A DNA stretch of 64,000 nucleotides, from the NCBI GenBank assembly GCA_001803205.1, contig MHBE01000051.1:1-64000 (forward strand), written 5' to 3'. The notes below the pieces were generated by a model, which was given only the letters and a program-made list of their open reading frames with translations, was not told where the DNA came from and made no database searches. The stretch's first letter is position 1, and every line of letters starts with the position of its first letter. Positions 1 to 64,000 of this stretch are shown here, one piece after another. Origin of the DNA: Lentisphaerae bacterium GWF2_38_69 (GTDB lineage Bacteria > Verrucomicrobiota > Lentisphaeria > Victivallales > GWF2-38-69). A program made the translations under genes and the position numbers.

Positions 1-128
1 TCAGGGATAAGGAATATTTCATCCTCAAAATCTATAATCTCCCAAATACTAAAACTGAGGCTGATTTATGAACTTTACTTATCATTTGGGCGAAGATGCA
101 AAAAAACCAAGAATTATAAGAGGTAAAA

Positions 129-204
129 TGGTGCACCCGGAAGGACTTGAACCTTCGACCCGATGATTAAGAGTCATCTGCTCTACCAACTGAGCTACGG
201 GTGC
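129..204 (-). tRNA. tRNA-Lys (anticodon CUU)
   Basis: Read on the minus strand this folds as a complete cloverleaf. The acceptor is GCACCCG paired with CGGGTGC, with discriminator A and an encoded CCA. The D arm is standard (AGCTCAGTTGGTAGAGC), the T arm contains GGTTCAAGTCC, and the anticodon stem is GATGA/TCATC. The seven-base loop CTCTTAA places CTT at the anticodon, which reads the lysine codon AAG. The gene body without CCA is 132-204. It stands alone, with no second tRNA beside it. Confidence 0.95.
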
Positions 205-320
205 ATTTAGAAAAGATTAATAAACTATTGGGGTAGCGAAAATTTTCAAACTTTGATTAGATTATATATATTATTTTTTTCTATTTCAAGAGCAAAAACT
301 TCATTAAAGGAGTTCAACTT

Positions 321-1004
321 ATGTCAATTAAAGTCACATGGTTCGGTCACTCATTTTTCACCATTGAAAGTTCTAAAGTCAGAATTGCTATAGATCCGTT
401 CATAGAAGGGAATAAACTTTGCCCTATTTCTGCCGGAGATATTGAAGCTGATTACATATGCATCACACATGGACACGCAGATCATGTGGGAAGCTGTGTT
501 GAAATAGCTAAACGCTGCGGCTCTGTTGTCATCTCAAATCCGGAAATTTGCGAATGGCTGGCAAACAAGGGAGCTAAAAAGAACCACTCAATGCAAATTG
601 GAGGTTCATATTTATTTCAATGGGGAAAACTGAAAATGACTATGGCTCTTCACAGTTCTCCAATGCCTGATGGTTCGTACGGGGGAAACCCCATGGGTAT
701 GATATTTGAGATTGACGGTAAAAAGATTTATCATGCCGGAGACACAGGACTTTTCGGGGATATGAAACTTATCGGAGAAGAAAAAATTGATCTTGCCCTT
801 TTGCCTATAGGCGACAATTACACGATGGGGTCTGATGATGCCCTGAAAGCAATAGCCATGATAAAACCCTCAAAAGTCATCCCTATGCATTTCAATACAT
901 TCGATGTAATTAAACAAAACCCAGTTCATTGGATTAAAGAAATTAACGAATCCAAACTTTCCCAAGCCATCCAATTAAGCCCTGGCGAATCTATAACCCT
1001 ATAA
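321..1004 (+). CDS. UPF0173 family metal-dependent hydrolase (metallo-beta-lactamase fold)
   Basis: The 227-residue protein is full length for the UPF0173/UlaG-like branch of the metallo-beta-lactamase superfamily. The start T-W-F-G-H-S followed by a D-P-F motif near residue 25 is typical. The zinc-binding signature H-G-H-A-D-H lies at residues 50-55, H-A-G-D-T near residue 138 and P-M-H-F near residue 190. The family cleaves ester or phosphoester bonds with a dinuclear metal site, but the substrate is not known for this branch. A clear Shine-Dalgarno (AAAGGAG) precedes the ATG. The pepP-like gene follows after 7 bases on the same strand, so the two are probably co-transcribed. It has no signal peptide, so it is cytoplasmic. 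Confidence 0.9.
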   Translation: MSIKVTWFGHSFFTIESSKVRIAIDPFIEGNKLCPISAGDIEADYICITHGHADHVGSCVEIAKRCGSVVISNPEICEWLANKGAKKNHSMQIGGSYLFQWGKLKMTMALHSSPMPDGSYGGNPMGMIFEIDGKKIYHAGDTGLFGDMKLIGEEKIDLALLPIGDNYTMGSDDALKAIAMIKPSKVIPMHFNTFDVIKQNPVHWIKEINESKLSQAIQLSPGESITL

Positions 1005-1011
1005 GATTTTC

Positions 1012-2349
1012 ATGTTTACTTCAACTATCTATCAATCCAGAAGGAATATACTTTCTTCAAAGATAAAAAATGGAATTGTTTTGCTCATAGGCAACACTAA
1101 TTCGCCTCTTGACTACAAGGCAAACAGTTACCCCTTCCATCAGGATGATACATTCCGTTATTATTTCGGAATCAACAAAGCTGACTATGCAGGTGTAATA
1201 GATCTTGATTCAGGAGAGGAAATTCTGTTTGGTAATAAATATACGATCGAAGATAAAATATGGTCAAGCAATCTCCCTGACCTCAATGAGCTTGCATTTT
1301 CTGCAGGAATTGAAAAGTCCAAAAATATCAGAGAGCTGCAAATTTACATTTCCTCGCAAATCGAAAAAAAAAGATTAATACATCACATTCCCTACGCAAG
1401 AGCAGAAAATATAAATCTGATTACTGGACTCCTGGGATATTATAATCCATCTTCGGTTTTAGTTGACTCTATAATTGAGCAGCGCATTGTTAAATCTGAA
1501 GAAGAAGTCAACGAAATTGAAGATGCTATCACAGTATCAGGAAAAATTTATGATGTTGCCAGGAAACTATCAATTCCGGGAAAGAAAGAATCAGAAATCC
1601 TATCGGCCATGCTCTATAAAACAGCTTTGTCCGAAACTACTACTTCTTTTGCCCCGATAGTTACAGTCCGAGGAGAAACACTTCACAATGAATCAAGAGA
1701 AAATATACTTAAAGAAAATGACCTTCTCCTGATAGATTTCGGCATTTTTTCAAAAGAAGGCTATGCTTCAGACAATACCAGAACTTTTCCTGTGGGTGGA
1801 GAGTTCACTTCCCTGCAAAAAGATATCTATTCAATAGTCCTTAATGCTCAGCTTAAAGCCATTGATACAGTCAAGCCAGGTTTGAATAATCTTGAAGTCC
1901 ACAAAACTGCCTGCCTGACAATTGCCGATGGTTTGAAATCTTTAGGTCTGATGAACGGAAATGTTCAGGATGCTGTAGAATCAGGAGCTCATGCTCTATT
2001 CTTTCCTCATGGGATTGGACATCTTTTGGGATTGACGACGCATGATATGGAAGTGTTCGGAGAAGACCTTGTGGGGTACGGTAAAGGCTTGAAGAGAAGC
2101 TCACAGTTCGGACTTCGTTCTCTCAGACTTGCAAGAGAACTAAGAGAAGGTTTTGTCCTGACAATAGAACCAGGAATTTATTTCATCCCTCAGCTCATTG
2201 ATATCTGGCAATCAGAAAATAAATGCAAAGATTTTATCAATTATGACAAACTCCAAACCTTCAGACAATTCGGAGGAATCAGGATAGAGGACGATGTGAT
2301 TGTTACAAAAACGAGCTCCAGAGTACTTGGTAAGCCAATTCCAAAATAG
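1012..2349 (+). CDS. pepP: M24 family Xaa-Pro aminopeptidase
   Basis: This 445-residue protein has an aminopeptidase P N-terminal domain (about residues 1-140) and a pita-bread M24 catalytic domain (about 165-440). It would release N-terminal residues preceding proline in the cytoplasm. The five metal ligands of the family are visible: D242 and D254 (I-D-F-G and S-D-N-T-R-T-F), the His of H-G-I-G-H-L-L-G, the Glu of I-E-P-G-I-Y-F and the Glu of R-I-E-D-D. Length and motif order match class II aminopeptidase P. It sits 7 bases after the UPF0173 gene and converges on the ClpX-like gene across a repeat-rich gap. The family assignment is firm; use of the symbol pepP rather than another Xaa-Pro peptidase name is less so. 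Confidence 0.88.
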   Translation: MFTSTIYQSRRNILSSKIKNGIVLLIGNTNSPLDYKANSYPFHQDDTFRYYFGINKADYAGVIDLDSGEEILFGNKYTIEDKIWSSNLPDLNELAFSAGIEKSKNIRELQIYISSQIEKKRLIHHIPYARAENINLITGLLGYYNPSSVLVDSIIEQRIVKSEEEVNEIEDAITVSGKIYDVARKLSIPGKKESEILSAMLYKTALSETTTSFAPIVTVRGETLHNESRENILKENDLLLIDFGIFSKEGYASDNTRTFPVGGEFTSLQKDIYSIVLNAQLKAIDTVKPGLNNLEVHKTACLTIADGLKSLGLMNGNVQDAVESGAHALFFPHGIGHLLGLTTHDMEVFGEDLVGYGKGLKRSSQFGLRSLRLARELREGFVLTIEPGIYFIPQLIDIWQSENKCKDFINYDKLQTFRQFGGIRIEDDVIVTKTSSRVLGKPIPK

Positions 2350-2394
2350 CCTATCGCAGCAAAAGCCGGAACCAAGTATTATGTTATATCAGGA

Positions 2395-2515
2395 CAAGAC
2401 ACAAGACATTTACCGTTAACGGTTAACCGTTGACCGTTTGTGTCTTGAAATGCAAATTCAAGAGAAACTACCGTGTTTTATATTGTTAACGGTTAACTGC
2501 AAACGGCTAACGACT
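2395..2515. repeat. GTTAAC-rich repeat cluster between convergent genes
   Basis: The gap between the pepP-like and ClpX-like genes holds overlapping variants of CCGTTAACGG, GGTTAACCGTTGACCG and GTTAACGGTTAACTGC. The first group is bracketed by a perfect 10-bp inverted repeat, CAAGACACAA (2395-2404) and TTGTGTCTTG (2438-2447), so the whole can fold into a long hairpin. A second block starts near 2484. Related sequences occur at 46072-46100, 46472-46496 and 59866-59960. The two genes here converge, so the hairpin could also help transcription stop, although there is no T-tract after the stem. Confidence 0.7.
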
Positions 2516-2566
2516 ACTATACATAAAAAGCTTGTTTGTATTAGATGCTTTTTACGGATAGTAGTA

Positions 2567-4213
2567 CTAATTGCCGTTTTTTTTATAAAAATCGGAAATA
2601 ATTGCAGATAGTTCTTTGTCAGGGTCTTTTATCATTTTAGCTGTTACATTGAGAGTATTTCCTTCAAGTGATCCTGAAATGAGTTTAAGTCCATAAGGAT
2701 AATCCTTAAACTTCATCGAACAGAGGGTATAAATCGTCTTCCCTGATGAGATTGCCTCATCAATAAGAACTTTCTCTGCCTGCTTATTGAATTTCAGGAT
2801 TACGGCGTTGTCTACCGCAAACTGCTGGACAAACTTGTCAATATCATTTTTTAAAGATATATAATGAGAATCAGTTGATTCAAAAATTATTTTTTTCAGA
2901 CTTGCCTCGGGATCTGTTACAGTTTCATGGGAAGCGTTGAAATCAGTTACTCCTATTGAAGGAAGTTCGTATTTAAAGTTCCTGAATATTTTTTCGATTA
3001 CTGTCATTATCCCTCGTGCTCCGGTTTGCTGTTTGTGAGCTTCTTTTGCTATATGGGCTATCGCCTCTCTATCGAGTGAAAATTTAATTCCGTATCCATC
3101 GAAATCGGAAATATATTGTCTCAGAATACTCCCTTCAGATGAGGTCATAATAAGTTCAAGATCTTCTGGCTCGAGTTCTTCACAAGCTACTCTGACAGGA
3201 AGCCTGCCGATAAATTCAGGTTCAAAACCGTATTTAATAAAGTCTGCAGTGCCAGCTTCTTTCAAATAAGCTGATTTTGATTTGTTTGTTGTTCCTTCCT
3301 TGCCGAAACCTATCTGCGTGCCATAAGACCTCTTCTTGATAATTTCTGTCAGACCTTCAAAAGCGCCGCTAACAATAAAAAGTATATTTTTGGTATTAAT
3401 CGTGCGTTTCTTATTTTTGCCTCCCTTTCCATGCATCATATCCATAACAGATTCAAACTGACTGAACATATCAGTCTGACTAACAAGGTTTACCTCAGAA
3501 TCTTCCATGATTTTGAGGAGATTAATTTGAACACCTTTGCCTGATACATCCTTGCCGTCATCGACTGTGAGTGAGGCAATTTTGTCAATTTCATCTATGT
3601 AAATAATTCCATACTGCGCAAGCTCGGAATTGCTATCGGCTATTTTGACCAGGTCTCGGACAAGATCTTCGACATTCCCGCCTACATAACCAGTAGCGGA
3701 ATACTTGGTAGCATCAGCTTTTACGAACGGTACGCCAATAAGGCTAGCCAGACATTTTACCAGATATGTCTTTCCTACTCCAGTTGGGCCGAGCAGCAGG
3801 ATGTTCTGTTTTACATATTCCAGAGGATTGGAGGAGCTTTCGCTTCCGGAGAGACATCTGCGAATATTATTGTAATGGTCGCATACAGCCACTGAGAGCA
3901 CCCTCTTGGCTTCGTCCTGTTTGATTACATAGCGGTCAAGATATTCTTTTATTTCTTTCGGCTTGAAGTTGAAGTTCTTTATTATCTCCAGGACTTTGTC
4001 TGCATCTTCTTTCTGTTTCTGCTCAGGAGGTTTTTGCGGACCAGGCGGCGGTTTCTGAGGGCTGATTGGAATAATAAATGAATTGTTTCCTCCAATGTTC
4101 TTCAGGGCATTCTGAATCTGTTTCTGAAGCTCTTCAAAGGAAAATCCCTTATTATCGTCTTTATTGTCATCGGGCTTCTGTTCACCCGGATTATTTGTCT
4201 TTTCTTCATCCAT
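2567..4213 (-). CDS. ClpX-like AAA+ unfoldase lacking the zinc-binding domain
   Basis: The 548-residue AAA+ protein matches ClpX over its core. Walker A G-P-T-G-V-G-K-T is at 142-149, the pore loop G-Y-V-G at 175-178, Walker B I-D-E-I-D at about 206-210 and the ClpP-docking-type loop I-G-F-G at 301-304. The E-F-I-G-R-L-P box and the sensor-2 G-A-R-G follow. It departs from ClpX in three ways. The N-terminal C4 zinc domain is replaced by about 75 polar, proline-rich residues with no cysteine. The segment where ClpX has the R-K-H loop is a longer Met/Lys/Gly-rich stretch (about 245-270). The C-terminal part after sensor-2 is long. No clpP lies nearby. It is probably an unfoldase that hands substrates to ClpP, with substrate choice different from standard ClpX; that is inference from the domain changes. 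Confidence 0.85.
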   Translation of the reverse strand: MDEEKTNNPGEQKPDDNKDDNKGFSFEELQKQIQNALKNIGGNNSFIIPISPQKPPPGPQKPPEQKQKEDADKVLEIIKNFNFKPKEIKEYLDRYVIKQDEAKRVLSVAVCDHYNNIRRCLSGSESSSNPLEYVKQNILLLGPTGVGKTYLVKCLASLIGVPFVKADATKYSATGYVGGNVEDLVRDLVKIADSNSELAQYGIIYIDEIDKIASLTVDDGKDVSGKGVQINLLKIMEDSEVNLVSQTDMFSQFESVMDMMHGKGGKNKKRTINTKNILFIVSGAFEGLTEIIKKRSYGTQIGFGKEGTTNKSKSAYLKEAGTADFIKYGFEPEFIGRLPVRVACEELEPEDLELIMTSSEGSILRQYISDFDGYGIKFSLDREAIAHIAKEAHKQQTGARGIMTVIEKIFRNFKYELPSIGVTDFNASHETVTDPEASLKKIIFESTDSHYISLKNDIDKFVQQFAVDNAVILKFNKQAEKVLIDEAISSGKTIYTLCSMKFKDYPYGLKLISGSLEGNTLNVTAKMIKDPDKELSAIISDFYKKNGN

Positions 4214-4223
4214 AATAATAAAC

Positions 4224-5468
4224 CTATTTGTTATCCAGAGACTTATAAAATTCTCTATTTCTAATTACAAAAATAAATAAAATGAGTATAGCCATAGAAA
4301 CAGGTGACATCAATAGAGCAGCATTCAAATGAAACTGCATTAAATATCCTCCCAGAGGGGCGCTCAAGCTCCACATGCCGAAACCTGTTATATAGATAAA
4401 ACCAACGACTGCTCCCTGAAATTTCTTTTCTACTGACATGGAAAAACGGCTTATCAGATAGCAGAAAAGTATTACATCTCCTACAGCCACAGGCAGAGTC
4501 GATGCCCAGAAAATGAAATCGGCAATGCTGCTCTCAGGGAAAAATGAAGCCAGATAGGCAGCCAGAACACCCGCAAACCCCAGGTAGCAGGAAATGTTTA
4601 TAAGATTTCTCCCGGAAATGTTTTTCAAAATGAAAGGAAGAATAATTCCGGAAGCAATTATCAGCCAGAACCCCACAAATCCTACAAGTATTCCTACGCT
4701 CTTTATATCGTAGTTAAAAACCGCCTTTGCCACTGCCGGAAGAAAATCATAATATGTACCCCATGAAAGCTGATTCAGGATATGAATTGCCAGGAGCGAA
4801 ATAAGAAGTTTGTCTTTAAAAATCACTTTGATTCCGCCAAATTTGAACTGTTCATCCAAATTAGACCTTTCTCTTCTCCTGAGAGTTTCGCGCATAAAAA
4901 ATCTTGCGTGAAATATCAGATAGATACCGCAAATCAAAAGAATAATAAAGGGAAACATATAATCGTAATTAAAGATATTTACATCTGCAATATATCCGCC
5001 GGCGACAGGACCTATTGCAACGCCAATTCCAATAAAAAACTGAACAAGCGCCTGGTTTTTTACCTTATCGCTTCCTTCTTTGGACAGATCGTTAATTGCC
5101 GCAGTGCAAACAGGTTTAGAGGCAAAGAATAATGCAAAGAAAAAACAGCCGGTTATAAAGAGCCAGACACTATGCAGGATAATTGCTCCAATTGAGGCTA
5201 TCGCGAGGATAATAATGCCGCCAAGAGTAATGATAGTAGTGAGTTTTCTGCCCATTATATCGGACATGGCTCCGAAAATAGGGTTGCAGATCATTCCCCC
5301 AAACTTGTAAAGAGCAATAAAGATACCAAAAGTAAACGCCCTTTCAGCAGTTGAAGCTTCTGCCGGAAAGAGCGTAGAAGTAGTTGAAAAAAACAGGAAG
5401 GCAAAAACGGGCGAAACCAGCGCGGTAGCAAATTCTGAGAGTGATAGAATCAGGTAAATCGCCCGCAT
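4224..5468 (-). CDS. Major facilitator superfamily transporter
   Basis: This 414-residue protein has about 12 hydrophobic segments arranged as two halves. The loop between helices 2 and 3 carries a G-A-M-S-D-I-M-G-R-K motif, the MFS motif A typical of drug:proton antiporters such as TetA and MdtG. It should be an inner-membrane secondary carrier, probably an exporter; the substrate cannot be told from sequence. It starts 9 bases downstream of htpG and ends 10 bases before the ClpX-like gene, so htpG, this gene and the ClpX-like gene are likely one transcript. Pairing a carrier with two protein quality-control genes is unusual but may only reflect gene packing. Confidence 0.85.
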   Translation of the reverse strand: MRAIYLILSLSEFATALVSPVFAFLFFSTTSTLFPAEASTAERAFTFGIFIALYKFGGMICNPIFGAMSDIMGRKLTTIITLGGIIILAIASIGAIILHSVWLFITGCFFFALFFASKPVCTAAINDLSKEGSDKVKNQALVQFFIGIGVAIGPVAGGYIADVNIFNYDYMFPFIILLICGIYLIFHARFFMRETLRRRERSNLDEQFKFGGIKVIFKDKLLISLLAIHILNQLSWGTYYDFLPAVAKAVFNYDIKSVGILVGFVGFWLIIASGIILPFILKNISGRNLINISCYLGFAGVLAAYLASFFPESSIADFIFWASTLPVAVGDVILFCYLISRFSMSVEKKFQGAVVGFIYITGFGMWSLSAPLGGYLMQFHLNAALLMSPVSMAILILFIFVIRNREFYKSLDNK

Positions 5469-5477
5469 TTAAATTCC

Positions 5478-7424
5478 TTAGTTAATGGACTCTTTTTCAA
5501 GTCCGATAACCATCAGTTCCGATACTCTCTTTGCAAACTGAAGTGGGTTAGCTATCGGGCTTCCTTCTGCAAGAAGAGCCTGATCATAGAGCAATTGGGC
5601 ATAATCTCCGAGTTTCGGACTGCTGTTGTTTTTCTCAAACAGATTTTTCAGCGAGCTTATCAAAGGATGATTAGGATTGATCTCAAGGATTCTTTTTGTC
5701 TTAGGAGCATTCTGGTTCATTGCCTTCATAATCTTTTCCATATAGGGACTCTGATCATACGCTCCGCCTACCAAACAGCATGCGCTGTCAGTAAGCCTGT
5801 GAGAGAATCTGACTTCCTTGATATTCTCATCAAGTTTCTTCTGTATAAATTCAAGAAGTGAACTGTACTCTTTCTTTGCTGCTTCTTCTTTGTCTTTTCT
5901 TGCTTTCTTTTCTTCTTCAGTATCGATATCAAGTTCGCCTTTTCCTATTGCCTTAAGAGATTTCTTGTCATATTCATAGAGGCTCATAGCCACAAACTCA
6001 TCGATAGGCTCAGTCATGAAAATTACATCATATCCTTTCGACTTGAAGACTTCAAGGTGTGGAGAATTCTCAAGGAGAGCTCTGCTTTCGCCGGCAATAT
6101 AATAAATGTCTTTCTGCGAAGAAGGCATCATTGAAACATAGTCCTTAAGGCTTACAAGCTTGCCTGGCTCACTCTTCATTGTTTCAAAAAGCAGAAGATC
6201 CTGAAGTTTATCTTTATTGGCATAATCTACATGGACTCCTTCCTTAATGAATTTTCCGAACTCCTTAAAGAAAGAGACATATTTTTCCTGTTCGTTATCT
6301 TTTATCTGTGTTAAAGTGGTAATTATTTTTTTGACAAGGTTTTTTGATATCTTGTCAATAGCCGGATTGTCCTGAAGCATCTCTCTGGAAACATTAAGAG
6401 GAAGATCGCTCGAATCGACGACACCATTAACGAATCTGAGATATTCAGGGAGCAATCCCTGGCACTCATCTGTAATAAAAATTCTTCTTATATAGAGATG
6501 CAGGCTCTTCTTTCTCATATCGGGCGCAAAGAAGTTAAATGGATTTTTGCCCGGGATATAGAGCAGAGCTTTGAATTCCGAAGTGCCTTCAGCAGAAAAA
6601 TGGATAGTCTTAAGAGGATCATCTGACGAATGGCTTAGATGATCAAAGAACTGCTTGTATTCATCTTCAGTGATTTCTTTGGGATTTCTTAGCCAGATCG
6701 CCTTCTGTGAATTCAATATCTCGTCTTTCTCAATATCGATGTATTCTGTCTTTTCATCATTATCATCGGGATTTTTCTTTGGTTTAGCTTCCTTTACAGT
6801 GTCCTTCATTCTGACAGGGTACTCAATAAAATCTGAATATTTCTTTACTATTTCCCTTACTTTCCATGCATCCAGGTATTTTTCTTCATCCTTTTTAAGT
6901 TCCAGGACAATAGTTGTTCCCTGTTCTATTCTGGAGCTTTCCTCTATTGCGTATTCTCCATTGCCAGTAGAAATCCATTTTACAGAAGGCTCTGAAGAGC
7001 CGGCTTTTTTCGTTTCTATCTCAATACAGTCGGCAATCATGAAAGCTGAATAGAACCCAACTCCGAACTGCCCGATAAGTTCCGGGGCATTCATGGTGTC
7101 AGACTTAGTCATTTCTTCTAGGAAACTTTTCGTGCCTGAGTGTGCAATTGTTCCGATATTTTTTATTATTTCGTCACGGGTCATTCCTATTCCGTTATCA
7201 CTAATTGTCAGTTTCTTAGCTTTTTTGTCAGAATCGACTCTTATGCTCCATTCCTGAGCAACCTCCTTATGTGACAGAGATAAAAACCGTGCCTTATCTA
7301 TTGCGTCTGCAGAATTGGCTATAAGCTCTCTCAGAAAAATATCTTTATTAGAATAGAGTGAATGGATCATCAGATCCAAAACCTTCTGTGTCTGCGCTTC
7401 GAATTTTCTTGTCTCTTTAGTCAT
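5478..7424 (-). CDS. htpG: Chaperone protein HtpG (Hsp90)
   Basis: This is a full-length 648-residue bacterial Hsp90, a cytoplasmic ATP-dependent chaperone dimer. The GHKL ATPase motifs are all present: E-L-I-A-N-S-A-D-A-I-D-K near residue 35, D-N-G-I-G-M near 77 and G-Q-F-G-V-G-F-Y near 120. The middle domain has L-Y-I-R-R-I-F-I-T-D and L-P-L-N-V-S-R-E-M-L-Q, and the C-terminal dimerisation domain follows. An A-A-G-G-A-G Shine-Dalgarno precedes the ATG. It is first in a likely transcript with the MFS and ClpX-like genes and diverges from dxs. The shared intergenic region holds a 20-bp inverted repeat that could be its heat-shock operator; the CIRCE consensus was not seen. Confidence 0.97.
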   Translation of the reverse strand: MTKETRKFEAQTQKVLDLMIHSLYSNKDIFLRELIANSADAIDKARFLSLSHKEVAQEWSIRVDSDKKAKKLTISDNGIGMTRDEIIKNIGTIAHSGTKSFLEEMTKSDTMNAPELIGQFGVGFYSAFMIADCIEIETKKAGSSEPSVKWISTGNGEYAIEESSRIEQGTTIVLELKKDEEKYLDAWKVREIVKKYSDFIEYPVRMKDTVKEAKPKKNPDDNDEKTEYIDIEKDEILNSQKAIWLRNPKEITEDEYKQFFDHLSHSSDDPLKTIHFSAEGTSEFKALLYIPGKNPFNFFAPDMRKKSLHLYIRRIFITDECQGLLPEYLRFVNGVVDSSDLPLNVSREMLQDNPAIDKISKNLVKKIITTLTQIKDNEQEKYVSFFKEFGKFIKEGVHVDYANKDKLQDLLLFETMKSEPGKLVSLKDYVSMMPSSQKDIYYIAGESRALLENSPHLEVFKSKGYDVIFMTEPIDEFVAMSLYEYDKKSLKAIGKGELDIDTEEEKKARKDKEEAAKKEYSSLLEFIQKKLDENIKEVRFSHRLTDSACCLVGGAYDQSPYMEKIMKAMNQNAPKTKRILEINPNHPLISSLKNLFEKNNSSPKLGDYAQLLYDQALLAEGSPIANPLQFAKRVSELMVIGLEKESIN

Positions 7425-7491
7425 AATAAACTCCTTGATGATTCATATAGTTTTTTGAAAATTTAAATTAAAACAATAAAATCTACTCTAA

Positions 7492-7556
7492 AAATATCAA
7501 ATTGAAAAATATTTCTGAAAGTGTCTATTAACAAATTATTTTTCAATTTGATATTT
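7492..7556. promoter_or_regulatory. 20-bp perfect inverted repeat between htpG and dxs
   Basis: The left arm is 7492-7511 and the right arm 7537-7556. They are exact reverse complements over 20 bp (core AATATCAAATTGAAAAAT), separated by 25 bases. The repeat lies between two divergently transcribed genes, where a terminator would have no use, so a shared operator or a structured 5' leader is more likely. It does not match CIRCE (TTAGCACTC-N9-GAGTGCTAA). Confidence 0.6.
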
Positions 7557-7579
7557 ACTATTCTTTTTATGGTTTAAAT

Positions 7580-9445
7580 ATGCCTGTTCTTGACTTTATC
7601 AATTTTCCGGCAGATCTGAAACAAAGAACTGTTGCAGAGCTGGAAACTCTGGCTATAGAAATAAGAGATACAATTCTGCAGGTCACTTCAAAAAATGGCG
7701 GCCATTTATCTTCAAATCTAGGAATAGTCGAACTTACAATAGCACTTCATTATGCTTTCAACACGCCTCACGACAAAATCATCTGGGATGTTTCTCATCA
7801 GTGTTACGCGCATAAAATTCTGACAGGACGAAAAAATCTCATATATACCTTAAGGCAGAATGACGGATGTTTGGGATTTACTTCAAGATCTGAATCTGAA
7901 TATGATGTTTTCGGCGCCGGCCATGCAGGTACTGCCATTTCAGCCGCATTAGGAATAGCCGCCGCCAGAGACAGGTTAAAAACTGATGAAAAAGTAATAG
8001 CTGTCGTGGGTGACGCATCGTTTTCAAACGGCCTGTCGCTTGAAGCTCTCAACAATGTAGCTACCTGCACAAAAAATCTTATTATTATTTTAAACGATAA
8101 TAAAATGTCAATTTCCGGAAATGTAGGCAGCCTGACCAATCACCTTAATAGTCTCATACAAAAAAGAACATATAATAATTTCAGAAAGTATTTCAAAAAA
8201 CACCTCCTGAGAATCCCTCGTGTCGGTCAAAGAATCTATGATCTTGTTAACCGAATCGAAGATGGAATAAAAAGCATGATAGTGCCCGGCGCATTTTTTG
8301 AAAATCTCGGCCTTCGCTATATAGGGCCTGTTGACGGGCACAATATTGCAGGTCTTGTTGATACATTTTCTAAAATAAAAGAGTTTGACACGCCAGTCCT
8401 CCTTCATATTTTGACAGGGAAAGGCAAAGGATATAAACCTGCGGAAATGTATCCTGATAAATATCACGGACTTGGTAAATTTGATCCTTCTACCGGCGAA
8501 GTTATTAAGAAAAGCGAACAGAGTAAGAGCTTCTCTGAAGCGTTCGGGCATTCAGCTGTCTTGCTTGCCGAGAAACATTCAAATGTAGTAGCAATTACTG
8601 CTGCAATGTGTTCAGGCACAGGCCTGAATCAATTCTCGCGGCAATTCCCTGACAGGTTCTTTGATGTCGGAATTAATGAAGGGCATGGCATGGTTTTTGC
8701 AGCAGGGCTGGCGGTTAACGGTCTTAGACCCATATATGCCGTCTATGCTACATTTTTACAGAGGGCAATGTCCAGTTTGTACCACGATATATGCCTTCAG
8801 AATCTGCCTGTTATTATCTGTGCTGACAGAACAGGAATAGTCGACGACGGGCCGACTCATCATGGCATTTATGATCTGTCATATCTCAGAGCGCTTCCTA
8901 ATTTATCTATAATTTATCCATCGACAGAAAATGAGATGAATCTCTTTTTAGACATGGCTTATAAAGCCGCTTCGCCTGTTGTAATCAAATACCCCAAAGC
9001 CTCTTTAATAAAATATCCTTTCGAAAATAACCCAGTCGAATATTCCTGGGGCAAATCCATTACCCTCAAAGAAGGAAAGGACATTTCCATCTGGACTACA
9101 GGCATTGAATTTTCTACAGCACTGGAAGTTTCTCATATACTTTCAGCACATAATATTGATGCTGAAATTGTTAATTGTATTTTTATTAAACCTTTTGATT
9201 CTGATAAACTTATCAGCACAGCTTCAACTAAACTTATAGTTACTGTTGAAGACAATTCACTTATCGGTGGGTTAGCTTCAATTGTAGATGAAATTCTTAT
9301 TAATTGCAAAAATTGCGGGACTATGCACTTTGGATGGCCTGATAAAATCATCCCTCATGGAACAGTCAAAGGAATCAAATCCAGAGAAGGAATTACCCCT
9401 GAAACTATTGCAGAAAAAATATTAAAAAAAATCAAATCAAAGTAA
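7580..9445 (+). CDS. dxs: 1-deoxy-D-xylulose-5-phosphate synthase
   Basis: This 621-residue thiamine-diphosphate enzyme condenses pyruvate and glyceraldehyde-3-phosphate in the first step of the methylerythritol phosphate isoprenoid pathway. Visible landmarks are S-N-L-G-I-V-E-L-T, W-D-V-S-H-Q-C-Y-A-H-K-I-L-T-G, G-A-G-H-A-G-T-A-I-S and the cofactor-binding G-D-A-S-F-S-N-G (a variant of the common G-D-G-A-L-T-G-G). Further on come G-P-V-D-G-H, T-G-K-G-K-G-Y-K-P-A and H-H-G-I-Y-D in the transketolase-like domain. The length is normal. Lgt follows after 5 bases, so isoprenoid precursor and lipoprotein maturation genes share a transcript. Confidence 0.95.
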   Translation: MPVLDFINFPADLKQRTVAELETLAIEIRDTILQVTSKNGGHLSSNLGIVELTIALHYAFNTPHDKIIWDVSHQCYAHKILTGRKNLIYTLRQNDGCLGFTSRSESEYDVFGAGHAGTAISAALGIAAARDRLKTDEKVIAVVGDASFSNGLSLEALNNVATCTKNLIIILNDNKMSISGNVGSLTNHLNSLIQKRTYNNFRKYFKKHLLRIPRVGQRIYDLVNRIEDGIKSMIVPGAFFENLGLRYIGPVDGHNIAGLVDTFSKIKEFDTPVLLHILTGKGKGYKPAEMYPDKYHGLGKFDPSTGEVIKKSEQSKSFSEAFGHSAVLLAEKHSNVVAITAAMCSGTGLNQFSRQFPDRFFDVGINEGHGMVFAAGLAVNGLRPIYAVYATFLQRAMSSLYHDICLQNLPVIICADRTGIVDDGPTHHGIYDLSYLRALPNLSIIYPSTENEMNLFLDMAYKAASPVVIKYPKASLIKYPFENNPVEYSWGKSITLKEGKDISIWTTGIEFSTALEVSHILSAHNIDAEIVNCIFIKPFDSDKLISTASTKLIVTVEDNSLIGGLASIVDEILINCKNCGTMHFGWPDKIIPHGTVKGIKSREGITPETIAEKILKKIKSK

Positions 9446-9450
9446 TTATT

Positions 9451-10335
9451 ATGCTTCACTATCCGAATATAAATCCTGTCGCGCTAAAATTTGGCTCGAT
9501 AAAAATCTACTGGTATGGAATTATGTACCTCCTGGGATTTCTTGCTTCATGGTTTCTCGGGATAAAGCGTTCAAAGAGAATAAATGGTCTCTGGGAGAAA
9601 GATGACATATCAGATCTTATTTTTTATGCCATGGCAGGAGTCCTCATTGGAGGCAGAATAGGCTATATTGTTTTCTATAATTTTCCCTATTATATTTCAA
9701 ATCCTTTTGAAATATTCAGAGTATGGGAAGGAGGAATGTCTTTCCATGGCGCGACAATTGGAGTTGTCATAACTTTTATACTTTATGCTAAAAAGAAAGG
9801 AAAAAACCTCTTTCAGGTAGGCGATCTGATTCTGCCTACAGTCCCCATAGGTCTTGCGCTTGGAAGATTGGGAAACTTTATTAACGGTGAACTCTGGGGG
9901 AAGGCGTCAAATCTTCCCTGGGCAATGATATTTCCTGCTGACCCATCTCAACTTCCAAGGCATCCGTCTGAACTATATGAACTTATCCTTGAAGGAATAA
10001 TCCTTTTTATTGTTTTGTGGATTTATTCTTCAAAAGAGCGCCCGCGAATGGCTGTTTCTGGCATGTTTCTAGCATTATACGGAATATTCCGCTTCATAGT
10101 TGAATTTGTCAGACTCCCTGATCCTCAGCTTGGATATATTGCGTTCGGATGGCTTACTATGGGACAGATCCTTTCGATTCCGATGATAATTATAGGGCTC
10201 TTTTTTATATATTGGGGATATACAAGGCATCCTCTAATCAGGGGACTTAACAAAGACGATATTGATTTTCTGGCTCGAAATAAAGAAAAAGAGAGAAAAA
10301 ATACTGATAAAGGAAATAAAAAGGACAGAAACTGA
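9451..10335 (+). CDS. lgt: Prolipoprotein diacylglyceryl transferase
   Basis: This 294-residue inner-membrane enzyme transfers diacylglycerol from phosphatidylglycerol to the lipobox cysteine of prolipoproteins. The family signature G-R-L-G-N-F-I-N-G-E-L-W-G is near residue 140, and the conserved R-H-P-S-E-L-Y-E and G-G-R-I-G-Y motifs are present. There are about seven hydrophobic segments and a Lys-rich cytoplasmic tail. A likely client, a lipobox lipoprotein, is encoded at 15954-16346. It lies 5 bases after dxs and converges on the permease gene. Confidence 0.96.
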   Translation: MLHYPNINPVALKFGSIKIYWYGIMYLLGFLASWFLGIKRSKRINGLWEKDDISDLIFYAMAGVLIGGRIGYIVFYNFPYYISNPFEIFRVWEGGMSFHGATIGVVITFILYAKKKGKNLFQVGDLILPTVPIGLALGRLGNFINGELWGKASNLPWAMIFPADPSQLPRHPSELYELILEGIILFIVLWIYSSKERPRMAVSGMFLALYGIFRFIVEFVRLPDPQLGYIAFGWLTMGQILSIPMIIIGLFFIYWGYTRHPLIRGLNKDDIDFLARNKEKERKNTDKGNKKDRN

Positions 10336-10365
10336 TTTACAGATCTGCCCTATGAACAATGTTTC

Positions 10366-11592
10366 TTATAGAAGATTAGCAAAATACATTACTTTCTGAT
10401 ATGCTACATAAAGAACTACTAATACGCTCAGAACAAGCATATATACTCCAACACATTTCAGCATTGCCTTATACTTCTGGGCGCTCTTAGAAATATTTAT
10501 TATTATGATTGCAGGCAACACGCCAAAAAGGATTGCCTCACCGATACCGCCAACTATTGAAAGAGCTGATATAAAAATATTTGGATAGATTAAAGCTATC
10601 ACGATAACAGGCAGAAATGTAATTGTCGTAACAAGATATCTGTCATTAATTTTAAAATATCGGCAAAGCATATCATCAACAAAACCCCAAAGCCCTGCTC
10701 CGTTTGTCATGAAAGAAGATGTGATTGCAAAAATTCCGAAAATCAGACCGAAAGTAGTAAATATTTCACTCTTTAGAAGGTGAGAAAGGGGAACATTGGC
10801 AGTCAGACTATGGGCATTGGCATAGACTATTGTATCGACACCTACGCCTGTTTCTGGAATTGAGCCAAGTACAAGAATAATCCATACTGCGTTAATTATC
10901 AGTCCCAGTGCCACACCAAGTAAAATCGCCTTGCAGGTAGCAAGTTTATTGAAATTTAAACTCTTAGATACAGTCGGTATGATATTATGAAAATGGAAAG
11001 CTGATACAGCAAGGGGCATACAAACTGGCAGATATCTCCAGTCCGTATAGGTCAGAAGATGAGCATGGAATTGAGATAAGGCCGAAAAGACCATAATAAA
11101 GAAGCTGATCCAGATAATTGAAATTACTATTAAAATACCTTTCCTTAGTGTTTTAAGACCAAACGCAATTAAAGCAGAACCTATCAGAAAATATACTATC
11201 ATTACTACAAACTTGTACGAAGCAACTTTGGGAAACAGTCCTGCTACCATCGTGGTTACTCCACTGACATATGCCACCAATACCCCATACAGGATTATTA
11301 AATTGCATATAATCGCAAGCCATTTGCCTATAGTTCCCAGCTCTCTATTGTAAAATGAGGGCATATCATGGTGTGCGCTGGCTTCCATTCTGTAGGCTAT
11401 CAGCCACGCAGAAAATAACATAACAAGCCATATTGCAAATATTCCCAATATAGCAGGAATAAATCCGCCTAGTCCGCTTGCTATCGGAAGGGCAAGAACT
11501 CCTACTCCCAATACATTTCCCAAAACTAAAAACGAACTGGCGACAATCGCACTAGTTTTTACCTGATTTCCGCCATTACCACATACATCCAT
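10366..11592 (-). CDS. Aromatic amino-acid permease (HAAAP family)
   Basis: This 408-residue protein has about 11 transmembrane segments and the hydroxy/aromatic amino-acid permease opening: a glycine-rich first helix containing G-N-V-L-G-V-G-V-L-A-L-P. It resembles tyrosine and tryptophan permeases (TyrP, Mtr), proton-coupled importers in the inner membrane. The choice between tyrosine, tryptophan and serine/threonine cannot be made here. A GAGAGGG Shine-Dalgarno precedes the start codon. The next gene upstream on this strand is the asparaginase, so both may concern amino-acid scavenging. Confidence 0.85.
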   Translation of the reverse strand: MDVCGNGGNQVKTSAIVASSFLVLGNVLGVGVLALPIASGLGGFIPAILGIFAIWLVMLFSAWLIAYRMEASAHHDMPSFYNRELGTIGKWLAIICNLIILYGVLVAYVSGVTTMVAGLFPKVASYKFVVMIVYFLIGSALIAFGLKTLRKGILIVISIIWISFFIMVFSALSQFHAHLLTYTDWRYLPVCMPLAVSAFHFHNIIPTVSKSLNFNKLATCKAILLGVALGLIINAVWIILVLGSIPETGVGVDTIVYANAHSLTANVPLSHLLKSEIFTTFGLIFGIFAITSSFMTNGAGLWGFVDDMLCRYFKINDRYLVTTITFLPVIVIALIYPNIFISALSIVGGIGEAILFGVLPAIIIINISKSAQKYKAMLKCVGVYMLVLSVLVVLYVAYQKVMYFANLL

Positions 11593-11622
11593 AGGATCCC
11601 TCTCTTTATATTTCCAGTTGAC

Positions 11623-12586
11623 TTAATATGTATCGAAAGCTTTTTTAATCTTGTCATATTCGTTTGTCTTAGTAAGAATCAGTCTGAGAAGCACTCTTGC
11701 TTTCTCTGAATTCAAAGAGTCTGAAGTATTAAACATAAGCTTGTCGATATCCATTATAGAGATTTCCGTCACCCACTCCGGCTACAACTATTCCTTTCAC
11801 ATCAGGCCTGGAGGCTACAAATTTTAAAATATCTGTAATTCCTCCTTCATATTCGGAAACAATATCCACTTTCGGCAAAAATTTAATTTCTTTTATGTTA
11901 AACTCTGTATCCATCGTATGCTTGCGAAGAGGAGCTTTATAAAATTTGATATGCCCGAAATCAATATATCCTAAAGCACCCGAATTCCATGATTGGAATG
12001 TATCAAGAGTAGAAGTATTTGTCTTTGAACAGTCCCTGGCATCAAAAATCCTGTCATCCATCACAATCAGAACTCCTTTGCCTTTTGCCTCTTCAGAGGC
12101 GGCAGCGGCTACTGCATTGTACAGATCAATAGGATCGTCAGCGCTTAATGCTGTAGCAGGTCTCATAGCTCCTGTAATAATTACTGGTTTGTTAGTTTTC
12201 AGTACGAGATTAAGAAAATATGCCGTCTCTTCCATAGTATCAGTACCATGTGTAATGACTATGCCGCTTATTGAATCGTCATCCAGATATTCCTGAGCTG
12301 CTTTGGCAAGTTTCAGCCAAACCTCGTCATTCATATCCGGACTAGGTATATTAGCTACCTGGTTAAATTTGAGATTTGCAAGGTTTTCAACTCCATGCGC
12401 GCTTGCAATCAAAGTGTTGATGGCCATATCTCCCGCTGAATACGCATTTGATGATGCAGAGGTACCAGTCCCTGCAATAGTTCCGCCGGTAGCCAGAATT
12501 GCTACAGTTGGCTTCTCATCTGCAAACAACCCGTTCAAATACATAGTAAGACCAAGGACAAAAGCTGTTGCAGTCTTAATTCTCAT
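11623..12586 (-). pseudogene. Periplasmic type II L-asparaginase, internally deleted
   Basis: The intact frame (11729-12586, 285 aa) starts with a signal peptide. It has the asparaginase threonine motifs A-T-G-G-T-I-A-G-T near residue 32 and H-G-T-D-T-M-E-E-T, so it would hydrolyse periplasmic asparagine. It stops just after G-D-G-N-L-Y-N-G-Y. The usual family C-terminus follows out of frame at 11623-11728: L-N-S-E-K-A-R-V-L-L near its start and a final F-D-T-Y before TAA. Compared with E. coli AnsB, roughly 40 residues between these points are missing, including the V-V-R-S-S-R segment and the Glu that reaches into the neighbouring active site. The simplest reading is a deletion with frameshift that inactivates the enzyme; an assembly error is also possible. 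Confidence 0.8.
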
Positions 12587-12641
12587 GAATCTATCTCCTT
12601 ATCCTATTTTTCTCATGACAAGATAATACTTGAATCTACTC

Positions 12642-13181
12642 TTAAGTTATCTTATTTAAAAGAGCGACAATTGCATTTATTTCTTTTTGATCTCTTATTT
12701 CTTTTCTTGCAACAAATCTGATTATCCCGTCTTTGTCTATTATAACAATATTGCTGCAGTCGGGACTAAAAGAATATGACTTGGCTACATTGCCGTCCCA
12801 ATCCCCGTAAATATCCATTTTTTTTTCTTTCGAAGTATCTATAAGCTTTTTTTTCCATATATAGTCAACAGGGAAAAAAGCTGATGAACAATCTACTATG
12901 GCAAGTTTATACACCTTTTGTTTTCGGTCTTCAGGCTGATCATTGTAAAATTTGTTTAACTCCTGCCTAAGAACAGAATCCTGACCTGTAGTATCCTTTG
13001 AATTATAGAACATCACTATGACTTTCCCTTTAAGCTGATCGAGGGTCATAGCTTTGTTGTCACCTGCCCTGACAATAAATGAAGGAGCGATATCACCAAC
13101 ACGAGGAGGATCAGCATAAGCAAAATTGCTAATGAACAAAATGAACATCAAAACTGGAAAGCAGCCAAATGTATTTTTCAT
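12642..13181 (-). CDS. Periplasmic thioredoxin-fold protein without a CXXC motif
   Basis: The 179-residue product has a signal peptide (about residues 1-23, ending A-Y-A) followed by a redoxin/AhpC-TSA type domain. The A-P-S-F-I-V opening, the K-G-K-V-I-V-M-F-Y-N strand and the C-terminal I-V-I-I-D-K-D-G-I-I-R-F hairpin are typical. The catalytic site position reads N-S-K-D-T-T-G-Q, so neither resolving cysteine is present. It resembles YtfJ-type periplasmic proteins, whose role is unclear. It is probably not an active disulfide exchanger. The two cysteines that remain in the mature part are distant from the usual active site. It lies between the asparaginase and the alpha/beta hydrolase on the same strand. 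Confidence 0.7.
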   Translation of the reverse strand: MKNTFGCFPVLMFILFISNFAYADPPRVGDIAPSFIVRAGDNKAMTLDQLKGKVIVMFYNSKDTTGQDSVLRQELNKFYNDQPEDRKQKVYKLAIVDCSSAFFPVDYIWKKKLIDTSKEKKMDIYGDWDGNVAKSYSFSPDCSNIVIIDKDGIIRFVARKEIRDQKEINAIVALLNKIT

Positions 13182-13210
13182 GATTTGATTCAGAAATATG
13201 TAGTTTGGAT

Positions 13211-14497
13211 TTATTCTGAAAGTTTACTAACAATAAGACTGGTGGCTGGTTTAAAATGCAGATATCCAAGGTGTCCGCCTGCCGAAAGTCTAGTAAGCTT
13301 ATCTCCTAAAGTTTTAGCAAGCCATGCTCGCTCTTCATCAGAAACAAGAAAATCATTCTGTGTATCTATTACTCTTATTTTGTCATTATTTAGAAGTGTA
13401 TTTTCAATAGCCGGCAAACTCGAAGCTTTGTTCCATTCTTCAATGCTCATTTTTATGTTATATGTATTCTTATAATAAAACAGAAGAAATTTATCTGCAT
13501 AGGCCAAATAATTAAGCTGTTCTATTTCTTTATAGAGAGCCTCCCTGGAAAACCATGAATATTGAGCTTTTAAAATTCCAAGATTTTCTCTCATATGGAT
13601 CGAATAAATTAATTCAATGAGAGAAGAATGGAAATCATACCCTATAAAATAACGCGCTTCATCATCAGTTAGAGGTATCTTCTCATTTGAATCAAATTTA
13701 TTACTGAGTATTTTTCTGATAACGGCCAATGCTTTATTGACAATAACATCAGCTTGCTTTCTATCCCATTTTCCGCCGATTTTGTAATAAGAATCCAATA
13801 TTTCGACTCCTCGGCGAAGGTTCACAGGAGGATTTAAGGCCAGATATTTTGAAAAACCTATTTGCTGGTCGCCAAGTTTGGATTCAAGATCTGCGATGAA
13901 TAGAGCGTTCAAAGCTCCATGAGACCACCCTACGAGCATTTTTTCTTTCATTCTGCTGGGATGAGTTGTTTCTACATGATTAAGAATCTTAGTTAGTGCA
14001 AAATATATATCTTTGGAATCAACAGGTATAAATTCAGGAGTTAATACACTTGAAGCAGCTTCGGAGAATTCCCAGTTGGAGGAATCGCTTATAGCTAAAA
14101 CCGAGTAACCATTATTATAAAATAGTTCGGCAAAAGCTGCTATTTTAAGGCTTGCATAATTAGTTCCGAGTCCAGGAAGAAGAACTACAATGTCAGCTGG
14201 TTGCGGCTGCAGCCAGATTTTGTATTTAAGAGGAGGATGGTTTTCTAGAATATCTATATCATAGACCAGGCCGGACTTATAAAATGTATCTTTAAGATGG
14301 AACCATTTATACATAAAAGAGAACTTTCCATTTTCAGGGAAAAACAATCCTGAACGCAGAGTATCAATATCGGGACCCTGTGTAGGATAGCCTTCAAGCT
14401 GAAAATTAGATGCATTAATTAAAGCACTTGTAGTCAATGTACAGATAAACAGAATCGCTATTTTATATATTTTCTTCATTTTATTTAACATCTCCAT
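13211..14497 (-). CDS. Exported alpha/beta hydrolase
   Basis: The 428-residue protein begins with a signal peptide (about residues 5-30) and carries an alpha/beta hydrolase core. Visible elements are V-V-L-L-P-G-L-G-T-N for the oxyanion region and the nucleophile elbow G-W-S-H-G near residue 194. There is a candidate acid in the late I-D-T-Q-N-D segment, and G-G-H-L-G-Y near the C-terminus supplies the catalytic His. The substrate is unknown; a lipid or ester is plausible for a periplasmic enzyme next to an MlaA homologue. Its start overlaps the end of the mlaA-like gene by 17 bases, suggesting translational coupling. Confidence 0.75.
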   Translation of the reverse strand: MEMLNKMKKIYKIAILFICTLTTSALINASNFQLEGYPTQGPDIDTLRSGLFFPENGKFSFMYKWFHLKDTFYKSGLVYDIDILENHPPLKYKIWLQPQPADIVVLLPGLGTNYASLKIAAFAELFYNNGYSVLAISDSSNWEFSEAASSVLTPEFIPVDSKDIYFALTKILNHVETTHPSRMKEKMLVGWSHGALNALFIADLESKLGDQQIGFSKYLALNPPVNLRRGVEILDSYYKIGGKWDRKQADVIVNKALAVIRKILSNKFDSNEKIPLTDDEARYFIGYDFHSSLIELIYSIHMRENLGILKAQYSWFSREALYKEIEQLNYLAYADKFLLFYYKNTYNIKMSIEEWNKASSLPAIENTLLNNDKIRVIDTQNDFLVSDEERAWLAKTLGDKLTRLSAGGHLGYLHFKPATSLIVSKLSE

Positions 14498-15275
14498 TTC
14501 TGGAAGTATCTATACTTTCACCTCTTATGCCATTTGTATTTAAATCCTGCATAGATACAATTCTTTTTACAAAATATAGCCCCTTAAATGTTTCGTAAGA
14601 ATCGACACTGGATTCTTGAATAACAGTGTATTCATCCAAAACATTTGTCACATCGTTTAATTTTAAGAGAACAATCAGAGGACTGCTAAAAGGCAAATAA
14701 GTCAGCGGATCAGTTGCAAGATCAAAGATGAGCCCGACTCCATCCCTGACCGTGGAACTTGCCTCTATTGGAATAACAAGATAACAGCCTGATCCTATCC
14801 CCCAATGCTCGAATGTCATGCCGAATCCGTTAACCTGCGGGAGCATATCAAATTGTGAATCAGCTACATCCCAAAGTCCTGCCACACCTATTGTCGTATT
14901 GATACCGAACCTTGAAAGCTCAATCCCGGATCTCCTCCATCTTCCCTGTAGCATACAATTTATAAGCCTCCCTGGCATGTCAAGGTTATCAGCCAACAAC
15001 GCAATTCTTCTTCTTCCATAATCAGGAATCAAACAGGAATAAAACCGGGAAAAAGGTCTAATCACATAACCCATTAAATATGTATTGAAAGAGTGGATAA
15101 CTCTATTGAAACCCTCTATTGAGTCAGGAGCTTCATAATACATTAAAATGTCCGAAGATTGATTTTCTACTGCAGAAAAATCAGTTTTCACTTCAGGCGG
15201 AGCGTCTGCCGTGGAGACATTCGCACCTGAAACAACCAACAAAATACATAGTGAAATAATACGCAAATTGCTCAT
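14481..15275 (-). CDS. mlaA: MlaA family outer-membrane lipid-asymmetry protein
   Basis: I place the start at ATG 15275. It gives a 264-residue protein opening with a hydrophobic signal sequence; an upstream extension to 15443 would run into queH. The MlaA core is clear: F-N-R-V-I-H-S-F-N near residue 60, V-I-R-P, R-R-I-A-L-L-A-D-N-L-D-M-P, F-G-I-N-T-T-I-G-V-A-G and the D-P-L-T-Y-L-P ending. MlaA works with outer-membrane porins to remove phospholipid from the outer leaflet and pass it inward, so it marks a diderm envelope. There is no convincing lipobox cysteine, so it may not be lipidated as in enterobacteria. No mlaBCDEF genes are in the window. Confidence 0.88.
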   Translation of the reverse strand: MSNLRIISLCILLVVSGANVSTADAPPEVKTDFSAVENQSSDILMYYEAPDSIEGFNRVIHSFNTYLMGYVIRPFSRFYSCLIPDYGRRRIALLADNLDMPGRLINCMLQGRWRRSGIELSRFGINTTIGVAGLWDVADSQFDMLPQVNGFGMTFEHWGIGSGCYLVIPIEASSTVRDGVGLIFDLATDPLTYLPFSSPLIVLLKLNDVTNVLDEYTVIQESSVDSYETFKGLYFVKRIVSMQDLNTNGIRGESIDTSRNGDVK

Positions 15276-15372
15276 TTTGAATATTGTTTTTGTATATTGA
15301 TATATGCGAAACTTATTGAATTTTACAATAGTTGGAAATGTTTCGCAATAGGCAGAAAGCTTTATAAATTCA

Positions 15373-15951
15373 TTATACTTTCGAATATTCGCAACCGCAA
15401 TATTTCTGACGGTAGAATCTTTCCTCTCTTGAAAGGCGCTCACTTCTCTCCAGTCCGCCTTTTTTTCTCCAGTTAAAATCCCAATATTGCAATCCAGGGT
15501 ATTTTAAGGCGGCCTGTTTTCCGCAATATGTTATCTGTTCAAAATCCTTATATCTGGATATTCCTATCGATGAAGTAAAAATATCAAAACCGTTTTCATG
15601 TGCAAAAAAAGCGCTTTTCTCCATGCGTAAATCAAAACAGGCAGTGCACCTCTTGCCTTTTTCAGGCTCATTTTCCAATCCTTCAATACGAATTTTCCAT
15701 GTTTTTGGCTCGTAATTAAGATCAAAAAATGGAATAGAAAGCTTGGAGGAGAACTTCATCACATAAGCTTTTCTGAGTAAATATTCCTCCTGCGTATCTA
15801 TATTGGGGTTGTAGAAAAGTACAGCAAACTCGATATCGGCTTCCTTAAGGCGCCGCATAATTTCACAAGAGCATGGGGCACAGCATGAATGGAGTAAAAG
15901 CTTCCTGCAGGAAGCTGGCAGCTCTATGTTGTAACTATCTGTTCCGGGCAT
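15373..15951 (-). CDS. queH: Epoxyqueuosine reductase QueH
   Basis: This 192-residue protein belongs to the DUF208/QueH family, which reduces epoxyqueuosine to queuosine in tRNA without the cobalamin cofactor that QueG uses. The cysteine pattern is intact: H-S-C-C-A-P-C at residues 21-27, G-K-R-C-T-A-C near residue 103 and K-Y-C-G-C-E-Y at the C-terminus. The Y-N-P-N-I and S-S-I-G-I-S-R-Y-K motifs are also present. It ends about 100 bases before the mlaA start and begins 2 bases after the lipoprotein gene. No other queuosine genes are in the window. Confidence 0.92.
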   Translation of the reverse strand: MPGTDSYNIELPASCRKLLLHSCCAPCSCEIMRRLKEADIEFAVLFYNPNIDTQEEYLLRKAYVMKFSSKLSIPFFDLNYEPKTWKIRIEGLENEPEKGKRCTACFDLRMEKSAFFAHENGFDIFTSSIGISRYKDFEQITYCGKQAALKYPGLQYWDFNWRKKGGLERSERLSREERFYRQKYCGCEYSKV

Positions 15952-15953
15952 CT

Positions 15954-16346
15954 CTATTTTCGGGCTGGTTCAATTGCAGTGGTTATTATAATAACTCTGT
16001 CGAAACTTTTCTGAGGGTCAGTCATGTCTCCATTTCCCATGTAATTAATAGTTTTCCCTTTGATAACCCATGAAAAGTAATAATTTCCTGCTTTATCAGA
16101 AAAATAATTTGCGGTGAATCTTGGTTCGGTTAGAATAATTGTTTTTTTTTCTTCTTTTGTAATAGAGCCTTCATTGTAAGCAACAAGAACTTTTTTTGCA
16201 AAAGTACAAAGTTCAGCTTGCTCCTGAGTCGTTATTTTCTGGATCTTTTCAGGATCAACCGGAGAATTGGTAGAAGAACACGATGTTATAAATAAGAATA
16301 GAAAAATAATTATAATTGGGGATAACTTTCCTATTATTCTTCTCAT
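15954..16346 (-). CDS. Small lipoprotein of unknown function
   Basis: The 130-residue product has a basic N-terminus, a long hydrophobic stretch and a lipobox ending I-T-S-C-S-S near residue 23, so it should be processed by Lgt and signal peptidase II. The mature part is short, with S-W-V-I-K-G-K-T-I-N-Y-M-G as its most structured segment. I do not recognise a family. It sits 6 bases after the AsmA-like gene and 2 bases before queH, so it is co-transcribed with envelope genes. Confidence 0.75.
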   Translation of the reverse strand: MRRIIGKLSPIIIIFLFLFITSCSSTNSPVDPEKIQKITTQEQAELCTFAKKVLVAYNEGSITKEEKKTIILTEPRFTANYFSDKAGNYYFSWVIKGKTINYMGNGDMTDPQKSFDRVIIITTAIEPARK

Positions 16347-16352
16347 AGTTTG

Positions 16353-17882
16353 CTATTTCCCTATTTGTTTAACGCTATTCAGCAAATTTCCTACAGTATT
16401 GTCATTGTCGTTTGACTGTTGACTTCCTGTAAAAGTATCCACCGCATTGATAATAGAATTAGTAGTATTTTTTACATTATTGTTGTTTGTAGCAGTACCG
16501 ATGATATTTCCAACAGTCTGAGCTGTATTTTGAACCATTGAATTTACCAGAGAAACAGTATCGGGTTTAGGATTTTTAAGAGTGCCTGTAATGTGAATCG
16601 GTATTACGATGCCGGAAAGATTTGTTTTTGTCTGAATATCAATACTCTGATCCTTATTTATCGCTCCTGTAATATCCATCATTTTAACTGCACTGGACTG
16701 AGTTCCCAGGAAAAGAAATTTATTAATATTTATATTGCCGTTAGATATATTTGCCCTAACTTCTCCGCTTTTGCATTCAAGAATATTGCTTCCATGAAGA
16801 ACTGAGTTTGAGATATCAAGGACATTTGTAAGGGAATTATTAAAAGCCCTTGTGGAGATACTTTTATCCAAATTACCGATAACATTCAACGGTAGAAAGA
16901 TCAGTCCTATATATTGATTATTTTCCAATTCCATTGGAATGTAGACATTGCTTAAGGATAAACTAAAAATGCCATCCATTCCCTCCAGGTTGTTAATAGA
17001 TGTCATGTCAGCACCATTGGCTTTAAACTGGAAATTATTTATATACCCGTTTGTTTTCTTATAGTCCCCTTTAAGAAAAGTCTGAAAGAACGGCTGGAGT
17101 GGAAGATTTGAGAGTTCAGCTGACATTTCAAAAGGAGTTTTTCCCAATTCATTTTCAGAGTTGAACTTTATACTTAGAGGAGAAACATTGTCCCCAAGCT
17201 TTAGAGAGCTATCAAAAACGAGTTCTTTCGGGATAGATTTGTCATTAAATGTAGCGTTCAATTTCCCCTGTATAAAACCTGTTAAAGTTTCATCTCCCGC
17301 AGAAGTTATTACATTTGATGTAAATTCAGCTCGTGCCTTCCCTGGCATTTCAAAATAAGGAATTGCAAGATTGAAGTTTTTCAGTTCTGAAACAGTATCT
17401 TCAGAAGCATTGTCTCTGGTTACAGAATATTTCAGATTAAAATTTATTATGCTTACATTCCTGATATTCAGATTAATAGGATTTGATGCCAAGACTGTTT
17501 TAGTTTCCGGTTCATGTTTTTTAACCGGTAAACCTCCTACACTTGAAACTTTGGAAACAATCGAGATATATGAATCTTCAAGAACTAATTTACTAACATT
17601 TATTTTATGAGTAAAACAGTCAAACAGATTAAACCTGCATTCGAAACGCTTGATTTTGGCTTTGAAGTTTTCAGTGTCCAGATTCAGGTTGCCAAATTCA
17701 ATTTCTCCTTTCAGCGGCGAAAGATTTACAGAGTCAAGTGCTACGGTTCCCTTTGTCTGATATTCCACAATGGGGAGCAGTACTTTTTTGATAAAAAATG
17801 AAGATGTGACAATAAAATAGGCAATAACAATTAGAATAAGAATTACTATTACTGTTTTAATAAAAAGGTTTATTGCTCTCAT
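16353..17882 (-). CDS. AsmA/DUF748-like membrane-anchored protein
   Basis: This 509-residue protein has one N-terminal transmembrane segment (about residues 8-30). It continues with a long beta-rich periplasmic region of the AsmA type, with repeated L-K-L and V-x-I-x-N strands. The region just after the anchor (L-D-S-V-N-L-S-P-L-K-G-E-I-E-F-G-N-L) is characteristic of AsmA N-terminal modules. The C-terminal 70 residues are Asn/Thr-rich and look disordered. AsmA-like proteins form hydrophobic bridges moving phospholipid between membranes. That role would fit the mlaA-like gene two genes on, but it is inferred. It is the first gene of the run 17882 to 13211. Confidence 0.65.
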   Translation of the reverse strand: MRAINLFIKTVIVILILIVIAYFIVTSSFFIKKVLLPIVEYQTKGTVALDSVNLSPLKGEIEFGNLNLDTENFKAKIKRFECRFNLFDCFTHKINVSKLVLEDSYISIVSKVSSVGGLPVKKHEPETKTVLASNPINLNIRNVSIINFNLKYSVTRDNASEDTVSELKNFNLAIPYFEMPGKARAEFTSNVITSAGDETLTGFIQGKLNATFNDKSIPKELVFDSSLKLGDNVSPLSIKFNSENELGKTPFEMSAELSNLPLQPFFQTFLKGDYKKTNGYINNFQFKANGADMTSINNLEGMDGIFSLSLSNVYIPMELENNQYIGLIFLPLNVIGNLDKSISTRAFNNSLTNVLDISNSVLHGSNILECKSGEVRANISNGNININKFLFLGTQSSAVKMMDITGAINKDQSIDIQTKTNLSGIVIPIHITGTLKNPKPDTVSLVNSMVQNTAQTVGNIIGTATNNNNVKNTTNSIINAVDTFTGSQQSNDNDNTVGNLLNSVKQIGK

Positions 17883-18056
17883 AGTTAATTAACTCGTTTT
17901 AGATTTTGGTTTAAAATTTTTTAAGTAAAAGATCTCTTAGTATTTTAAATAATAGTTTATAAAGGTTCTCGCTTCTATAATAAAAACTTAATTGACATTT
18001 CTTCAGATAAAAGTAAAAAGCGTTTTTATAAATACCTCTAAATTTTAAAAATTCCG

Positions 18057-18815
18057 TTAATGTATTGTCTGCTTAAAACATGTTTTCTTAGTCATCGCAT
18101 AAAAATACCATTTCAAATATTTCGGCAGCCATTTAAAGAGCTTAAAATTTGATTTTCCTGCTACTCTATCTTTCCATGTAGATGGAATTTCAGTTATCAT
18201 GCCTCCTTTAACAAAGGTTTTTACAAGCACTTCAAGAGCTATTTCAAATCCTCCTGTACTTTCTATGACTAATGATTTTAAGTTAGAAGTTCTGTACATT
18301 TTAAAGCTGTTGGAAATATCATGAGTGGGAATTCCTGTTATCCAATGCAAAGATAAGCCAGCCATTCTTGAAAGAAAGCCTTTGAATAACGGACCGCCAA
18401 TCTGCCTTCCCCCTTTCATATATCTGGAACCGCAAACAATATCATAACCTTCCTGAATTTTTTCAAACATTTTATCTACTACGCTCAGGTCATCAGAAAG
18501 GTCTCCCATCACCACTAGCGCGGCCAAAGATTCAGTTGTATCAAACCCCTTCTTTAAAGCATTGACGACGCCACGACCGTAATTATTTCTCAGAAGTTTG
18601 ATATTTAGTTTTTTTGTATCTTCTATGTATTTCTTTACAACAGGAAGCGTATTGTCTTCATCAAAATCATAAACAATAAATATTTCATGAGTAGTTTTTA
18701 CTTTGGATTCCACCTCTTCCAGCGTCGAAACAATTACATCCTTCTCATTAAACACAGGTATGATGATGTCAATTTTATAATCTTCTTCTTTCATTGTTGA
18801 ATTCCATTCGTCCAA
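18057..18815 (-). CDS. Family 2 glycosyltransferase (dolichyl-phosphate mannose synthase-like)
   Basis: The 252-residue protein is a GT-A fold glycosyltransferase: I-D-I-I-I-P-V-F-N-E-K-D starts near residue 14, Y-D-F-D-E-D-N-T near 50 and V-M-G-D-L-S-D-D near 97, the last being the metal-binding D-x-D-like site. C-G-S-R-Y-M-K-G-G is typical of polyprenyl-phosphate sugar synthases. No C-terminal membrane helices are visible. It ends the run of nucleotide-sugar genes, 15 bases after the epimerase, so it probably transfers a sugar made by the two upstream enzymes onto a lipid carrier or a surface glycan. A later ATG at residue 8 is also possible. Confidence 0.85.
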   Translation of the reverse strand: MDEWNSTMKEEDYKIDIIIPVFNEKDVIVSTLEEVESKVKTTHEIFIVYDFDEDNTLPVVKKYIEDTKKLNIKLLRNNYGRGVVNALKKGFDTTESLAALVVMGDLSDDLSVVDKMFEKIQEGYDIVCGSRYMKGGRQIGGPLFKGFLSRMAGLSLHWITGIPTHDISNSFKMYRTSNLKSLVIESTGGFEIALEVLVKTFVKGGMITEIPSTWKDRVAGKSNFKLFKWLPKYLKWYFYAMTKKTCFKQTIH

Positions 18816-18830
18816 TTCGTTGATAAAATT

Positions 18831-19850
18831 CTATATTCCACCGATTTTAATCTGGTTTGCAATCCAGGGAATTATTTCATTGAGAGCTGTTTCAAGTGAA
18901 GTGTTTGCTTCAAAGCCTAATAATTTTTTTGCTTTTGAGACATCAGGCACACGATTCTGCACATCGTAATGGAAGGGTTTATCTGAAGTGTACTTGAAAG
19001 GCTTGCTGCCTTTAAGCATTTTCCAAATGATCTCAGCAAGCTCTAGCACAGATGTTGATACCCGAGTAGATATATTAAAATCTTCGTTTATCGACTTGTC
19101 GCTTTCTATCGTAGCTACTATCCCTTTAGCAAGATCTCCTCCGTAAGTATAGTGTCTTATTTGATTACCATTACCTAAAATATGGAGAGGATCCTGGCCT
19201 TTTAGAATTTTCTGTACCAAATCAGGAACCACATGGCTCATTGCCAAAGACACATTACCTGATTTTATTTGTTTGTCGCAAAGAGCTCTTTTTTCGCCTG
19301 TGCCAATACAGTTAAAAGGACGAATCACAGTAAATGGAAGTTTGTATTGTTCCCATGCGCCTTTAGCAAAGTATTCAGTCGCAAGTTTCTGAAATCCGTA
19401 TGTAGATAACGGCGGAGGGCATTCGAACTGGTTTCCTTCAGGAGTCGGAAACTTGGCAGTGCTCTCAAAGACCATTGATGAAGACATAACAGAAATCTTT
19501 TTCAGTCTGCCCTTTTTAAAAGCCTTTATTGCCGCATCAAAAGACGATGCTGTAATTCTTTCATTCTCAGCTAAAAGATCATAAGCAAACTCATGAAAAT
19601 AAGATATTCCTCCTATCATTGCAGCTCCAGCTACAAAATATTCACAGGCCGAGAGGAGTTCTTCCATTAATGAAGTATCTTTGACGTCGCCTTTTACAAA
19701 ACGATAATTCGGATGATTATCATAACTCTTATCCACAGGGCCGTATTTTGATAAATTGTCTATTCCTACTACTTCCCAGCCTTTAGCAAGAAGTTCTTCA
19801 ATTAAATACCCTGCTATAAAACCCTTAGATCCTGATACAAGAATTTTCAT
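18831..19850 (-). CDS. NAD-dependent nucleotide-sugar epimerase/dehydratase
   Basis: This 339-residue extended short-chain dehydrogenase/reductase has the Rossmann motif G-S-K-G-F-I-A-G-Y near residue 7. The catalytic triad is S-S-S-M-V near residue 125 with Y-G-F-Q-K near residue 152. The R-P-F-N-C-I-G and D-L-A-K-G-I segments are typical of nucleotide-sugar epimerases. The substrate cannot be assigned; UDP-glucuronate or a related sugar would fit the dehydrogenase it overlaps. The start codon overlaps the stop of the dehydrogenase gene by 4 bases (ATGA), which indicates coupled translation. Confidence 0.88.
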   Translation of the reverse strand: MKILVSGSKGFIAGYLIEELLAKGWEVVGIDNLSKYGPVDKSYDNHPNYRFVKGDVKDTSLMEELLSACEYFVAGAAMIGGISYFHEFAYDLLAENERITASSFDAAIKAFKKGRLKKISVMSSSMVFESTAKFPTPEGNQFECPPPLSTYGFQKLATEYFAKGAWEQYKLPFTVIRPFNCIGTGEKRALCDKQIKSGNVSLAMSHVVPDLVQKILKGQDPLHILGNGNQIRHYTYGGDLAKGIVATIESDKSINEDFNISTRVSTSVLELAEIIWKMLKGSKPFKYTSDKPFHYDVQNRVPDVSKAKKLLGFEANTSLETALNEIIPWIANQIKIGGI

Positions 19851-21028
19851 TGTTTTCCCCTGATCATATTCCAGACATCTACAACATGTTTATTTTTATA
19901 ATTTAATGTTCTATATTTTTCGTGAGGAGCCCCGATAATAATTATATCTGACTTCTCTATGAGCTCATCTTCAGGTATAAGCCTTTCATCTTTTACGAAA
20001 TGATCTGAACAGTAAACTTGTCTGGCTTTTATTTGAAGTATCTTCTTAAGTTTATAGGATAAAGATTCTCTTATATCATCGCTTTCCGACTTAAAAGCCA
20101 TTCCCAGAATACCGACCGACTTCTCTGATAAATTAGTTTTATTTTCAATACATGACACTATAAAGTTAGGCAGACCTTCATTTACAAGCATAGCGGCATG
20201 TCCTAGAAAAAATGTATTATCTGTAAAAGCTGAAAGCTGCATGCAGTCCTTAAAAAGGCACGGTCCTGCGGCAAAACCAGCTTTTGGAAAACTTTTAGTC
20301 CTAGGGTAATTATAGGTCATAGCGTGATGTATTTTATAAAAATCAGCACCGAAGTCTTCTGCCATCATATAGAACTGGTTTGCTGCAGCAAACTGAATAT
20401 ACCTCCAAGTATTAGTAAAAAGTTTTGCAAGCTCAGCTTCGATAGGTTCCACTATGATAATATCTTTAGTTACAATCCTGAACATATCTGAAACTTTCTT
20501 AATAGAATTCTGATCAAAGCCAGATACTATCTGCGGAAGATTGTGCAATTCTTCTATTGATCTACCTTCAAGAATTCTTTCAGGGCAGAAGCATACGCTT
20601 ATCTCTTTTCCTGTCTCTTTAAGCATCTGATTTAGTTTTTTCGTTAAGCCAGGATAGAGAGTACTCCTCAGAATAATAGTCTGCCCATTGCAAAGAAAGG
20701 GAATAATCTCATCAAAAAATTTCTTTAAAGTAGAAAATACAGGATTCAAATGTTCATCAACAGGTGTTCCTACAACTACTATTACAAATTCAGCTTCTGA
20801 TATTACTTTCTTTTCTTTTGAAAGGAAAAGAGTTTTTCCTACAGTATTCTTTAGCAAATCCTCCAATCCTTCTTCCATAAAAGGCACTTTGCAGTTTTTC
20901 ACAAGGTCAATTACATTTTCGTTCACATCATTAATAATTACCCTCTTCCCTCCATTTGCAAAAACCGCAGCCAATGGCAGTCCTACATGCCCGCATCCGC
21001 CTATCACGCATATATCGTATTTGTTCAT
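19847..21028 (-). CDS. UDP-glucose/GDP-mannose dehydrogenase family enzyme
   Basis: The 393-residue protein has the three-domain layout of four-electron nucleotide-sugar dehydrogenases, which make uronic acids. The NAD site is I-G-G-C-G-H-V-G near residue 8, and T-P-V-D-E lies near residue 93. The catalytic cysteine sits in G-P-C-L-F-K-D near residue 260, and G-M-A-F-K-S-E-S-D-D-I-R near 312 is the UDP-binding domain start. Which sugar it oxidises is unknown. With the epimerase and glycosyltransferase it forms a small module for an acidic surface sugar. It starts 19 bases after the RsbW-like gene. Confidence 0.9.
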   Translation of the reverse strand: MNKYDICVIGGCGHVGLPLAAVFANGGKRVIINDVNENVIDLVKNCKVPFMEEGLEDLLKNTVGKTLFLSKEKKVISEAEFVIVVVGTPVDEHLNPVFSTLKKFFDEIIPFLCNGQTIILRSTLYPGLTKKLNQMLKETGKEISVCFCPERILEGRSIEELHNLPQIVSGFDQNSIKKVSDMFRIVTKDIIIVEPIEAELAKLFTNTWRYIQFAAANQFYMMAEDFGADFYKIHHAMTYNYPRTKSFPKAGFAAGPCLFKDCMQLSAFTDNTFFLGHAAMLVNEGLPNFIVSCIENKTNLSEKSVGILGMAFKSESDDIRESLSYKLKKILQIKARQVYCSDHFVKDERLIPEDELIEKSDIIIIGAPHEKYRTLNYKNKHVVDVWNMIRGKQ

Positions 21029-21047
21029 ATTGTAATATCTTATAAGT

Positions 21048-21461
21048 TTATATTGGAACTGTAATGCTTAGTTTATTTTTATTGCCGTCTCTTCTATAGT
21101 TCATTCTTGAACACGATTTTTTCACTATTATCAGGCCTAACCCTCCTATTTTTAAACCCTCTGCAGAATCTGCATTTGGTTTCTCTCTTGCTATAGTAGG
21201 ATTAAAAGGTTTTGCATCATCCACGATAACTATTCTGAAGGATTTTTTATTGGGGTGCAAGGTAAAATCGATTAATTTTTCAGTACTGTCAGCATATCCA
21301 TATTTAATTATATTGGTTAAAAGTTCTTCAGCTACAAGCCTCACTTTCCTTGATGATGACTGGTTGGAAGAAATTATTTTCAGATATGCAATGAACTCTT
21401 CCATGAACTCCTGCAGCCCTGAGAAATTATTTTTAATACTATAATTAAAATCAGTACACAT
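21048..21461 (-). CDS. RsbW-like GHKL ATP-binding protein (serine kinase/anti-sigma type)
   Basis: The 137-residue protein is a single GHKL ATPase domain of the HATPase_c_2 class. The N box is E-E-L-L-T-N-I-I-K-Y-G-Y near residue 45, the G1 box D-D-A-K-P-F-N-P near 77 and the G2 box G-G-L-G-L-I-I-V-K-K near 105. Proteins of this size usually phosphorylate an STAS-domain antagonist or sequester a sigma factor. Neither an STAS protein nor a sigma factor is adjacent. The neighbour upstream is an unknown 248-residue protein, which is the most likely functional partner by position. Confidence 0.82.
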   Translation of the reverse strand: MCTDFNYSIKNNFSGLQEFMEEFIAYLKIISSNQSSSRKVRLVAEELLTNIIKYGYADSTEKLIDFTLHPNKKSFRIVIVDDAKPFNPTIAREKPNADSAEGLKIGGLGLIIVKKSCSRMNYRRDGNKNKLSITVPI

Positions 21462-21494
21462 GCCCTATTTTCTAATAAGAGATTTTCTGGAAAA

Positions 21495-22241
21495 TTATTT
21501 AATATTCTTTAATAGTTCATAAATATTCTTAGTTTCATGCTCGATCATTTCTATATTGCTCACAGAAGGAGCAAATAATACAGGACAGTTCAATTCGTAT
21601 TTTACAAAATTTTCTCTCCAATACATCAGGAGGTTATCGGTAATATAATTTCCAAGCATTGCATCATAGCAGATCCTTATAAGGCTGGTTCTAAGGTTGA
21701 TTGCATTTATAAATCCCGAAAAATCTTCATCTCGACCTATCTCATGGGGATATATATTCAGGCAAACTCGGAAATTACTTAACATTAATTTATAAAAAGC
21801 TGTCCTGATTATTTCTTCTTTCTGTTCCATGCCAGGAATAGTCACAGGAAGACATATGTTTTTGCCTGATTGAAAGATTTTGTAATAGAGATTTTTAATG
21901 AACTTAAAAGTCTTTTCCTGTTCACTGTCTTTTAACAGACCAAAATCTATAGTGACATTTTCAAGAATTGCGTATTGCTTTTCCCCCAGAAGAGAATTGA
22001 TAGTAGCTATTACTTCATCATGGAATATTTCAGGCTGCTCCAAAGAATTTACGATGGTAGAATTCTTAATGTAGTCATAACTATTTATCAAATAAAGCTG
22101 ACTGATATTAACAGCATCTAGTAGCTTAGCATCTTGAATCAAATCTCCCTGTAATTCTATGCACTGCAGTAAATCCCGATCAATACTTTTTATAAAATCA
22201 GAAGAAGCGCTGCAGGACTGAGGTATAGAAATTCCGAACAT
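21495..22241 (-). CDS. Protein of unknown function between folP and the RsbW-like gene
   Basis: I do not recognise this 248-residue protein. It has no signal peptide or membrane segment. Alternating hydrophobic strands and helices (I-L-E-N-V-T-I-D-F-G-L, I-C-L-P-V-T-I-P-G, R-V-C-L-N-I-Y-P-H-E and a C-terminal C-P-V-L-F-A-P-S-V) could suit a TIM-barrel like that of sugar-phosphate isomerase or endonuclease IV families, but no metal-binding motif is evident. The start lies 2 bases after folP. A role with the RsbW-like kinase is possible from position only. Confidence 0.6.
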   Translation of the reverse strand: MFGISIPQSCSASSDFIKSIDRDLLQCIELQGDLIQDAKLLDAVNISQLYLINSYDYIKNSTIVNSLEQPEIFHDEVIATINSLLGEKQYAILENVTIDFGLLKDSEQEKTFKFIKNLYYKIFQSGKNICLPVTIPGMEQKEEIIRTAFYKLMLSNFRVCLNIYPHEIGRDEDFSGFINAINLRTSLIRICYDAMLGNYITDNLLMYWRENFVKYELNCPVLFAPSVSNIEMIEHETKNIYELLKNIK

Positions 22242-22243
22242 AT

Positions 22244-23098
22244 CTAAGAATATTTTTTGATGTTATCGTAGACTTTTATTAGTTGAACTGTTGCTTTGAC
22301 ATCATGCACTCTTATTATATCAAGGTTTCGGGAAAGAGCCCATGCTGCAGCTCCAAGGTTGCCAAAAACTCTTTGAGACGGGATACTTTCTCCGATGATA
22401 TCTCCTATAAAACCTTTTCTGGACGCTCCAATAATAACAGGGTATCCCAACTCCTTTAATCTTCCAATTTTAGCAAGGAGCGTTAGACTTTGCTCTTTTG
22501 TTTTGCCAAAGGAACCTCCTCCCAATCCTGGATCCAGAATAATGCTTTCCTTTCTTACTCCTTCTTGAAACGCTCTTTCGGAAATAACACCCAATTCTTT
22601 ACAGATATCTTCAAGCAGATTGCCATATTCGTAAGTTGTTAATTTAGATTTTGGCTCCCCTTTCATATGCATCAGAATAATTCCTGCACGATATTTTGCA
22701 GCTATTTCTGCCATTAAGGAAGAATACTTTAAACCGCTTACATCGTTAATAATGTCAGCACCTGCCATAATTGCTTTTTCTGCAACTTCCGACTTCATCG
22801 TATCAATACTAATAAGACAATCAGGTCTTGCTGCTTTCAATCCTTTTATAACAGGAAGAATCCTATTTATCTCTTCCTCTGGGCTTATTTGAGAAATATC
22901 TCCAGGTCTGGTTGATTCCCCGCCTATATCAATAATATCGGCTCCTTCATCAACCATTTGCAGACAATGCTTCACGGCATCTTTGATATTCGAGTATCTT
23001 CCCCCGTCAGAAAAAGAATCGGGCGTAGCGTTATGGATTCCCATAACAAGCATACGCCCGTTTGATTCAATTGTTCTATCCTTTAAAAGGATTTTCAT
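22244..23098 (-). CDS. folP: Dihydropteroate synthase
   Basis: This 284-residue TIM-barrel enzyme joins p-aminobenzoate to the pterin pyrophosphate in folate synthesis. The signatures are present: M-G-I-H-N-A-T-P-D-S-F-S-D-G-G at about residues 19-33, D-I-G-G-E-S-T-R-P-G near 57-66, I-N-D-V-S-G near 116, D-P-G-L-G-G near 191 and G-A-S-R-K-G-F near 222. The His in M-G-I-H-N is a small departure from the usual M-G-I-x-N-V. It directly abuts the gyrA stop codon with no spacer, so its translation should depend on gyrA. Confidence 0.95.
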   Translation of the reverse strand: MKILLKDRTIESNGRMLVMGIHNATPDSFSDGGRYSNIKDAVKHCLQMVDEGADIIDIGGESTRPGDISQISPEEEINRILPVIKGLKAARPDCLISIDTMKSEVAEKAIMAGADIINDVSGLKYSSLMAEIAAKYRAGIILMHMKGEPKSKLTTYEYGNLLEDICKELGVISERAFQEGVRKESIILDPGLGGGSFGKTKEQSLTLLAKIGRLKELGYPVIIGASRKGFIGDIIGESIPSQRVFGNLGAAAWALSRNLDIIRVHDVKATVQLIKVYDNIKKYS

Positions 23099-25810
23099 TT
23101 ATTCTTCAGGTGGAATTGCTGTCTCAGCAGTTTCGGATGAGATTCCCTCTTCTCCCTGCTCAAGACCTACTTCTTCTGAATCTGTATTGAGAATTTTAGC
23201 TACGCTGGAAATAGAATCATTTTCTATATCCTTTAGTTTCATTATCCTTACGCCTTTGGAAGCTCTTCCGATAGTTCTTATTTCATTAATCGGAATCCTT
23301 ACTGTCTGGCCGCTTTTTGTAGTAATAAGAAGGTCATTTTCATTGTCAACCTGAATTACAGATATAACTTTTTCTCCAGGCGGAAGCTTCATGCTCATAA
23401 CGCCTTTTGCGCCTCTTCTTGTCAATCTGTATGAGCTTATATAGCTTCTTTTTCCCATTCCTCCATCGCTTACCACAAGTATCTGGGATCCTTCTCCTGT
23501 TACAACTTCATCATCAACAACTTCTTCTTCAGTAATTTCATCTGATTCTTCTTCCGGAAGCTCTGCCTCTGGTATTTCTTCTTCTGCAGCAGCAGCATTT
23601 TCTTCACCTTCGATAACAGCTGATAATTCCTCAGGGACGGGAACAATTTCTTCATTATCTGTCTTTATGGCAAGCATACTTACAAGATAATCACCCTTTA
23701 TCTTAAATCTTATACCTGTTACCCCTCTGGCAGTTCTGCCCATTGCCCTAACATCTGATTCTTTAAATCTGCAGGCCATTCCCACTGCGCTTGACATCAG
23801 GATTTCGAACATTCCATTGGTAAGTGCCACATCAACAAGGTCGTCACCATCTTCAATTGAAATTGCCCTGATACCGCCCTTTCTGAGATGTTTAAAAGCT
23901 GACAGCATAGTTTTCTTGACCAAGCCTGCCCTAGTAGCCATAACAATGTACATATCATTTCTTTCAATATCATCTTTCCTGACCGTGAGAAGCGATTTAA
24001 CCTGTTCCCCTGGCTCTACTTTTATGAGATTGATTATTGCTTTTCCCTTACTTGTCCTTGAACCTTCAGGAATTTCATACGCATATAGCCAATGCATGTT
24101 CCCTTTATCAGTAAAGAAGAATACAATGTCATGACTGTCAGCAGCAAAAAGATGCTCTACATGATCTTCATCTTTTGTATCCATTCCCCGAACACCTTTT
24201 CCGCCCCGGTGCTGAGATTTAAATGTTGTTGATGGAACGCGCTGTATATAACCTGTATTTGAGACTGTAATTACACATTCGTGTCTTTCAATAAGATCTG
24301 CAATAGAATAATCTTCATCAGAGTGTTCTATCATCGTCCTTCTTTCGTCGGCATATTTTGTTTTTACCTCTAAAAGCTCTTCTTTGATGATGTTTATCCT
24401 GAGCTGCCTGTTTGCCAGAAGCGATTTGAGGTAATCAATATGTTTCATGAGTTCATCATACTCTTTCTGAAGGTCCTCAATAGCAAGTCCTGTCAGTTGA
24501 TGCAGTCTCATTTCCAGAATTGCATTAGTTTGAATCTGCGTGAGATTGAATCTTAACTGTAAAGCCTCAGAGGCAGAATTCCTGTCTCTTGATTCTCTGA
24601 TGATTTTAACAACTTCGTCTATATTCTGTACGGCGATTAATAAACCTTCTAGGATATGGGCTCTTGCTTCAGCTTTTTCCAGTTCAAATTGCGTTCTTCT
24701 TGTAACTACTTCCAGTCTGTGATCAACATAGGCCTGAAGAATCTGTTTAAGATTCATTACCCTGGGTCTGTTCCTGTCTACAACAAGCAAACATGAAGGG
24801 AAAGTAGTTTCAAGCTGGGTGTGAGCGTAGAGCTGATTAAGAACAATATTTGCCATGGCATTCTTTTTTATGTCAATTACTATTCTTATGCCTGCCCTGC
24901 GGCTTGTTTCATCTCTGAGCGCTGATATCCCTACAATTTTTTTATCTCTGACCAGATCAGCAATCTTTTTAACCATGTTTTCCTTATTTACGGCATAAGG
25001 AATTTCATTAACTATTATTTGCTCTTTATCTTTATCTTCTACGATTTTGGCTTTTGATCTGATTTTTATTACACCTCTTCCTTCGTGGTAGAGTCTATGG
25101 ATTTCAGCCATCCCGCGAATAGTAGCTCCTGTGGGAAAATCAGGCCCTTTGATATGTTCCATCAAGCCTATAATCGAAATATTCGGGTTATCAAGAAGCG
25201 CGACTGTCCCATCTATTATTTCTCCAAGATTGTGCGGCGGAATATTTGTAGCCATGCCGACGCCGATACCTGTAGTGCCATTGACCAGCAAATTAGGAAA
25301 TTTGGCCGGAAGCACAAGAGGTTCCAAAGTAGATTCATCAAAAGTCGGAACCATGTCCACTGTATCTTTATCAATATCAGCAAGGAGCTCCTCAGCAAGT
25401 CTCTCCATCCTGCACTCGGTGTAACGGTATGCAGCGGCAGGATCCCCGTCAATGCTACCGAAATTTCCCTGCCCGTCAATAAGAGGATTGCGCATCGCAA
25501 AATCTTGAGCCATTCTAACAAGCGTGTCATAGACCGATGAATCGCCATGCGGATGATAATTACCGATAACTTCACCTACTACTTTGGCGCTTTTTGTGTA
25601 GGAATGGGATTTGGAAAGCCCTAACTGTTTCATAGCATAAAGAATGCGCCTGTTGCCAGGCTTCATCCCATCCCTGACATCAGGAATGGCTCTCCCGACA
25701 TTGACGCTCAGAGAGTACTGCAGATAGGCAGTATGCATTATATCTTCAATATTTACCGGAATGTCATTTAGCGTAACATCTACTGTCGAATCTATCATCT
25801 TTATGTGCAA
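23099..25810 (-). CDS. gyrA: DNA gyrase subunit A
   Basis: The 903-residue protein has the full GyrA layout: winged-helix and tower domains with H-P-H-G-D-S-S-V-Y-D (the quinolone-determining region). The catalytic Tyr is in A-A-Y-R-Y-T-E-C-R. The GyrA box Q-H-R-G-G-K-G-V-R-G opens the beta-pinwheel C-terminal domain and is what distinguishes gyrase from topoisomerase IV. The pinwheel is split by an acidic insert of about 45 residues rich in Glu and Asp, roughly residues 725-770, and the C-terminal tail is also acidic. These could alter DNA wrapping. The gene heads the gyrA-folP-unknown-RsbW-sugar gene run, and gyrB is not in the window. Confidence 0.96.
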   Translation of the reverse strand: MHIKMIDSTVDVTLNDIPVNIEDIMHTAYLQYSLSVNVGRAIPDVRDGMKPGNRRILYAMKQLGLSKSHSYTKSAKVVGEVIGNYHPHGDSSVYDTLVRMAQDFAMRNPLIDGQGNFGSIDGDPAAAYRYTECRMERLAEELLADIDKDTVDMVPTFDESTLEPLVLPAKFPNLLVNGTTGIGVGMATNIPPHNLGEIIDGTVALLDNPNISIIGLMEHIKGPDFPTGATIRGMAEIHRLYHEGRGVIKIRSKAKIVEDKDKEQIIVNEIPYAVNKENMVKKIADLVRDKKIVGISALRDETSRRAGIRIVIDIKKNAMANIVLNQLYAHTQLETTFPSCLLVVDRNRPRVMNLKQILQAYVDHRLEVVTRRTQFELEKAEARAHILEGLLIAVQNIDEVVKIIRESRDRNSASEALQLRFNLTQIQTNAILEMRLHQLTGLAIEDLQKEYDELMKHIDYLKSLLANRQLRINIIKEELLEVKTKYADERRTMIEHSDEDYSIADLIERHECVITVSNTGYIQRVPSTTFKSQHRGGKGVRGMDTKDEDHVEHLFAADSHDIVFFFTDKGNMHWLYAYEIPEGSRTSKGKAIINLIKVEPGEQVKSLLTVRKDDIERNDMYIVMATRAGLVKKTMLSAFKHLRKGGIRAISIEDGDDLVDVALTNGMFEILMSSAVGMACRFKESDVRAMGRTARGVTGIRFKIKGDYLVSMLAIKTDNEEIVPVPEELSAVIEGEENAAAAEEEIPEAELPEEESDEITEEEVVDDEVVTGEGSQILVVSDGGMGKRSYISSYRLTRRGAKGVMSMKLPPGEKVISVIQVDNENDLLITTKSGQTVRIPINEIRTIGRASKGVRIMKLKDIENDSISSVAKILNTDSEEVGLEQGEEGISSETAETAIPPEE

Positions 25811-25928
25811 CTCCTAACAAGTTTTTTGATAAAGCTGGAGCAAGTTCTAAAAAAATTAGTTTTAATTTATCATTCCAAAACTCATTTAACAAGCTCGTAT
25901 TCTTTGCTATTTAAAGAAAGCTCTCTAT

Positions 25929-25942
25929 AGTTTAGCTAAACT
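25929..25942. promoter_or_regulatory. 14-bp palindrome upstream of surE
   Basis: AGTTTAGCTAAACT is a perfect palindrome 19 bases before the surE ATG and about 120 bases before the divergent gyrA start. It could be an operator or simply AT-rich coincidence. The rest of 25811-25961 is AT-rich promoter-like sequence with no other clear structure. Confidence 0.3.
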
Positions 25943-25961
25943 TAAATTACAGGTAATTTTT

Positions 25962-26714
25962 ATGAATATTCTGCTTACAAATGACGACGGATATACATCA
26001 GAGGGGATACACGCTCTTTATAATATCCTGTCAAAATCACATAAAGTATTTGTCCTTGCCCCGCTATCCCAGAAAAGCGCCGTAGGGCACGGCATAACAA
26101 TTAACCGTTCTATGAAACTTCAGAAAATAACACACGGATTTGCTCTAGAAGGGACTCCTGCAGATTGCGTAAAAGTAGCTGTTTACGGCATGTTCAAGGA
26201 TGTGAAATTCGATTTGGTTCTTTCCGGAATAAATGATGGCTGCAATTTGGGAACAGATGTTTTTTACTCAGGCACCTGCGCCGGAGCCAGAGAAGGACTG
26301 ATTAACAAAATACCCGGAATTGCTGTTTCGATGTGCAGGCCTGTTGATAAGGAGAAACTCTCTGCGGCGGCAGATTTAACAGCTAAACTAGTTGATAAGA
26401 TTTCGGATACTCTGCTCAAAGAAAAAATGATTCTCAATATTAATTTCCCGAGCAAACACTTTTTTAAAGAACTTCGCCTGACAAAACTTGGGCTGAGGTT
26501 CTATAACGAATCAATCTATGTTGAAGACAAAGACGGGATTTCCTACGCTTCGGTTCTCTACCCCGATCAGCTCTTCTTCAATAATATGGAAAACAGCGAT
26601 CTGGACTGCATAGAATCCGGCGCCGTATCAATTACTCCTATGACCAATGACTTCTTTTCTCCGCCTGACTTTGATAAGCTATCTTCTATGATCTTTAATT
26701 TTAAGCTGACTTGA
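25962..26714 (+). CDS. surE: 5'/3'-nucleotidase SurE
   Basis: The 250-residue protein is a typical SurE phosphatase acting on nucleoside monophosphates, with M-N-I-L-L-T-N-D-D-G-Y at the start. The two Asp of N-D-D-G bind the metal; S-A-V-G-H-G-I-T and L-E-G-T-P-A-D-C-V follow, then S-G-I-N-D-G-C-N-L-G and Y-S-G-T-C-A-G-A-R-E-G. The last 91 bases before the stop (26619-26709) are repeated almost exactly at 28969-29059, beyond an island. The two mismatches inside the coding part are synonymous, so the protein C-terminus is the same from either copy until the last residue. Confidence 0.95.
   Translation: MNILLTNDDGYTSEGIHALYNILSKSHKVFVLAPLSQKSAVGHGITINRSMKLQKITHGFALEGTPADCVKVAVYGMFKDVKFDLVLSGINDGCNLGTDVFYSGTCAGAREGLINKIPGIAVSMCRPVDKEKLSAAADLTAKLVDKISDTLLKEKMILNINFPSKHFFKELRLTKLGLRFYNESIYVEDKDGISYASVLYPDQLFFNNMENSDLDCIESGAVSITPMTNDFFSPPDFDKLSSMIFNFKLT
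26619..26709 (+). repeat. Direct repeat copy 1 (surE 3' end)
   Basis: This 91-bp stretch is the end of surE and matches 28969-29059 at 89 of 91 positions. Identity stops abruptly on both sides: before GGCGCCGTATCA and just before the stop codon. The pair brackets the AbiE island. Confidence 0.95.
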
Positions 26715-26790
26715 TGTCTGCATGTCTTTTTCTGTCATGCGTTCTTGGTTTTTTTAAAAGTAATGGGATCAATACGATTTCTATTGCCAA

Positions 26791-27180
26791 TCAATCATAA
26801 TACTCAGGAAAATATTCTTTACGGAAACATTGCCATAGAATTTTTGATATTTCCTCATCTGCATCATCTTCATTATCTCTTGGAGTAGTCTTTTCAAGCT
26901 CATACAAGCCCAGATTAATTTCTCCCCATAAAAATCCTTCTTTTTCATATTTTCTAATATTTTTTATATTCATTCCCCGAATTGTGATACTATCCCATTT
27001 TATCAGGGCGATACCGTTATCATAAATTTCAGCAATTCTTCCACACCAATTGCCAATTGTGGTTTTATCATCATCGGGGTCTTTTATTCCGTCTTTAACT
27101 TTTACAAAATCTCCCATCTTAAAACCATTCAATTCTGAAACAGCTTTTGGAGATTCATCTTTATCGTTTATTTTCTTCAT
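26791..27180 (-). CDS. Unknown 129-residue protein with an SH3-like N-terminal segment
   Basis: The protein is acidic. The segment F-K-M-G-D-F-V-K-V-K-D-G followed by G-R-I-A-E-I-Y-D-N-G-I-A-L-I-K-W-D-S (about residues 20-67) has the look of a small SH3/KOW-like barrel. A Glu/Asp-rich linker and an aromatic C-terminal tail (Y-F-P-E-Y-Y-D) follow. No family is recognised. Its ATG overlaps the stop codon of the 50-residue gene upstream (ATGA), so the two form a coupled pair inside the island between the surE repeats. Function is unknown; a toxin-immunity or toxin-antitoxin type pair is possible from size and layout only. Confidence 0.65.
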   Translation of the reverse strand: MKKINDKDESPKAVSELNGFKMGDFVKVKDGIKDPDDDKTTIGNWCGRIAEIYDNGIALIKWDSITIRGMNIKNIRKYEKEGFLWGEINLGLYELEKTTPRDNEDDADEEISKILWQCFRKEYFPEYYD

Positions 27181-27329
27181 ATAAATATTATTTTTATTTC
27201 AATTGGCAATTTATTTTCCGGTTTGATGTCAATTATTGACTCATAAAGTAAATAATCATGACTTTTGGGATGGCAATAGTTAACGATAAAACGATCTTTT
27301 TCCGTATAAATTGATTTCGAACTTTTCAT
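27177..27329 (-). CDS. Unknown 50-residue protein coupled to the 129-residue gene
   Basis: The frame opens with ATG at 27329, preceded at 4 bases by a strong Shine-Dalgarno (AGGAG), and ends with TGA overlapping the next ATG. The predicted peptide begins M-K-S-S-K-S-I-Y and has Y-C-H-P-K-S-H-D-Y in the middle and a hydrophobic I-K-I-I-F-I end. It has no recognised family. The good ribosome site and the 4-base overlap are the reasons for calling it real. Confidence 0.6.
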   Translation of the reverse strand: MKSSKSIYTEKDRFIVNYCHPKSHDYLLYESIIDIKPENKLPIEIKIIFI

Positions 27330-27383
27330 GATTCTCCTATTAGTTTCCTTCAAAAATCTACATATTCTTGCGTGTAGGTGCTG

Positions 27384-28280
27384 TTAGCTGTAGTTTTCAT
27401 TTAATTCGGCAACAATTGATATGTAAAACTGCTGAATCATATCGAACGCTGATTGAATATCCCTATTGATTCCGCATATTTCAGCGATTTTCTTAAACGG
27501 GATATTCCAAGAAACTGGCGGAACAGGCAGCTCCAGCGGAATCGTATGCGTTTCTCTTCTCCGAAAGGTCTCAACAAGCATACTCCAAAGCCTGTCTTCT
27601 TCCAAATTGCCTCTCTCTATCAGTAATAGAATATCAACAAGATCCTTAACACGAGAATTTGGGATTTTACGCGGCAAGGTATAAGCATGTATTTTCTCCG
27701 CGAACTGTTGTTCTTTTGAAATAGCCGGGATGGCCGTTGATTCTATTCCTGCAAAGCCAAACCAATCGTGCAGTTTGATCATTTCATGCGGTTCAATCCA
27801 TGCATCCCCTGCTGCAATATCAATCTCAAATTTAATAAATACCCGCCCTGCCATTCTAGCTTCAATTGGGAATCGATATCCACCATGAGGAGCGTTCTCA
27901 AGGTCAAGAATAGTCTTACCGATAATAAACTCGAAGAAATCTTTTGTATTAATAGCTGCGGTACGCTGGAGAAAATCTTGGAGTGCCTTCGGATCAGAAA
28001 AACCCTGGCCTTTCCAAATCCCTCCGAGTGTTCCATTAAAAGAAATGTCTATATCCTTAGTCGTTCTTGCGTTGTTTATCCAGAGTTCAAGAGCGTATCC
28101 ACCCTTAACTATCAAGTTCTTTGCGCCTGCAGAGAACAGACGCATAAGAAAGCGATCGAAAGCAACATGGCGACGCAATCTCATGACATCTATGCCTTTG
28201 TCTCGAGCCATTTGATTCAATCGCTCTTCTAGCGCAGTGCGCATGCTTTGAGGGGTTTGATATTTCAGATTAGGCTTCAT
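27384..28280 (-). CDS. abiEii: AbiEii/AbiGii family nucleotidyltransferase toxin
   Basis: This 298-residue protein is the toxin half of a type IV AbiE toxin-antitoxin system. The nucleotidyltransferase core shows K-G-G-Y-A-L-E-L near residue 60, then R-T-T-K-D-I-D-I-S-F with the two catalytic Asp, and a later K-V/D-L-V-D-I-L-L motif (about residue 210). AbiEii enzymes inhibit growth by adding nucleotides to RNA, shown for tRNA in relatives, and can abort phage infection. The gene follows the antitoxin gene after 2 bases. Its base composition looks more GC-rich than neighbouring genes, in keeping with transfer. Confidence 0.9.
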   Translation of the reverse strand: MKPNLKYQTPQSMRTALEERLNQMARDKGIDVMRLRRHVAFDRFLMRLFSAGAKNLIVKGGYALELWINNARTTKDIDISFNGTLGGIWKGQGFSDPKALQDFLQRTAAINTKDFFEFIIGKTILDLENAPHGGYRFPIEARMAGRVFIKFEIDIAAGDAWIEPHEMIKLHDWFGFAGIESTAIPAISKEQQFAEKIHAYTLPRKIPNSRVKDLVDILLLIERGNLEEDRLWSMLVETFRRRETHTIPLELPVPPVSWNIPFKKIAEICGINRDIQSAFDMIQQFYISIVAELNENYS

Positions 28281-28282
28281 CT

Positions 28283-28882
28283 CTAATCACCAATAATCTC
28301 TTGCAGGCGAGAGCCGACTCTCTTGATCTTTTTGAGCATACAATACTGTTCGTGCGTCAGGTAACCTCTGTTAATAGCCTGTTCGACAGCTTGTTTTATA
28401 AATTCAGGAGATGTCGCCATGGAGCGTAACAGATCAACCACAGTTCTATACGGCTTGGTGACGCGATAACCATTTCTTTCTTCATATTCGGATGGTTCAA
28501 TTATTGAATGATGCAGAAGAAGTATTTTAGGAATTTCACTATGCCGGCGATAACCGCGAGGAACCGTCATGTGGAGCTTTTCCGGCTGAACATCACTCAG
28601 CTCAAAAAGCGAAAGTGCCGTTTCATGTGAATACACTCCCTGAGGGATACCTTTTCTGTTCATCGACCATACACCCCAAAGAGAATAATGCGCATCATCC
28701 TGGAGAGGAAATCTTGCAAGCCGGTATATCCCTCGCTCCTCGCGAATCCAATTTCCGGCTTGAACATGATACAGGTGATTTTTATTGCTAAACCCGGCAT
28801 GTATAGCCTGAAACGCTGTGAAATATCCGCCTTGTGTGGAAGCTGTTTCGAAAAGGGCACTTTCTGCATTATTTGTTTTCAT
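28283..28882 (-). CDS. abiEi: AbiEi family antitoxin / transcriptional repressor
   Basis: The 199-residue protein has the AbiEi layout: an N-terminal winged helix (about residues 5-50, including G-Y-F-T-A-F-Q-A-I-H-A-G) and the segment Y-S-H-E-T-A-L-S-L-F-E-L-S-D. The C-terminal domain has Y-R-V-T-K-P-Y-R-T-V-V-D-L-L. Known AbiEi proteins neutralise AbiEii without stable binding and repress their own promoter by binding inverted repeats. A matching inverted repeat overlaps the start codon here. It is the first gene of the two-gene operon. Confidence 0.9.
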   Translation of the reverse strand: MKTNNAESALFETASTQGGYFTAFQAIHAGFSNKNHLYHVQAGNWIREERGIYRLARFPLQDDAHYSLWGVWSMNRKGIPQGVYSHETALSLFELSDVQPEKLHMTVPRGYRRHSEIPKILLLHHSIIEPSEYEERNGYRVTKPYRTVVDLLRSMATSPEFIKQAVEQAINRGYLTHEQYCMLKKIKRVGSRLQEIIGD

Positions 28883-28922
28883 GTAGTATATAATCCTTAA
28901 TAATTAGTTATATTATACTACA
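28882..28922 (-). promoter_or_regulatory. AbiE operator/promoter (inverted repeat over the start codon)
   Basis: TGTAGTATA (28882-28890) and TATACTACA (28914-28922) are exact inverted repeats with 23 bases between. On the minus strand the upstream arm overlaps a perfect -10 box, TATAAT, and the downstream arm touches the abiEi ATG. The -35 is weak. The layout suits repression by AbiEi dimers, as known for other AbiE operons. Confidence 0.6.
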
Positions 28923-28968
28923 CATTGTTCGGTTGGCTACACCTGTTTTAAGAAAATGCCGAAACGAT

Positions 28969-29059
28969 GGCGCCGTATCAATTACTCCTATGACCAATGA
29001 CTTCTTCTCCCCGCCTGACTTTGATAAGCTATCTTCTATGATCTTTAATTTTAAGCTGA
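28969..29059 (+). repeat. Direct repeat copy 2 (surE 3'-end duplicate)
   Basis: This matches the surE end at 26619-26709 with two mismatches (TTTTCT versus TTCTCC in the Phe-Ser codons), both synonymous. The frame closes with its own stop codon, TAA at 29062-29064, instead of TGA. No start codon or nucleotidase body precedes it, so it is a displaced or duplicated gene end and not a gene. Confidence 0.95.
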
Positions 29060-29170
29060 ATTAACATTTGACAATATGGCAAGTGGTCCTATCCTCCGAG
29101 ACAAAAGCCCGAGGAGGGCTACAGTGCTTAAATTTACAACAATCCCCGCCATTGTGTTAGCGCCTGGCTT

Positions 29171-30211
29171 TTAGTATTTACTATCAAGTTTTCTCGTTAT
29201 TAAAATTACAAATATTCCCAGCACAAAATATCCTAAGATAAGTTCTGAAGTTATAATTAGTTGCATAAAATTAGTCTTTGGAATAATATCTCCAAATCCA
29301 AATGATACAAAAATCGAGACACTGTAATATACCATTGAAAGAAAATTTTGAGGAATGTTCCTGTTAAAAATCAAATTACAATGGTTAAAATAATATACTA
29401 AGGCAAATGCTAAGATTAATAATACTGAATTGAATGCAAGAACAGCAAAAGAAGTCCAGTATTTTGTCAAGACGATATTAAATATTAAGAAGAACTTCTC
29501 ATGAAGTCTTAGGCTATTATAATTATCAAGCTGTTTGTTAACATATAAATACCAATCAATATATTTTTTTAAAGATTGGTTTTCTGGATTTCTAAAATCA
29601 TTTGTAAAATTCGCATTACTAAAAGCAGACTCCTTATCCATTTTTACGGAGACCAATCTGGCATTAACAAAAGAAGCTTTTACGAAATTACAATTATATA
29701 GAAAAACTTGTTCAAAATTCGTTTTATCAAAATTTGCATTGGCAAAAAAACAATTTGCAATCTTACAGTTACGAATAACAATTCCTGATAAATCAATTCC
29801 TCTTAAATCTGTTAATCCCCCCACATGAGAAGTATTAAAAGACTTTGCAAAATCATCAAGTGAATAGTACTTATCATTATACTCAAAGCTAAATTGGGAA
29901 AATTCAATTATTAGTTTAGATGGTACAGGAGTGGCAACATTGTTGTTGTTTATCCATTTTTCTTGAACTGACTCTATATGCTCACGAACTGCACTTTGAC
30001 AAGCTTTTCCTATTTCAGATTTCCACCTAACGAGAAGTTCAAATGTTGGATAATACCAAGGACTATACTTTTTGAGGATATCCTTTAATGCATGTTCATT
30101 TCCAAACCAATAGTCAGAAATATTGGAATAATTTTTATGTCCATGTTTCTCAAAAATCTTTATTACTTTCTCAAAATTCATATTCATCATTAAATAGGTT
30201 TTGGCGCACAA
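29171..30211 (-). CDS. Pentapeptide-repeat two-helix potassium channel
   Basis: The 346-residue protein joins three parts: an N-terminal alpha-helical region (about 1-130), a short pentapeptide-repeat stretch (about 140-200, with N-C-F-F-A, N-A-N-F-D, K-T-N-F-E type units) and a C-terminal Ion_trans_2 pore. The pore has a first helix near 240-262, a selectivity filter S-F-G-F-G-D near residue 309 (variant of T-V-G-Y-G-D) and a second helix to the end. It should be an inner-membrane potassium-selective channel gated by an unknown cytoplasmic signal. It is notably AT-rich. The start may be the ATG here or one of the Met codons 7-10 residues later. Confidence 0.82.
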   Translation of the reverse strand: MCAKTYLMMNMNFEKVIKIFEKHGHKNYSNISDYWFGNEHALKDILKKYSPWYYPTFELLVRWKSEIGKACQSAVREHIESVQEKWINNNNVATPVPSKLIIEFSQFSFEYNDKYYSLDDFAKSFNTSHVGGLTDLRGIDLSGIVIRNCKIANCFFANANFDKTNFEQVFLYNCNFVKASFVNARLVSVKMDKESAFSNANFTNDFRNPENQSLKKYIDWYLYVNKQLDNYNSLRLHEKFFLIFNIVLTKYWTSFAVLAFNSVLLILAFALVYYFNHCNLIFNRNIPQNFLSMVYYSVSIFVSFGFGDIIPKTNFMQLIITSELILGYFVLGIFVILITRKLDSKY

Positions 30212-30388
30212 GTCTCATATAAGTTTGCAGCCAACGGTTCATGTTCACGAATAACGAGAGATTCTAGCTTAAAAGTGGGGGTTTGTCAAGAATAGGATTC
30301 TCGAGCTAACTGCTTGAATGTTAAATAGAAAAATATTTGTAACCACTACTAACTCGGAAGGCCTTGAAACCTTCATTAAAACTCTCAT

Positions 30389-30590
30389 ATGAAAGCGAAT
30401 AACCAACGCCCAACAAGGAACGCTCAATTTTTAAGGCAAATGCAATACAAAAAGTCTCCCCTGTGTCATTGGATATTTCGTGTTCAGTGTTGGACATTCA
30501 ATATTTTCTGTATTGTCACGGGCGTGCAGGCTCGCCCGTGTTTAATGATGTGCCGATTGGCACCATGGGCTGGACACCCATGGTACAAGC
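30389..30590. repeat. Non-coding repeat-like segment with consecutive hairpins
   Basis: The 586-base gap between the channel and the methyltransferase has no convincing gene. The segment 30395-30510 resembles a dispersed non-coding repeat and carries near-repeats of ATTGGATATTTCGTGTTCAG type. Directly after it are three hairpins: 30517-30540 (CACGGGCG/CGCCCGTG, 8 bp, loop 8), 30551-30562 (TGCC/GGCA) and 30562-30584 (ACCATGGG/CCCATGGT, 8 bp, loop 7). The GC-rich hairpins stand out in AT-rich surroundings. I see nothing clear in 30212-30388 or 30591-30735. Confidence 0.5.
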
Positions 30591-30739
30591 TCATAAAAGT
30601 TTAACTGTGAAAGTGCAGACTCTGCGGGGGGTCGGGCTAATAAGAAAATTATCTATTGGAAATCAGTCACAGTTTACGGAAATGATTACTTAAAAGGATT
30701 TAAATTTCACAAATAACCTTCTCTCTGAATTTTACTAAA

Positions 30740-30772
30740 AACTAGGCAACTCGCAATTGCCTGGTTTTTTTT
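30740..30772. terminator. Bidirectional rho-independent terminator
   Basis: AACTAGGCAA (30740-30749) pairs with TTGCCTGGTT (30757-30766), a 10-bp stem with one G-T wobble and a 7-base loop. Eight T follow on the plus strand. On the minus strand five T follow the same stem, 30 bases after the methyltransferase stop codon, so it should terminate that gene. The stronger T-tract faces the other way, where no gene was found. Confidence 0.75.
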
Positions 30773-30797
30773 ATCTCTCAAAAAATCTACGGAAGAC

Positions 30798-31385
30798 TTA
30801 TTTCGTGCAGCGGTAAACGAAGGCCGGGGGAAGATTGCGCCAGATTACTTCGGAGATTTGGACTTTTCTGAAATATTTTTTAAGCATTCTTTTGAATTTC
30901 AGGCCTGAGGGGAGAAGCGCTCCCTGAAGATAGGCGAAAGTAGTAAATATTCCACCGTCTTTAAGAGATGCGTGGATGGCATCAAGTATGCTCTTTTGAA
31001 GATGTTCAGGGAAAGCGGCCCAGGGAAGGCTTGAGATTATTAAATCAATATGTTCTATCTCCTCGCCATCCTTGAGTTTTACCAGATTGGCGGCATTTTC
31101 GTTGTAAATTCTTACGGAAGGGTATTTATCCTGAACTATGTCGCACAAACCTTTACTGAGTTCTACGACAAAGAACTTGGCATTGTGTTTGATATGTTTA
31201 ATTATATATCCTGTTATTACACCTGTGCCGGGACCGAGTTCGACAATAGAATCGGCTTTTTCTATTCCGATACGGGAGATCATAGCCCTGGAGAGAAAAC
31301 TTGAGCTTGGCCAGATTGCACCAGTGGCCTGAGGAGATTTAATAAAATTTTTTAAAAGACTTATTCCTGACATATGACTTTCCAA
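30798..31385 (-). CDS. Phospholipid N-methyltransferase-like SAM methyltransferase
   Basis: The 195-residue class I methyltransferase has the SAM site V-E-L-G-P-G-T-G-V-I-T near residue 49 and acidic motif II in V-V-E-L-S-K-G-L. The sequence S-S-L-P-W-A-A-F-P near residue 117 is characteristic of the COG3963 phospholipid N-methyltransferase and rRNA dimethylase-like group. Relatives methylate phosphatidylethanolamine toward phosphatidylcholine, but substrate cannot be fixed from this sequence. It is a single-gene unit bounded by the terminator downstream and a divergent small membrane gene upstream. The start may be Met1 or Met5. Confidence 0.75.
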   Translation of the reverse strand: MESHMSGISLLKNFIKSPQATGAIWPSSSFLSRAMISRIGIEKADSIVELGPGTGVITGYIIKHIKHNAKFFVVELSKGLCDIVQDKYPSVRIYNENAANLVKLKDGEEIEHIDLIISSLPWAAFPEHLQKSILDAIHASLKDGGIFTTFAYLQGALLPSGLKFKRMLKKYFRKVQISEVIWRNLPPAFVYRCTK

Positions 31386-31480
31386 ATTTATAAATGAATC
31401 AATTATATATTCATTTTGGAATTATTAAAGCAATAGATTAATATTTCAATATACCAAAAAGTTTTAGCAAGGAGTTATTA

Positions 31481-31795
31481 GTGAAAAACGGCACTGACTT
31501 TATTTTAGCAGGAGTAATAGGCCTGGTTGTTATTTATCTTTTTTATAAAACCAGATCGGATTTTCTTAAATTAACTTCAAAAAAGTCTGGAACTATATAC
31601 ACTGTGGGTCGGCGTTCCTTTTTCATAAAAGGTGTTTTATTTACAATTCTCCCGATTGCCATGTTGAAGGCAGCGTCCCATTCACTTGATACAATCGTAA
31701 TATTCTCAATAATTTTACTTCTTGGAATATGGAATTTGATTCACGCATTCCTTCTTATGAGATATAATCAGAAAAACCCTGAATCAAAAATATAG
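31481..31795 (+). CDS. Small membrane protein of unknown function
   Basis: The 104-residue protein starts with GTG, supported by AAGGAG six bases upstream. It shows three hydrophobic segments (about residues 5-20, 45-60 and 67-88) separated by short basic loops. No family is recognised. It ends just before the DAHP synthase gene on the same strand, so it is probably co-transcribed with it. Confidence 0.6.
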   Translation: MKNGTDFILAGVIGLVVIYLFYKTRSDFLKLTSKKSGTIYTVGRRSFFIKGVLFTILPIAMLKAASHSLDTIVIFSIILLLGIWNLIHAFLLMRYNQKNPESKI

Positions 31796-31819
31796 CAACA
31801 ATAATTCCGGTTGATTATT

Positions 31820-32830
31820 ATGATAATTCTTCTCAAATATGGCGCAAACAAAACTGACGCTGACGAAATAGTAGGCCAGATTGCCTCAATGGGGCTAAAA
31901 CCTCTCTATATGCCGGGCGTGGAAAGAACAGTTATCGGAGCAATAGGAGATGAACGCGTACTTGAAAAACTGCATTTGGAAAATCATCCTGCCGTAGAAA
32001 GAGTTGACAAAATCCTTACTCCATACAAACTTGTCAGCAGAGATCTCTATCCTATAGATACAGTTGTAAAGATAGGAAATGTTCCTATAGGAGGCGGACA
32101 TTTTGCAGTTATTGCCGGTCCCTGCGCTGTAGAAAGCGAAGAACAGATGTTAAAGGTCGCTGAAATAGTTAAAGCTCATGGAGGCAATGCCCTGAGAGGC
32201 GGCGCCTTTAAACCGCGCAGCAGCCCGTATAGTTTTCAGGGACTGGGAATTGAAGGGCTAAAAATTCTCAATAAGGTTTCAAAAATAACGAATTTGCCGA
32301 CAGTTACTGAAGTACTCGAAGTGCAGGATGTCGAAGCAGTAGAAAAATACGCTTCCGCTTTCCAGATTGGAGCAAGAAACATGCAGAATTTCAGGCTTCT
32401 GAAAATCGTGGGACAAAGCAAAAAACCAATTATTCTCAAGCGCGGCCTGGCAGCAACCGTAAGCGACTTGCTGCTTGCTGCTGAATATATTGTTTCAGAA
32501 GGCAATCCCAATGTGATTTTATGCGAAAGAGGGATAAGAACATTTGAAACAGCTACAAGAAATACCCTTGACCTTAATGCTATTCCTTATATCAAAAAAC
32601 ACAGCCATCTGCCGGTAATTGTAGATCCTTCGCATGGAACAGGCGTCAGAGACTTCGTTGAACCTATGACAAAAGCAGCAATTGCCTGCGGAGCCGACGG
32701 GGTGATAATAGAAGTTCATAACGATCCGAAAAACGCCCTTTCAGACGGCTACCAGTCTCTTTTTCCGGAACAGTTTGCATCATTGATGAAAAATATCAGG
32801 CCGTTTATTCAGGCCGCTAATAAGAAATGA
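31820..32830 (+). CDS. aroF: 3-deoxy-7-phosphoheptulonate (DAHP) synthase
   Basis: I use ATG 31820 rather than the TTG three codons earlier; this gives 336 residues. The enzyme condenses phosphoenolpyruvate and erythrose-4-phosphate, the first step of the shikimate pathway. An N-terminal ferredoxin-like/ACT-type domain (about residues 1-70), linked in relatives to feedback control, precedes the TIM barrel. The barrel carries A-G-P-C-A-V-E-S, R-G-G-A-F-K-P-R-S-S-P-Y-S-F-Q-G, the lysine in I-I-L-K-R-G and D-P-S-H-G-T-G. This is the type I-beta form. aroA, a later step, is encoded on the other strand at 34151-35440. Confidence 0.93.
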   Translation: MIILLKYGANKTDADEIVGQIASMGLKPLYMPGVERTVIGAIGDERVLEKLHLENHPAVERVDKILTPYKLVSRDLYPIDTVVKIGNVPIGGGHFAVIAGPCAVESEEQMLKVAEIVKAHGGNALRGGAFKPRSSPYSFQGLGIEGLKILNKVSKITNLPTVTEVLEVQDVEAVEKYASAFQIGARNMQNFRLLKIVGQSKKPIILKRGLAATVSDLLLAAEYIVSEGNPNVILCERGIRTFETATRNTLDLNAIPYIKKHSHLPVIVDPSHGTGVRDFVEPMTKAAIACGADGVIIEVHNDPKNALSDGYQSLFPEQFASLMKNIRPFIQAANKK

Positions 32831-32939
32831 GTATATTTATCCTCTTTGAGTATTGTCTTTTCGGTGCATCAAAATAGAATAAGAATCGCTGTAGAATTTT
32901 ATTTTTATTAAAATCTGAAGATTTTCAGGAGTTTTCTTT

Positions 32940-33524
32940 ATGGTTAAGGTTGCCCAGAGATATGCTTTGCTTATTGTCGATATGCAGAATGATTTTGTTA
33001 TGCCCGGTTCCCCGATGAGAGTAGTCGGAGCAAAGTCAACTATACCTGTTATCTCCAAAGTACTTAAAACTTTCAGAGACCTTAAGATGCCTATATTCCA
33101 TTGCATCAGAGAATACAGACCAGATGGAAGCGATATTGAAATAACAAGACTGGCCAACTTTATTGAGCATACCAAAGGATTAGTCCCCGGAACAAGAGGC
33201 TGCGAAATTGTCGAGGAACTAAAACCTCGCCCAGGTGAATATAAAATTATCAAAAACCGCTTCAGCGCTTTTATGAACACCGAGCTGGACTTCATGTTAA
33301 GGCGCCTTGATGTAAACCATGTGATAATCTGCGGAACTCAGTACCCAAGCTGCATAAGATCGACAGCTTTTGATGCTATTTGTTACGGTTATTACGCGTC
33401 AGTCCTTACAGACGCGACTTCTGCCAAGAATCAGGATATAGCCGACTCCAATATCAGAGATATGACTGATGTGGGCATCGTGTGCACGGAAAGTTCGGAA
33501 GTACTTAAGAAAATCAAACCTTGA
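32940..33524 (+). CDS. Isochorismatase-family cysteine hydrolase
   Basis: The 194-residue protein has the isochorismatase-like fold with the full catalytic triad: Asp in I-V-D-M-Q-N-D near residue 16, Lys in I-I-K-N-R near residue 105 and Cys in Y-P-S-C-I-R-S-T near 140. The insertion after D-F-V-M-P-G-S-P-M-R is short. Family members include nicotinamidase, isochorismatase and N-carbamoylsarcosine amidase. The text does not distinguish between these, and the metal-binding histidines expected for nicotinamidase are not evident. It converges with the FAD synthetase gene, which ends 23 bases away. Confidence 0.82.
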   Translation: MVKVAQRYALLIVDMQNDFVMPGSPMRVVGAKSTIPVISKVLKTFRDLKMPIFHCIREYRPDGSDIEITRLANFIEHTKGLVPGTRGCEIVEELKPRPGEYKIIKNRFSAFMNTELDFMLRRLDVNHVIICGTQYPSCIRSTAFDAICYGYYASVLTDATSAKNQDIADSNIRDMTDVGIVCTESSEVLKKIKP

Positions 33525-33547
33525 GCTTTAAAATTTCTCTGCGTCAG

Positions 33548-34144
33548 CTAAAAGCCATACGCGGGATCAGAAAGCATTCTTCTTGCAAGAGAAATATTAT
33601 TTTCTGCAAGGGCTTTTCTTACTGCTGAACTGCTGACTCTCCCGCATTCAAGGTGAACCTCATTAACAGGAAAGACTTCAAACCCTTTCTTTGCGGCAAT
33701 ATCCATAAGCACATGCACTGTTCCGAGTGCTCCTGAACCAAATCTCCATCTCCTTCCGACACAGACAGCTTTCAGTTTGCATAAACTTTTATCTGTCAGA
33801 TGACCGATAAATTGTTCTGGTGACATTGAAGCAATTTCTTTTGTAAAGTGAATTGTGACTACAGCTTTGACTCCTAAAGAACCAAGTGTTTTCAATTTAT
33901 CTTCCGGCGAACGCAAAAAACGGATATTGTGCTCGATTCCTATCAATTCTCTTGGATGGGGATAGAAAGTTATTACGATAGGAACGGAATTATTTTCTGA
34001 AGAAACTTCCAGAAGTTTTGAAATAATCGCTCTGTGCCCGAGATGTATGCCGTCAAAAACACCTATTGCGGCACTAACAGATGAGATGCCTGAATCATAA
34101 AGAGTGCCTAGAGATTTTACTTCGATGGGGACTTGATTCTCCAT
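33548..34144 (-). CDS. Single-domain FAD synthetase (RibF N-terminal domain only)
   Basis: The 198-residue protein matches the FMN adenylyltransferase half of bacterial RibF. G-V-F-D-G-I-H-L-G-H is at about residues 28-37 (nucleotide-binding HxGH), T-F-Y-P-H-P-R-E near 61, V-G-R-R-W-R-F-G near 131 and a final S-S-S-A-V-R. It ends where the riboflavin kinase domain would begin, and the 23 bases beyond its stop lead to the end of the convergent gene, so no remnant of a kinase domain exists here. A separate riboflavin kinase would be needed elsewhere. It lies 6 bases after aroA on the same strand. Confidence 0.82.
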   Translation of the reverse strand: MENQVPIEVKSLGTLYDSGISSVSAAIGVFDGIHLGHRAIISKLLEVSSENNSVPIVITFYPHPRELIGIEHNIRFLRSPEDKLKTLGSLGVKAVVTIHFTKEIASMSPEQFIGHLTDKSLCKLKAVCVGRRWRFGSGALGTVHVLMDIAAKKGFEVFPVNEVHLECGRVSSSAVRKALAENNISLARRMLSDPAYGF

Positions 34145-34150
34145 ATTTCA

Positions 34151-35440
34151 TCAGATTCTTTCTATTTCTGCGCCCAGTTTTTTGAAATCTCTAACAAAAT
34201 TCGGATATGTGACGGTATAATCGCCTGCATTCTCCACAATAGTTGTGCCTTCCACAGCCATTCCGGCAATCGCAAGAGCCATGATTACCCTGTGATCTCC
34301 GTGACCATTAACTCTAGCGCTGTGAAGATCAGAGCCTTCAATCACTAGTCCGTCTTCCAGCTCTTCTATTTTTGCGCCCATTTTTTTAAGTTCACGCGCC
34401 ATAGCTGTGATCCTGTCGCACTCTTTGATTCTTGCATGCGGGGCATTGTTAAGAATGGTCTTCCCTTTTGCAAAGCATCCTGCCACAGCCATTATAGGCA
34501 CTGCATCAGGAATGTTATTCATATCAATCTCTCTGTCTCCAATCAGCGCTCCTTGCCTAAAAACATTTACCTTTGATAGAAGGTCTTCGATAGTCATCCC
34601 CATTTTCTTCATTATTTCAAAAACTTCCTTGTCTCCCTGATTGTCCGCAAAATCCAAACCTTTAAGAGATATTTTGCTGTTTGTAACAGCTGCGGCAATC
34701 AAGTGGAATAGCGCAGTCGAAAAATCTGCAGGCATTGTTTTTTTAAAAGCTTTATATGCTTGATTGCCTTTGACTCTGAAAATTGAATAATCAGGTTCAT
34801 ATTCAAATTTAATTTTCAAAGATTTAAGCCAATCAACCGTGATATCCACATAGGGTCTCTCATTGAGATTTATCACATGAATTATCGTATCTTTTTTTGC
34901 CAGAGGGACAGCAAAAAGAAGAGCTGACAGAAATTGAGAAGATTTACCTTCAACTATGGTTTCGCCTCCAATAATTGGCCCTTTTATGGAGAGAGGGCAT
35001 TTGCCGCCTTCTGAATAGGAAACTCTGCCGCCAAGCTTGCGGATTGAAGAAAGGAGAGGAGCCATTAACCTGCCGCGAAGGGATGCATCTCCGTCGAAAC
35101 ATATTTTCAGATCGGAGGTCGCGACGAGCCCAGCAAGAAGCCTCATTGATGTTCCTGAGTTTCCAAGAAATATGATTTCATCATTCGGATTGGTTATTTT
35201 TCCGCCTGTTCCTGTAATTTTCCAGGTAAGAACGCCATCTTCTATAGTGTCTATAAATTTTGCTCCAAGCTTCTTGGATGCAAACAAAGCAGACTCGGTA
35301 TCATCAGATATAAGCGGGTTTTTAATAACAGATGTTCCGCTTGCCATAAGAGCAGTTACAATAGCCCTGATAGTGTGGGATTTTGATCCTGGAACAACTA
35401 TTTCTCCGCTGAGAGACGATTTGCTAACCTTCAAGTCCAT
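34151..35440 (-). CDS. aroA: 3-phosphoshikimate 1-carboxyvinyltransferase (EPSP synthase)
   Basis: The 429-residue enzyme makes 5-enolpyruvylshikimate-3-phosphate. Landmarks are P-G-S-K-S-H-T-I-R near residue 17 (phosphate binding), G-N-S-G-T-S-M-R-L-L near 93, D-G-D-A-S-L-R-G-R near 117, the I-P-D-A-V-P segment near 307 and I-K-E-C-D-R-I near 345. The sequence following L-N-N has the usual two-domain beta-alpha repeats. The S-H-T variant replaces the common S-x-S near the N-terminus, and the G-N-S-G-T segment has Ser where most have Ala, a change of the kind seen in class II-like enzymes; glyphosate response cannot be predicted from this alone. Confidence 0.95.
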   Translation of the reverse strand: MDLKVSKSSLSGEIVVPGSKSHTIRAIVTALMASGTSVIKNPLISDDTESALFASKKLGAKFIDTIEDGVLTWKITGTGGKITNPNDEIIFLGNSGTSMRLLAGLVATSDLKICFDGDASLRGRLMAPLLSSIRKLGGRVSYSEGGKCPLSIKGPIIGGETIVEGKSSQFLSALLFAVPLAKKDTIIHVINLNERPYVDITVDWLKSLKIKFEYEPDYSIFRVKGNQAYKAFKKTMPADFSTALFHLIAAAVTNSKISLKGLDFADNQGDKEVFEIMKKMGMTIEDLLSKVNVFRQGALIGDREIDMNNIPDAVPIMAVAGCFAKGKTILNNAPHARIKECDRITAMARELKKMGAKIEELEDGLVIEGSDLHSARVNGHGDHRVIMALAIAGMAVEGTTIVENAGDYTVTYPNFVRDFKKLGAEIERI

Positions 35441-35535
35441 GATAGAATACGCAACAAATTTTCAGTAAATTTATAAAATATTTATGAGCTAATCGTATAA
35501 CAAGTTTGCTCAAATAAAAGAGCTTCAGTCAGATA

Positions 35536-38500
35536 TTAACAGCTTAAATTTAATTTTGGAGCATGTCTATGGTATTCCTGGATAGAACATACATCGAGTC
35601 GTTCTACTCCTTTAAGAAATTTCAGGCCATTGATAGATGCTGCAAGTCCGGATAAAGTAGTTTGAACCGGTATTCCCCGAATAACAGCTTCGGCTCTTGT
35701 TACAATTTCATCAACCATAGGAGAAGGACCTGCGGCAGGTGTTATAATCACCCATTCTACTTCCCCTTCCTTCAACAGATCAATTACATTAGGTCGCCCC
35801 TGTCCTATCATGAAAACAGTATTGGTTCTGATTCCTCTTTCATATAGGTATGTTGAAGTCCCGGGAGTAGCATAAATTTTGAATCCTAATTCAATGAGAT
35901 CTTTTGCCATTTTAACGGACTCAGGCCGGGCAATATCCTGGGGGCTTAAACTGAAAAAAAGATTGCCTTTGGTAGGGACGGTCGTCCCTCCGGCCATTTG
36001 TGATTTAAGGAAGGCTATTCCCGGACTGAAATCAATTCCCATAACCTCACCGGTAGATTTCATTTCAGGAGAAAGTACAATGTCTGCTCCCGGAAATCTG
36101 GTAAAAGGAAAAACAGCTTCTTTACAGGATATATGAGAAGGAATGTATTCTTTGGTTAATCCTATTTCCCTGAGAGTCTTCCCTGCCATCAGAAGAGCCG
36201 CTATCTTTGCGACAGGCAAACCGATGGCCTTGCTTACAAACGGAACAGTTCGCGAAGCTCTCGGATTTACTTCAAGCACATAAACCTTATTTTCCTTAAT
36301 CGCATATTGGACATTCATTAGTCCAATCACATTCAAAGCCCTAGCCATGCTTAGCGTATTTTCCCTTATAGTCTTCAAAACATCCTTGTCAAGCGTTATA
36401 GAAGGAAGCATACATGCCGAATCTCCTGAATGTATTCCTGCAAGTTCAATATGGTCCATTATTCCCGCAATAACAGCTTCCTGCCCATCGCCAAGGCAAT
36501 CCACATCAACCTCTACAGCGTTGTCCAGGTATCTGTCAATTAAAACAGGTTTGTCTTTTGTTACTTCTATAGTTTCCTGCATATACTTACGCAGATACTT
36601 TTCTTTGTAAACAATCATCATCGAACGGCCGCCAAGCACATAAGAAGGCCTTACAAGAACCGGATATCCCAGACTTTCTGCTACCTTGACAGCATCTTCC
36701 TCATTTGTTGCCGTGTCACTTTCAGGCTGATTAATATTAAGTTCTGAAAGAAGATTTCTGAATTCATTCCTATTCTCAGCTTTTTCTATGTTTGAGGGAG
36801 TAGTGCCTATGATTTTTACGCCATTCTTCTCAAGGTTCTTAGCCAGATTTAGAGGGGTCTGCCCTCCAAACTGAACTATTACGCCGTAACAATTTTCTCG
36901 TTCATAAATATTAAGAACATCTTCCAGTGTCAATGGCTCAAAATAGAGTTTATCGCTTGTGTCGTAGTCGGTGGAAACTGTTTCAGGATTGCTGTTTACC
37001 ATAATAGTTTCAAATCCGGCTTTCCTTAGCGCAAAACAGGCATGGACACAGCAATAGTCAAATTCAATTCCCTGTCCAATTCTGTTTGGCCCTCCCCCAA
37101 GAATCATTATCTTTTTTTTACCTTTCTCGGGCATTTTTTCATCAAGCATACCGTAGGAAGAATAAAAATAAGGGGTAAAAGCTTCAAATTCTCCTGCGCA
37201 AGTATCCACGAGATTATAAATAGGAAGAAGTCCGATCTCTTTTCTTGATTGTCTGACTTCCGCTTCCTGAACATCGAGAATACATGCAATCTGCCTGTCT
37301 GAATATCCGAACTCTTTTGCCTGCAGGAAAAGAGGATAATCTTTTTTTAGATTTTCAATATTTCCTGCAGATGCAATTTCGTCTTCAAAGCATGCAAGTT
37401 CATGCATATGACGGAGAAACCATTTATCAATTTTGGTCAGTTCAAAAACTGTATCGGTCGGCCATCCTCTTCTGAAAGCTTCTCTGATATAGAAAAGTCT
37501 GAAAGCATTCGGCCTTATTAGCTCAGCCTTAACTTCTTCATCAGTCTTCAGCGAGTAAGGAGTATCTTTTCCATCCGCACCGAAACCGTATCGTCCGATT
37601 TCAAGAGACCTTAGAGCTTTCTGGAGGGAAATTTTGAAATTTTTCCCGATGCTCATTGTCTCTCCTACTGATTTCATAGATGTATTAAGTGTAGTATTGC
37701 TGTTGGAAAACTTCTCAAAGGCAAATCTTGGTATCTTAGTAACAACATAGTCTATAGACGGTTCAAAGCATGCAGGGGTTTTTCTAGTAATGTCATTATT
37801 TATTTCGTCAAGAGTATAGCCCACAGCAAGTTTGGCAGCGATTTTTGCAATCGGGAACCCAGTAGCTTTAGATGCCAGGGCGCTTGAACGAGATACCCTG
37901 GGATTCATCTCGATAATTACCATTCTGCCATTATCAGGATTAACTGCCCACTGGACATTCGATCCGCCCGTTTCCACTCCAATTGCTCTCATCACTTTGA
38001 GTGACGCATCACGCATATTCTGATACTCTCTGTCTGTAAGAGTTTGAGCAGGAGCTACGGTTATGCTGTCTCCTGTATGAACGCCCATCGGATCAATATT
38101 TTCAATTGAGCATACAATAACGGCATTATCCTTTTTGTCCCTCATGACCTCTAATTCAAACTCTTTCCATCCAAGAAGAGATTCTTCAATAAGGACTTCA
38201 GTTGTCGGACTTGCATCAAGTCCGCGCTCAACAATAGCTTCAAAATCTTCAGGATTGTAAGCTATGCCACCGCCGGTTCCTCCAAGTGTAAATCCAGGTC
38301 TGATTATCAAAGGATATGTGCCAATTTCTTCGGCTATCTTTGTTGCTTCTTCCATTGAATGAGCTGAACCGCTCTTAGGTACATCCAGGCCGATAGATTT
38401 CATGGTTTCCTTGAAGAGCTGGCGATCCTCTGCCCTTCTTATAACTTCAGCCTGAGCGCCTATCATTTTAATTCTGTAATAATTAAGAATCCCAGAATCA

Positions 38501-38808
38501 TAAAGCTCCATCGCCAGATTAAGCGCCGTCTGACCTCCAAGAGTTGGTAGTAGCGCATCAGGCCTTTCACGCCTGATTATTTCGTGCAGAATATCTTTTG
38601 TCAGGGGTTCAATATATGTCCTGTCAGCAAACTCGGGATCTGTCATGATTGTGGCAGGATTACTGTTTACCAGTACAAGATCATATCCTTCTTCCTTGAG
38701 AGCTTTGCAGGCCTGGGCTCCTGAATAGTCAAATTCGCAGGCTTGTCCGATTATAATCGGGCCTGAACCTATGAGCATTATCTTTTTGATATCAGTTCTT
38801 TTTGGCAT
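35536..38808 (-). CDS. carB: Carbamoyl-phosphate synthase large subunit
   Basis: The 1090-residue protein uses bicarbonate, ammonia from CarA and two ATP to make carbamoyl phosphate for pyrimidines and arginine. Both ATP-grasp halves are complete: the first opens with [19 protein letters not shown], the second with [17 protein letters not shown] near residue 570. Each half has an [10 protein letters not shown] or E-V-N-P-R-A-S-R box. The MGS-like allosteric domain closes the protein. In transcription order it follows carA, but a DUF4143 ATPase gene lies between them. Confidence 0.97.
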
Positions 38809-38885
38809 AACTAAGTTTTATAAACTTTCTTTAGCGGTTATCTAATATAGTATTAAATTCTTTCCTTATTTGTATTGCTTGAGTT

Positions 38886-40028
38886 CTAATTTACCTCTTC
38901 TCGTATTTTATCGATGGCAGCGATTGATAAAACATCAATTTTTTCATCAAGTTTGTAGCATTCGTCGCCTGGATAAATAACAAATAGTTTTTCCAATTCC
39001 AAATCACTTACTGAGGATTTCATGGACTTGGTAATTCTCGGGGCATCGCAGTATTTGACCTCGGCGGCAAAATTCTTGCCATCCTTATGCCAGAACAGAT
39101 CCACTTCAGCGCCAGAATGAGTGCTCCAGAAAAAAACATCATTGCTCTTTTTCTCTGTTGCTCTGATCAATAACTCAATAACAAATCCTTCCCATGAAGC
39201 TCCGAGCTTATTATGGCTTAAAAGAGAAGAATATGTTTCGATAGATTGTAATGAGTGAAAAATTCCTGAATCGCTAATGTATATCTTTGGACTTTTAACA
39301 AGCCTTTTTCCTGTATTTGAATACCATGGTAAAAGGATTCTCACCATAAAAGTTCCTTCTAGAATTTCAATATATTTTCTCACCGTCATATCTGATATTC
39401 CAAAAGATTTTGCCATTTCCGAGTAATTCATAATCTGTCCATGATAGTGACTGAGCATAGTCCAAAAACGCCTCAAGGTCATTGATGGAATTTTTATGCC
39501 AAGAACAGGAATATCTCTTTCAAGAAAAGTTGTTATGTAATTCTCTCTCCACAAAACACTTGCCTTCTCACTTTGCGCCGAAAACGAAAGAGGAAATGCG
39601 CCTCTTGTCCAAAGCGCGGTAACATTTTCATTTCCCACATCGCATAAACTAAATCCACTCAAGTGGTAATAAGCAATTCTGCCGGCAAGCGATTCCGAAC
39701 TTTTATTTATCAGGTCTTTTGAGGCGCTTCCGAGTATTAGAAATTTTAATTTCTGATTATTGTCCACAAGATACCGTAGGAGCGGAAAAAGTTCGGGTTT
39801 CCTTTGTATTTCGTCAATAACCGCCACCCCCTCAAGGTGTTCAAATATAAGCATTGGATTTTCCAGCTTGGCAAGATCCTTGGGGTTTTCAAGATCAAAG
39901 TAATAGTCGCAATTGAGTTCTTTTGAAAGAGTAGTTTTTCCGCATTGTCTGGTTCCGAGAATGGCTGTAACCGGAAAAAGCTTTATTAACTCTTTTAGTT
40001 TTTGAATATCTTCTATTCTCTTTATCAT
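38886..40028 (-). CDS. ATPase with DUF4143 domain, inserted between carA and carB
   Basis: The 380-residue protein is a STAND-like AAA ATPase: Walker A G-T-R-Q-C-G-K-T-T near residue 25, Walker B V-A-V-I-D-E-I-Q-R near 69 and G-S-A-S near 101. A winged helix (S-E-M-A-K-S-F-G-I-S-D-M-T-V-R-K-Y, about 200-220) and a C-terminal PD-(D/E)XK-like DUF4143 region (S-G-A-E-V-D-L-F-W near 305 and A-E-V-K-Y-C near 325) follow. Such genes are common, variably present and of unsettled function; a nuclease or defence-related role is possible. It separates carA and carB, and all three run in the same direction. Confidence 0.85.
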   Translation of the reverse strand: MIKRIEDIQKLKELIKLFPVTAILGTRQCGKTTLSKELNCDYYFDLENPKDLAKLENPMLIFEHLEGVAVIDEIQRKPELFPLLRYLVDNNQKLKFLILGSASKDLINKSSESLAGRIAYYHLSGFSLCDVGNENVTALWTRGAFPLSFSAQSEKASVLWRENYITTFLERDIPVLGIKIPSMTLRRFWTMLSHYHGQIMNYSEMAKSFGISDMTVRKYIEILEGTFMVRILLPWYSNTGKRLVKSPKIYISDSGIFHSLQSIETYSSLLSHNKLGASWEGFVIELLIRATEKKSNDVFFWSTHSGAEVDLFWHKDGKNFAAEVKYCDAPRITKSMKSSVSDLELEKLFVIYPGDECYKLDEKIDVLSIAAIDKIREEVN

Positions 40029-40186
40029 CAGTTATTCGATCCTGACCTGCTTCATTTATTAAGACGAAAGATTAAATTAAAAATCACATCAATTATTGAA
40101 ATATCAAACTATATGTATGAAATATCTACCATACGCTCTTTTCTTTTATTACTCCTGATTGATATTGGACGGATTCTTGAAAACAT

Positions 40187-41350
40187 TTATCGGGACATCA
40201 GAGTTTTAAAATTTTTGAACAGATATGATGGGTCATGAGGGCCTGGAGCTGCTTCAGGATGGTATTGTACCGCAAAGAGAGGTTCGGTTTTATGCCTCAT
40301 TCCTTCTACGGACATATCGTTCAAATTAATATGAGTAACTTCAAGCTGTGTATTCTTTATTGATTCAGGCGTAACGGCAAAGTTGTGATTCTGGGAAGTT
40401 ATTTCAACTGATTCATTAAGTAAATTTTTTACAGGATGGTTGCAGCCGTGATGGCCAAATTTCAGCCTTGATGTAACTGCTCCGCAGGCAATAGAAAGAA
40501 TCTGATGCCCAAGACAAATTCCCATAATAGGCACTTTCCCTATTAACTTTTTTGCGTTTTCTATAGCATAGGTAACCGCAGCCGGATCGGCAGGTCCGTT
40601 AGAAAAGAAAACTCCGTCCGGCTTTAATCTTACAATCTCTTCCGCAGAAGTTTGTGCGGGAACAACTCTTGCTCCAATTCCTTTAAGTCGAAGACCTCTA
40701 AGGATATTCCATTTAATGCCATAATCATAGGCTACGATATTATACTCGATTTGAGGCAAGATTTCAGAATCAGATAAACCCCAATAAGTTCCATTGGTCA
40801 TTTCAAGATTATCAAAATCGTAAGCGTCCTTGCAGCTGACTTTTGAAGCATAATCCTGCCCATCAAGCCCTTCCCACTCTTTTGCCTTTTTCACACAATC
40901 TTCTTCAGTAATTATCTCATCAGAACAATGAATAAAAGCTTTTTGTGTCCCTTTGGAGCGCAGAAGATGCGTAAGGAATCTCGTATCAATCCCGGAAATT
41001 GCCGGAATATCCTCTTTCATTAAAAGTTCCTGCAGGGATTTATCGCATCTCCAATTACTGGGCTGATTAATGTTATGAACAATAAAACCGCTCAGGAATA
41101 AGGAGGTTGACTCATAGTCCGAGCTGTTTATACCTGTATTTCCTATTTCTGGATAGGTCATTGCAACAATCTGGCCAGCGTAGGAAGGATCTGAAATAAT
41201 CTCCTGATAACCGGACATACCGGTATTAAAAACAAGCTCTCCGAGCATATCCTTCCTGGCTCCGAAAGAATAACCTTTCAGTATCGTACCATCTTCCAAA
41301 GCCAGTGTGGCTGATTCAGCCCTGAGTTTTTTCCAATCTGTCTTTTGCAT
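40187..41350 (-). CDS. carA: Carbamoyl-phosphate synthase small subunit (glutaminase)
   Basis: The 387-residue subunit hydrolyses glutamine and channels ammonia to CarB. The N-terminal CarA domain contains T-G-M-S-G-Y-Q-E-I-I-S-D-P-S-Y-A-G-Q, and the class I amidotransferase domain has the nucleophile in G-I-C-L-G-H-Q near residue 278 and the partner His and Glu in Q-Y-H-P-E-A near 364. The length is normal. It starts 9 bases after the DUF4062 gene and is followed by 158 bases and then the DUF4143 ATPase gene rather than carB. Confidence 0.97.
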   Translation of the reverse strand: MQKTDWKKLRAESATLALEDGTILKGYSFGARKDMLGELVFNTGMSGYQEIISDPSYAGQIVAMTYPEIGNTGINSSDYESTSLFLSGFIVHNINQPSNWRCDKSLQELLMKEDIPAISGIDTRFLTHLLRSKGTQKAFIHCSDEIITEEDCVKKAKEWEGLDGQDYASKVSCKDAYDFDNLEMTNGTYWGLSDSEILPQIEYNIVAYDYGIKWNILRGLRLKGIGARVVPAQTSAEEIVRLKPDGVFFSNGPADPAAVTYAIENAKKLIGKVPIMGICLGHQILSIACGAVTSRLKFGHHGCNHPVKNLLNESVEITSQNHNFAVTPESIKNTQLEVTHINLNDMSVEGMRHKTEPLFAVQYHPEAAPGPHDPSYLFKNFKTLMSR

Positions 41351-41359
41351 CGTGATGAG

Positions 41360-42895
41360 TTACCTGTTTTTGTTTTTTAATTTTACACCTTTATCGCTAA
41401 GCCGATATTTTTGATGAGGGTGGTTGGGTTTATCCGGATATTTCAACTCGATGTAACCGCCTTCAATTGCAGGCAGAATATAATTTACCCTAAAAAAATC
41501 ATCGTGCCTTATCCCTATTAGAGATTGAATCTCTACCCTTTTCATCTCACCATTCAAAACAGCCACAAGATTTTTCAGATTTTTCGTAACTTCCCCAGTA
41601 ACTTCCCCAGTAACTTCCCCAGTAACTTCCCCAGTAACTTCCCCAGTAACTTCCCCAGTAACTTCCCCAGTAACTTCCCCAGTAACTTCTTTTCTCCAAA
41701 TAACGGCTCTGAATATTTCTTCTTGAATAAACTCAGGTGGCTTTAACCCTTCTTCTGTACAAAATCTTATGATATCTCTTGTTCCAGTTCCTATTCTCTC
41801 TATATATCCTGCAAGATACATCGGTTCAGCCAGCAGCGGATTATAGGGAATAGACGGATGCATTTCCCTGAGTTTTACTGTCGTAAGACCGAAAGGCAAA
41901 TGCCCAGGATTCCATATCTCAAGACGATCTTTGAACAGCATCACCTGTACACTTCCATTGCTTGTGTAATCTTTGTGAACTACGGAATTAACAATCGCTT
42001 CAGAAATCGCAGCCCTTGGAATTTCGTAATGAAGCGGTGCGTCGTTGCTTTTATCGCGGACACCTATAGAAGCCTCGATTTTGGAAAGCACGAAATCGAC
42101 TGCCTGGTTAACAAGTTGAAACACATCTCCTTTATAAACTTGATAAGAAGGGATCGGTTTTACTATGTCCTTGCCGTGAAAGTGGGCACATTTTACTTCG
42201 GAAGTTATAAAAAATTTTTGGGGTTGTTTTCCAAAAAGTAATATTGCCGCATTGGTGATCCTGCCATCAGAAAAAAGATTAAGATGAGTGAGAATTTCCT
42301 CTTTTTTGGACTCTTCAGAAAGTGGAAAACTCCTTTTACTTTTGGCAAGGCGTACAAACTCTTTAATCTTTTCGGTATCGAGGTCATCAATCGTTGCAGA
42401 ATTATTCAGTTCGGCATCAAAAGGGACTGTTCTTATATATTCTTTTTCTTCTAAGTATCTGATAAGGGAAGCATATATAGCATATTTTAATTCATAAGAT
42501 GAAGAAAATTGTTTTCTTACAACAGAATGTTCAGCCTTTTGTATTAAAGCTATTTCTTTAGGGTTCCTGTGCGAAAGTTTGTGAGAACTTAAAAATACAA
42601 GCCTTGTCTTGTGATGCTTTGTAGCATAATCAAATTCCCGTTCCGTAGGAGAAATTCCATCGACATCTTCATAGCCATATTCCTTTCCAAAAATTCCAAT
42701 GTAAATATCGCTTTGTTCAACTTCTTTTAAATAAATAGTCCTTGCAGAATGATTGAATGCAGCTTGCCTTTCAAAAATAAAAGGCTCAAAGAATTTTCCA
42801 AGTAACGGATCAGAATGCAAATATTCAAAAAGCATTTGACGCTCTTCAGCAAACTCTGATTGTACGCTGCTGATAAAAATTTTTATCTTTTTCAT
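41360..42895 (-). CDS. DUF4062 - RecG-like ATPase - (EVTG)n repeat protein
   Basis: I start it at ATG 42895 (511 residues); a TTG three codons upstream is the alternative. The N-terminal 90 residues are a DUF4062 domain (K-I-F-I-S-S-V-Q-S-E-F-A-E-E-R opening, then D-I-Y-I-G-I-F-G-K-E-Y-G-Y). The middle carries a GHKL-like ATPase as in RecG-related Schlafen/AlbA proteins: A-I-S-E-A-I-V-N-S-V-V-H-K-D-Y, L-E-I-W-N-P-G-H-L-P and I-G-T-G-T-R-D-I. Next come eight perfect E-V-T-G units, then a C-terminal winged-helix-like end. DUF4062 here takes the place normally held by the AlbA_2 domain. Function is unknown; DUF4062 occurs in several defence-like proteins. It sits between pyrG and carA. Confidence 0.82.
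   Translation of the reverse strand: MKKIKIFISSVQSEFAEERQMLFEYLHSDPLLGKFFEPFIFERQAAFNHSARTIYLKEVEQSDIYIGIFGKEYGYEDVDGISPTEREFDYATKHHKTRLVFLSSHKLSHRNPKEIALIQKAEHSVVRKQFSSSYELKYAIYASLIRYLEEKEYIRTVPFDAELNNSATIDDLDTEKIKEFVRLAKSKRSFPLSEESKKEEILTHLNLFSDGRITNAAILLFGKQPQKFFITSEVKCAHFHGKDIVKPIPSYQVYKGDVFQLVNQAVDFVLSKIEASIGVRDKSNDAPLHYEIPRAAISEAIVNSVVHKDYTSNGSVQVMLFKDRLEIWNPGHLPFGLTTVKLREMHPSIPYNPLLAEPMYLAGYIERIGTGTRDIIRFCTEEGLKPPEFIQEEIFRAVIWRKEVTGEVTGEVTGEVTGEVTGEVTGEVTGEVTGEVTKNLKNLVAVLNGEMKRVEIQSLIGIRHDDFFRVNYILPAIEGGYIELKYPDKPNHPHQKYRLSDKGVKLKNKNR
41586..41689. repeat. 12-bp tandem repeat, 8 full copies plus a partial copy
   Basis: The unit GTAACTTCCCCA is repeated without a mismatch from 41586 to 41681, and a partial unit GTAACTTC follows to 41689. 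On the coding strand it encodes E-V-T-G repeats. Because the unit is a multiple of three, copy-number change alters linker length without a frameshift. Perfect identity at third positions suggests recent expansion by slippage or recombination. Confidence 0.95.
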
Positions 42896-42933
42896 AAATG
42901 TCAAAAAAACTTAATGCTTAAAACCTAAACCGG

Positions 42934-44544
42934 TCATTTCCTAACTCTGTTTTTCATTGAGGCAGCGATAAAGCCTTTAAAAAGCGGGTGAGCTTTCAAT
43001 GGGGTGGATTTAAATTCCGGGTGGTACTGGCAGGCAACAAACCAGGGATGATTTTTTAATTCAACTACTTCAACTAGTTTTTTGTCAGGAGAAGTGCCAG
43101 CAATAACGAGTCCTTTATCTAAAAGCTCATTAATATATTTATTGTTAACTTCATATCTGTGCCGATGTCGTTCGCTGATACTTGCTGATTCGTAACTAGC
43201 TCTGGCATTGGATCCTTCGGAAAGATTGCATGGATATGCGCCAAGCCTCATAGTCCCGCCTTTTGCCGATATTAGTTTCTGATCTTCCATAAGATCTATA
43301 ACAGGATGAGTGGTCGTAGTGCTGAATTCAGCACTATGGGCATCTGTCATTGCGCAGACATTTCTTGCAAATTCGATAACTGCGCATTGCATTCCGAGGC
43401 ATATTCCAAAAAAAGGAATATTATTTGTTCTGGCATATTTTATTGCCTTAATTTTTCCATCTACGCCTCTTGAACCAAATCCGCCAGGGACAAGCAACCC
43501 GCATACATCCCCGAGAATTTCATCTTCGGAAGAATTTTCAAGATCTTCGGACTCAATCATTTTTATATTGACTTTTACCCTGTTTGCAATACCGGCATGA
43601 CTGAGAGCCTCATATATACTTTTATAAGAATCTCTCAGACTGATATATTTGCCTACAACTCCAATTTTGACTTCTCCATTGACTGGATTAATGACATTGT
43701 CAACCATCTTGTTCCAATCAGTTAAATCAAGGTTGTTAACAGGGAGATTCAGCAGTTCCAATACATATCTGTCGAGGTTTTGGGCGGCAAGCTCAACAGG
43801 CACTTCGTAAATAGTGTTTTGTACATCCTGTTCTGCTATAACAAATTCTTTCGGAACATTACAGAATAATGAAAGTTTTTCTATATGTTCTTCTGTCAAA
43901 GGATGTTCACATCTGCAGATGAGAAGATCAGGCATAATTCCGATTTCCCTTAAAATTGCCACAGATTGCTGAGATGGCTTTGTCTTCATTTCTCCTGCAG
44001 CTTTTATGAACGGAACTAATGTTAAATGAACAAAGAGAGAGTTGTTTCTTCCTGATTCGTGCTTAAATTGCCTAATGGCTTCCAGAAAAGGGAGCGACTC
44101 GATATCTCCCGCCGTTCCGCCTATTTCAGTAATTACAATATCGACATCTGATGTATCAAACATCGAAATTGCCAATTTGATTTCGTTAGTTATATGAGGA
44201 ATAACCTGAACTGTTTTACCAAGATAGCCGCCTTCTCTTTCCCGTTTAATTACATTGCTATAGATTCTACCTGTCGTAAAATTACTTGACTTATTGCATG
44301 TAATACCTGCAAATCGTTCATAATGACCGAGATCAAGATCTGTTTCAGCTCCATCATCAGTAACATAGACTTCGCCATGCTGAAAAGGAGACATTGTGCC
44401 TGGATCAACATTCAAATATGGATCCATTTTCTGCATTTTGACTTTGTAACCGCGCTGTTCAAGAAGCATGGCTATTGATGCGGCTGTGATGCCTTTTCCC
44501 AGAGATGAAACTACTCCGCCAGTAACAAAAATATGTTTTGTCAT
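42934..44544 (-). CDS. pyrG: CTP synthase
   Basis: The 536-residue enzyme aminates UTP to CTP with glutamine-derived ammonia. The synthetase half starts [16 protein letters not shown] near residue 8 and has [11 protein letters not shown] near 142. The glutaminase half carries [10 protein letters not shown], the nucleophile in G-I-C-L-G-M-Q near residue 385 and the partner in C-Q-Y-H-P-E-F near 514. It follows gltD by 63 bases on the same strand, and the DUF4062 gene comes next. Confidence 0.97.
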
Positions 44545-44607
44545 AAAAACTGAACCTTAAGTCATAGATATAAGTTTAAAATATTTCGTGCAATAATATC
44601 ACATCTA

Positions 44608-46038
44608 TCAATTTTTTGACAGATAATCATTAATTTTTGCGGCAACATCCCTTCCTTTCTGCATTGCTCTTACTACCAGAGAAGCTCCGGTAACAGCATC
44701 GCCTGTGGCAAAAACTTTGTCATGTCCCGCGCAGCAATTATCATCAGTTTTTATATTTGTCCTCTGATCAAATTTAAGGTTAAACTGATTAAATAAATCG
44801 GTATCTGCAGGTCCTGTAAAGCCCATTGAAAGGAAAACCAGATCAGCATCTATGGAAAATTCAGATCCCTGAATTTCTTTCATATTCACAGGAAAACCTC
44901 CTGCTGATATGTCCCAATTAACCTTAACCGCATTTATTCTGGAAACTCTTCCGTCCGCAGTGCCTGAGAAACTTTTTGTGCCAATTCCCCATGCGCGGTT
45001 ACAGCCTTCCTTATGGCTGCTGGAGGTTCTGAGCTGATAGGGCCACTGTGGCCAGGGAGTCTTATCACTCCTTTTTTCAGGGGGCATGGGGAGAATTTCT
45101 ATCTGGGTGACAGATGAAGCTCCCTGTCTGTTGGCTGTGCCAACACAATCAGAGCCGGTATCTCCTCCGCCTATTACAAGGACTTTTCTGCCTTCCGCAA
45201 AAATAATCGGCTTATCTATTTTTTCATCTCCGACAATCTTGTTCTGTTGCGTAAGATAGTCCATGGCAAAGTGGATATTTTTAAGTTCTCTTCCGGGAAC
45301 TTTGATATCTCTTGGGTTTCTAGAGCCTACAGCTATGCAAACAGCATCGAATTTTTTTAACAGAAAACTTGGAGTGATGTCTTGTCCTATGCTGACAGAA
45401 GTTTCGAATTTGATACCTTCCTGAGTCATCAAATCTACACGCCTCTGAACAATCTTTTTGCTTAATTTGAAATCAGGGATACCATATCTAAGCAAGCCCC
45501 CTACATACTGTTCTTTTTCAAAGACAGTTACAGAATGCCCAAACTTGTTAAGTCTGTTTGCCACGCTCAACCCTGCCGGACCTGAACCAATAACAGCCAC
45601 ACTCTTATTAGTTCTCTTTTTAGGCTGATATGGTTTGATAAATCCTTCTCTAAATCCTTTTTCGATCAAAGAAATTTCAATCTGCCTTATTGAAACTGGA
45701 TCGCCGTTCAATCCTGCCGTACATGAAGCTTCACAAAGGGCAGGACAAACCCTTCCCGTAAATTCAGGGAAATCATTAGTTGATAGAAGTATTCCCAGAG
45801 CAAGTTTCCAATGCCCTCGGTAAACATATTCATTGAACTCAGGAATAAGATTTCCCAACGGGCATCCGCTGCCATGACAGAAAGGTATGCCGCAATCCAT
45901 GCACCTTGCTGCCTGTTCATGAATCTCTTCTTCAGTCAATAATACTTCAACTTCGCTGAAATCCCTAAGCCTCTCTTCGACGCCCCGGTATTTAGCTCCC
46001 TTGTATTCTATATCTAAAAATCCTCTTGGTTTACCCAT
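44608..46038 (-). CDS. gltD: Glutamate synthase small subunit
   Basis: The 476-residue subunit passes electrons from NADPH through FAD and iron-sulfur clusters to the large subunit. The N-terminal cluster-binding cysteines are in R-C-M-D-C-G-I-P-F-C near residue 47 and C-P-A-L-C-E-A-S-C near 97. The FAD dinucleotide fold is V-I-G-S-G-P-A-G-L-S near 150, the NADPH fold V-I-G-G-G-D-T-G-S-D near 290, and A-T-G-D-A-V-T-G-A-S-L-V near 450. It is separated from gltB by the four-helix-bundle gene, which is unusual. Confidence 0.96.
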   Translation of the reverse strand: MGKPRGFLDIEYKGAKYRGVEERLRDFSEVEVLLTEEEIHEQAARCMDCGIPFCHGSGCPLGNLIPEFNEYVYRGHWKLALGILLSTNDFPEFTGRVCPALCEASCTAGLNGDPVSIRQIEISLIEKGFREGFIKPYQPKKRTNKSVAVIGSGPAGLSVANRLNKFGHSVTVFEKEQYVGGLLRYGIPDFKLSKKIVQRRVDLMTQEGIKFETSVSIGQDITPSFLLKKFDAVCIAVGSRNPRDIKVPGRELKNIHFAMDYLTQQNKIVGDEKIDKPIIFAEGRKVLVIGGGDTGSDCVGTANRQGASSVTQIEILPMPPEKRSDKTPWPQWPYQLRTSSSHKEGCNRAWGIGTKSFSGTADGRVSRINAVKVNWDISAGGFPVNMKEIQGSEFSIDADLVFLSMGFTGPADTDLFNQFNLKFDQRTNIKTDDNCCAGHDKVFATGDAVTGASLVVRAMQKGRDVAAKINDYLSKN

Positions 46039-46065
46039 AACTTAGCCTTTTTAGCGTTATTATTT

Positions 46066-46440
46066 TTATTCGTTTACAGTTTTCTGTTTACCGTTTACAG
46101 TTAAAGACCTTATTAATGCCTGGATCATTTGAGAAATGCTTTTTACTCTATTGATAAAATCGTTTGAATCAACTTTGGAAATTAAATCTATTTCTCTTGA
46201 GATATAAAGTTGAGTACGCAGTTCTGCCGCAGACCCCTGTGCTATTCTTAAAAACCGTATAAATTCTCGATTGCTTCCTCTTTCCTGTCCTTCCGCTATA
46301 TTAGACGCAATAGATACTGCTGATCTGCATATCTGATCCTTTAAAGCGTAATCATGAACAGCTTTCAGATAATTATAAATATCAACCGAGAGCCTGCATG
46401 CCTTTTTCCAAACTTCCAGATCTTCAAAAGATGTAGTCAT
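46066..46440 (-). CDS. Four-helix-bundle protein (S23/23S-IVP family) between gltB and gltD
   Basis: The 124-residue protein is a standard member: F-E-D-L-E-V-W-K-K-A-C-R-L opening, D-Q-I-C-R-S-A-V-S-I-A-S-N-I-A-E-G near residues 36-52, then R-F-L-R-I-A-Q-G-S-A-A-E-L near 64-76. The family was named from reading frames inside 23S rRNA intervening sequences and forms pentamers of unknown function. Its last 11 codons are made of the repeat ACTGTAAACGGTAAACAG, shared with 59925-59941, and related repeats lie just upstream of its start (46472-46496). The gene appears to have arrived as part of a repeat-flanked unit. Confidence 0.88.
   Translation of the reverse strand: MTTSFEDLEVWKKACRLSVDIYNYLKAVHDYALKDQICRSAVSIASNIAEGQERGSNREFIRFLRIAQGSAAELRTQLYISREIDLISKVDSNDFINRVKSISQMIQALIRSLTVNGKQKTVNE
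46072..46100. repeat. GTTTAC/GTAAAC repeat overlapping the S23 gene 3' end
   Basis: CTGTTTACCGTTTACAG (46084-46100) is the reverse complement of 59925-59941, 17 of 17 bases. It codes for the last residues of the S23 protein. Confidence 0.85.
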
Positions 46441-46471
46441 TTCTTTCCTCTTGTCTTAGATACTCAAATAG

Positions 46472-46496
46472 TTAACAGTCAACTGTCAACGGCAAA
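46472..46496. repeat. GTTAAC-type repeat upstream of the S23 gene
   Basis: GTTAACAGTCAACTGTCAACGG and nearby bases share AACAGTCAACTGT in inverted order with 59869-59881 and belong to the same repeat family as 2410-2515. The gltB stop codon follows about 10 bases on. Confidence 0.75.
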
Positions 46497-46506
46497 CAAT
46501 TATTAG

Positions 46507-49500
46507 TTAATAGTTCATTTGAACTCGTTTGATATCAGCATCTTCTTTGAGCATCTGACCTAAAACTTTTCTGTATTCCATCGGAAAGACTTTGACAAAT
46601 TTAGGAAGGCAGTTTTCCCAATCGTCAAGGATGGATTTGGCTTTTTTGCTTCCAGTGTAGTGGTAATGTTTTTCAATCATATTTCTTAGTTCACGCTTAT
46701 CATCTTCAAAAACTACGCTTTCAAGGTCAACCATATCCAGATTGCATTTCTGGTCAAAGAGATTAAGCTCATCAAATACATAAGCTATACCTCCGCTCAT
46801 TCCTGCGGCAAAATTATTTCCTGTAGGCCCTATAACCGCCACGCGGCCGCTTGTCATATATTCACAGCAATGGTCTCCGACAGATTCAACTACGGCGCAT
46901 GCTCCGCTGTTTCTGATAGCAAACCTTTCTCCGGCTCTCCCATAGATATATATTTCTCCGCTCGTAGCTCCATAGAGAATTACATTTCCGGCAATAGTGT
47001 TTTCAGATGGATTGTAAGTAATATGTGAATATGGTTTTATAATTATTTTTCCGCCTGCAAGTCCTTTTCCGACATAATCATTTGCTTCTCCTTCAAGGTT
47101 GAAAGTAATGCCTTTTGCCAGAAAAGCACCGAAACTCTGACCTGCACAGCCTTTGAATTTTACATTGATAGTATCTTCAGGCAGGCCTTTGTTCCCGTAT
47201 TTTTTTGCCACATGATAAGAAAGCATTGTGCCTGCTGTTCTATGTACATTTTCAATAGGGAATTCCAGATTGATTTTTGTAGCGCTTTCTATGGCCGTCC
47301 TGGCTTTCTCAATAATCCTTAAATCGAACGCTTTATCTATGCCGTGATCCTGTGCTTGAGTTCTTTTAACAGGAAGTTTTTTATCCTCAATTTTCTCAAA
47401 AATTTTTGAGAAATCCAGATTCTTAGTCTTCCAGAACCCTATTGCCTTATTGAAGTCCAGCAATTCTGACTTTCCAATAATTTCATCGAGTTTCTTATAA
47501 CCCAGCAGAGCAAGATACTCTCTGACCTCCTCTGCAATAAACATAAGAAAATTCTGAACATATTCAGGTTTGCCGGTAAATTTCTTTCTAAGTTCCGGAT
47601 CCTGAGTGGCAACTCCGACAGGACATGTGTTTGAGTGGCATTTCCTCATCATAACGCAACCAAGTGAAACAAGGATTGTCGTGGCAAAACCGAATTCCTC
47701 TGCCCCCAACAAAGCTGCTATGACTACATCGCGACCGGTTTTAAGTTGTCCGTCAACCTGAACTCTTATGCGGCTTCTCAGGTTGTTGAGCACCAGGGTC
47801 TGCTGTGTCTCAGCAAGACCCAGTTCCCATGGGACTCCGGCATGTTTTATAGAGGTAAGTGGAGATGCTCCAGTGCCGCCGTCATGGCCGCTTATCAAAA
47901 CCATATCAGCATGACCCTTAGCTACTCCTGCAGCCACGGTTCCTACGCCGACTTCAGAAACCAGTTTAACTGAGATTCTGGCTTCAGGATTTGCATTTTT
48001 CAGGTCATAAATGAGCTGAGCCAAATCTTCAATTGAATAAATGTCATGGTGAGGCGGCGGAGAAATCAAACTTACCCCAGGAGTAGAATGCCTTACTCTT
48101 GCAATTGTAGCGTCAACTTTATGTCCCGGCAGCTGACCTCCTTCTCCAGGTTTTGCTCCTTGTGCGACCTTTATCTGCAGCTCTTTTGCATGAGCCAGAT
48201 ATTCCGCGGTAACGCCAAAACGGCCGCTAGCAACCTGTTTGATAGCGCTGCAAAGACTGTCATTATTAGGTAAAGGATTATATCTTTCGGGATCTTCTCC
48301 GCCCTCTCCGCTATTGCTCATGCCTCCAAGCCGATTCATGGCAATTGCAATTGATTCGTGAGCTTCCTTGCTGATCGAACCGAATGACATAGCTCCTGTT
48401 ACAAATCTCTTTACTATTTCAGTTGCCGGTTCTACTTCACTCAGTGGAATTGATTTTTTAGGTTTGAAAGCAAAAAGCCCCCTCAATGTGCAAAGATGTT
48501 TTTCCTGATTGTTGATAAACTGAGCGTATTCCTGATAGTGCACCAAGCTGTTATTTCTGACTGCGAATTGGAATTTGCTAATAGTTTCGGGAGTCCAAAG
48601 ATGCTTTTCTCCGCCAATTCTGAAGTGGTATTCTCCGCCAGGTTCAAGCAGTAGCGGAACCCCTTGCTTGTTACTGTAGGCATTTGTATGCCTCTGAAAA
48701 GCTTCTCTCTGTATATCTTCAATGTTTATGCCTCCAATCCGTGAGGCAGTCCCCGGGAAATATTTCGAAACTACAGATTCATTAAGCCCGATAGCTTCGA
48801 AAACCTGTGCTCCGCGATAGCTTCTCAATGTCGAAATCCCCATTTTGGACATAATTTTAAGAAGTCCCTCTGAAACAGCTTTGATATAGTTTTCCATTGC
48901 AAGCGTGGTAGTCCTGTCGACGATGTATTTTCTATTTACAAGGAAAACAACTGTCGAAAGAGCCAGGTACGGGTTAATAGCGGTAGCTCCATAGCCAAGA
49001 AGCAGAGCATAATGCATGATTTCCCTGCATTCGCCGGTTTCTATGACAATGCCTGCTCCAATACGGGTTCCTTTAGAAACAAGATGATTATTGACTGCGG
49101 CTACTGCCAGCAGCGATGGAATGGGAATTTTTTCTTTAGGCAAGCTTTTATCGCTCAAAACTATTACATTAATGCTGTTTGAAACAGCGTCATCTACTTC
49201 GGCAAGAACTCTGTTAATTCCTTTTTCCAGAGCTCTTGGTTCATCAGGCTTATTCTCGAAACTGATTTCAATCCTGCGCGCCTTAAAAGTCTTCACAGGA
49301 GACATCATTATTCTTTCTACATCTTCATTTGTTAAAATTGGATGCCGCAATTTCAACAAATGTGCATTCTGAGGTTTCTCTTCAAGTATATTCGGGTGAT
49401 TTCCAATAAATGTCATGAGGCTCATTACAAGCCTTTCCCTTATTGGGTCAATCGGAGGATTTGTCACCTGGGCGAAAAGCTGTTTGAAATAATTAAACAG

Positions 49501-51054
49501 CAATTGTGGTTTTTCAGAAAGCACAGCAAGAGCCGCATCATTGCCCATAGACCCCACAGCTTCATGGGCATTTTCAGCCATCGGCCTGAGAATCATGTTT
49601 ACTTCTTCGCGGTTATAGCCGTAGAGTTTCATTAACTCAATGAGTTCTCTTTCTCCGAAGACAGGAGGTTCTACCGAATCAAAAAATCCGTGAAGCGCTA
49701 TTCGATTTTCATCAACCCATCTTCTGTATGGCTGATGCCTGGCCACAGAATTCTTTATTTCATCGTCAAACTGTATACGCTTGTTTTTTAAGTCAACAAA
49801 AATCATCTGTCCCGGCCGCAAGTGTCCTTTGGCTTTGATGTTTTCCGGCGGGAAATCAAGAACACCTGTTTCAGAAGCTAGGACAATGAAATTGTCTTTA
49901 GTTATTGTATATCTGGCAGGTCTTAAACCATTTCTATCAAGCAGAGCTCCAAGGCCAATACCATCTGTAAAGGCGAGCGCCGCAGGGCCGTCCCATGGTT
50001 CCATAATACCGGAATGATAATCATAAAAACCTTTCAGATCATGTCCGATATGGAACTGTTCGCCCCATGCCTGAGGCACAAGCATCATGATTGAATGAGC
50101 AAGAGACCTTCCTCCTCTAATAAGCAGCTCTAAAGCATTGTCCAGGCAGGCTGAATCACTCTGATTTTCCTGAATTATAGGAATTATATGTGATATTTTG
50201 TTACCGAAAACTTCAGATTTCAGAGCTTTCTCTCTTGCTCTCATCCTGTTTACATTACCCTTTAGAGTGTTAATTTCACCGTTATGAGCAAGGTATCTGA
50301 AAGGCTGAGCCAGAGGCCATGTGGGAAAAGTATTGGTACTATACCTCTGGTGTACTATTGCAAAGGCGCTCTTTACCAATTCATTAGTAAGATCTCCAAA
50401 CAATTCGGGCAGTTGAGTAGCCATCAGGAGCCCTTTATAGACAATTGTCCTGGACGAAAGACTGCATATGTAAAAACCGTTTGGACTGCGTTTGGATTTG
50501 TTTATTAAATTTTCTATTTCTCTCCTGAGAACATATACATCAGACTCAAATTCATCAGAGAAAGCCCCTACTCCATCCCTGGATAAAAAAAACTGCCTGA
50601 TTATAGGCTGAGTTTTTTTTGCCAGTTCTCCAAGAGTTGCATTATCAGTAGGAACTTCCCTCCACCCGAGAAAATTGAAACCATTTTTTCTAATGGTTTC
50701 TTCAACAATATTTGAACAGAATTGCGACTCATTTTTATCCTTTGGAAGGAAAACCATTCCTACAGCATATTTTCCCGGGTCAGGAAGAGAAATATCAATA
50801 GCAGCAGAAAGCGCTGAAAAATACTCAAATGGTATCTGAAGAAGAATCCCTGCTCCATCACCTGTGTGGATATCTCCTCCCACAGCTCCCCTGTGGAGAA
50901 GCCTTATTAGAACTTCTATGCCTTGTTGGACTATCCTGTGTGTGGATTGTCCGTCCACATTAGCCACAAGTCCGACGCCGCAAGCATCGTGCTCGTTTGT
51001 AAAATCATATAGTCCCCTTTGGAAAGGGATATCTTCATTTGACACATTTTCCAT
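46507..51054 (-). CDS. gltB: Glutamate synthase large subunit
   Basis: This 1515-residue protein makes two glutamates from glutamine and 2-oxoglutarate. The N-terminal amidotransferase begins after a short propeptide at D-A-C-G-V-G-L, where Cys25 is the nucleophile. The FMN-binding synthase domain has S-G-E-G-G-E-D-P-E-R and K-P-G-E-G-G-Q-L-P-G-H-K near residues 920-980. The 3Fe-4S cluster cysteines are in C-V-M-M-R-K-C-H-S-N-T-C-P-V-G near 1140, and the C-terminal GXGXG beta-helix closes the protein. Full length. It lies after glnN and a GC-rich hairpin; gltD follows after the S23 gene. Confidence 0.97.
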   Translation of the reverse strand: MENVSNEDIPFQRGLYDFTNEHDACGVGLVANVDGQSTHRIVQQGIEVLIRLLHRGAVGGDIHTGDGAGILLQIPFEYFSALSAAIDISLPDPGKYAVGMVFLPKDKNESQFCSNIVEETIRKNGFNFLGWREVPTDNATLGELAKKTQPIIRQFFLSRDGVGAFSDEFESDVYVLRREIENLINKSKRSPNGFYICSLSSRTIVYKGLLMATQLPELFGDLTNELVKSAFAIVHQRYSTNTFPTWPLAQPFRYLAHNGEINTLKGNVNRMRAREKALKSEVFGNKISHIIPIIQENQSDSACLDNALELLIRGGRSLAHSIMMLVPQAWGEQFHIGHDLKGFYDYHSGIMEPWDGPAALAFTDGIGLGALLDRNGLRPARYTITKDNFIVLASETGVLDFPPENIKAKGHLRPGQMIFVDLKNKRIQFDDEIKNSVARHQPYRRWVDENRIALHGFFDSVEPPVFGERELIELMKLYGYNREEVNMILRPMAENAHEAVGSMGNDAALAVLSEKPQLLFNYFKQLFAQVTNPPIDPIRERLVMSLMTFIGNHPNILEEKPQNAHLLKLRHPILTNEDVERIMMSPVKTFKARRIEISFENKPDEPRALEKGINRVLAEVDDAVSNSINVIVLSDKSLPKEKIPIPSLLAVAAVNNHLVSKGTRIGAGIVIETGECREIMHYALLLGYGATAINPYLALSTVVFLVNRKYIVDRTTTLAMENYIKAVSEGLLKIMSKMGISTLRSYRGAQVFEAIGLNESVVSKYFPGTASRIGGINIEDIQREAFQRHTNAYSNKQGVPLLLEPGGEYHFRIGGEKHLWTPETISKFQFAVRNNSLVHYQEYAQFINNQEKHLCTLRGLFAFKPKKSIPLSEVEPATEIVKRFVTGAMSFGSISKEAHESIAIAMNRLGGMSNSGEGGEDPERYNPLPNNDSLCSAIKQVASGRFGVTAEYLAHAKELQIKVAQGAKPGEGGQLPGHKVDATIARVRHSTPGVSLISPPPHHDIYSIEDLAQLIYDLKNANPEARISVKLVSEVGVGTVAAGVAKGHADMVLISGHDGGTGASPLTSIKHAGVPWELGLAETQQTLVLNNLRSRIRVQVDGQLKTGRDVVIAALLGAEEFGFATTILVSLGCVMMRKCHSNTCPVGVATQDPELRKKFTGKPEYVQNFLMFIAEEVREYLALLGYKKLDEIIGKSELLDFNKAIGFWKTKNLDFSKIFEKIEDKKLPVKRTQAQDHGIDKAFDLRIIEKARTAIESATKINLEFPIENVHRTAGTMLSYHVAKKYGNKGLPEDTINVKFKGCAGQSFGAFLAKGITFNLEGEANDYVGKGLAGGKIIIKPYSHITYNPSENTIAGNVILYGATSGEIYIYGRAGERFAIRNSGACAVVESVGDHCCEYMTSGRVAVIGPTGNNFAAGMSGGIAYVFDELNLFDQKCNLDMVDLESVVFEDDKRELRNMIEKHYHYTGSKKAKSILDDWENCLPKFVKVFPMEYRKVLGQMLKEDADIKRVQMNY

Positions 51055-51117
51055 AGCTTAAATTGCCTCGCTATCTAGATTGAAAAGTTATTTCCAAATA
51101 CCTTAATATATACAGAT

Positions 51118-51142
51118 AACGGCCACCGCGATGGTGGCCGTT
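51118..51142. terminator. GC-rich perfect hairpin between glnN and gltB
   Basis: AACGGCCACC (51118-51127) pairs perfectly with GGTGGCCGTT (51133-51142) around the loop GCGAT. It stands out by its GC content. On the minus strand (the direction of both genes) no T-tract follows, so it may be an intrinsic stop of weak type, an attenuator or a messenger-stabilising 3' end for glnN that sets glnN and gltB levels apart. Confidence 0.55.
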
Positions 51143-51171
51143 TAAAAATAAATGAAATTTAATTTTATAAG

Positions 51172-53316
51172 TTAAGAAATGAACAGCATCTCTGAGTACT
51201 TGGGCATTGGCCACATAGCATCATCTACGAGTGTTTCAAGCAGATCAACATTATGTCTGGCACTGGTCATACACTCAATGATTTTTGGAAGATTGTGCTT
51301 TGAGATATTTGTCTTAAGCACTGTGAGATTTTCCTCAAGTTCATCCAGAGCAGCACCTACTTCCGTTATTTTCTTTGTAATAGTCTTCAACCCTGAACTA
51401 ATAGAATTGGATTTCTGACTGGACATATTTTTTAACAATATGTTCTGATATCTAATTGCCGCCGGCTGCACCATAGTCTTTGCGATATCATAAACCAGAT
51501 TCCCTTCAATAAGGATAGTTTTGGCATATTCTTCTTTGAAAACATCATATCTTGAATGAAGTTCGGTCTTGCTGAGAACTTTATATTTGCTAAAGAGTTT
51601 TTCAGCTTTCGTAGTAACTATTGCTTCAAGGGCTTCAGGGGTGTTTCTAAGATTTGGAAGGCCTCTCTTTTCGGCTTCTCTCTGCCATGACTGTGTATAG
51701 TTGTCACCATTAAAGAGAATTCTCTTATGCTTCTTTATAATCTCCTTGAGAATACCCTGAAGTTTAGAATTAACTTTTGCCTGGTCTCCTTTTACCTTTT
51801 CAAGTTCTGTAGCGATTTCATCGAAAGCTTCAGCTACTATCGTATTAAGTGTAGTATTTGGACCCGCGCAGTTCTGACTTGATCCAACAGCCCTGAACTC
51901 AAACTTATTCCCAGTAAAAGCAAATGGGCTTGTTCTGTTTCTGTCTGTCAAATCTTTCGGGAATTCAGGCAGTGTATCAACGCCGATCTTAATTGTTTCA
52001 GCGCCCCTTGCAGACTTGGAACCTCCTTGTTCGAGCTGCTCTATTACATCAGTAAGCTGATCTCCAAGGAATATAGAGATAATTGCAGGCGGAGCTTCAT
52101 TTGCACCAAGTCTATGGTCATTGCCGGCTCTGGCTACTGTGGCTCTAAGGATATCGGCATGAGTATCAACAGCTTTAATAATCGCGCATAAAGTAGTAAT
52201 GAATATGGCATTGTTAATTGGATCTTTTCCAGGATTTAAAAGATTCAATCCGTCAACTGCAATCGACCAGTTGTTGTGCTTGCCAGAACCATTAATCCCT
52301 GCAAATGGTTTCTCATGAAGCAAACATATAAGACCTTGCTTGTTAGCTATTTCCTTTAAAACTTCCATAATCTGCATGTTGTGATCTACAGCCAGGTTGC
52401 ACTCTTCGAACTGTGATGCTATTTCAAACTGGGAAGGAGCCACTTCGTTGTGCCTGGTTTTTGCAGGAATACCTAGTTTCCAGAGTTCCCTGTCGACATC
52501 TACCATAAAATTGAGAATTCTTTTTTTGATGGAACCAAAATAATGATCCTCCAACTGCTGATGTTTTGCAGGGAGCGCTCCAAACAAACTTCTGCCGCAG
52601 TGGAGTAGATCCGGCCTTGCATAGTAGAATTCCTTATCAATAAGGAAATATTCCTGCTCTGCTCCCAAAGTCGTAATAACTCTGCCTTCTACATCTATTC
52701 CAAAACAGGACAGAAGTCTTTTGGCCTGTTCACCTACAGCTTTCATTGACCTGAGAAGCGGTATTTTTTTGTCCAAAGCTTCACCGGTATAAGAATAGAA
52801 AGCTGTCGGAATGCACAGAAATGCGTCTTTGTTTGATCTCTTTATAAAAGCAGGACTGGTTGGATCCCATGCCGTGTATCCTCTTGCTTCAAAAGTAGCT
52901 CTCAGTCCTCCTGACGGAAAACTGGAGGCATCAGGTTCGCCTTTGGCTAGCGAATCTCCCGAAAACTCCATAATCACGCCGCCTTCATCGTCAGGAACTA
53001 TAAAAGAATCATGCTTTTCAGCTGTAGTACCAGTCAGAGGCTGAAACCAATGTGTGTAATGAGTAGCTCCTTTGCTTATGGCCCATCTTTTCATTGCATT
53101 TGCCACTTCGTCAGCAATATCTGTCTTCAGAGTCTCTCCTTTCTGTATCGTCAGCAAAAGAGATTTATAGACAGGTTTGGCAAGATAATCTTTCATTGCT
53201 TTTAAACTGAATACATCTTCTCCATAAATTTCCGAAACAGACTTTGCCGTTTCTGATGCAGATGCTGCCTTTCTAGCAATACTGCTTATGGCGCTCACTC
53301 TTTGTTCTTTACTCAT
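51172..53316 (-). CDS. glnN: Glutamine synthetase type III
   Basis: The 714-residue length and sequence are those of type III enzymes, much longer than GlnA. The catalytic signatures are G-A-E-Q-E-Y-F-L near residue 219, [10 protein letters not shown] near residue 335 and R-N-R-T-S-P-F-A-F near 466. The C-terminal 150 residues are a long helical region specific to type III. It makes glutamine from glutamate, ammonia and ATP and supplies GltBD, PyrG and CarAB downstream. A sigma-54-like promoter and two ACAAAWWTGT sites precede it, and a NifA-like activator gene lies immediately upstream. No GlnK/GlnB or adenylyltransferase gene is seen here. Confidence 0.96.
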
Positions 53317-53368
53317 TTCTTCTCTCTTTGTTTATTGGGGGTTATCCGGCGACATGCCTGTTAAAATA

Positions 53369-53384
53369 AGCTTATGTCATGCCA
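53369..53384 (-). promoter_or_regulatory. Sigma-54-type (-24/-12) promoter of glnN
   Basis: On the minus strand the sequence reads TGGCATGACATAAGCT. Compared with TGGCAYRNNNNTTGCW, the invariant GG and GC are correctly spaced and only the two T of the -12 element differ (AA). Transcription should start near 53359, leaving a 5' leader of about 43 bases before the glnN ATG. Confidence 0.65.
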
Positions 53385-53463
53385 GATTTATTCCCTGTTT
53401 ATATTTTTAACTCATTTTTTATCTGAATATATTTTTAAAATAGCAAAATCTTTTTTCAATATG

Positions 53464-53503
53464 ACATTTTTGTAATTTGTCAAAATGTGTATAACATATT
53501 TGT
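53464..53503. promoter_or_regulatory. Paired ACAAAWWTGT sites upstream of glnN
   Basis: Site 1 (53464-53473) reads ACAAAAATGT on the minus strand and site 2 (53494-53503) reads ACAAATATGT on the minus strand, 30 bases apart. Site 1 is inside a larger inverted repeat TGACA-N11-TGTCA (53462-53482). They lie about 80 and 110 bases upstream of the glnN -24/-12 element, the usual distance for enhancer-type activator sites. Confidence 0.65.
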
Positions 53504-53507
53504 GCCG

Positions 53508-55019
53508 CTACTTAACAGATTTATATTGTTCAGTATCTATTTTAAGCATTCTTATCTTATAATGAATGATTCTTGGAGTAAGTCCAAGCTTTCTGGCGGC
53601 GGCGGCAATATTACCGTTGGTTTCCTTTATAGCTTCGACTATAAGTTCTTCTTCAAAAGCAGCAATCATTTGCGTAAAGTCAGCAGTTCCTTCTTCTATG
53701 AGATTAGTCCTTGTTTCCTTTGCCGTTTGCAAAGAGGGAGGAAGGTCGTATGCATTGATTGCTTCGTCATTGCTAACAAGAATGGCTCTTTCAATTGTAT
53801 TCTCAAGCTCGCGGACATTCCCCGGCCAGTGATATGACATAAGCATATTTATCGCAGGTGAAGATATTCTTCTTATATTTTTGATATACAATTTGTTATA
53901 TTTTTCAAGAAAATAATCTGCAAGGAGGATTATATCCGTTTTCCTCTCTCTCAATGACGGAAGATATATCGGAAAGACATTAAGCCTGTAGTATAAATCT
54001 TCCCTGAATTTACCGACACCCATATATTCTTCAAGATTTCTGCTTGTGGCTGCAATAATTCTGACATTTACTTTTATGGGGGTATTGCTTCCTACCCTCT
54101 CGAAGACTTTCTCCTGTATAATCCTCAAAAGTTTAACCTGTGTAGCCAAACTTATGTCTCCTATCTCGTCAAGAAAAACAGTTCCTCCGTCAGCGAGCTC
54201 AAACCGGCCTTTTCTAGCATAATTTGCTCCTGTAAAAGACCCTTTCTCATGCCCGAAAAGTTCACTTTCTATAAGGTTTTCCGGAAGTGCCGCGCAATTA
54301 ACAGCTATAAAAGGCTTGCTCTTTCTGGGGCTTGCGTCATGAATGGCTTTTGCGACAAGCTCTTTTCCCGTTCCTGATTCTCCCCTAATCAGAACTGTCG
54401 CAGGACTTGGCGCAACCTGGAAAATCAAGCTGTAAACCATTCTCATTCTATTGCAATTGCCTACAATGCTGTCTGGTTTATTTAGATTGTTCAGTTCCGC
54501 CTTCAATCTTTGATTTTCGGCAATGAGCGCTTCCCTTTCTTCAATTTCATTTCGAAGCACTGCTATTCCGTCAGCAGTTATATTTGCGATAATCTCAAGA
54601 AGTTTTCTCTTATCGTTTAATTCTGTTTCATTGGCAAAGGGGCTATCTATGCTTATTGTTCCGATGACTTCATTGTCATGTATGACAGGAACACATATGA
54701 AAGCTGTTTTCCCTAAGCGTTTTCCGGTCTTTCCTAAAAATGCCGGTTCTTTTGATATATCGGGGATTATTATAGATTTTCCAGTTTCACCAACCCTGCC
54801 TGTAATTCCTTCTCCAATTTTATAGTATCCCCGTTTTTTTTCATCAGCAGACAGCCCTATAGAAGCTTCTATAATAAGAGCATTATCTCTTTTCAAAGTC
54901 AGAGTACCTCTTTGAAGGTTCATATCTCTTCTGAGGACATCAAACACTTCATTTATAAGAGAAGTTACACTTTTTTTATGAGCCAGAATCGCGTGACTCA
55001 CATTATAAATAATATCCAC
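53508..55019 (-). CDS. NifA-like sigma-54 enhancer-binding activator 1
   Basis: The 503-residue protein starts with GTG at 55019, supported by TAAGGAG five bases upstream. An N-terminal GAF domain (about residues 20-160, with [12 protein letters not shown]) is followed by a helical linker and the AAA+ activator domain. Walker A is G-E-S-G-T-G-K-E near residue 213, the sigma-54 contact loop reads G-S-F-T-G-A (variant of GAFTGA), and V-F-L-D-E-I-G-D is Walker B. A Fis-type helix-turn-helix ends the protein ([19 protein letters not shown]). The domain order matches NifA. It is a paralogue of the gene upstream and probably activates glnN just downstream. Confidence 0.9.
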
Positions 55020-55064
55020 GAATACTCCTTAATACTGGAAATTTTCTATATGCCGTGGTTTAAA

Positions 55065-55080
55065 AGCATTTCGCATGCCA
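55065..55080 (-). promoter_or_regulatory. Sigma-54-type (-24/-12) promoter of activator 1
   Basis: The minus strand reads TGGCATGCGAAATGCT, which matches TGGCAYRNNNNTTGCW except at the first T of the -12 element. The predicted start site is near 55054, about 35 bases before the GTG. Two ACAAATTTGT sites lie upstream. Confidence 0.7.
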
Positions 55081-55113
55081 ATAGATTTAATCTGCAAATT
55101 CAGACTCACAATT

Positions 55114-55158
55114 ACAAATTTGTTCCATTTTTAAATATCCAGCTTGTTACAAATTTGT
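55114..55158. promoter_or_regulatory. Paired ACAAATTTGT sites upstream of activator 1
   Basis: Two exact copies of the 10-bp palindrome ACAAATTTGT lie at 55114-55123 and 55149-55158, 35 bases apart and each preceded by TT. They sit between the stop codon of activator 2 and the -24/-12 element of activator 1. Confidence 0.7.
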
Positions 55159-55169
55159 CATATAAAGGT

Positions 55170-56705
55170 TTATTCTTTGGATATTTTCTCAGGCTCTATC
55201 TCAAGTCTTTGCATTTTATAATGAAGGATTCTCTGCGTTGTTTTCAAATTTCTTGCTGTAGCTGCTATATTTCCTTTGGTATTTTTTAGCTCTTCCACAA
55301 TCAGTTCTTTCTCAAATGAACTGACAAGAGTTTTAAAATCTGCGGTATCTTCTTTTATAATTGAGGTGTGGCTTTCCTTGCCGGTTTGAAGTGACGGAGG
55401 CAGATGATATGCGTTTATAACGCCTGAACTGCTGACAAGGAGTGCTCTTTCAATACAGTTTTCCAGTTCGCGGACATTTCCGGGCCAATGGTATGACATG
55501 AGCATATTTATCGCAGGAGCTGAAATACGCATTACATCCTTTGAGTATAAACGGTTGTATTTTTCAAGGAAATGCTCAGCAAGCAGTATAATATCCGATT
55601 TTCTGTCTTTCAGAGCCGGAATCATAATAGGAAATACATTGAGCCTATAATAAAGATCCTCTCTAAATTTCCCTGCCTTTATTGAATCTTCAAGGTTCCT
55701 GCTGGTTGCGGCAATAATCCTTACATTTGTCTTCAAAGTCAAACTTCCTCCTACTCTTTCAAAAGTCCTTTCCTGCAGAACCCTTAAAAGCTTTACCTGA
55801 ACAGGTATGCTTATATCTCCTATTTCATCAAGGAAGAGTGTCCCTTCGTTGGCTAGCTCAAATCTGCCTACGCGAAGAACATTGGCACCGGTAAATGCCC
55901 CTTTTTCATGTCCGAAAAGTTCACTTTCTATTAAATTTTCAGGAAGAGCGGCACAATTAACAGATACAAAAGGTTTGTATCTCCGCGGACTAGCATAATG
56001 AATGGCTCTTGCCACAAGCTCTTTCCCTGTTCCTGATTCACCTCTTATCAGAACGGTTGCCTGACTTTTTGCTACCTGATTAATCATGTTGTAAACAAGA
56101 TTCATCGACTTGCAGTTGCCTATAATATTGTCAGGTCTGTACTGGATCTCAAGCTGATTCTTCAGGCGCATATTTTCAGCCTTCAGATGGTCATTTTCCT
56201 CAATTTCAGTTCTAAGAACTGCCACGCCTTCAGCTGTTATATTGGCAACAACTTCAAGCAATCTGCGTTTTCTGTTTAGGACTTCCATGTTTTCAGCAAC
56301 ATGGTCTATACTTAGTGTGCCTATTATTTCTCCCTGATATTTTATTGGTACGCATATAAATGCGGTTCTTGCTGAGCGTTTTGTCCCTGTCCTTGCCAGA
56401 AAAGCAGGTTCTTTGGATATGTCCTGGATAATTACCGAATCACCTGTTTCTCCTACTCTTCCCGTAATGCCTTCTCCTATCTTGTAATGCCCCCTGCTTT
56501 TCTCTTCTCCAGATAATCCTATTGAGGCTTCAATAATCAAAGAATTATCTCTTTTCAAGGTAAGAGCCCCTCTTTTAAGATCCATATCTTTCTGTAGAAC
56601 ATCAAAGATTTCATTCATCAGAAGATCAACATTCTTTTTATGCATTAGTATCGTATGACTAACATGATGTATAATATCTAATTCAGTATAATCTTGGCAC
56701 TTCAT
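55170..56705 (-). CDS. NifA-like sigma-54 enhancer-binding activator 2
   Basis: I take the start as ATG 56705 (511 residues). It aligns the N-terminus with the paralogue, whereas a GTG at 56756 would place an operator-like site inside the gene. Domains are GAF (about residues 25-165), AAA+ with G-E-S-G-T-G-K-E near 220, the canonical loop G-A-F-T-G-A and L-F-L-D-E-I-G-D, and a C-terminal Fis-type helix-turn-helix with [15 protein letters not shown]. The two activators are alike along their whole length, so they arose by tandem duplication. They differ in the recognition helix and in the GAFTGA loop. The gene heads the nitrogen cluster. Confidence 0.9.
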
Positions 56706-56739
56706 AAACTCTTGGTCTTTCTTTGTTTGGTAAATTATT

Positions 56740-56789
56740 ACAAAAATGTAAGGCACATTTTTAAAAATACCAATTTATTACAAATTTGT
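56740..56789. promoter_or_regulatory. Paired ACAAAWWTGT sites upstream of activator 2
   Basis: ACAAAAATGT (56740-56749) and ACAAATTTGT (56780-56789), 40 bases apart and both preceded by TT, lie just upstream of the chosen start at 56705. No -24/-12 element was found between the sites and the start, so here they may serve autoregulation of an ordinary promoter. Confidence 0.6.
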
Positions 56790-56884
56790 GAAAGCATTGA
56801 GAAAAGACTATCTCATTCTCTTTTTTTAAACATGGAGATAAAATTATCCCAGATTTTGCAGTTGGCTAGTAAGCCGTGAATACT

Positions 56885-57096
56885 AGGAAACAAGATGCAG
56901 CTGTGGTGACCACTGCAATTCGAAGTTGACGCCTTTGCCCGAGTGGGCGCTCGCGCCCGCCAGGGAAGTAGTTGCGACTCAATAGCCAACCCCTTGCGGT
57001 TTGAGTTTTGTAAATCAAATAATATAATTTATTCAACTGAGCTACAGTTGAAACAGCTTAAAATTAAATAACTTAAGTCTATTTACAAAACTCAAA
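56885..57096. repeat. GC-rich segment followed by nested inverted repeats
   Basis: The 454-base gap between activator 2 and the phosphatase gene contains a GC-rich stretch at about 56890-57000 with a tight hairpin GGGCG-CTCG-CGCCC. Next to it is a perfect 16-bp inverted repeat, TTTGAGTTTTGTAAAT (57000-57015) and its complement at 57081-57096. Inside it lies an 8-bp hairpin, TTCAACTG/CAGTTGAA (57032-57052). The whole could fold as one RNA or be a miniature mobile element. No open frame there looks genuine. Confidence 0.55.
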
Positions 57097-57158
57097 TGCA
57101 CCTTCTGGGATTATAGGAAAAAATAACTCAAAGAAAGACTAATTCTTGATGTTCATTT

Positions 57159-58271
57159 TTACTTATTAATTGAAGTCAATGTCTTAAGTTTTTCCGACAT
57201 GGCATTGTCTATTTCAGCGTAATATCTGATAAAGTCCTCCCACTCATAATAGCCACCTTCGTCTTTTATGGGAAGGTTAACATCGTCATTGTTATAAACA
57301 ACTTTAAGATAATACTTAGCTTCATCCTGATATATCTCAAAAGCAAGAAAAGAGGAGTAATGTGGGTTTTCATTTAATGGAACCTTCAAAGCGCTCATAA
57401 CAGCCAGAATATTCGTATCATGCGCCGAATATAGAAAAAGTTTATATTTTGAATATCCTTCCAGACTTTCATTGCTGGTTTCTATTATCCTTTCAATCAA
57501 TTTATTAGCAACAATATATCCTGTAATTTGAGGCTCATATTTTTGAGCTGATATCCAGGCAGCAAGCGGTAATATAATTGCTTTTTGTTCTGGTGTATCA
57601 ATTTCTTTAGGCAGGATAACACCCTTCAGAGAGCATATATACATATAAGCAGAAAAGCTTTCTGCATCATCAAGTTCTTTTATTCTTAGTCCGGAAATTC
57701 TCGACCATAAAGGAAAATATTTTTCAACTTCTTTCTGTTTATCTAGCCAAGTCTTACTGCCAAATACATATTTTGTAATTATTTTTTTAAGTAGCTTTTC
57801 ATAAATATGATCAGAATGAAGCAAGATATCTGAGCTGAGTTCAGCAGAGTTAACAGGAACTGGTTGATAGCGATATGGCAAAGCTTCTTCTCCATTTTTC
57901 AGGACAGGTCCCGTCCCTGCAGGATAAAGACCGTAAAGAACAGACTCCGCACTCATTAAAGTTCTATTTATGTTAGAAGTTCTTACATATAGAGAATTAA
58001 CATCATAATTCTTGGTAATAAGTTTTAACTCTTCTATATATCTCTTTCTAAAAAATGTCCCCAGTTCATATTCCTGTTTCATTCCAAGCGGAGTAAGTTC
58101 GCCAAGGCCAAGACCCCAGTCATACGAATTGATATTTATAGGTTTTGTAGGAGTCCTATCTCCATGCCTGAATATAACAGAAGCAGTAACAAGCTTTTTG
58201 CTGTCTCCTAATAAATTCAATGAACTCGTTAAAATAAGGGCAAATGAGACGGCAAATATAATTCTCTTCAT
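57159..58271 (-). CDS. Histidine acid phosphatase (branch 2), periplasmic
   Basis: The 370-residue protein has a signal peptide (about residues 1-22) and the histidine phosphatase signature R-H-G-D-R-T-P near residue 35, with the proton donor in S-A-H-D-T-N near residue 283. This matches the acid phosphatase/phytase branch, which removes phosphate from organic esters outside the cytoplasm. The substrate is unknown. Its ATG overlaps the stop of the GSCFA gene by 4 bases (ATGA), so the two are co-translated. Confidence 0.88.
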   Translation of the reverse strand: MKRIIFAVSFALILTSSLNLLGDSKKLVTASVIFRHGDRTPTKPININSYDWGLGLGELTPLGMKQEYELGTFFRKRYIEELKLITKNYDVNSLYVRTSNINRTLMSAESVLYGLYPAGTGPVLKNGEEALPYRYQPVPVNSAELSSDILLHSDHIYEKLLKKIITKYVFGSKTWLDKQKEVEKYFPLWSRISGLRIKELDDAESFSAYMYICSLKGVILPKEIDTPEQKAIILPLAAWISAQKYEPQITGYIVANKLIERIIETSNESLEGYSKYKLFLYSAHDTNILAVMSALKVPLNENPHYSSFLAFEIYQDEAKYYLKVVYNNDDVNLPIKDEGGYYEWEDFIRYYAEIDNAMSEKLKTLTSINK

Positions 58272-59128
58272 TGTAATATCCTATGATTTAGCAGTTTGAG
58301 ATTCTTTCTTCTTTCTTTGATTTCTATAAGCGACGACTGGTCAAAATAGGATTCAAGAAATCTATCAAGAATTAATTGCCTAGCCAGATTGCTCGGGTGC
58401 AGCATGTCATCCGCATAGAATCTATAATCGCGTAACTCATCAAGAAGTATTTCGTAAGATGGGAAATACATGCAGTTTTGAGTCTGCTCAACGCATTCAC
58501 ATATAGCCGAAAGCAAATTCGCTTTGCTTCTGGAATTTAAACATAAATTCCCAGGATAATGCCTGACAGGAGAAAGCGTTATTATAACAGAACAATCAGG
58601 ATTATAATTTTTAATGAGTGATATGCTTTCTTTAAGGTTTGCAAGATTCACCTCATTTGAAAGAATTTCGACAGAAAAGTTATTGTTGGGAACCTTGTGA
58701 CAGTTGGCCGTTATTCTCCCAGATGATTTAAGAACATAGACTACCGAAGATGATGGAGTTAAAATAAACAGCCTGGCCTTCTTCAATCTCTCAACAAATT
58801 GTTTCTTAGCCTCATTAACCTGCCAAATGAGTTCCTCTTTGCTTTTTGAAGAAAAGAAACCATGATGTTCCCAGCTATGCCACAGACTGTTATCCTGAAA
58901 AAAAGTTTCTTCAGGATAATCTTTTTCCAGATACTTCAATGATTGAAGTATTGAATGAGAATTGTAAACTATCCCGTTTGGATTTGATGAAGTATGAAAA
59001 CCTAACCTTCTTAGTTCTTCCATTACATATTGCGAGAAACAAGAGCCAATTCCTGCTATTTCCGAATCCATAGTGAAAGATTTCGGTTCCGGATATGCTT
59101 TAATAATTGTTGAAAGTTTTATTTCCAT
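58268..59128 (-). CDS. GSCFA domain protein
   Basis: I start at ATG 59128 (286 residues). GGAGAAG lies 6 bases upstream, and the longer frame to 59209 would overlap the divergent RlpA-like gene. The family-naming motif appears as G-S-C-F-S-Q-Y near residue 24, followed by N-P-N-G-I-V-Y-N. Later come L-T-P-S-S and the C-terminal Y-F-P-S-Y-E-I and Y-A-D-D-M-L-H-P-S motifs. GSCFA proteins resemble SGNH/GDSL hydrolases, and the G-S-C and D-x-x-H parts here could be the catalytic residues. They are thought to act on glycans or their acyl groups, but the reaction is not established. Confidence 0.85.
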   Translation of the reverse strand: MEIKLSTIIKAYPEPKSFTMDSEIAGIGSCFSQYVMEELRRLGFHTSSNPNGIVYNSHSILQSLKYLEKDYPEETFFQDNSLWHSWEHHGFFSSKSKEELIWQVNEAKKQFVERLKKARLFILTPSSSVVYVLKSSGRITANCHKVPNNNFSVEILSNEVNLANLKESISLIKNYNPDCSVIITLSPVRHYPGNLCLNSRSKANLLSAICECVEQTQNCMYFPSYEILLDELRDYRFYADDMLHPSNLARQLILDRFLESYFDQSSLIEIKERRKNLKLLNHRILQ

Positions 59129-59197
59129 AAATAACTTCTCCATTGGAAATTCTATTCTTCTTTTGATTCTTTTCCAGAAGGGTTTATTTGTTAGATT

Positions 59198-59845
59198 ATG
59201 AAAGAACACCTATTAAAAGCTTATGATCTTCTTTGTACATTCATTTGGAAGATTTTTCTGTTTCTGATAAGTGCTTGTTCAGTCATATGCATTTTCATAT
59301 GTAAAGTTTTATATGCAATATGGTTTCTAATATCTCTGCTTTGGCCTTTTAATAAAATAGCTCCTGCGATAAACAATTTTTCCCGAAAACTTAATTCATC
59401 CCTAAAACCGCTTTTTAGAAAAATTTTCGATTTATGCCGTAAATTCCTTGATAAGAGTGACAGATCTGTAAAAAGCAAAAGACTGCTCTCCCCTATATTA
59501 ATTCTAGTTTGCTTTCTGACATTTCATCCTCCTTCTCATTGGGGGCCATGGAAACTTAAAGAACAGGGAATAGCATCTTATTACGGATATGGATTCTATT
59601 TCAGGAAGACAGCAAGCGGCGAACGATACTATCCATGGGATGTAACGGCAGCAAGCCTGACTCTCCCCCTGGGAACTGTTGCAAAAGTAGTTAACAGGAG
59701 CAACGGATCTGCAGTTTATGTCAGGATCAATGACAGAGGCCCCTATGTAAAAGGAAGGATTATTGATCTATCGTTCCTGGCAGCTCTCAAACTTGGGATC
59801 TATAATCAGGGAATTGCCCCTGTGGAGATATATACCAGGGAATAA
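59198..59845 (+). CDS. RlpA-like double-psi beta-barrel protein
   Basis: The 215-residue protein has an N-terminal hydrophobic region (about residues 14-48) and a second hydrophobic stretch near 95-110. A C-terminal double-psi beta-barrel domain of RlpA type follows: G-I-A-S-Y-Y-G-Y-G, T-A-S-G-E-R-Y, T-A-A-S-L-T-L-P-L-G-T and V-R-I-N-D-R-G-P-Y, then I-D-L-S. RlpA is a lytic transglycosylase acting on denuded peptidoglycan; no SPOR domain is present here. There is no lipobox, so it is anchored by membrane helices rather than by a lipid. Confidence 0.82.
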   Translation: MKEHLLKAYDLLCTFIWKIFLFLISACSVICIFICKVLYAIWFLISLLWPFNKIAPAINNFSRKLNSSLKPLFRKIFDLCRKFLDKSDRSVKSKRLLSPILILVCFLTFHPPSHWGPWKLKEQGIASYYGYGFYFRKTASGERYYPWDVTAASLTLPLGTVAKVVNRSNGSAVYVRINDRGPYVKGRIIDLSFLAALKLGIYNQGIAPVEIYTRE

Positions 59846-59865
59846 ATAATTTTTAAAAGTGTGTC

Positions 59866-59960
59866 CGTTAACAGTTGACTGTTTGCCGTTTTGGAATACA
59901 GGTAAATCCTGTTTTTTGTCTTTGCTGTAAACGGTAAACAGGAAACGGATAACGGCAGAC
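59866..59960. repeat. GTTAAC/GTAAAC repeat cluster between convergent genes
   Basis: The gap holds CCGTTAACAGTTGACTG and CTGTAAACGGTAAACAG (59925-59941, identical to the S23 3' repeat) with further AAACGGATAACGG. Inside it ACAGG (59898-59902) pairs with CCTGT (59908-59912) and six T follow, which may act as a weak terminator for the RlpA-like gene. Confidence 0.7.
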
Positions 59961-59972
59961 AGCAACGCGCAT

Positions 59973-60626
59973 TTATAAGCTTGCGCGTTTCATTTCAAGC
60001 CTGACTTCACAAGGGGTGTATGGTATTTCGATAATTGCATAATAACCTTCGGAGAAGGGGCCTGGATTTATAATTTTTGTAGTCCCGATTATATCGCACC
60101 CTTTTCCTTCATGAATATGTCCGGTCAAACATGCAATTGGTTTGACCCTCTCAATAAAGCGCCTGATGCTTTTGCTGCCCACATGAAGACCTGTCGGAAG
60201 TTTGTCGTTGATAGTGCCGTAAGGAGGCTGATGCGAAATAAGGATTAATGGGGTTTCTGATTTAATAAGTTTTTCCTCAAAAAGATTCAACAGCTGTTCG
60301 TAGTAAGATTCATAATGCTCATTGGGAGTCTTTGAAGGGGTTATCAATGAACCGCCAATACATATAAAATTTATACCGCAAAAAGTTTGTATCTCGTCAT
60401 TCCTTAAAGATTCTTCGACTTCCGGAAGCTCACAATTTCCTGCTACTGCCAGTAATTTATTATTTATTATAGAAAAACTGTTTAATATGGCCTGAGCTGC
60501 GACTGTGTTTCCAAAATGGGTTATATCTCCACAAACAACTACAAGATCTACAGATTTGATTTCCTCAGTAAGAGATTTTATATACTGTGTTCTACCGTGA
60601 ATATCAGAAAATAAAGCAATTTTCAT
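59973..60626 (-). CDS. Metallophosphoesterase (calcineurin-like)
   Basis: The 217-residue protein has the five blocks of the calcineurin-like fold: F-S-D-I-H-G-R near residue 6, V-C-G-D-I-T-H-F-G-N near 32, A-G-N-C-E near 62, I-S-H-Q-P-P-Y-G near 130 and L-T-G-H-I-H-E-G near 165. The short length suggests a YfcE/ICC-like cytoplasmic phosphodiesterase. The substrate is unknown. Confidence 0.88.
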   Translation of the reverse strand: MKIALFSDIHGRTQYIKSLTEEIKSVDLVVVCGDITHFGNTVAAQAILNSFSIINNKLLAVAGNCELPEVEESLRNDEIQTFCGINFICIGGSLITPSKTPNEHYESYYEQLLNLFEEKLIKSETPLILISHQPPYGTINDKLPTGLHVGSKSIRRFIERVKPIACLTGHIHEGKGCDIIGTTKIINPGPFSEGYYAIIEIPYTPCEVRLEMKRASL

Positions 60627-60719
60627 ATATTTTTGCGCTAACAGTGCAGTTAGTGTATATTAAAGAGCTAATAAAATATGAAGCTCGAAATTAAAACTTT
60701 TAACAAAGGTAGGTAAAAT

Positions 60720-61871
60720 ATGAATAATTTCGTCTATTTCAATCCTGTAAAACTAATTTTCGGCAAAGGAACCATAACAAGTTTATCAGAAGTTCTTCCA
60801 AAAGATAAAAAAATAATGCTTGTTTATGGAGGAGGTTCGATAAAAAAGAATTTCGTTTATAGCCAGATAATTAACTCACTCAAAGGTTTTGACTTTGTAG
60901 AATTTGCCGGAATCGAACCCAATCCTGCTTATGAAACCTGCATGAAGGCAGTAGAAATAATTAAAGCTCAGAATGTAGGATTTCTTCTTGCAGCAGGCGG
61001 AGGCTCAGTTCTTGACGCAGTAAAGTTCATAGCTGCTGCATCAAAATTCGATGGCGATCCATGGAATATTCTCGCTGAGAAAGCTGAAATCAAATCCGCC
61101 CTCCCTTTAGGCTCAGTAATTACTCTACCTGCTACAGGGTCTGAAATGAACGCATATTCTGTTATTTCAAAAAAAGCCACAAATGAAAAACTCGCATTTT
61201 ACAGCCAGGAAATATTTCCAAATTTTTCCATTATAGATCCTGAAGCTACATATTCACTTCCGATAAAACAGGTTATAAACGGACTTGTCGACACCTTCGT
61301 GCATACGGTTGAACAGTATGTTACTTTCGATGTCAATTCCCCTCTTCAGGACAGGCAGGCTGAAGCCATCCTTAAAACAATCGTTGAAATTTCCAATGAT
61401 GTTATCAATAAGCAAAATGATTACGAATCAAGAGCCAATTTTTTCTGGTGCGCTACTTCAGCACTGAACGGCGTTATTTCCTGTGGGGTACCCCAGGATT
61501 GGGCTACTCACATGATTGGACATGAACTTACTGCTTTTTACGGAATAGATCATGCTCAATCGCTCGCAATAGTTCTGCCAAGAGTCTGGAAACACAATAT
61601 AGAACACAAACAGTCCAAACTCATCCAGTTCGGCAAACGAGTCTTCGATATCAAAGGAAAAGATTCAAAGAAAACTGCTCAGAAAGCCATCAACAAAACC
61701 GAAGAGTTTTTCCAAAGCCTTGGAATCAAAACAAAACTCTCTGATTATGGCATTGATGCCAAAGAAGCTGCAGAAAAAATTTCAAAACGATTCAAGGAAA
61801 GAAATACCAAGCTTGGAGAAAAGGAACAGCTTACTTACAAGGATATTAAAAATATTCTTAAGAAATGCTAG
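60720..61871 (+). CDS. Iron-containing alcohol dehydrogenase (butanol dehydrogenase-like)
   Basis: The 383-residue protein belongs to the group III (iron) alcohol dehydrogenases. It opens with F-N-P-V-K-L-I-F-G-K-G and has the NAD(P) site A-A-G-G-G-S-V-L-D-A near residue 94. T-L-P-A-T-G-S-E-M-N follows near 135, then the metal ligands in N-G-L-V-D-T-F-V-H-T-V-E-Q (Asp, His) and the late G-H-E-L-T-A-F-Y-G-I-D-H. It is closest to YqhD/BdhA-type NADPH aldehyde reductases. A Shine-Dalgarno-like GGTAGG precedes the ATG. Confidence 0.92.
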   Translation: MNNFVYFNPVKLIFGKGTITSLSEVLPKDKKIMLVYGGGSIKKNFVYSQIINSLKGFDFVEFAGIEPNPAYETCMKAVEIIKAQNVGFLLAAGGGSVLDAVKFIAAASKFDGDPWNILAEKAEIKSALPLGSVITLPATGSEMNAYSVISKKATNEKLAFYSQEIFPNFSIIDPEATYSLPIKQVINGLVDTFVHTVEQYVTFDVNSPLQDRQAEAILKTIVEISNDVINKQNDYESRANFFWCATSALNGVISCGVPQDWATHMIGHELTAFYGIDHAQSLAIVLPRVWKHNIEHKQSKLIQFGKRVFDIKGKDSKKTAQKAINKTEEFFQSLGIKTKLSDYGIDAKEAAEKISKRFKERNTKLGEKEQLTYKDIKNILKKC

Positions 61872-61971
61872 AAACACGATTGTGTCTTTGGGTAGAGGGC
61901 AGGTTCACGCAGAGCAGCGTGGCAAGCTCCGAAGCTTATACCGCAGAGAAGCGTTGCTGACCATTCATTTC

Positions 61972-61993
61972 GGACGGTTGCGGAGAGCCGTCC
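61972..61993. other. Hairpin between convergent genes
   Basis: GGACGGTT and AGCCGTCC pair over 8 bp with one wobble around a six-base loop. It sits in a GC-rich 128-base gap between the alcohol dehydrogenase and the pseudopilin gene, with no T-tract on either side. It may be a weak bidirectional stop or part of a dispersed repeat. Confidence 0.35.
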
Positions 61994-61999
61994 CTACCT

Positions 62000-62608
62000 T
62001 TACTGCGTTCCGTAGGAAATCCTTCCTGTATAATTATCTACATGAATTATTGCCATGTTTGCCGTATTATGCCTAGCTACTGTATTGCTCGTGTATTCTC
62101 CCTCTCCTATTACCAGATATGCATCAGAGCCAACTACATCTCCAGTGGATCTAAAAATGATTCCCTTGAATGTTTGAGATGAGCTTAAAACTTTTGCATC
62201 TGTAACAGAAGTTATATCAGCAGCTCCTACGAATGTTCCTCCATTGTACCCTGCAGTTGTAGTGCTTATGTCCTGAATTATTGTCCCGGTAGGAAAAAAA
62301 TCCCATTTTTCATCAGGAACCCATCCTTGAAACACATTGCTACTGTTTACAATACATGCACGATAACTCTTATAAGGATAATTCTGTGATAATACTGTTT
62401 GATTTGTAACAAATATCAGAGCACAATATACTCTTTTTGTTATTGCGTATGAGCGGACGGCTTTTAGTTTTGAACCTATTTCACGGGTGGCAAGCTCAAC
62501 AGCCTGCCCCTTTGTCATAGTAAGAAACGCCGGAAGTGTTATAGCCATTATTATTCCAATAATGGCCACCACTGCCATAAGCTCTACAAGTGAAAATCTC
62601 TTAAACAT
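62000..62608 (-). CDS. Pseudopilin-like protein (GspH type)
   Basis: The 202-residue protein starts K-R-F-S-L-V-E-L-M with a 20-residue hydrophobic helix, the class III signal peptide form with Glu at position +5. The position before Phe is Arg, not Gly. The remainder resembles GspH-like minor pseudopilins with a long beta-rich body. It could be part of a type II secretion or type IV pilus-like apparatus, or one of the many orphan pseudopilins of this kind of organism. Second and third members lie directly upstream on the same strand. Confidence 0.75.
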   Translation of the reverse strand: MFKRFSLVELMAVVAIIGIIMAITLPAFLTMTKGQAVELATREIGSKLKAVRSYAITKRVYCALIFVTNQTVLSQNYPYKSYRACIVNSSNVFQGWVPDEKWDFFPTGTIIQDISTTTAGYNGGTFVGAADITSVTDAKVLSSSQTFKGIIFRSTGDVVGSDAYLVIGEGEYTSNTVARHNTANMAIIHVDNYTGRISYGTQ

Positions 62609-62611
62609 AAA

Positions 62612-63148
62612 TTATTGCCATGAATATGAAAATTTTTTGCCAGTATAATTGTCAGAAGTATTATCTTGTCCTGCGGTTGAATATATGAATACAGTCCCAT
62701 ACAGATCGTCATTGCTGGCAGGTCCAACATTATTTACCTCTCCATCATAATCTGTGTCCATGTAGATCAGATACTTATTGCTCCAAGGATCAAGATAGCC
62801 TAGAGTCGTATAATTAGTCGGAACATCAAGAAATCTTATGCTTCTTGAATTGCCTGAGGTGTATGCTGCCTCTGCAAGTGGAGCAGCAACATCTGTAAGC
62901 AATGACATCAGATCCGCATATTTATCCGTTGTGTTTGCATCTGCCCAAGCTGAAGGTATCGGCAAAACGCCATAGGTCGATTCATAAGTCTTTATAGCTG
63001 TGACAATTGCGTTCATCTGGGCTTTTGCCTGAGCTTTTTTGGCATTATTTTTAACGATGTTCACCGCAGGAAGAAGCATTGCTATAAGAATCCCTATAAT
63101 TGTTATAACTACAAGAAGCTCGAGAAGGGTAAACTTTCTGGATTCCAT
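62612..63148 (-). CDS. Pseudopilin-like protein (GspG type)
   Basis: The 178-residue product has a class III signal peptide with S-R-K before F-T-L-L-E-L-L-V-V-I and the methyl-accepting Glu at +5. After the helix come a Lys/Ala-rich segment (N-A-K-K-A-Q-A-K-A-Q-M) and an aspartate-rich C-terminal loop (D-T-D-Y-D-G-E), the layout of major pseudopilins that bind calcium. It is 3 bases from the next gene, so it is co-transcribed with it. Confidence 0.78.
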   Translation of the reverse strand: MESRKFTLLELLVVITIIGILIAMLLPAVNIVKNNAKKAQAKAQMNAIVTAIKTYESTYGVLPIPSAWADANTTDKYADLMSLLTDVAAPLAEAAYTSGNSRSIRFLDVPTNYTTLGYLDPWSNKYLIYMDTDYDGEVNNVGPASNDDLYGTVFIYSTAGQDNTSDNYTGKKFSYSWQ

Positions 63149-63164
63149 ATAAAAGTACCATATT

Positions 63165-63680
63165 TCAATTGTTATTAAAGTTAGTTATATCGTCGCCTTG
63201 ACCAAAATCATTTGGATCGTCTGAGTTACTTCCATATTTCCCATCTTTTCCTAATGAACCAATATCAAACATCTCTGGATTAAATTCACCGGGGCATTTA
63301 TACAGAAGTGGATTCGCCCAAGCATCAACAATATACTCATAGGATGTGCCCTGTGCCTTTATATTACCTGAGCCAACAAGAGACTGATATTCAAAACACT
63401 TGATAAAATCTTTATCTTTATTTGTTACTCCATAGTCAAATTTAAATCTATTGTTATCACTAGGTGGATTTGCATAAGAAGTAGTATTGGTGAAATAATA
63501 CCCCTGGTCAATCTTGTAGGACTGCAAGGCTATATCAAGCTGTTTTACTATGGCTCTTGTTTTTGAATTCTTCATTTTTTCCCATACAAGAGAATAAACT
63601 CCAATAGTAATCCCTATTAGGATTGCGATTACAACGAATACTGCAAGAAGTTCGATAATAGTGAAATTTTTTCTGTTCAT
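63165..63680 (-). CDS. Pseudopilin-like protein (GspG type)
   Basis: The start chosen is ATG 63680 (171 residues). An AAGAG ribosome site precedes it, and the upstream ATG at 63701 has none. The N-terminus is N-R-K followed by F-T-I-I-E-L-L-A-V. The mid-section resembles GspG, with Y-K-I-D-Q-G-Y-Y. The tail is Asp/Gly/Asn-rich (S-N-S-D-D-P-N-D-F-G) and could hold a calcium ion. It is the first of the three pseudopilin genes. No secretion ATPase, platform or peptidase gene is in the window. Confidence 0.75.
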   Translation of the reverse strand: MNRKNFTIIELLAVFVVIAILIGITIGVYSLVWEKMKNSKTRAIVKQLDIALQSYKIDQGYYFTNTTSYANPPSDNNRFKFDYGVTNKDKDFIKCFEYQSLVGSGNIKAQGTSYEYIVDAWANPLLYKCPGEFNPEMFDIGSLGKDGKYGSNSDDPNDFGQGDDITNFNNN

Positions 63681-63854
63681 AAGTCTGATCTCTTTAATCA
63701 TTACATGTTTTAATTTTAACTCTCTTCAATACATTCAGCAATACCTATGATAGCAAACTCATTTATTATTTCATATTAATACAATCGTCATTCTCATATA
63801 TTGAAAAATCCAAGATTTGCAACATATTTTTTCGCAATATCTTCTGAATAGTGC

Positions 63855-63882
63855 TTGACTTGCATATATCAGACTCTATTTT
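63855..63882 (+). promoter_or_regulatory. Sigma-70-type promoter for the HU-like gene
   Basis: TTGACT (63855-63860) and TATTTT (63877-63882) with a 16-base spacer lie 48 bases before the HU-like ATG. AGGAGGA is a good ribosome site. The rest of 63702-63929 is AT-rich; I see nothing else in it. Confidence 0.45.
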
Positions 63883-63929
63883 CTGACTTCATCAAATTTG
63901 TGCTAATTCTTTAGGAGGAAATATACAAA

Positions 63930-64000
63930 ATGACAAAAAGAGACATCGTTCTAAAAGTCGCTCAAGATTGCGATCTCACCCAGAATCAAATTGCTTTTGT
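63930..64000 (+). CDS. HU/IHF family DNA-binding protein (5' part only)
   Basis: Only the first 23 codons lie in the window. They read M-T-K-R-D-I-V-L-K-V-A-Q-D-C-D-L-T-Q-N-Q, the N-terminal helix pair of IHF/HU proteins. The gene has a strong Shine-Dalgarno (AGGAGGA) and runs off the edge. HU versus IHF cannot be decided without the arm region. Confidence 0.78.
   Translation, partial: MTKRDIVLKVAQDCDLTQNQIAF

Follow-up and report, generated by a model that had tools for sequence, protein, structure and literature searches.

An AbiE toxin-antitoxin gene pair lies between two copies of the 3' end of surE in the 64-kb stretch of DNA analysed here (the window), which raises the question of how the segment came to be bracketed by the end of a gene. 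Our preferred answer, to which we assign a probability of roughly 0.7, is that this surE unit is a remnant resembling a CIME (cis-mobilizable element): an island would have integrated site-specifically at the surE 3' end, and its integrase would since have been lost, or the island would have been moved in trans. The features of the locus are collected in Table 1.

Table 1 Features of the surE unit and of its target gene, in window coordinates
Feature	Positions	Strand	Evidence or remark
surE, 250 aa, intact; target gene	25962..26714	+	Pfam SurE, 6.7e-57
Repeat copy 1, surE end to first base of stop codon; putative attL, joined to gene	26619..26712	+	97% identity to 28969-29062
129-aa ORF	26791..27180	-	AT-rich (GC 0.32); start overlaps end of 58-aa ORF
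58-aa ORF	27177..27353	-	No family match; 5' of and overlapping 129-aa ORF
AbiEii	27384..28280	-	PADLOC AbiEii, 9.7e-85; Pfam AbiEii, 9.8e-33; GG / DID / K / KDLVD motifs
AbiEi antitoxin/repressor, 199 aa	28283..28882	-	PADLOC AbiEi, 3.2e-61; Pfam AbiEi_4; alignment
Imperfect palindrome directly 5' of AbiEi start; putative AbiEi operator	28882..28922		Arms 28882-28901 / 28903-28922, 75%
Repeat copy 2, orphan surE 3' end; putative attR	28969..29062	+	Stop TAA ends at 29064

The duplicated surE end and the genes between its copies

Self-comparison of the window by blastn matched the 3' end of surE to the orphan copy at 91 of 94 positions (E about 1e-38), making this pair the longest direct repeat of the window, and a chance origin is excluded. 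The initial annotation had described a 91-bp duplication, and both its place and its count were right (89 of 91 bases are the same between 26619-26709 and 28969-29059), with the match extending to 94 bp. As it had also stated, both differences within this core (TTT/TTC and TCT/TCC) are synonymous in the surE frame and the copies end in different stop codons, TGA in copy 1 and TAA in copy 2. The last sense codon is ACT (Thr) in copy 1 and AAT (Asn) in copy 2. On the 3' side homology ceases at the stop codon, and on the 5' side the boundary is sharp at position 26619, inside surE. A search of the whole assembly (3.12 Mb, 66 contigs) detected no third copy of the surE end, leaving two copies only. 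Elsewhere in the window, an exact direct repeat of 44 bases with 60-base spacing occupies positions 41586-41689.

The 2256 bp between the copies hold four minus-strand ORFs: AbiEi and AbiEii, plus two that encode 58 and 129 aa, in agreement with the earlier description of AbiE together with a small gene pair. AbiEi (wHTH antitoxin) and AbiEii (DUF1814 NTase) are adjacent on the same strand, 2 bp apart, and AbiEii has the NTase motifs I-IV used as AbiEii reference (PMC3985639) in the form G60 G61, R72, D76-I-D78, K196 and K212-D213-x-x-D216; the pair is predicted to be active. The inverted repeat 5' of AbiEi is what would be expected of an AbiEi operator, and comparable palindromes lie 5' of AbiEi in most of the related loci. 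The 129-aa ORF matched nothing in Pfam, NCBIfam, PADLOC, PHROGs or plasmids and gave a single weak match among 388 genomes; its structural model is mostly beta and of low confidence (pLDDT 56).

Analysis of the ORFs and family searches revealed no recombinase between the surE-end copies, not even an integrase fragment, upholding the earlier claim that neither an integrase nor a transposase lies there. We count this absence against the island reading. Just past the orphan copy, an AT-rich gene (GC 0.28; 29171-30211, minus strand) encodes pentapeptide repeats and an ion channel; it weakly matches the anti-phage effector HalA and may be another acquired gene.

Distribution of AbiE and islands of the same genome

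Homologs of AbiEii (E<=1e-20) occur in 11 of the 388 genomes of the phylum, the window's own included, whereas the other searched genomes from its family and order yielded none. This absence marks the AbiE of the surE unit as laterally acquired. The AbiEii protein had no match in viral contigs and phages, and its best plasmid match is 43% identical. In addition, IMG/VR contained no match to the 38-bp segment on the 5' side of the repeat or to a degenerate surE-end pattern; this also counts against the island reading. The nearest relative with surE, the same-family genome G001 (locus L010), has a surE ortholog of 58% identity beside gyrA; it keeps the gyrA-surE order and lacks both AbiE and the repeat. 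The same-family genome G002 is likewise devoid of the AbiE unit, and synteny downstream of surE is not conserved in either genome; neither presents an empty surE end, a further point against the island reading. Comparing the flanks downstream of the surE copies with L010 and L025 (G002), in order to find the resident copy, gave no homology either way. In L025, a noncoding direct repeat of 185 bp (5827-6010 and 7408-7592, 92%) flanks surE and a small cupin-like gene, and it looks like an interspersed repeat and not a gene end.

Phage_integrase was matched 17 times in the window's genome and resolvase once, in every case on a contig other than the window's. The repeat search in this genome covered the stretches around AbiE-like and integrase genes. 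Its other AbiEii-like loci showed no flanking repeats of the surE-unit kind, and the same geometry as at surE was found in two islands. The first, on contig C9 (L113, 4012-7890), extends over 3.8 kb from tRNA-Cys to a 65-bp copy of the 3' end of this tRNA gene and carries genes for BrnT, a CopG-type antitoxin and a caspase-domain protein, as well as a 149-aa tyrosine-integrase fragment. The second, on contig C5 (L115, 8299-13704), measures 5.3 kb and lies between tRNA-Ala and a 57-bp duplicate of the tRNA 3' end. It encodes HipA and an HTH partner, a Fic protein and a truncated tyrosine integrase of 217 aa. This genome thus provides instances of integration at gene ends, of toxin-antitoxin cargo and of decaying integrases, and the surE unit appears to represent the stage that follows, at which the integrase has disappeared. 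A repeat at locus L037, considered as a flanking repeat, was rejected as internal to a coiled-coil gene.

Gene ends at related AbiE loci

The survey of related loci comprised 33 members of the AbiE clade (the window and 32 further loci), all in the window's phylum. Direct repeats of at least 28 bp with E<=1e-5 and a spacing of <=3.5 kb around the AbiE pair were scored as bracketing, and equal-sized intervals slid over the same stretches served as control. Such repeats bracket 8 of the 33 loci, compared with 0.26 expected from the sliding controls, a count that is indicative, since the first examples were already known when the thresholds were fixed. With the window, which prompted the test, left out, the count at 3.5 kb is 7 of 32. 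At a spacing of <=4.5 kb, 11 of 33 loci are bracketed and 1.9 are expected; the 22 loci with no bracketing repeat within this distance, several of them cut by contig ends, count against the island reading.

Where the bracketing repeats are readable, they are gene ends, namely tRNA-Gly 3' ends, the 5' end of a lacI-type gene and the 5' end of a DUF4112 gene. A 28-base tRNA-Gly end occurs three times in L052 and delimits two units, one with AbiE and one with a DUF4143 ATPase. In L065, a tRNA-Gly gene is followed first by a tyrosine-integrase unit and then by the AbiE unit, each of them closed by a further tRNA end; L067 has copies of a tRNA-Gly end at a spacing of 4.4 kb. The repeat of L059 consists of the first 81 bases of the lacI-type gene, from its ATG, and that of L074 of the 5' region of the DUF4112 gene. 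In L071, AbiE is bracketed by a noncoding repeat of 123 bp, followed by an integrase gene, and the bracketing repeats of L081, L082, L083 and L068 are intergenic or have no clear nature. Integron cassettes, considered for L052 and L059, were rejected because the repeats proved to be the 3' end of a tRNA gene and the 5' end of a lacI-type gene, respectively.

Irrespective of repeats, AbiE lies <=750 bp 3' of a tRNA or tmRNA end, or of a T-arm remnant, in 8 of the 32 loci (RNA-gene ends in L052, L055, L058, L060, L065, L067 and L073; T-arm remnant in L071), when well under one locus would be expected on an estimate that assumes roughly one tRNA gene in every 90 kb. It adjoins the tmRNA 3' end in L058, and tRNA-Leu, -Thr and -Val genes or ends in L055, L060 and L073, respectively. 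These survey results suggest that gene-end brackets are recurrent in this AbiE clade, in this phylum.

Origin of the surE unit

On the CIME-like reading, a small integrative island would have entered the surE 3' end by site-specific integration. The incoming DNA would have brought a substitute surE 3' end, with recombination restoring the reading frame. The element would be the source of copy 1, now part of surE, and the orphan copy 2 would stem from the resident gene end that was displaced. The integrase would later have been lost, or an integrase acting in trans would have moved the island, and the AbiE type IV toxin-antitoxin pair and the two small ORFs would be the cargo retained. Toxin-antitoxin cargo is expected to outlast the decay of an integrase because its loss is costly to the cell, and the reported stabilisation of mobile elements by AbiE type IV systems (PMC3985639; ICESa2603, PMC11062541) offers a reason for the retention of AbiE. 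The end of the repeat at the surE stop codon and the mostly synonymous differences between its copies speak for the island, and the gene-end duplications at related AbiE loci, together with the decaying integrases in the genome's own islands, are a signature of site-specific integration. Counted against it is the length of the duplication, as 94 bp exceeds most tRNA att repeats. No ICE or IME with the same site was found at surE; a tandem of AbiE and integrase was seen at tRNA-Gly, in L065.

A CIME is the remnant of an ICE or IME that has lost its integration and transfer genes and has kept attL and attR (PMC5704250). Like a CIME, the surE unit has attL/attR-like direct repeats at a gene end (94 bp, 97%, ending at the surE stop codon) and, as judged from ORFs and family searches, contains no integrase or transfer genes, and its relative in L065 stands in tandem with an integrase unit. 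It differs in its size of only 2.3 kb, in its content of a toxin-antitoxin pair and two small ORFs and in its target, surE; the att role of its repeats and any present-day mobility are putative. Islands at dusA replace the 5' end of this gene with their own copy (PMC4482086), and others reside at the trmE 3' end (PMC8409611). In both cases, as proposed for surE, a substitute gene end borne by the element keeps the target protein intact, but these islands carry a dedicated integrase and the surE unit does not. The AbiE of the surE unit belongs to the same toxin and antitoxin families as AbiE on mobile elements, so that a stabilising role is plausible, if putative; here, in contrast, the host element has shrunk to almost nothing else.

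The initial annotation had named two possible mechanisms: either the element came with a surE end of its own, or it integrated with a long target duplication. The former fits much better, as indicated by the gene-end repeats at related AbiE loci, the L065 integrase unit and the two islands of the own genome. In the latter, insertion would have proceeded without a site-specific recombinase and the resident surE end would have been copied, as proposed for restriction-modification genes, and the locus does resemble those cases in its repeat length near 100 bp, in the lack of a recombinase inside the unit and in its cargo, a selfish, addiction-type module. A random target duplication has no reason to halt at a gene terminus, however, and thus fits less well with a repeat that stops exactly at the surE terminus and, in L059, starts at an ATG. 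Neither does it account for related AbiE units at tRNA and tmRNA ends, one of them sharing an array with an integrase. Copies made by duplication should moreover have started identical, whereas the three synonymous differences and one nonsynonymous difference look more like two functional alleles, although with so few changes this argument is weak: synonymous and nonsynonymous differences number 3/1 in the window, 2/2 in L059 and 11/20 in L074, a bias too weak to decide. We consider a long target duplication unlikely.

Explanations that involve no mobile island appear very improbable. AbiE could have arrived through ordinary recombination, homologous or illegitimate, with a donor fragment containing a surE end, for instance after natural transformation, or the surE end could have been duplicated locally by an unrelated rearrangement. 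Both would agree with the single unit of this kind seen in the genome and with copies that look like two alleles of one species, but would leave the recurrent gene-end bracketing of AbiE pairs in other genomes unexplained. The likeness of the copies to two alleles would also suit a chimera of two strains, and 66 contigs at 95% completeness are what one would expect of a draft genome or of one derived from a metagenome. Yet the junction at 28968/28969 joins DNA upstream of AbiE to mid-surE, which a simple allele bubble would not do, and usual reads are longer than 94 bp. An assembly error behind the repeat is unlikely, and a strain chimera in particular is extremely so.

A further, tentative reading, which we regard as possible but doubtful, is that this AbiE clade spreads as minimal non-autonomous cassettes, consisting of the AbiE pair and two att ends, that resident tyrosine integrases move in trans into the ends of tRNA, tmRNA and protein genes. 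If true, the toxin-antitoxin pair itself would be the mobile unit instead of cargo left behind by decay. For the CIME-like remnant that we favour, the surE unit ties a toxin-antitoxin pair to an integrase-free unit with exactly readable ends, and the literature searched contained no report of the surE end as an integration site. Gene-end brackets of this kind make it easy to test how defence genes continue to move, or remain in place, once their integrase is lost.

Several minor observations were made at other loci. In L052 (8538-10222) and L059 (1182-2832), genes for DUF4143/AAA_14 ATPases adjoin the AbiE units and are likewise enclosed by direct repeats; they may form units of the same kind. 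With its terminal inverted repeats of the AGGGAGTTGGAA type, an 89-bp repeat in L081 (4920-5008 and 8722-8810) looks like a miniature transposable element. Two loci of the window's genome, L105 (contig C18) and L106 (contig C6), each contain three consecutive Phage_integrase genes, like recombinase-in-trio elements.
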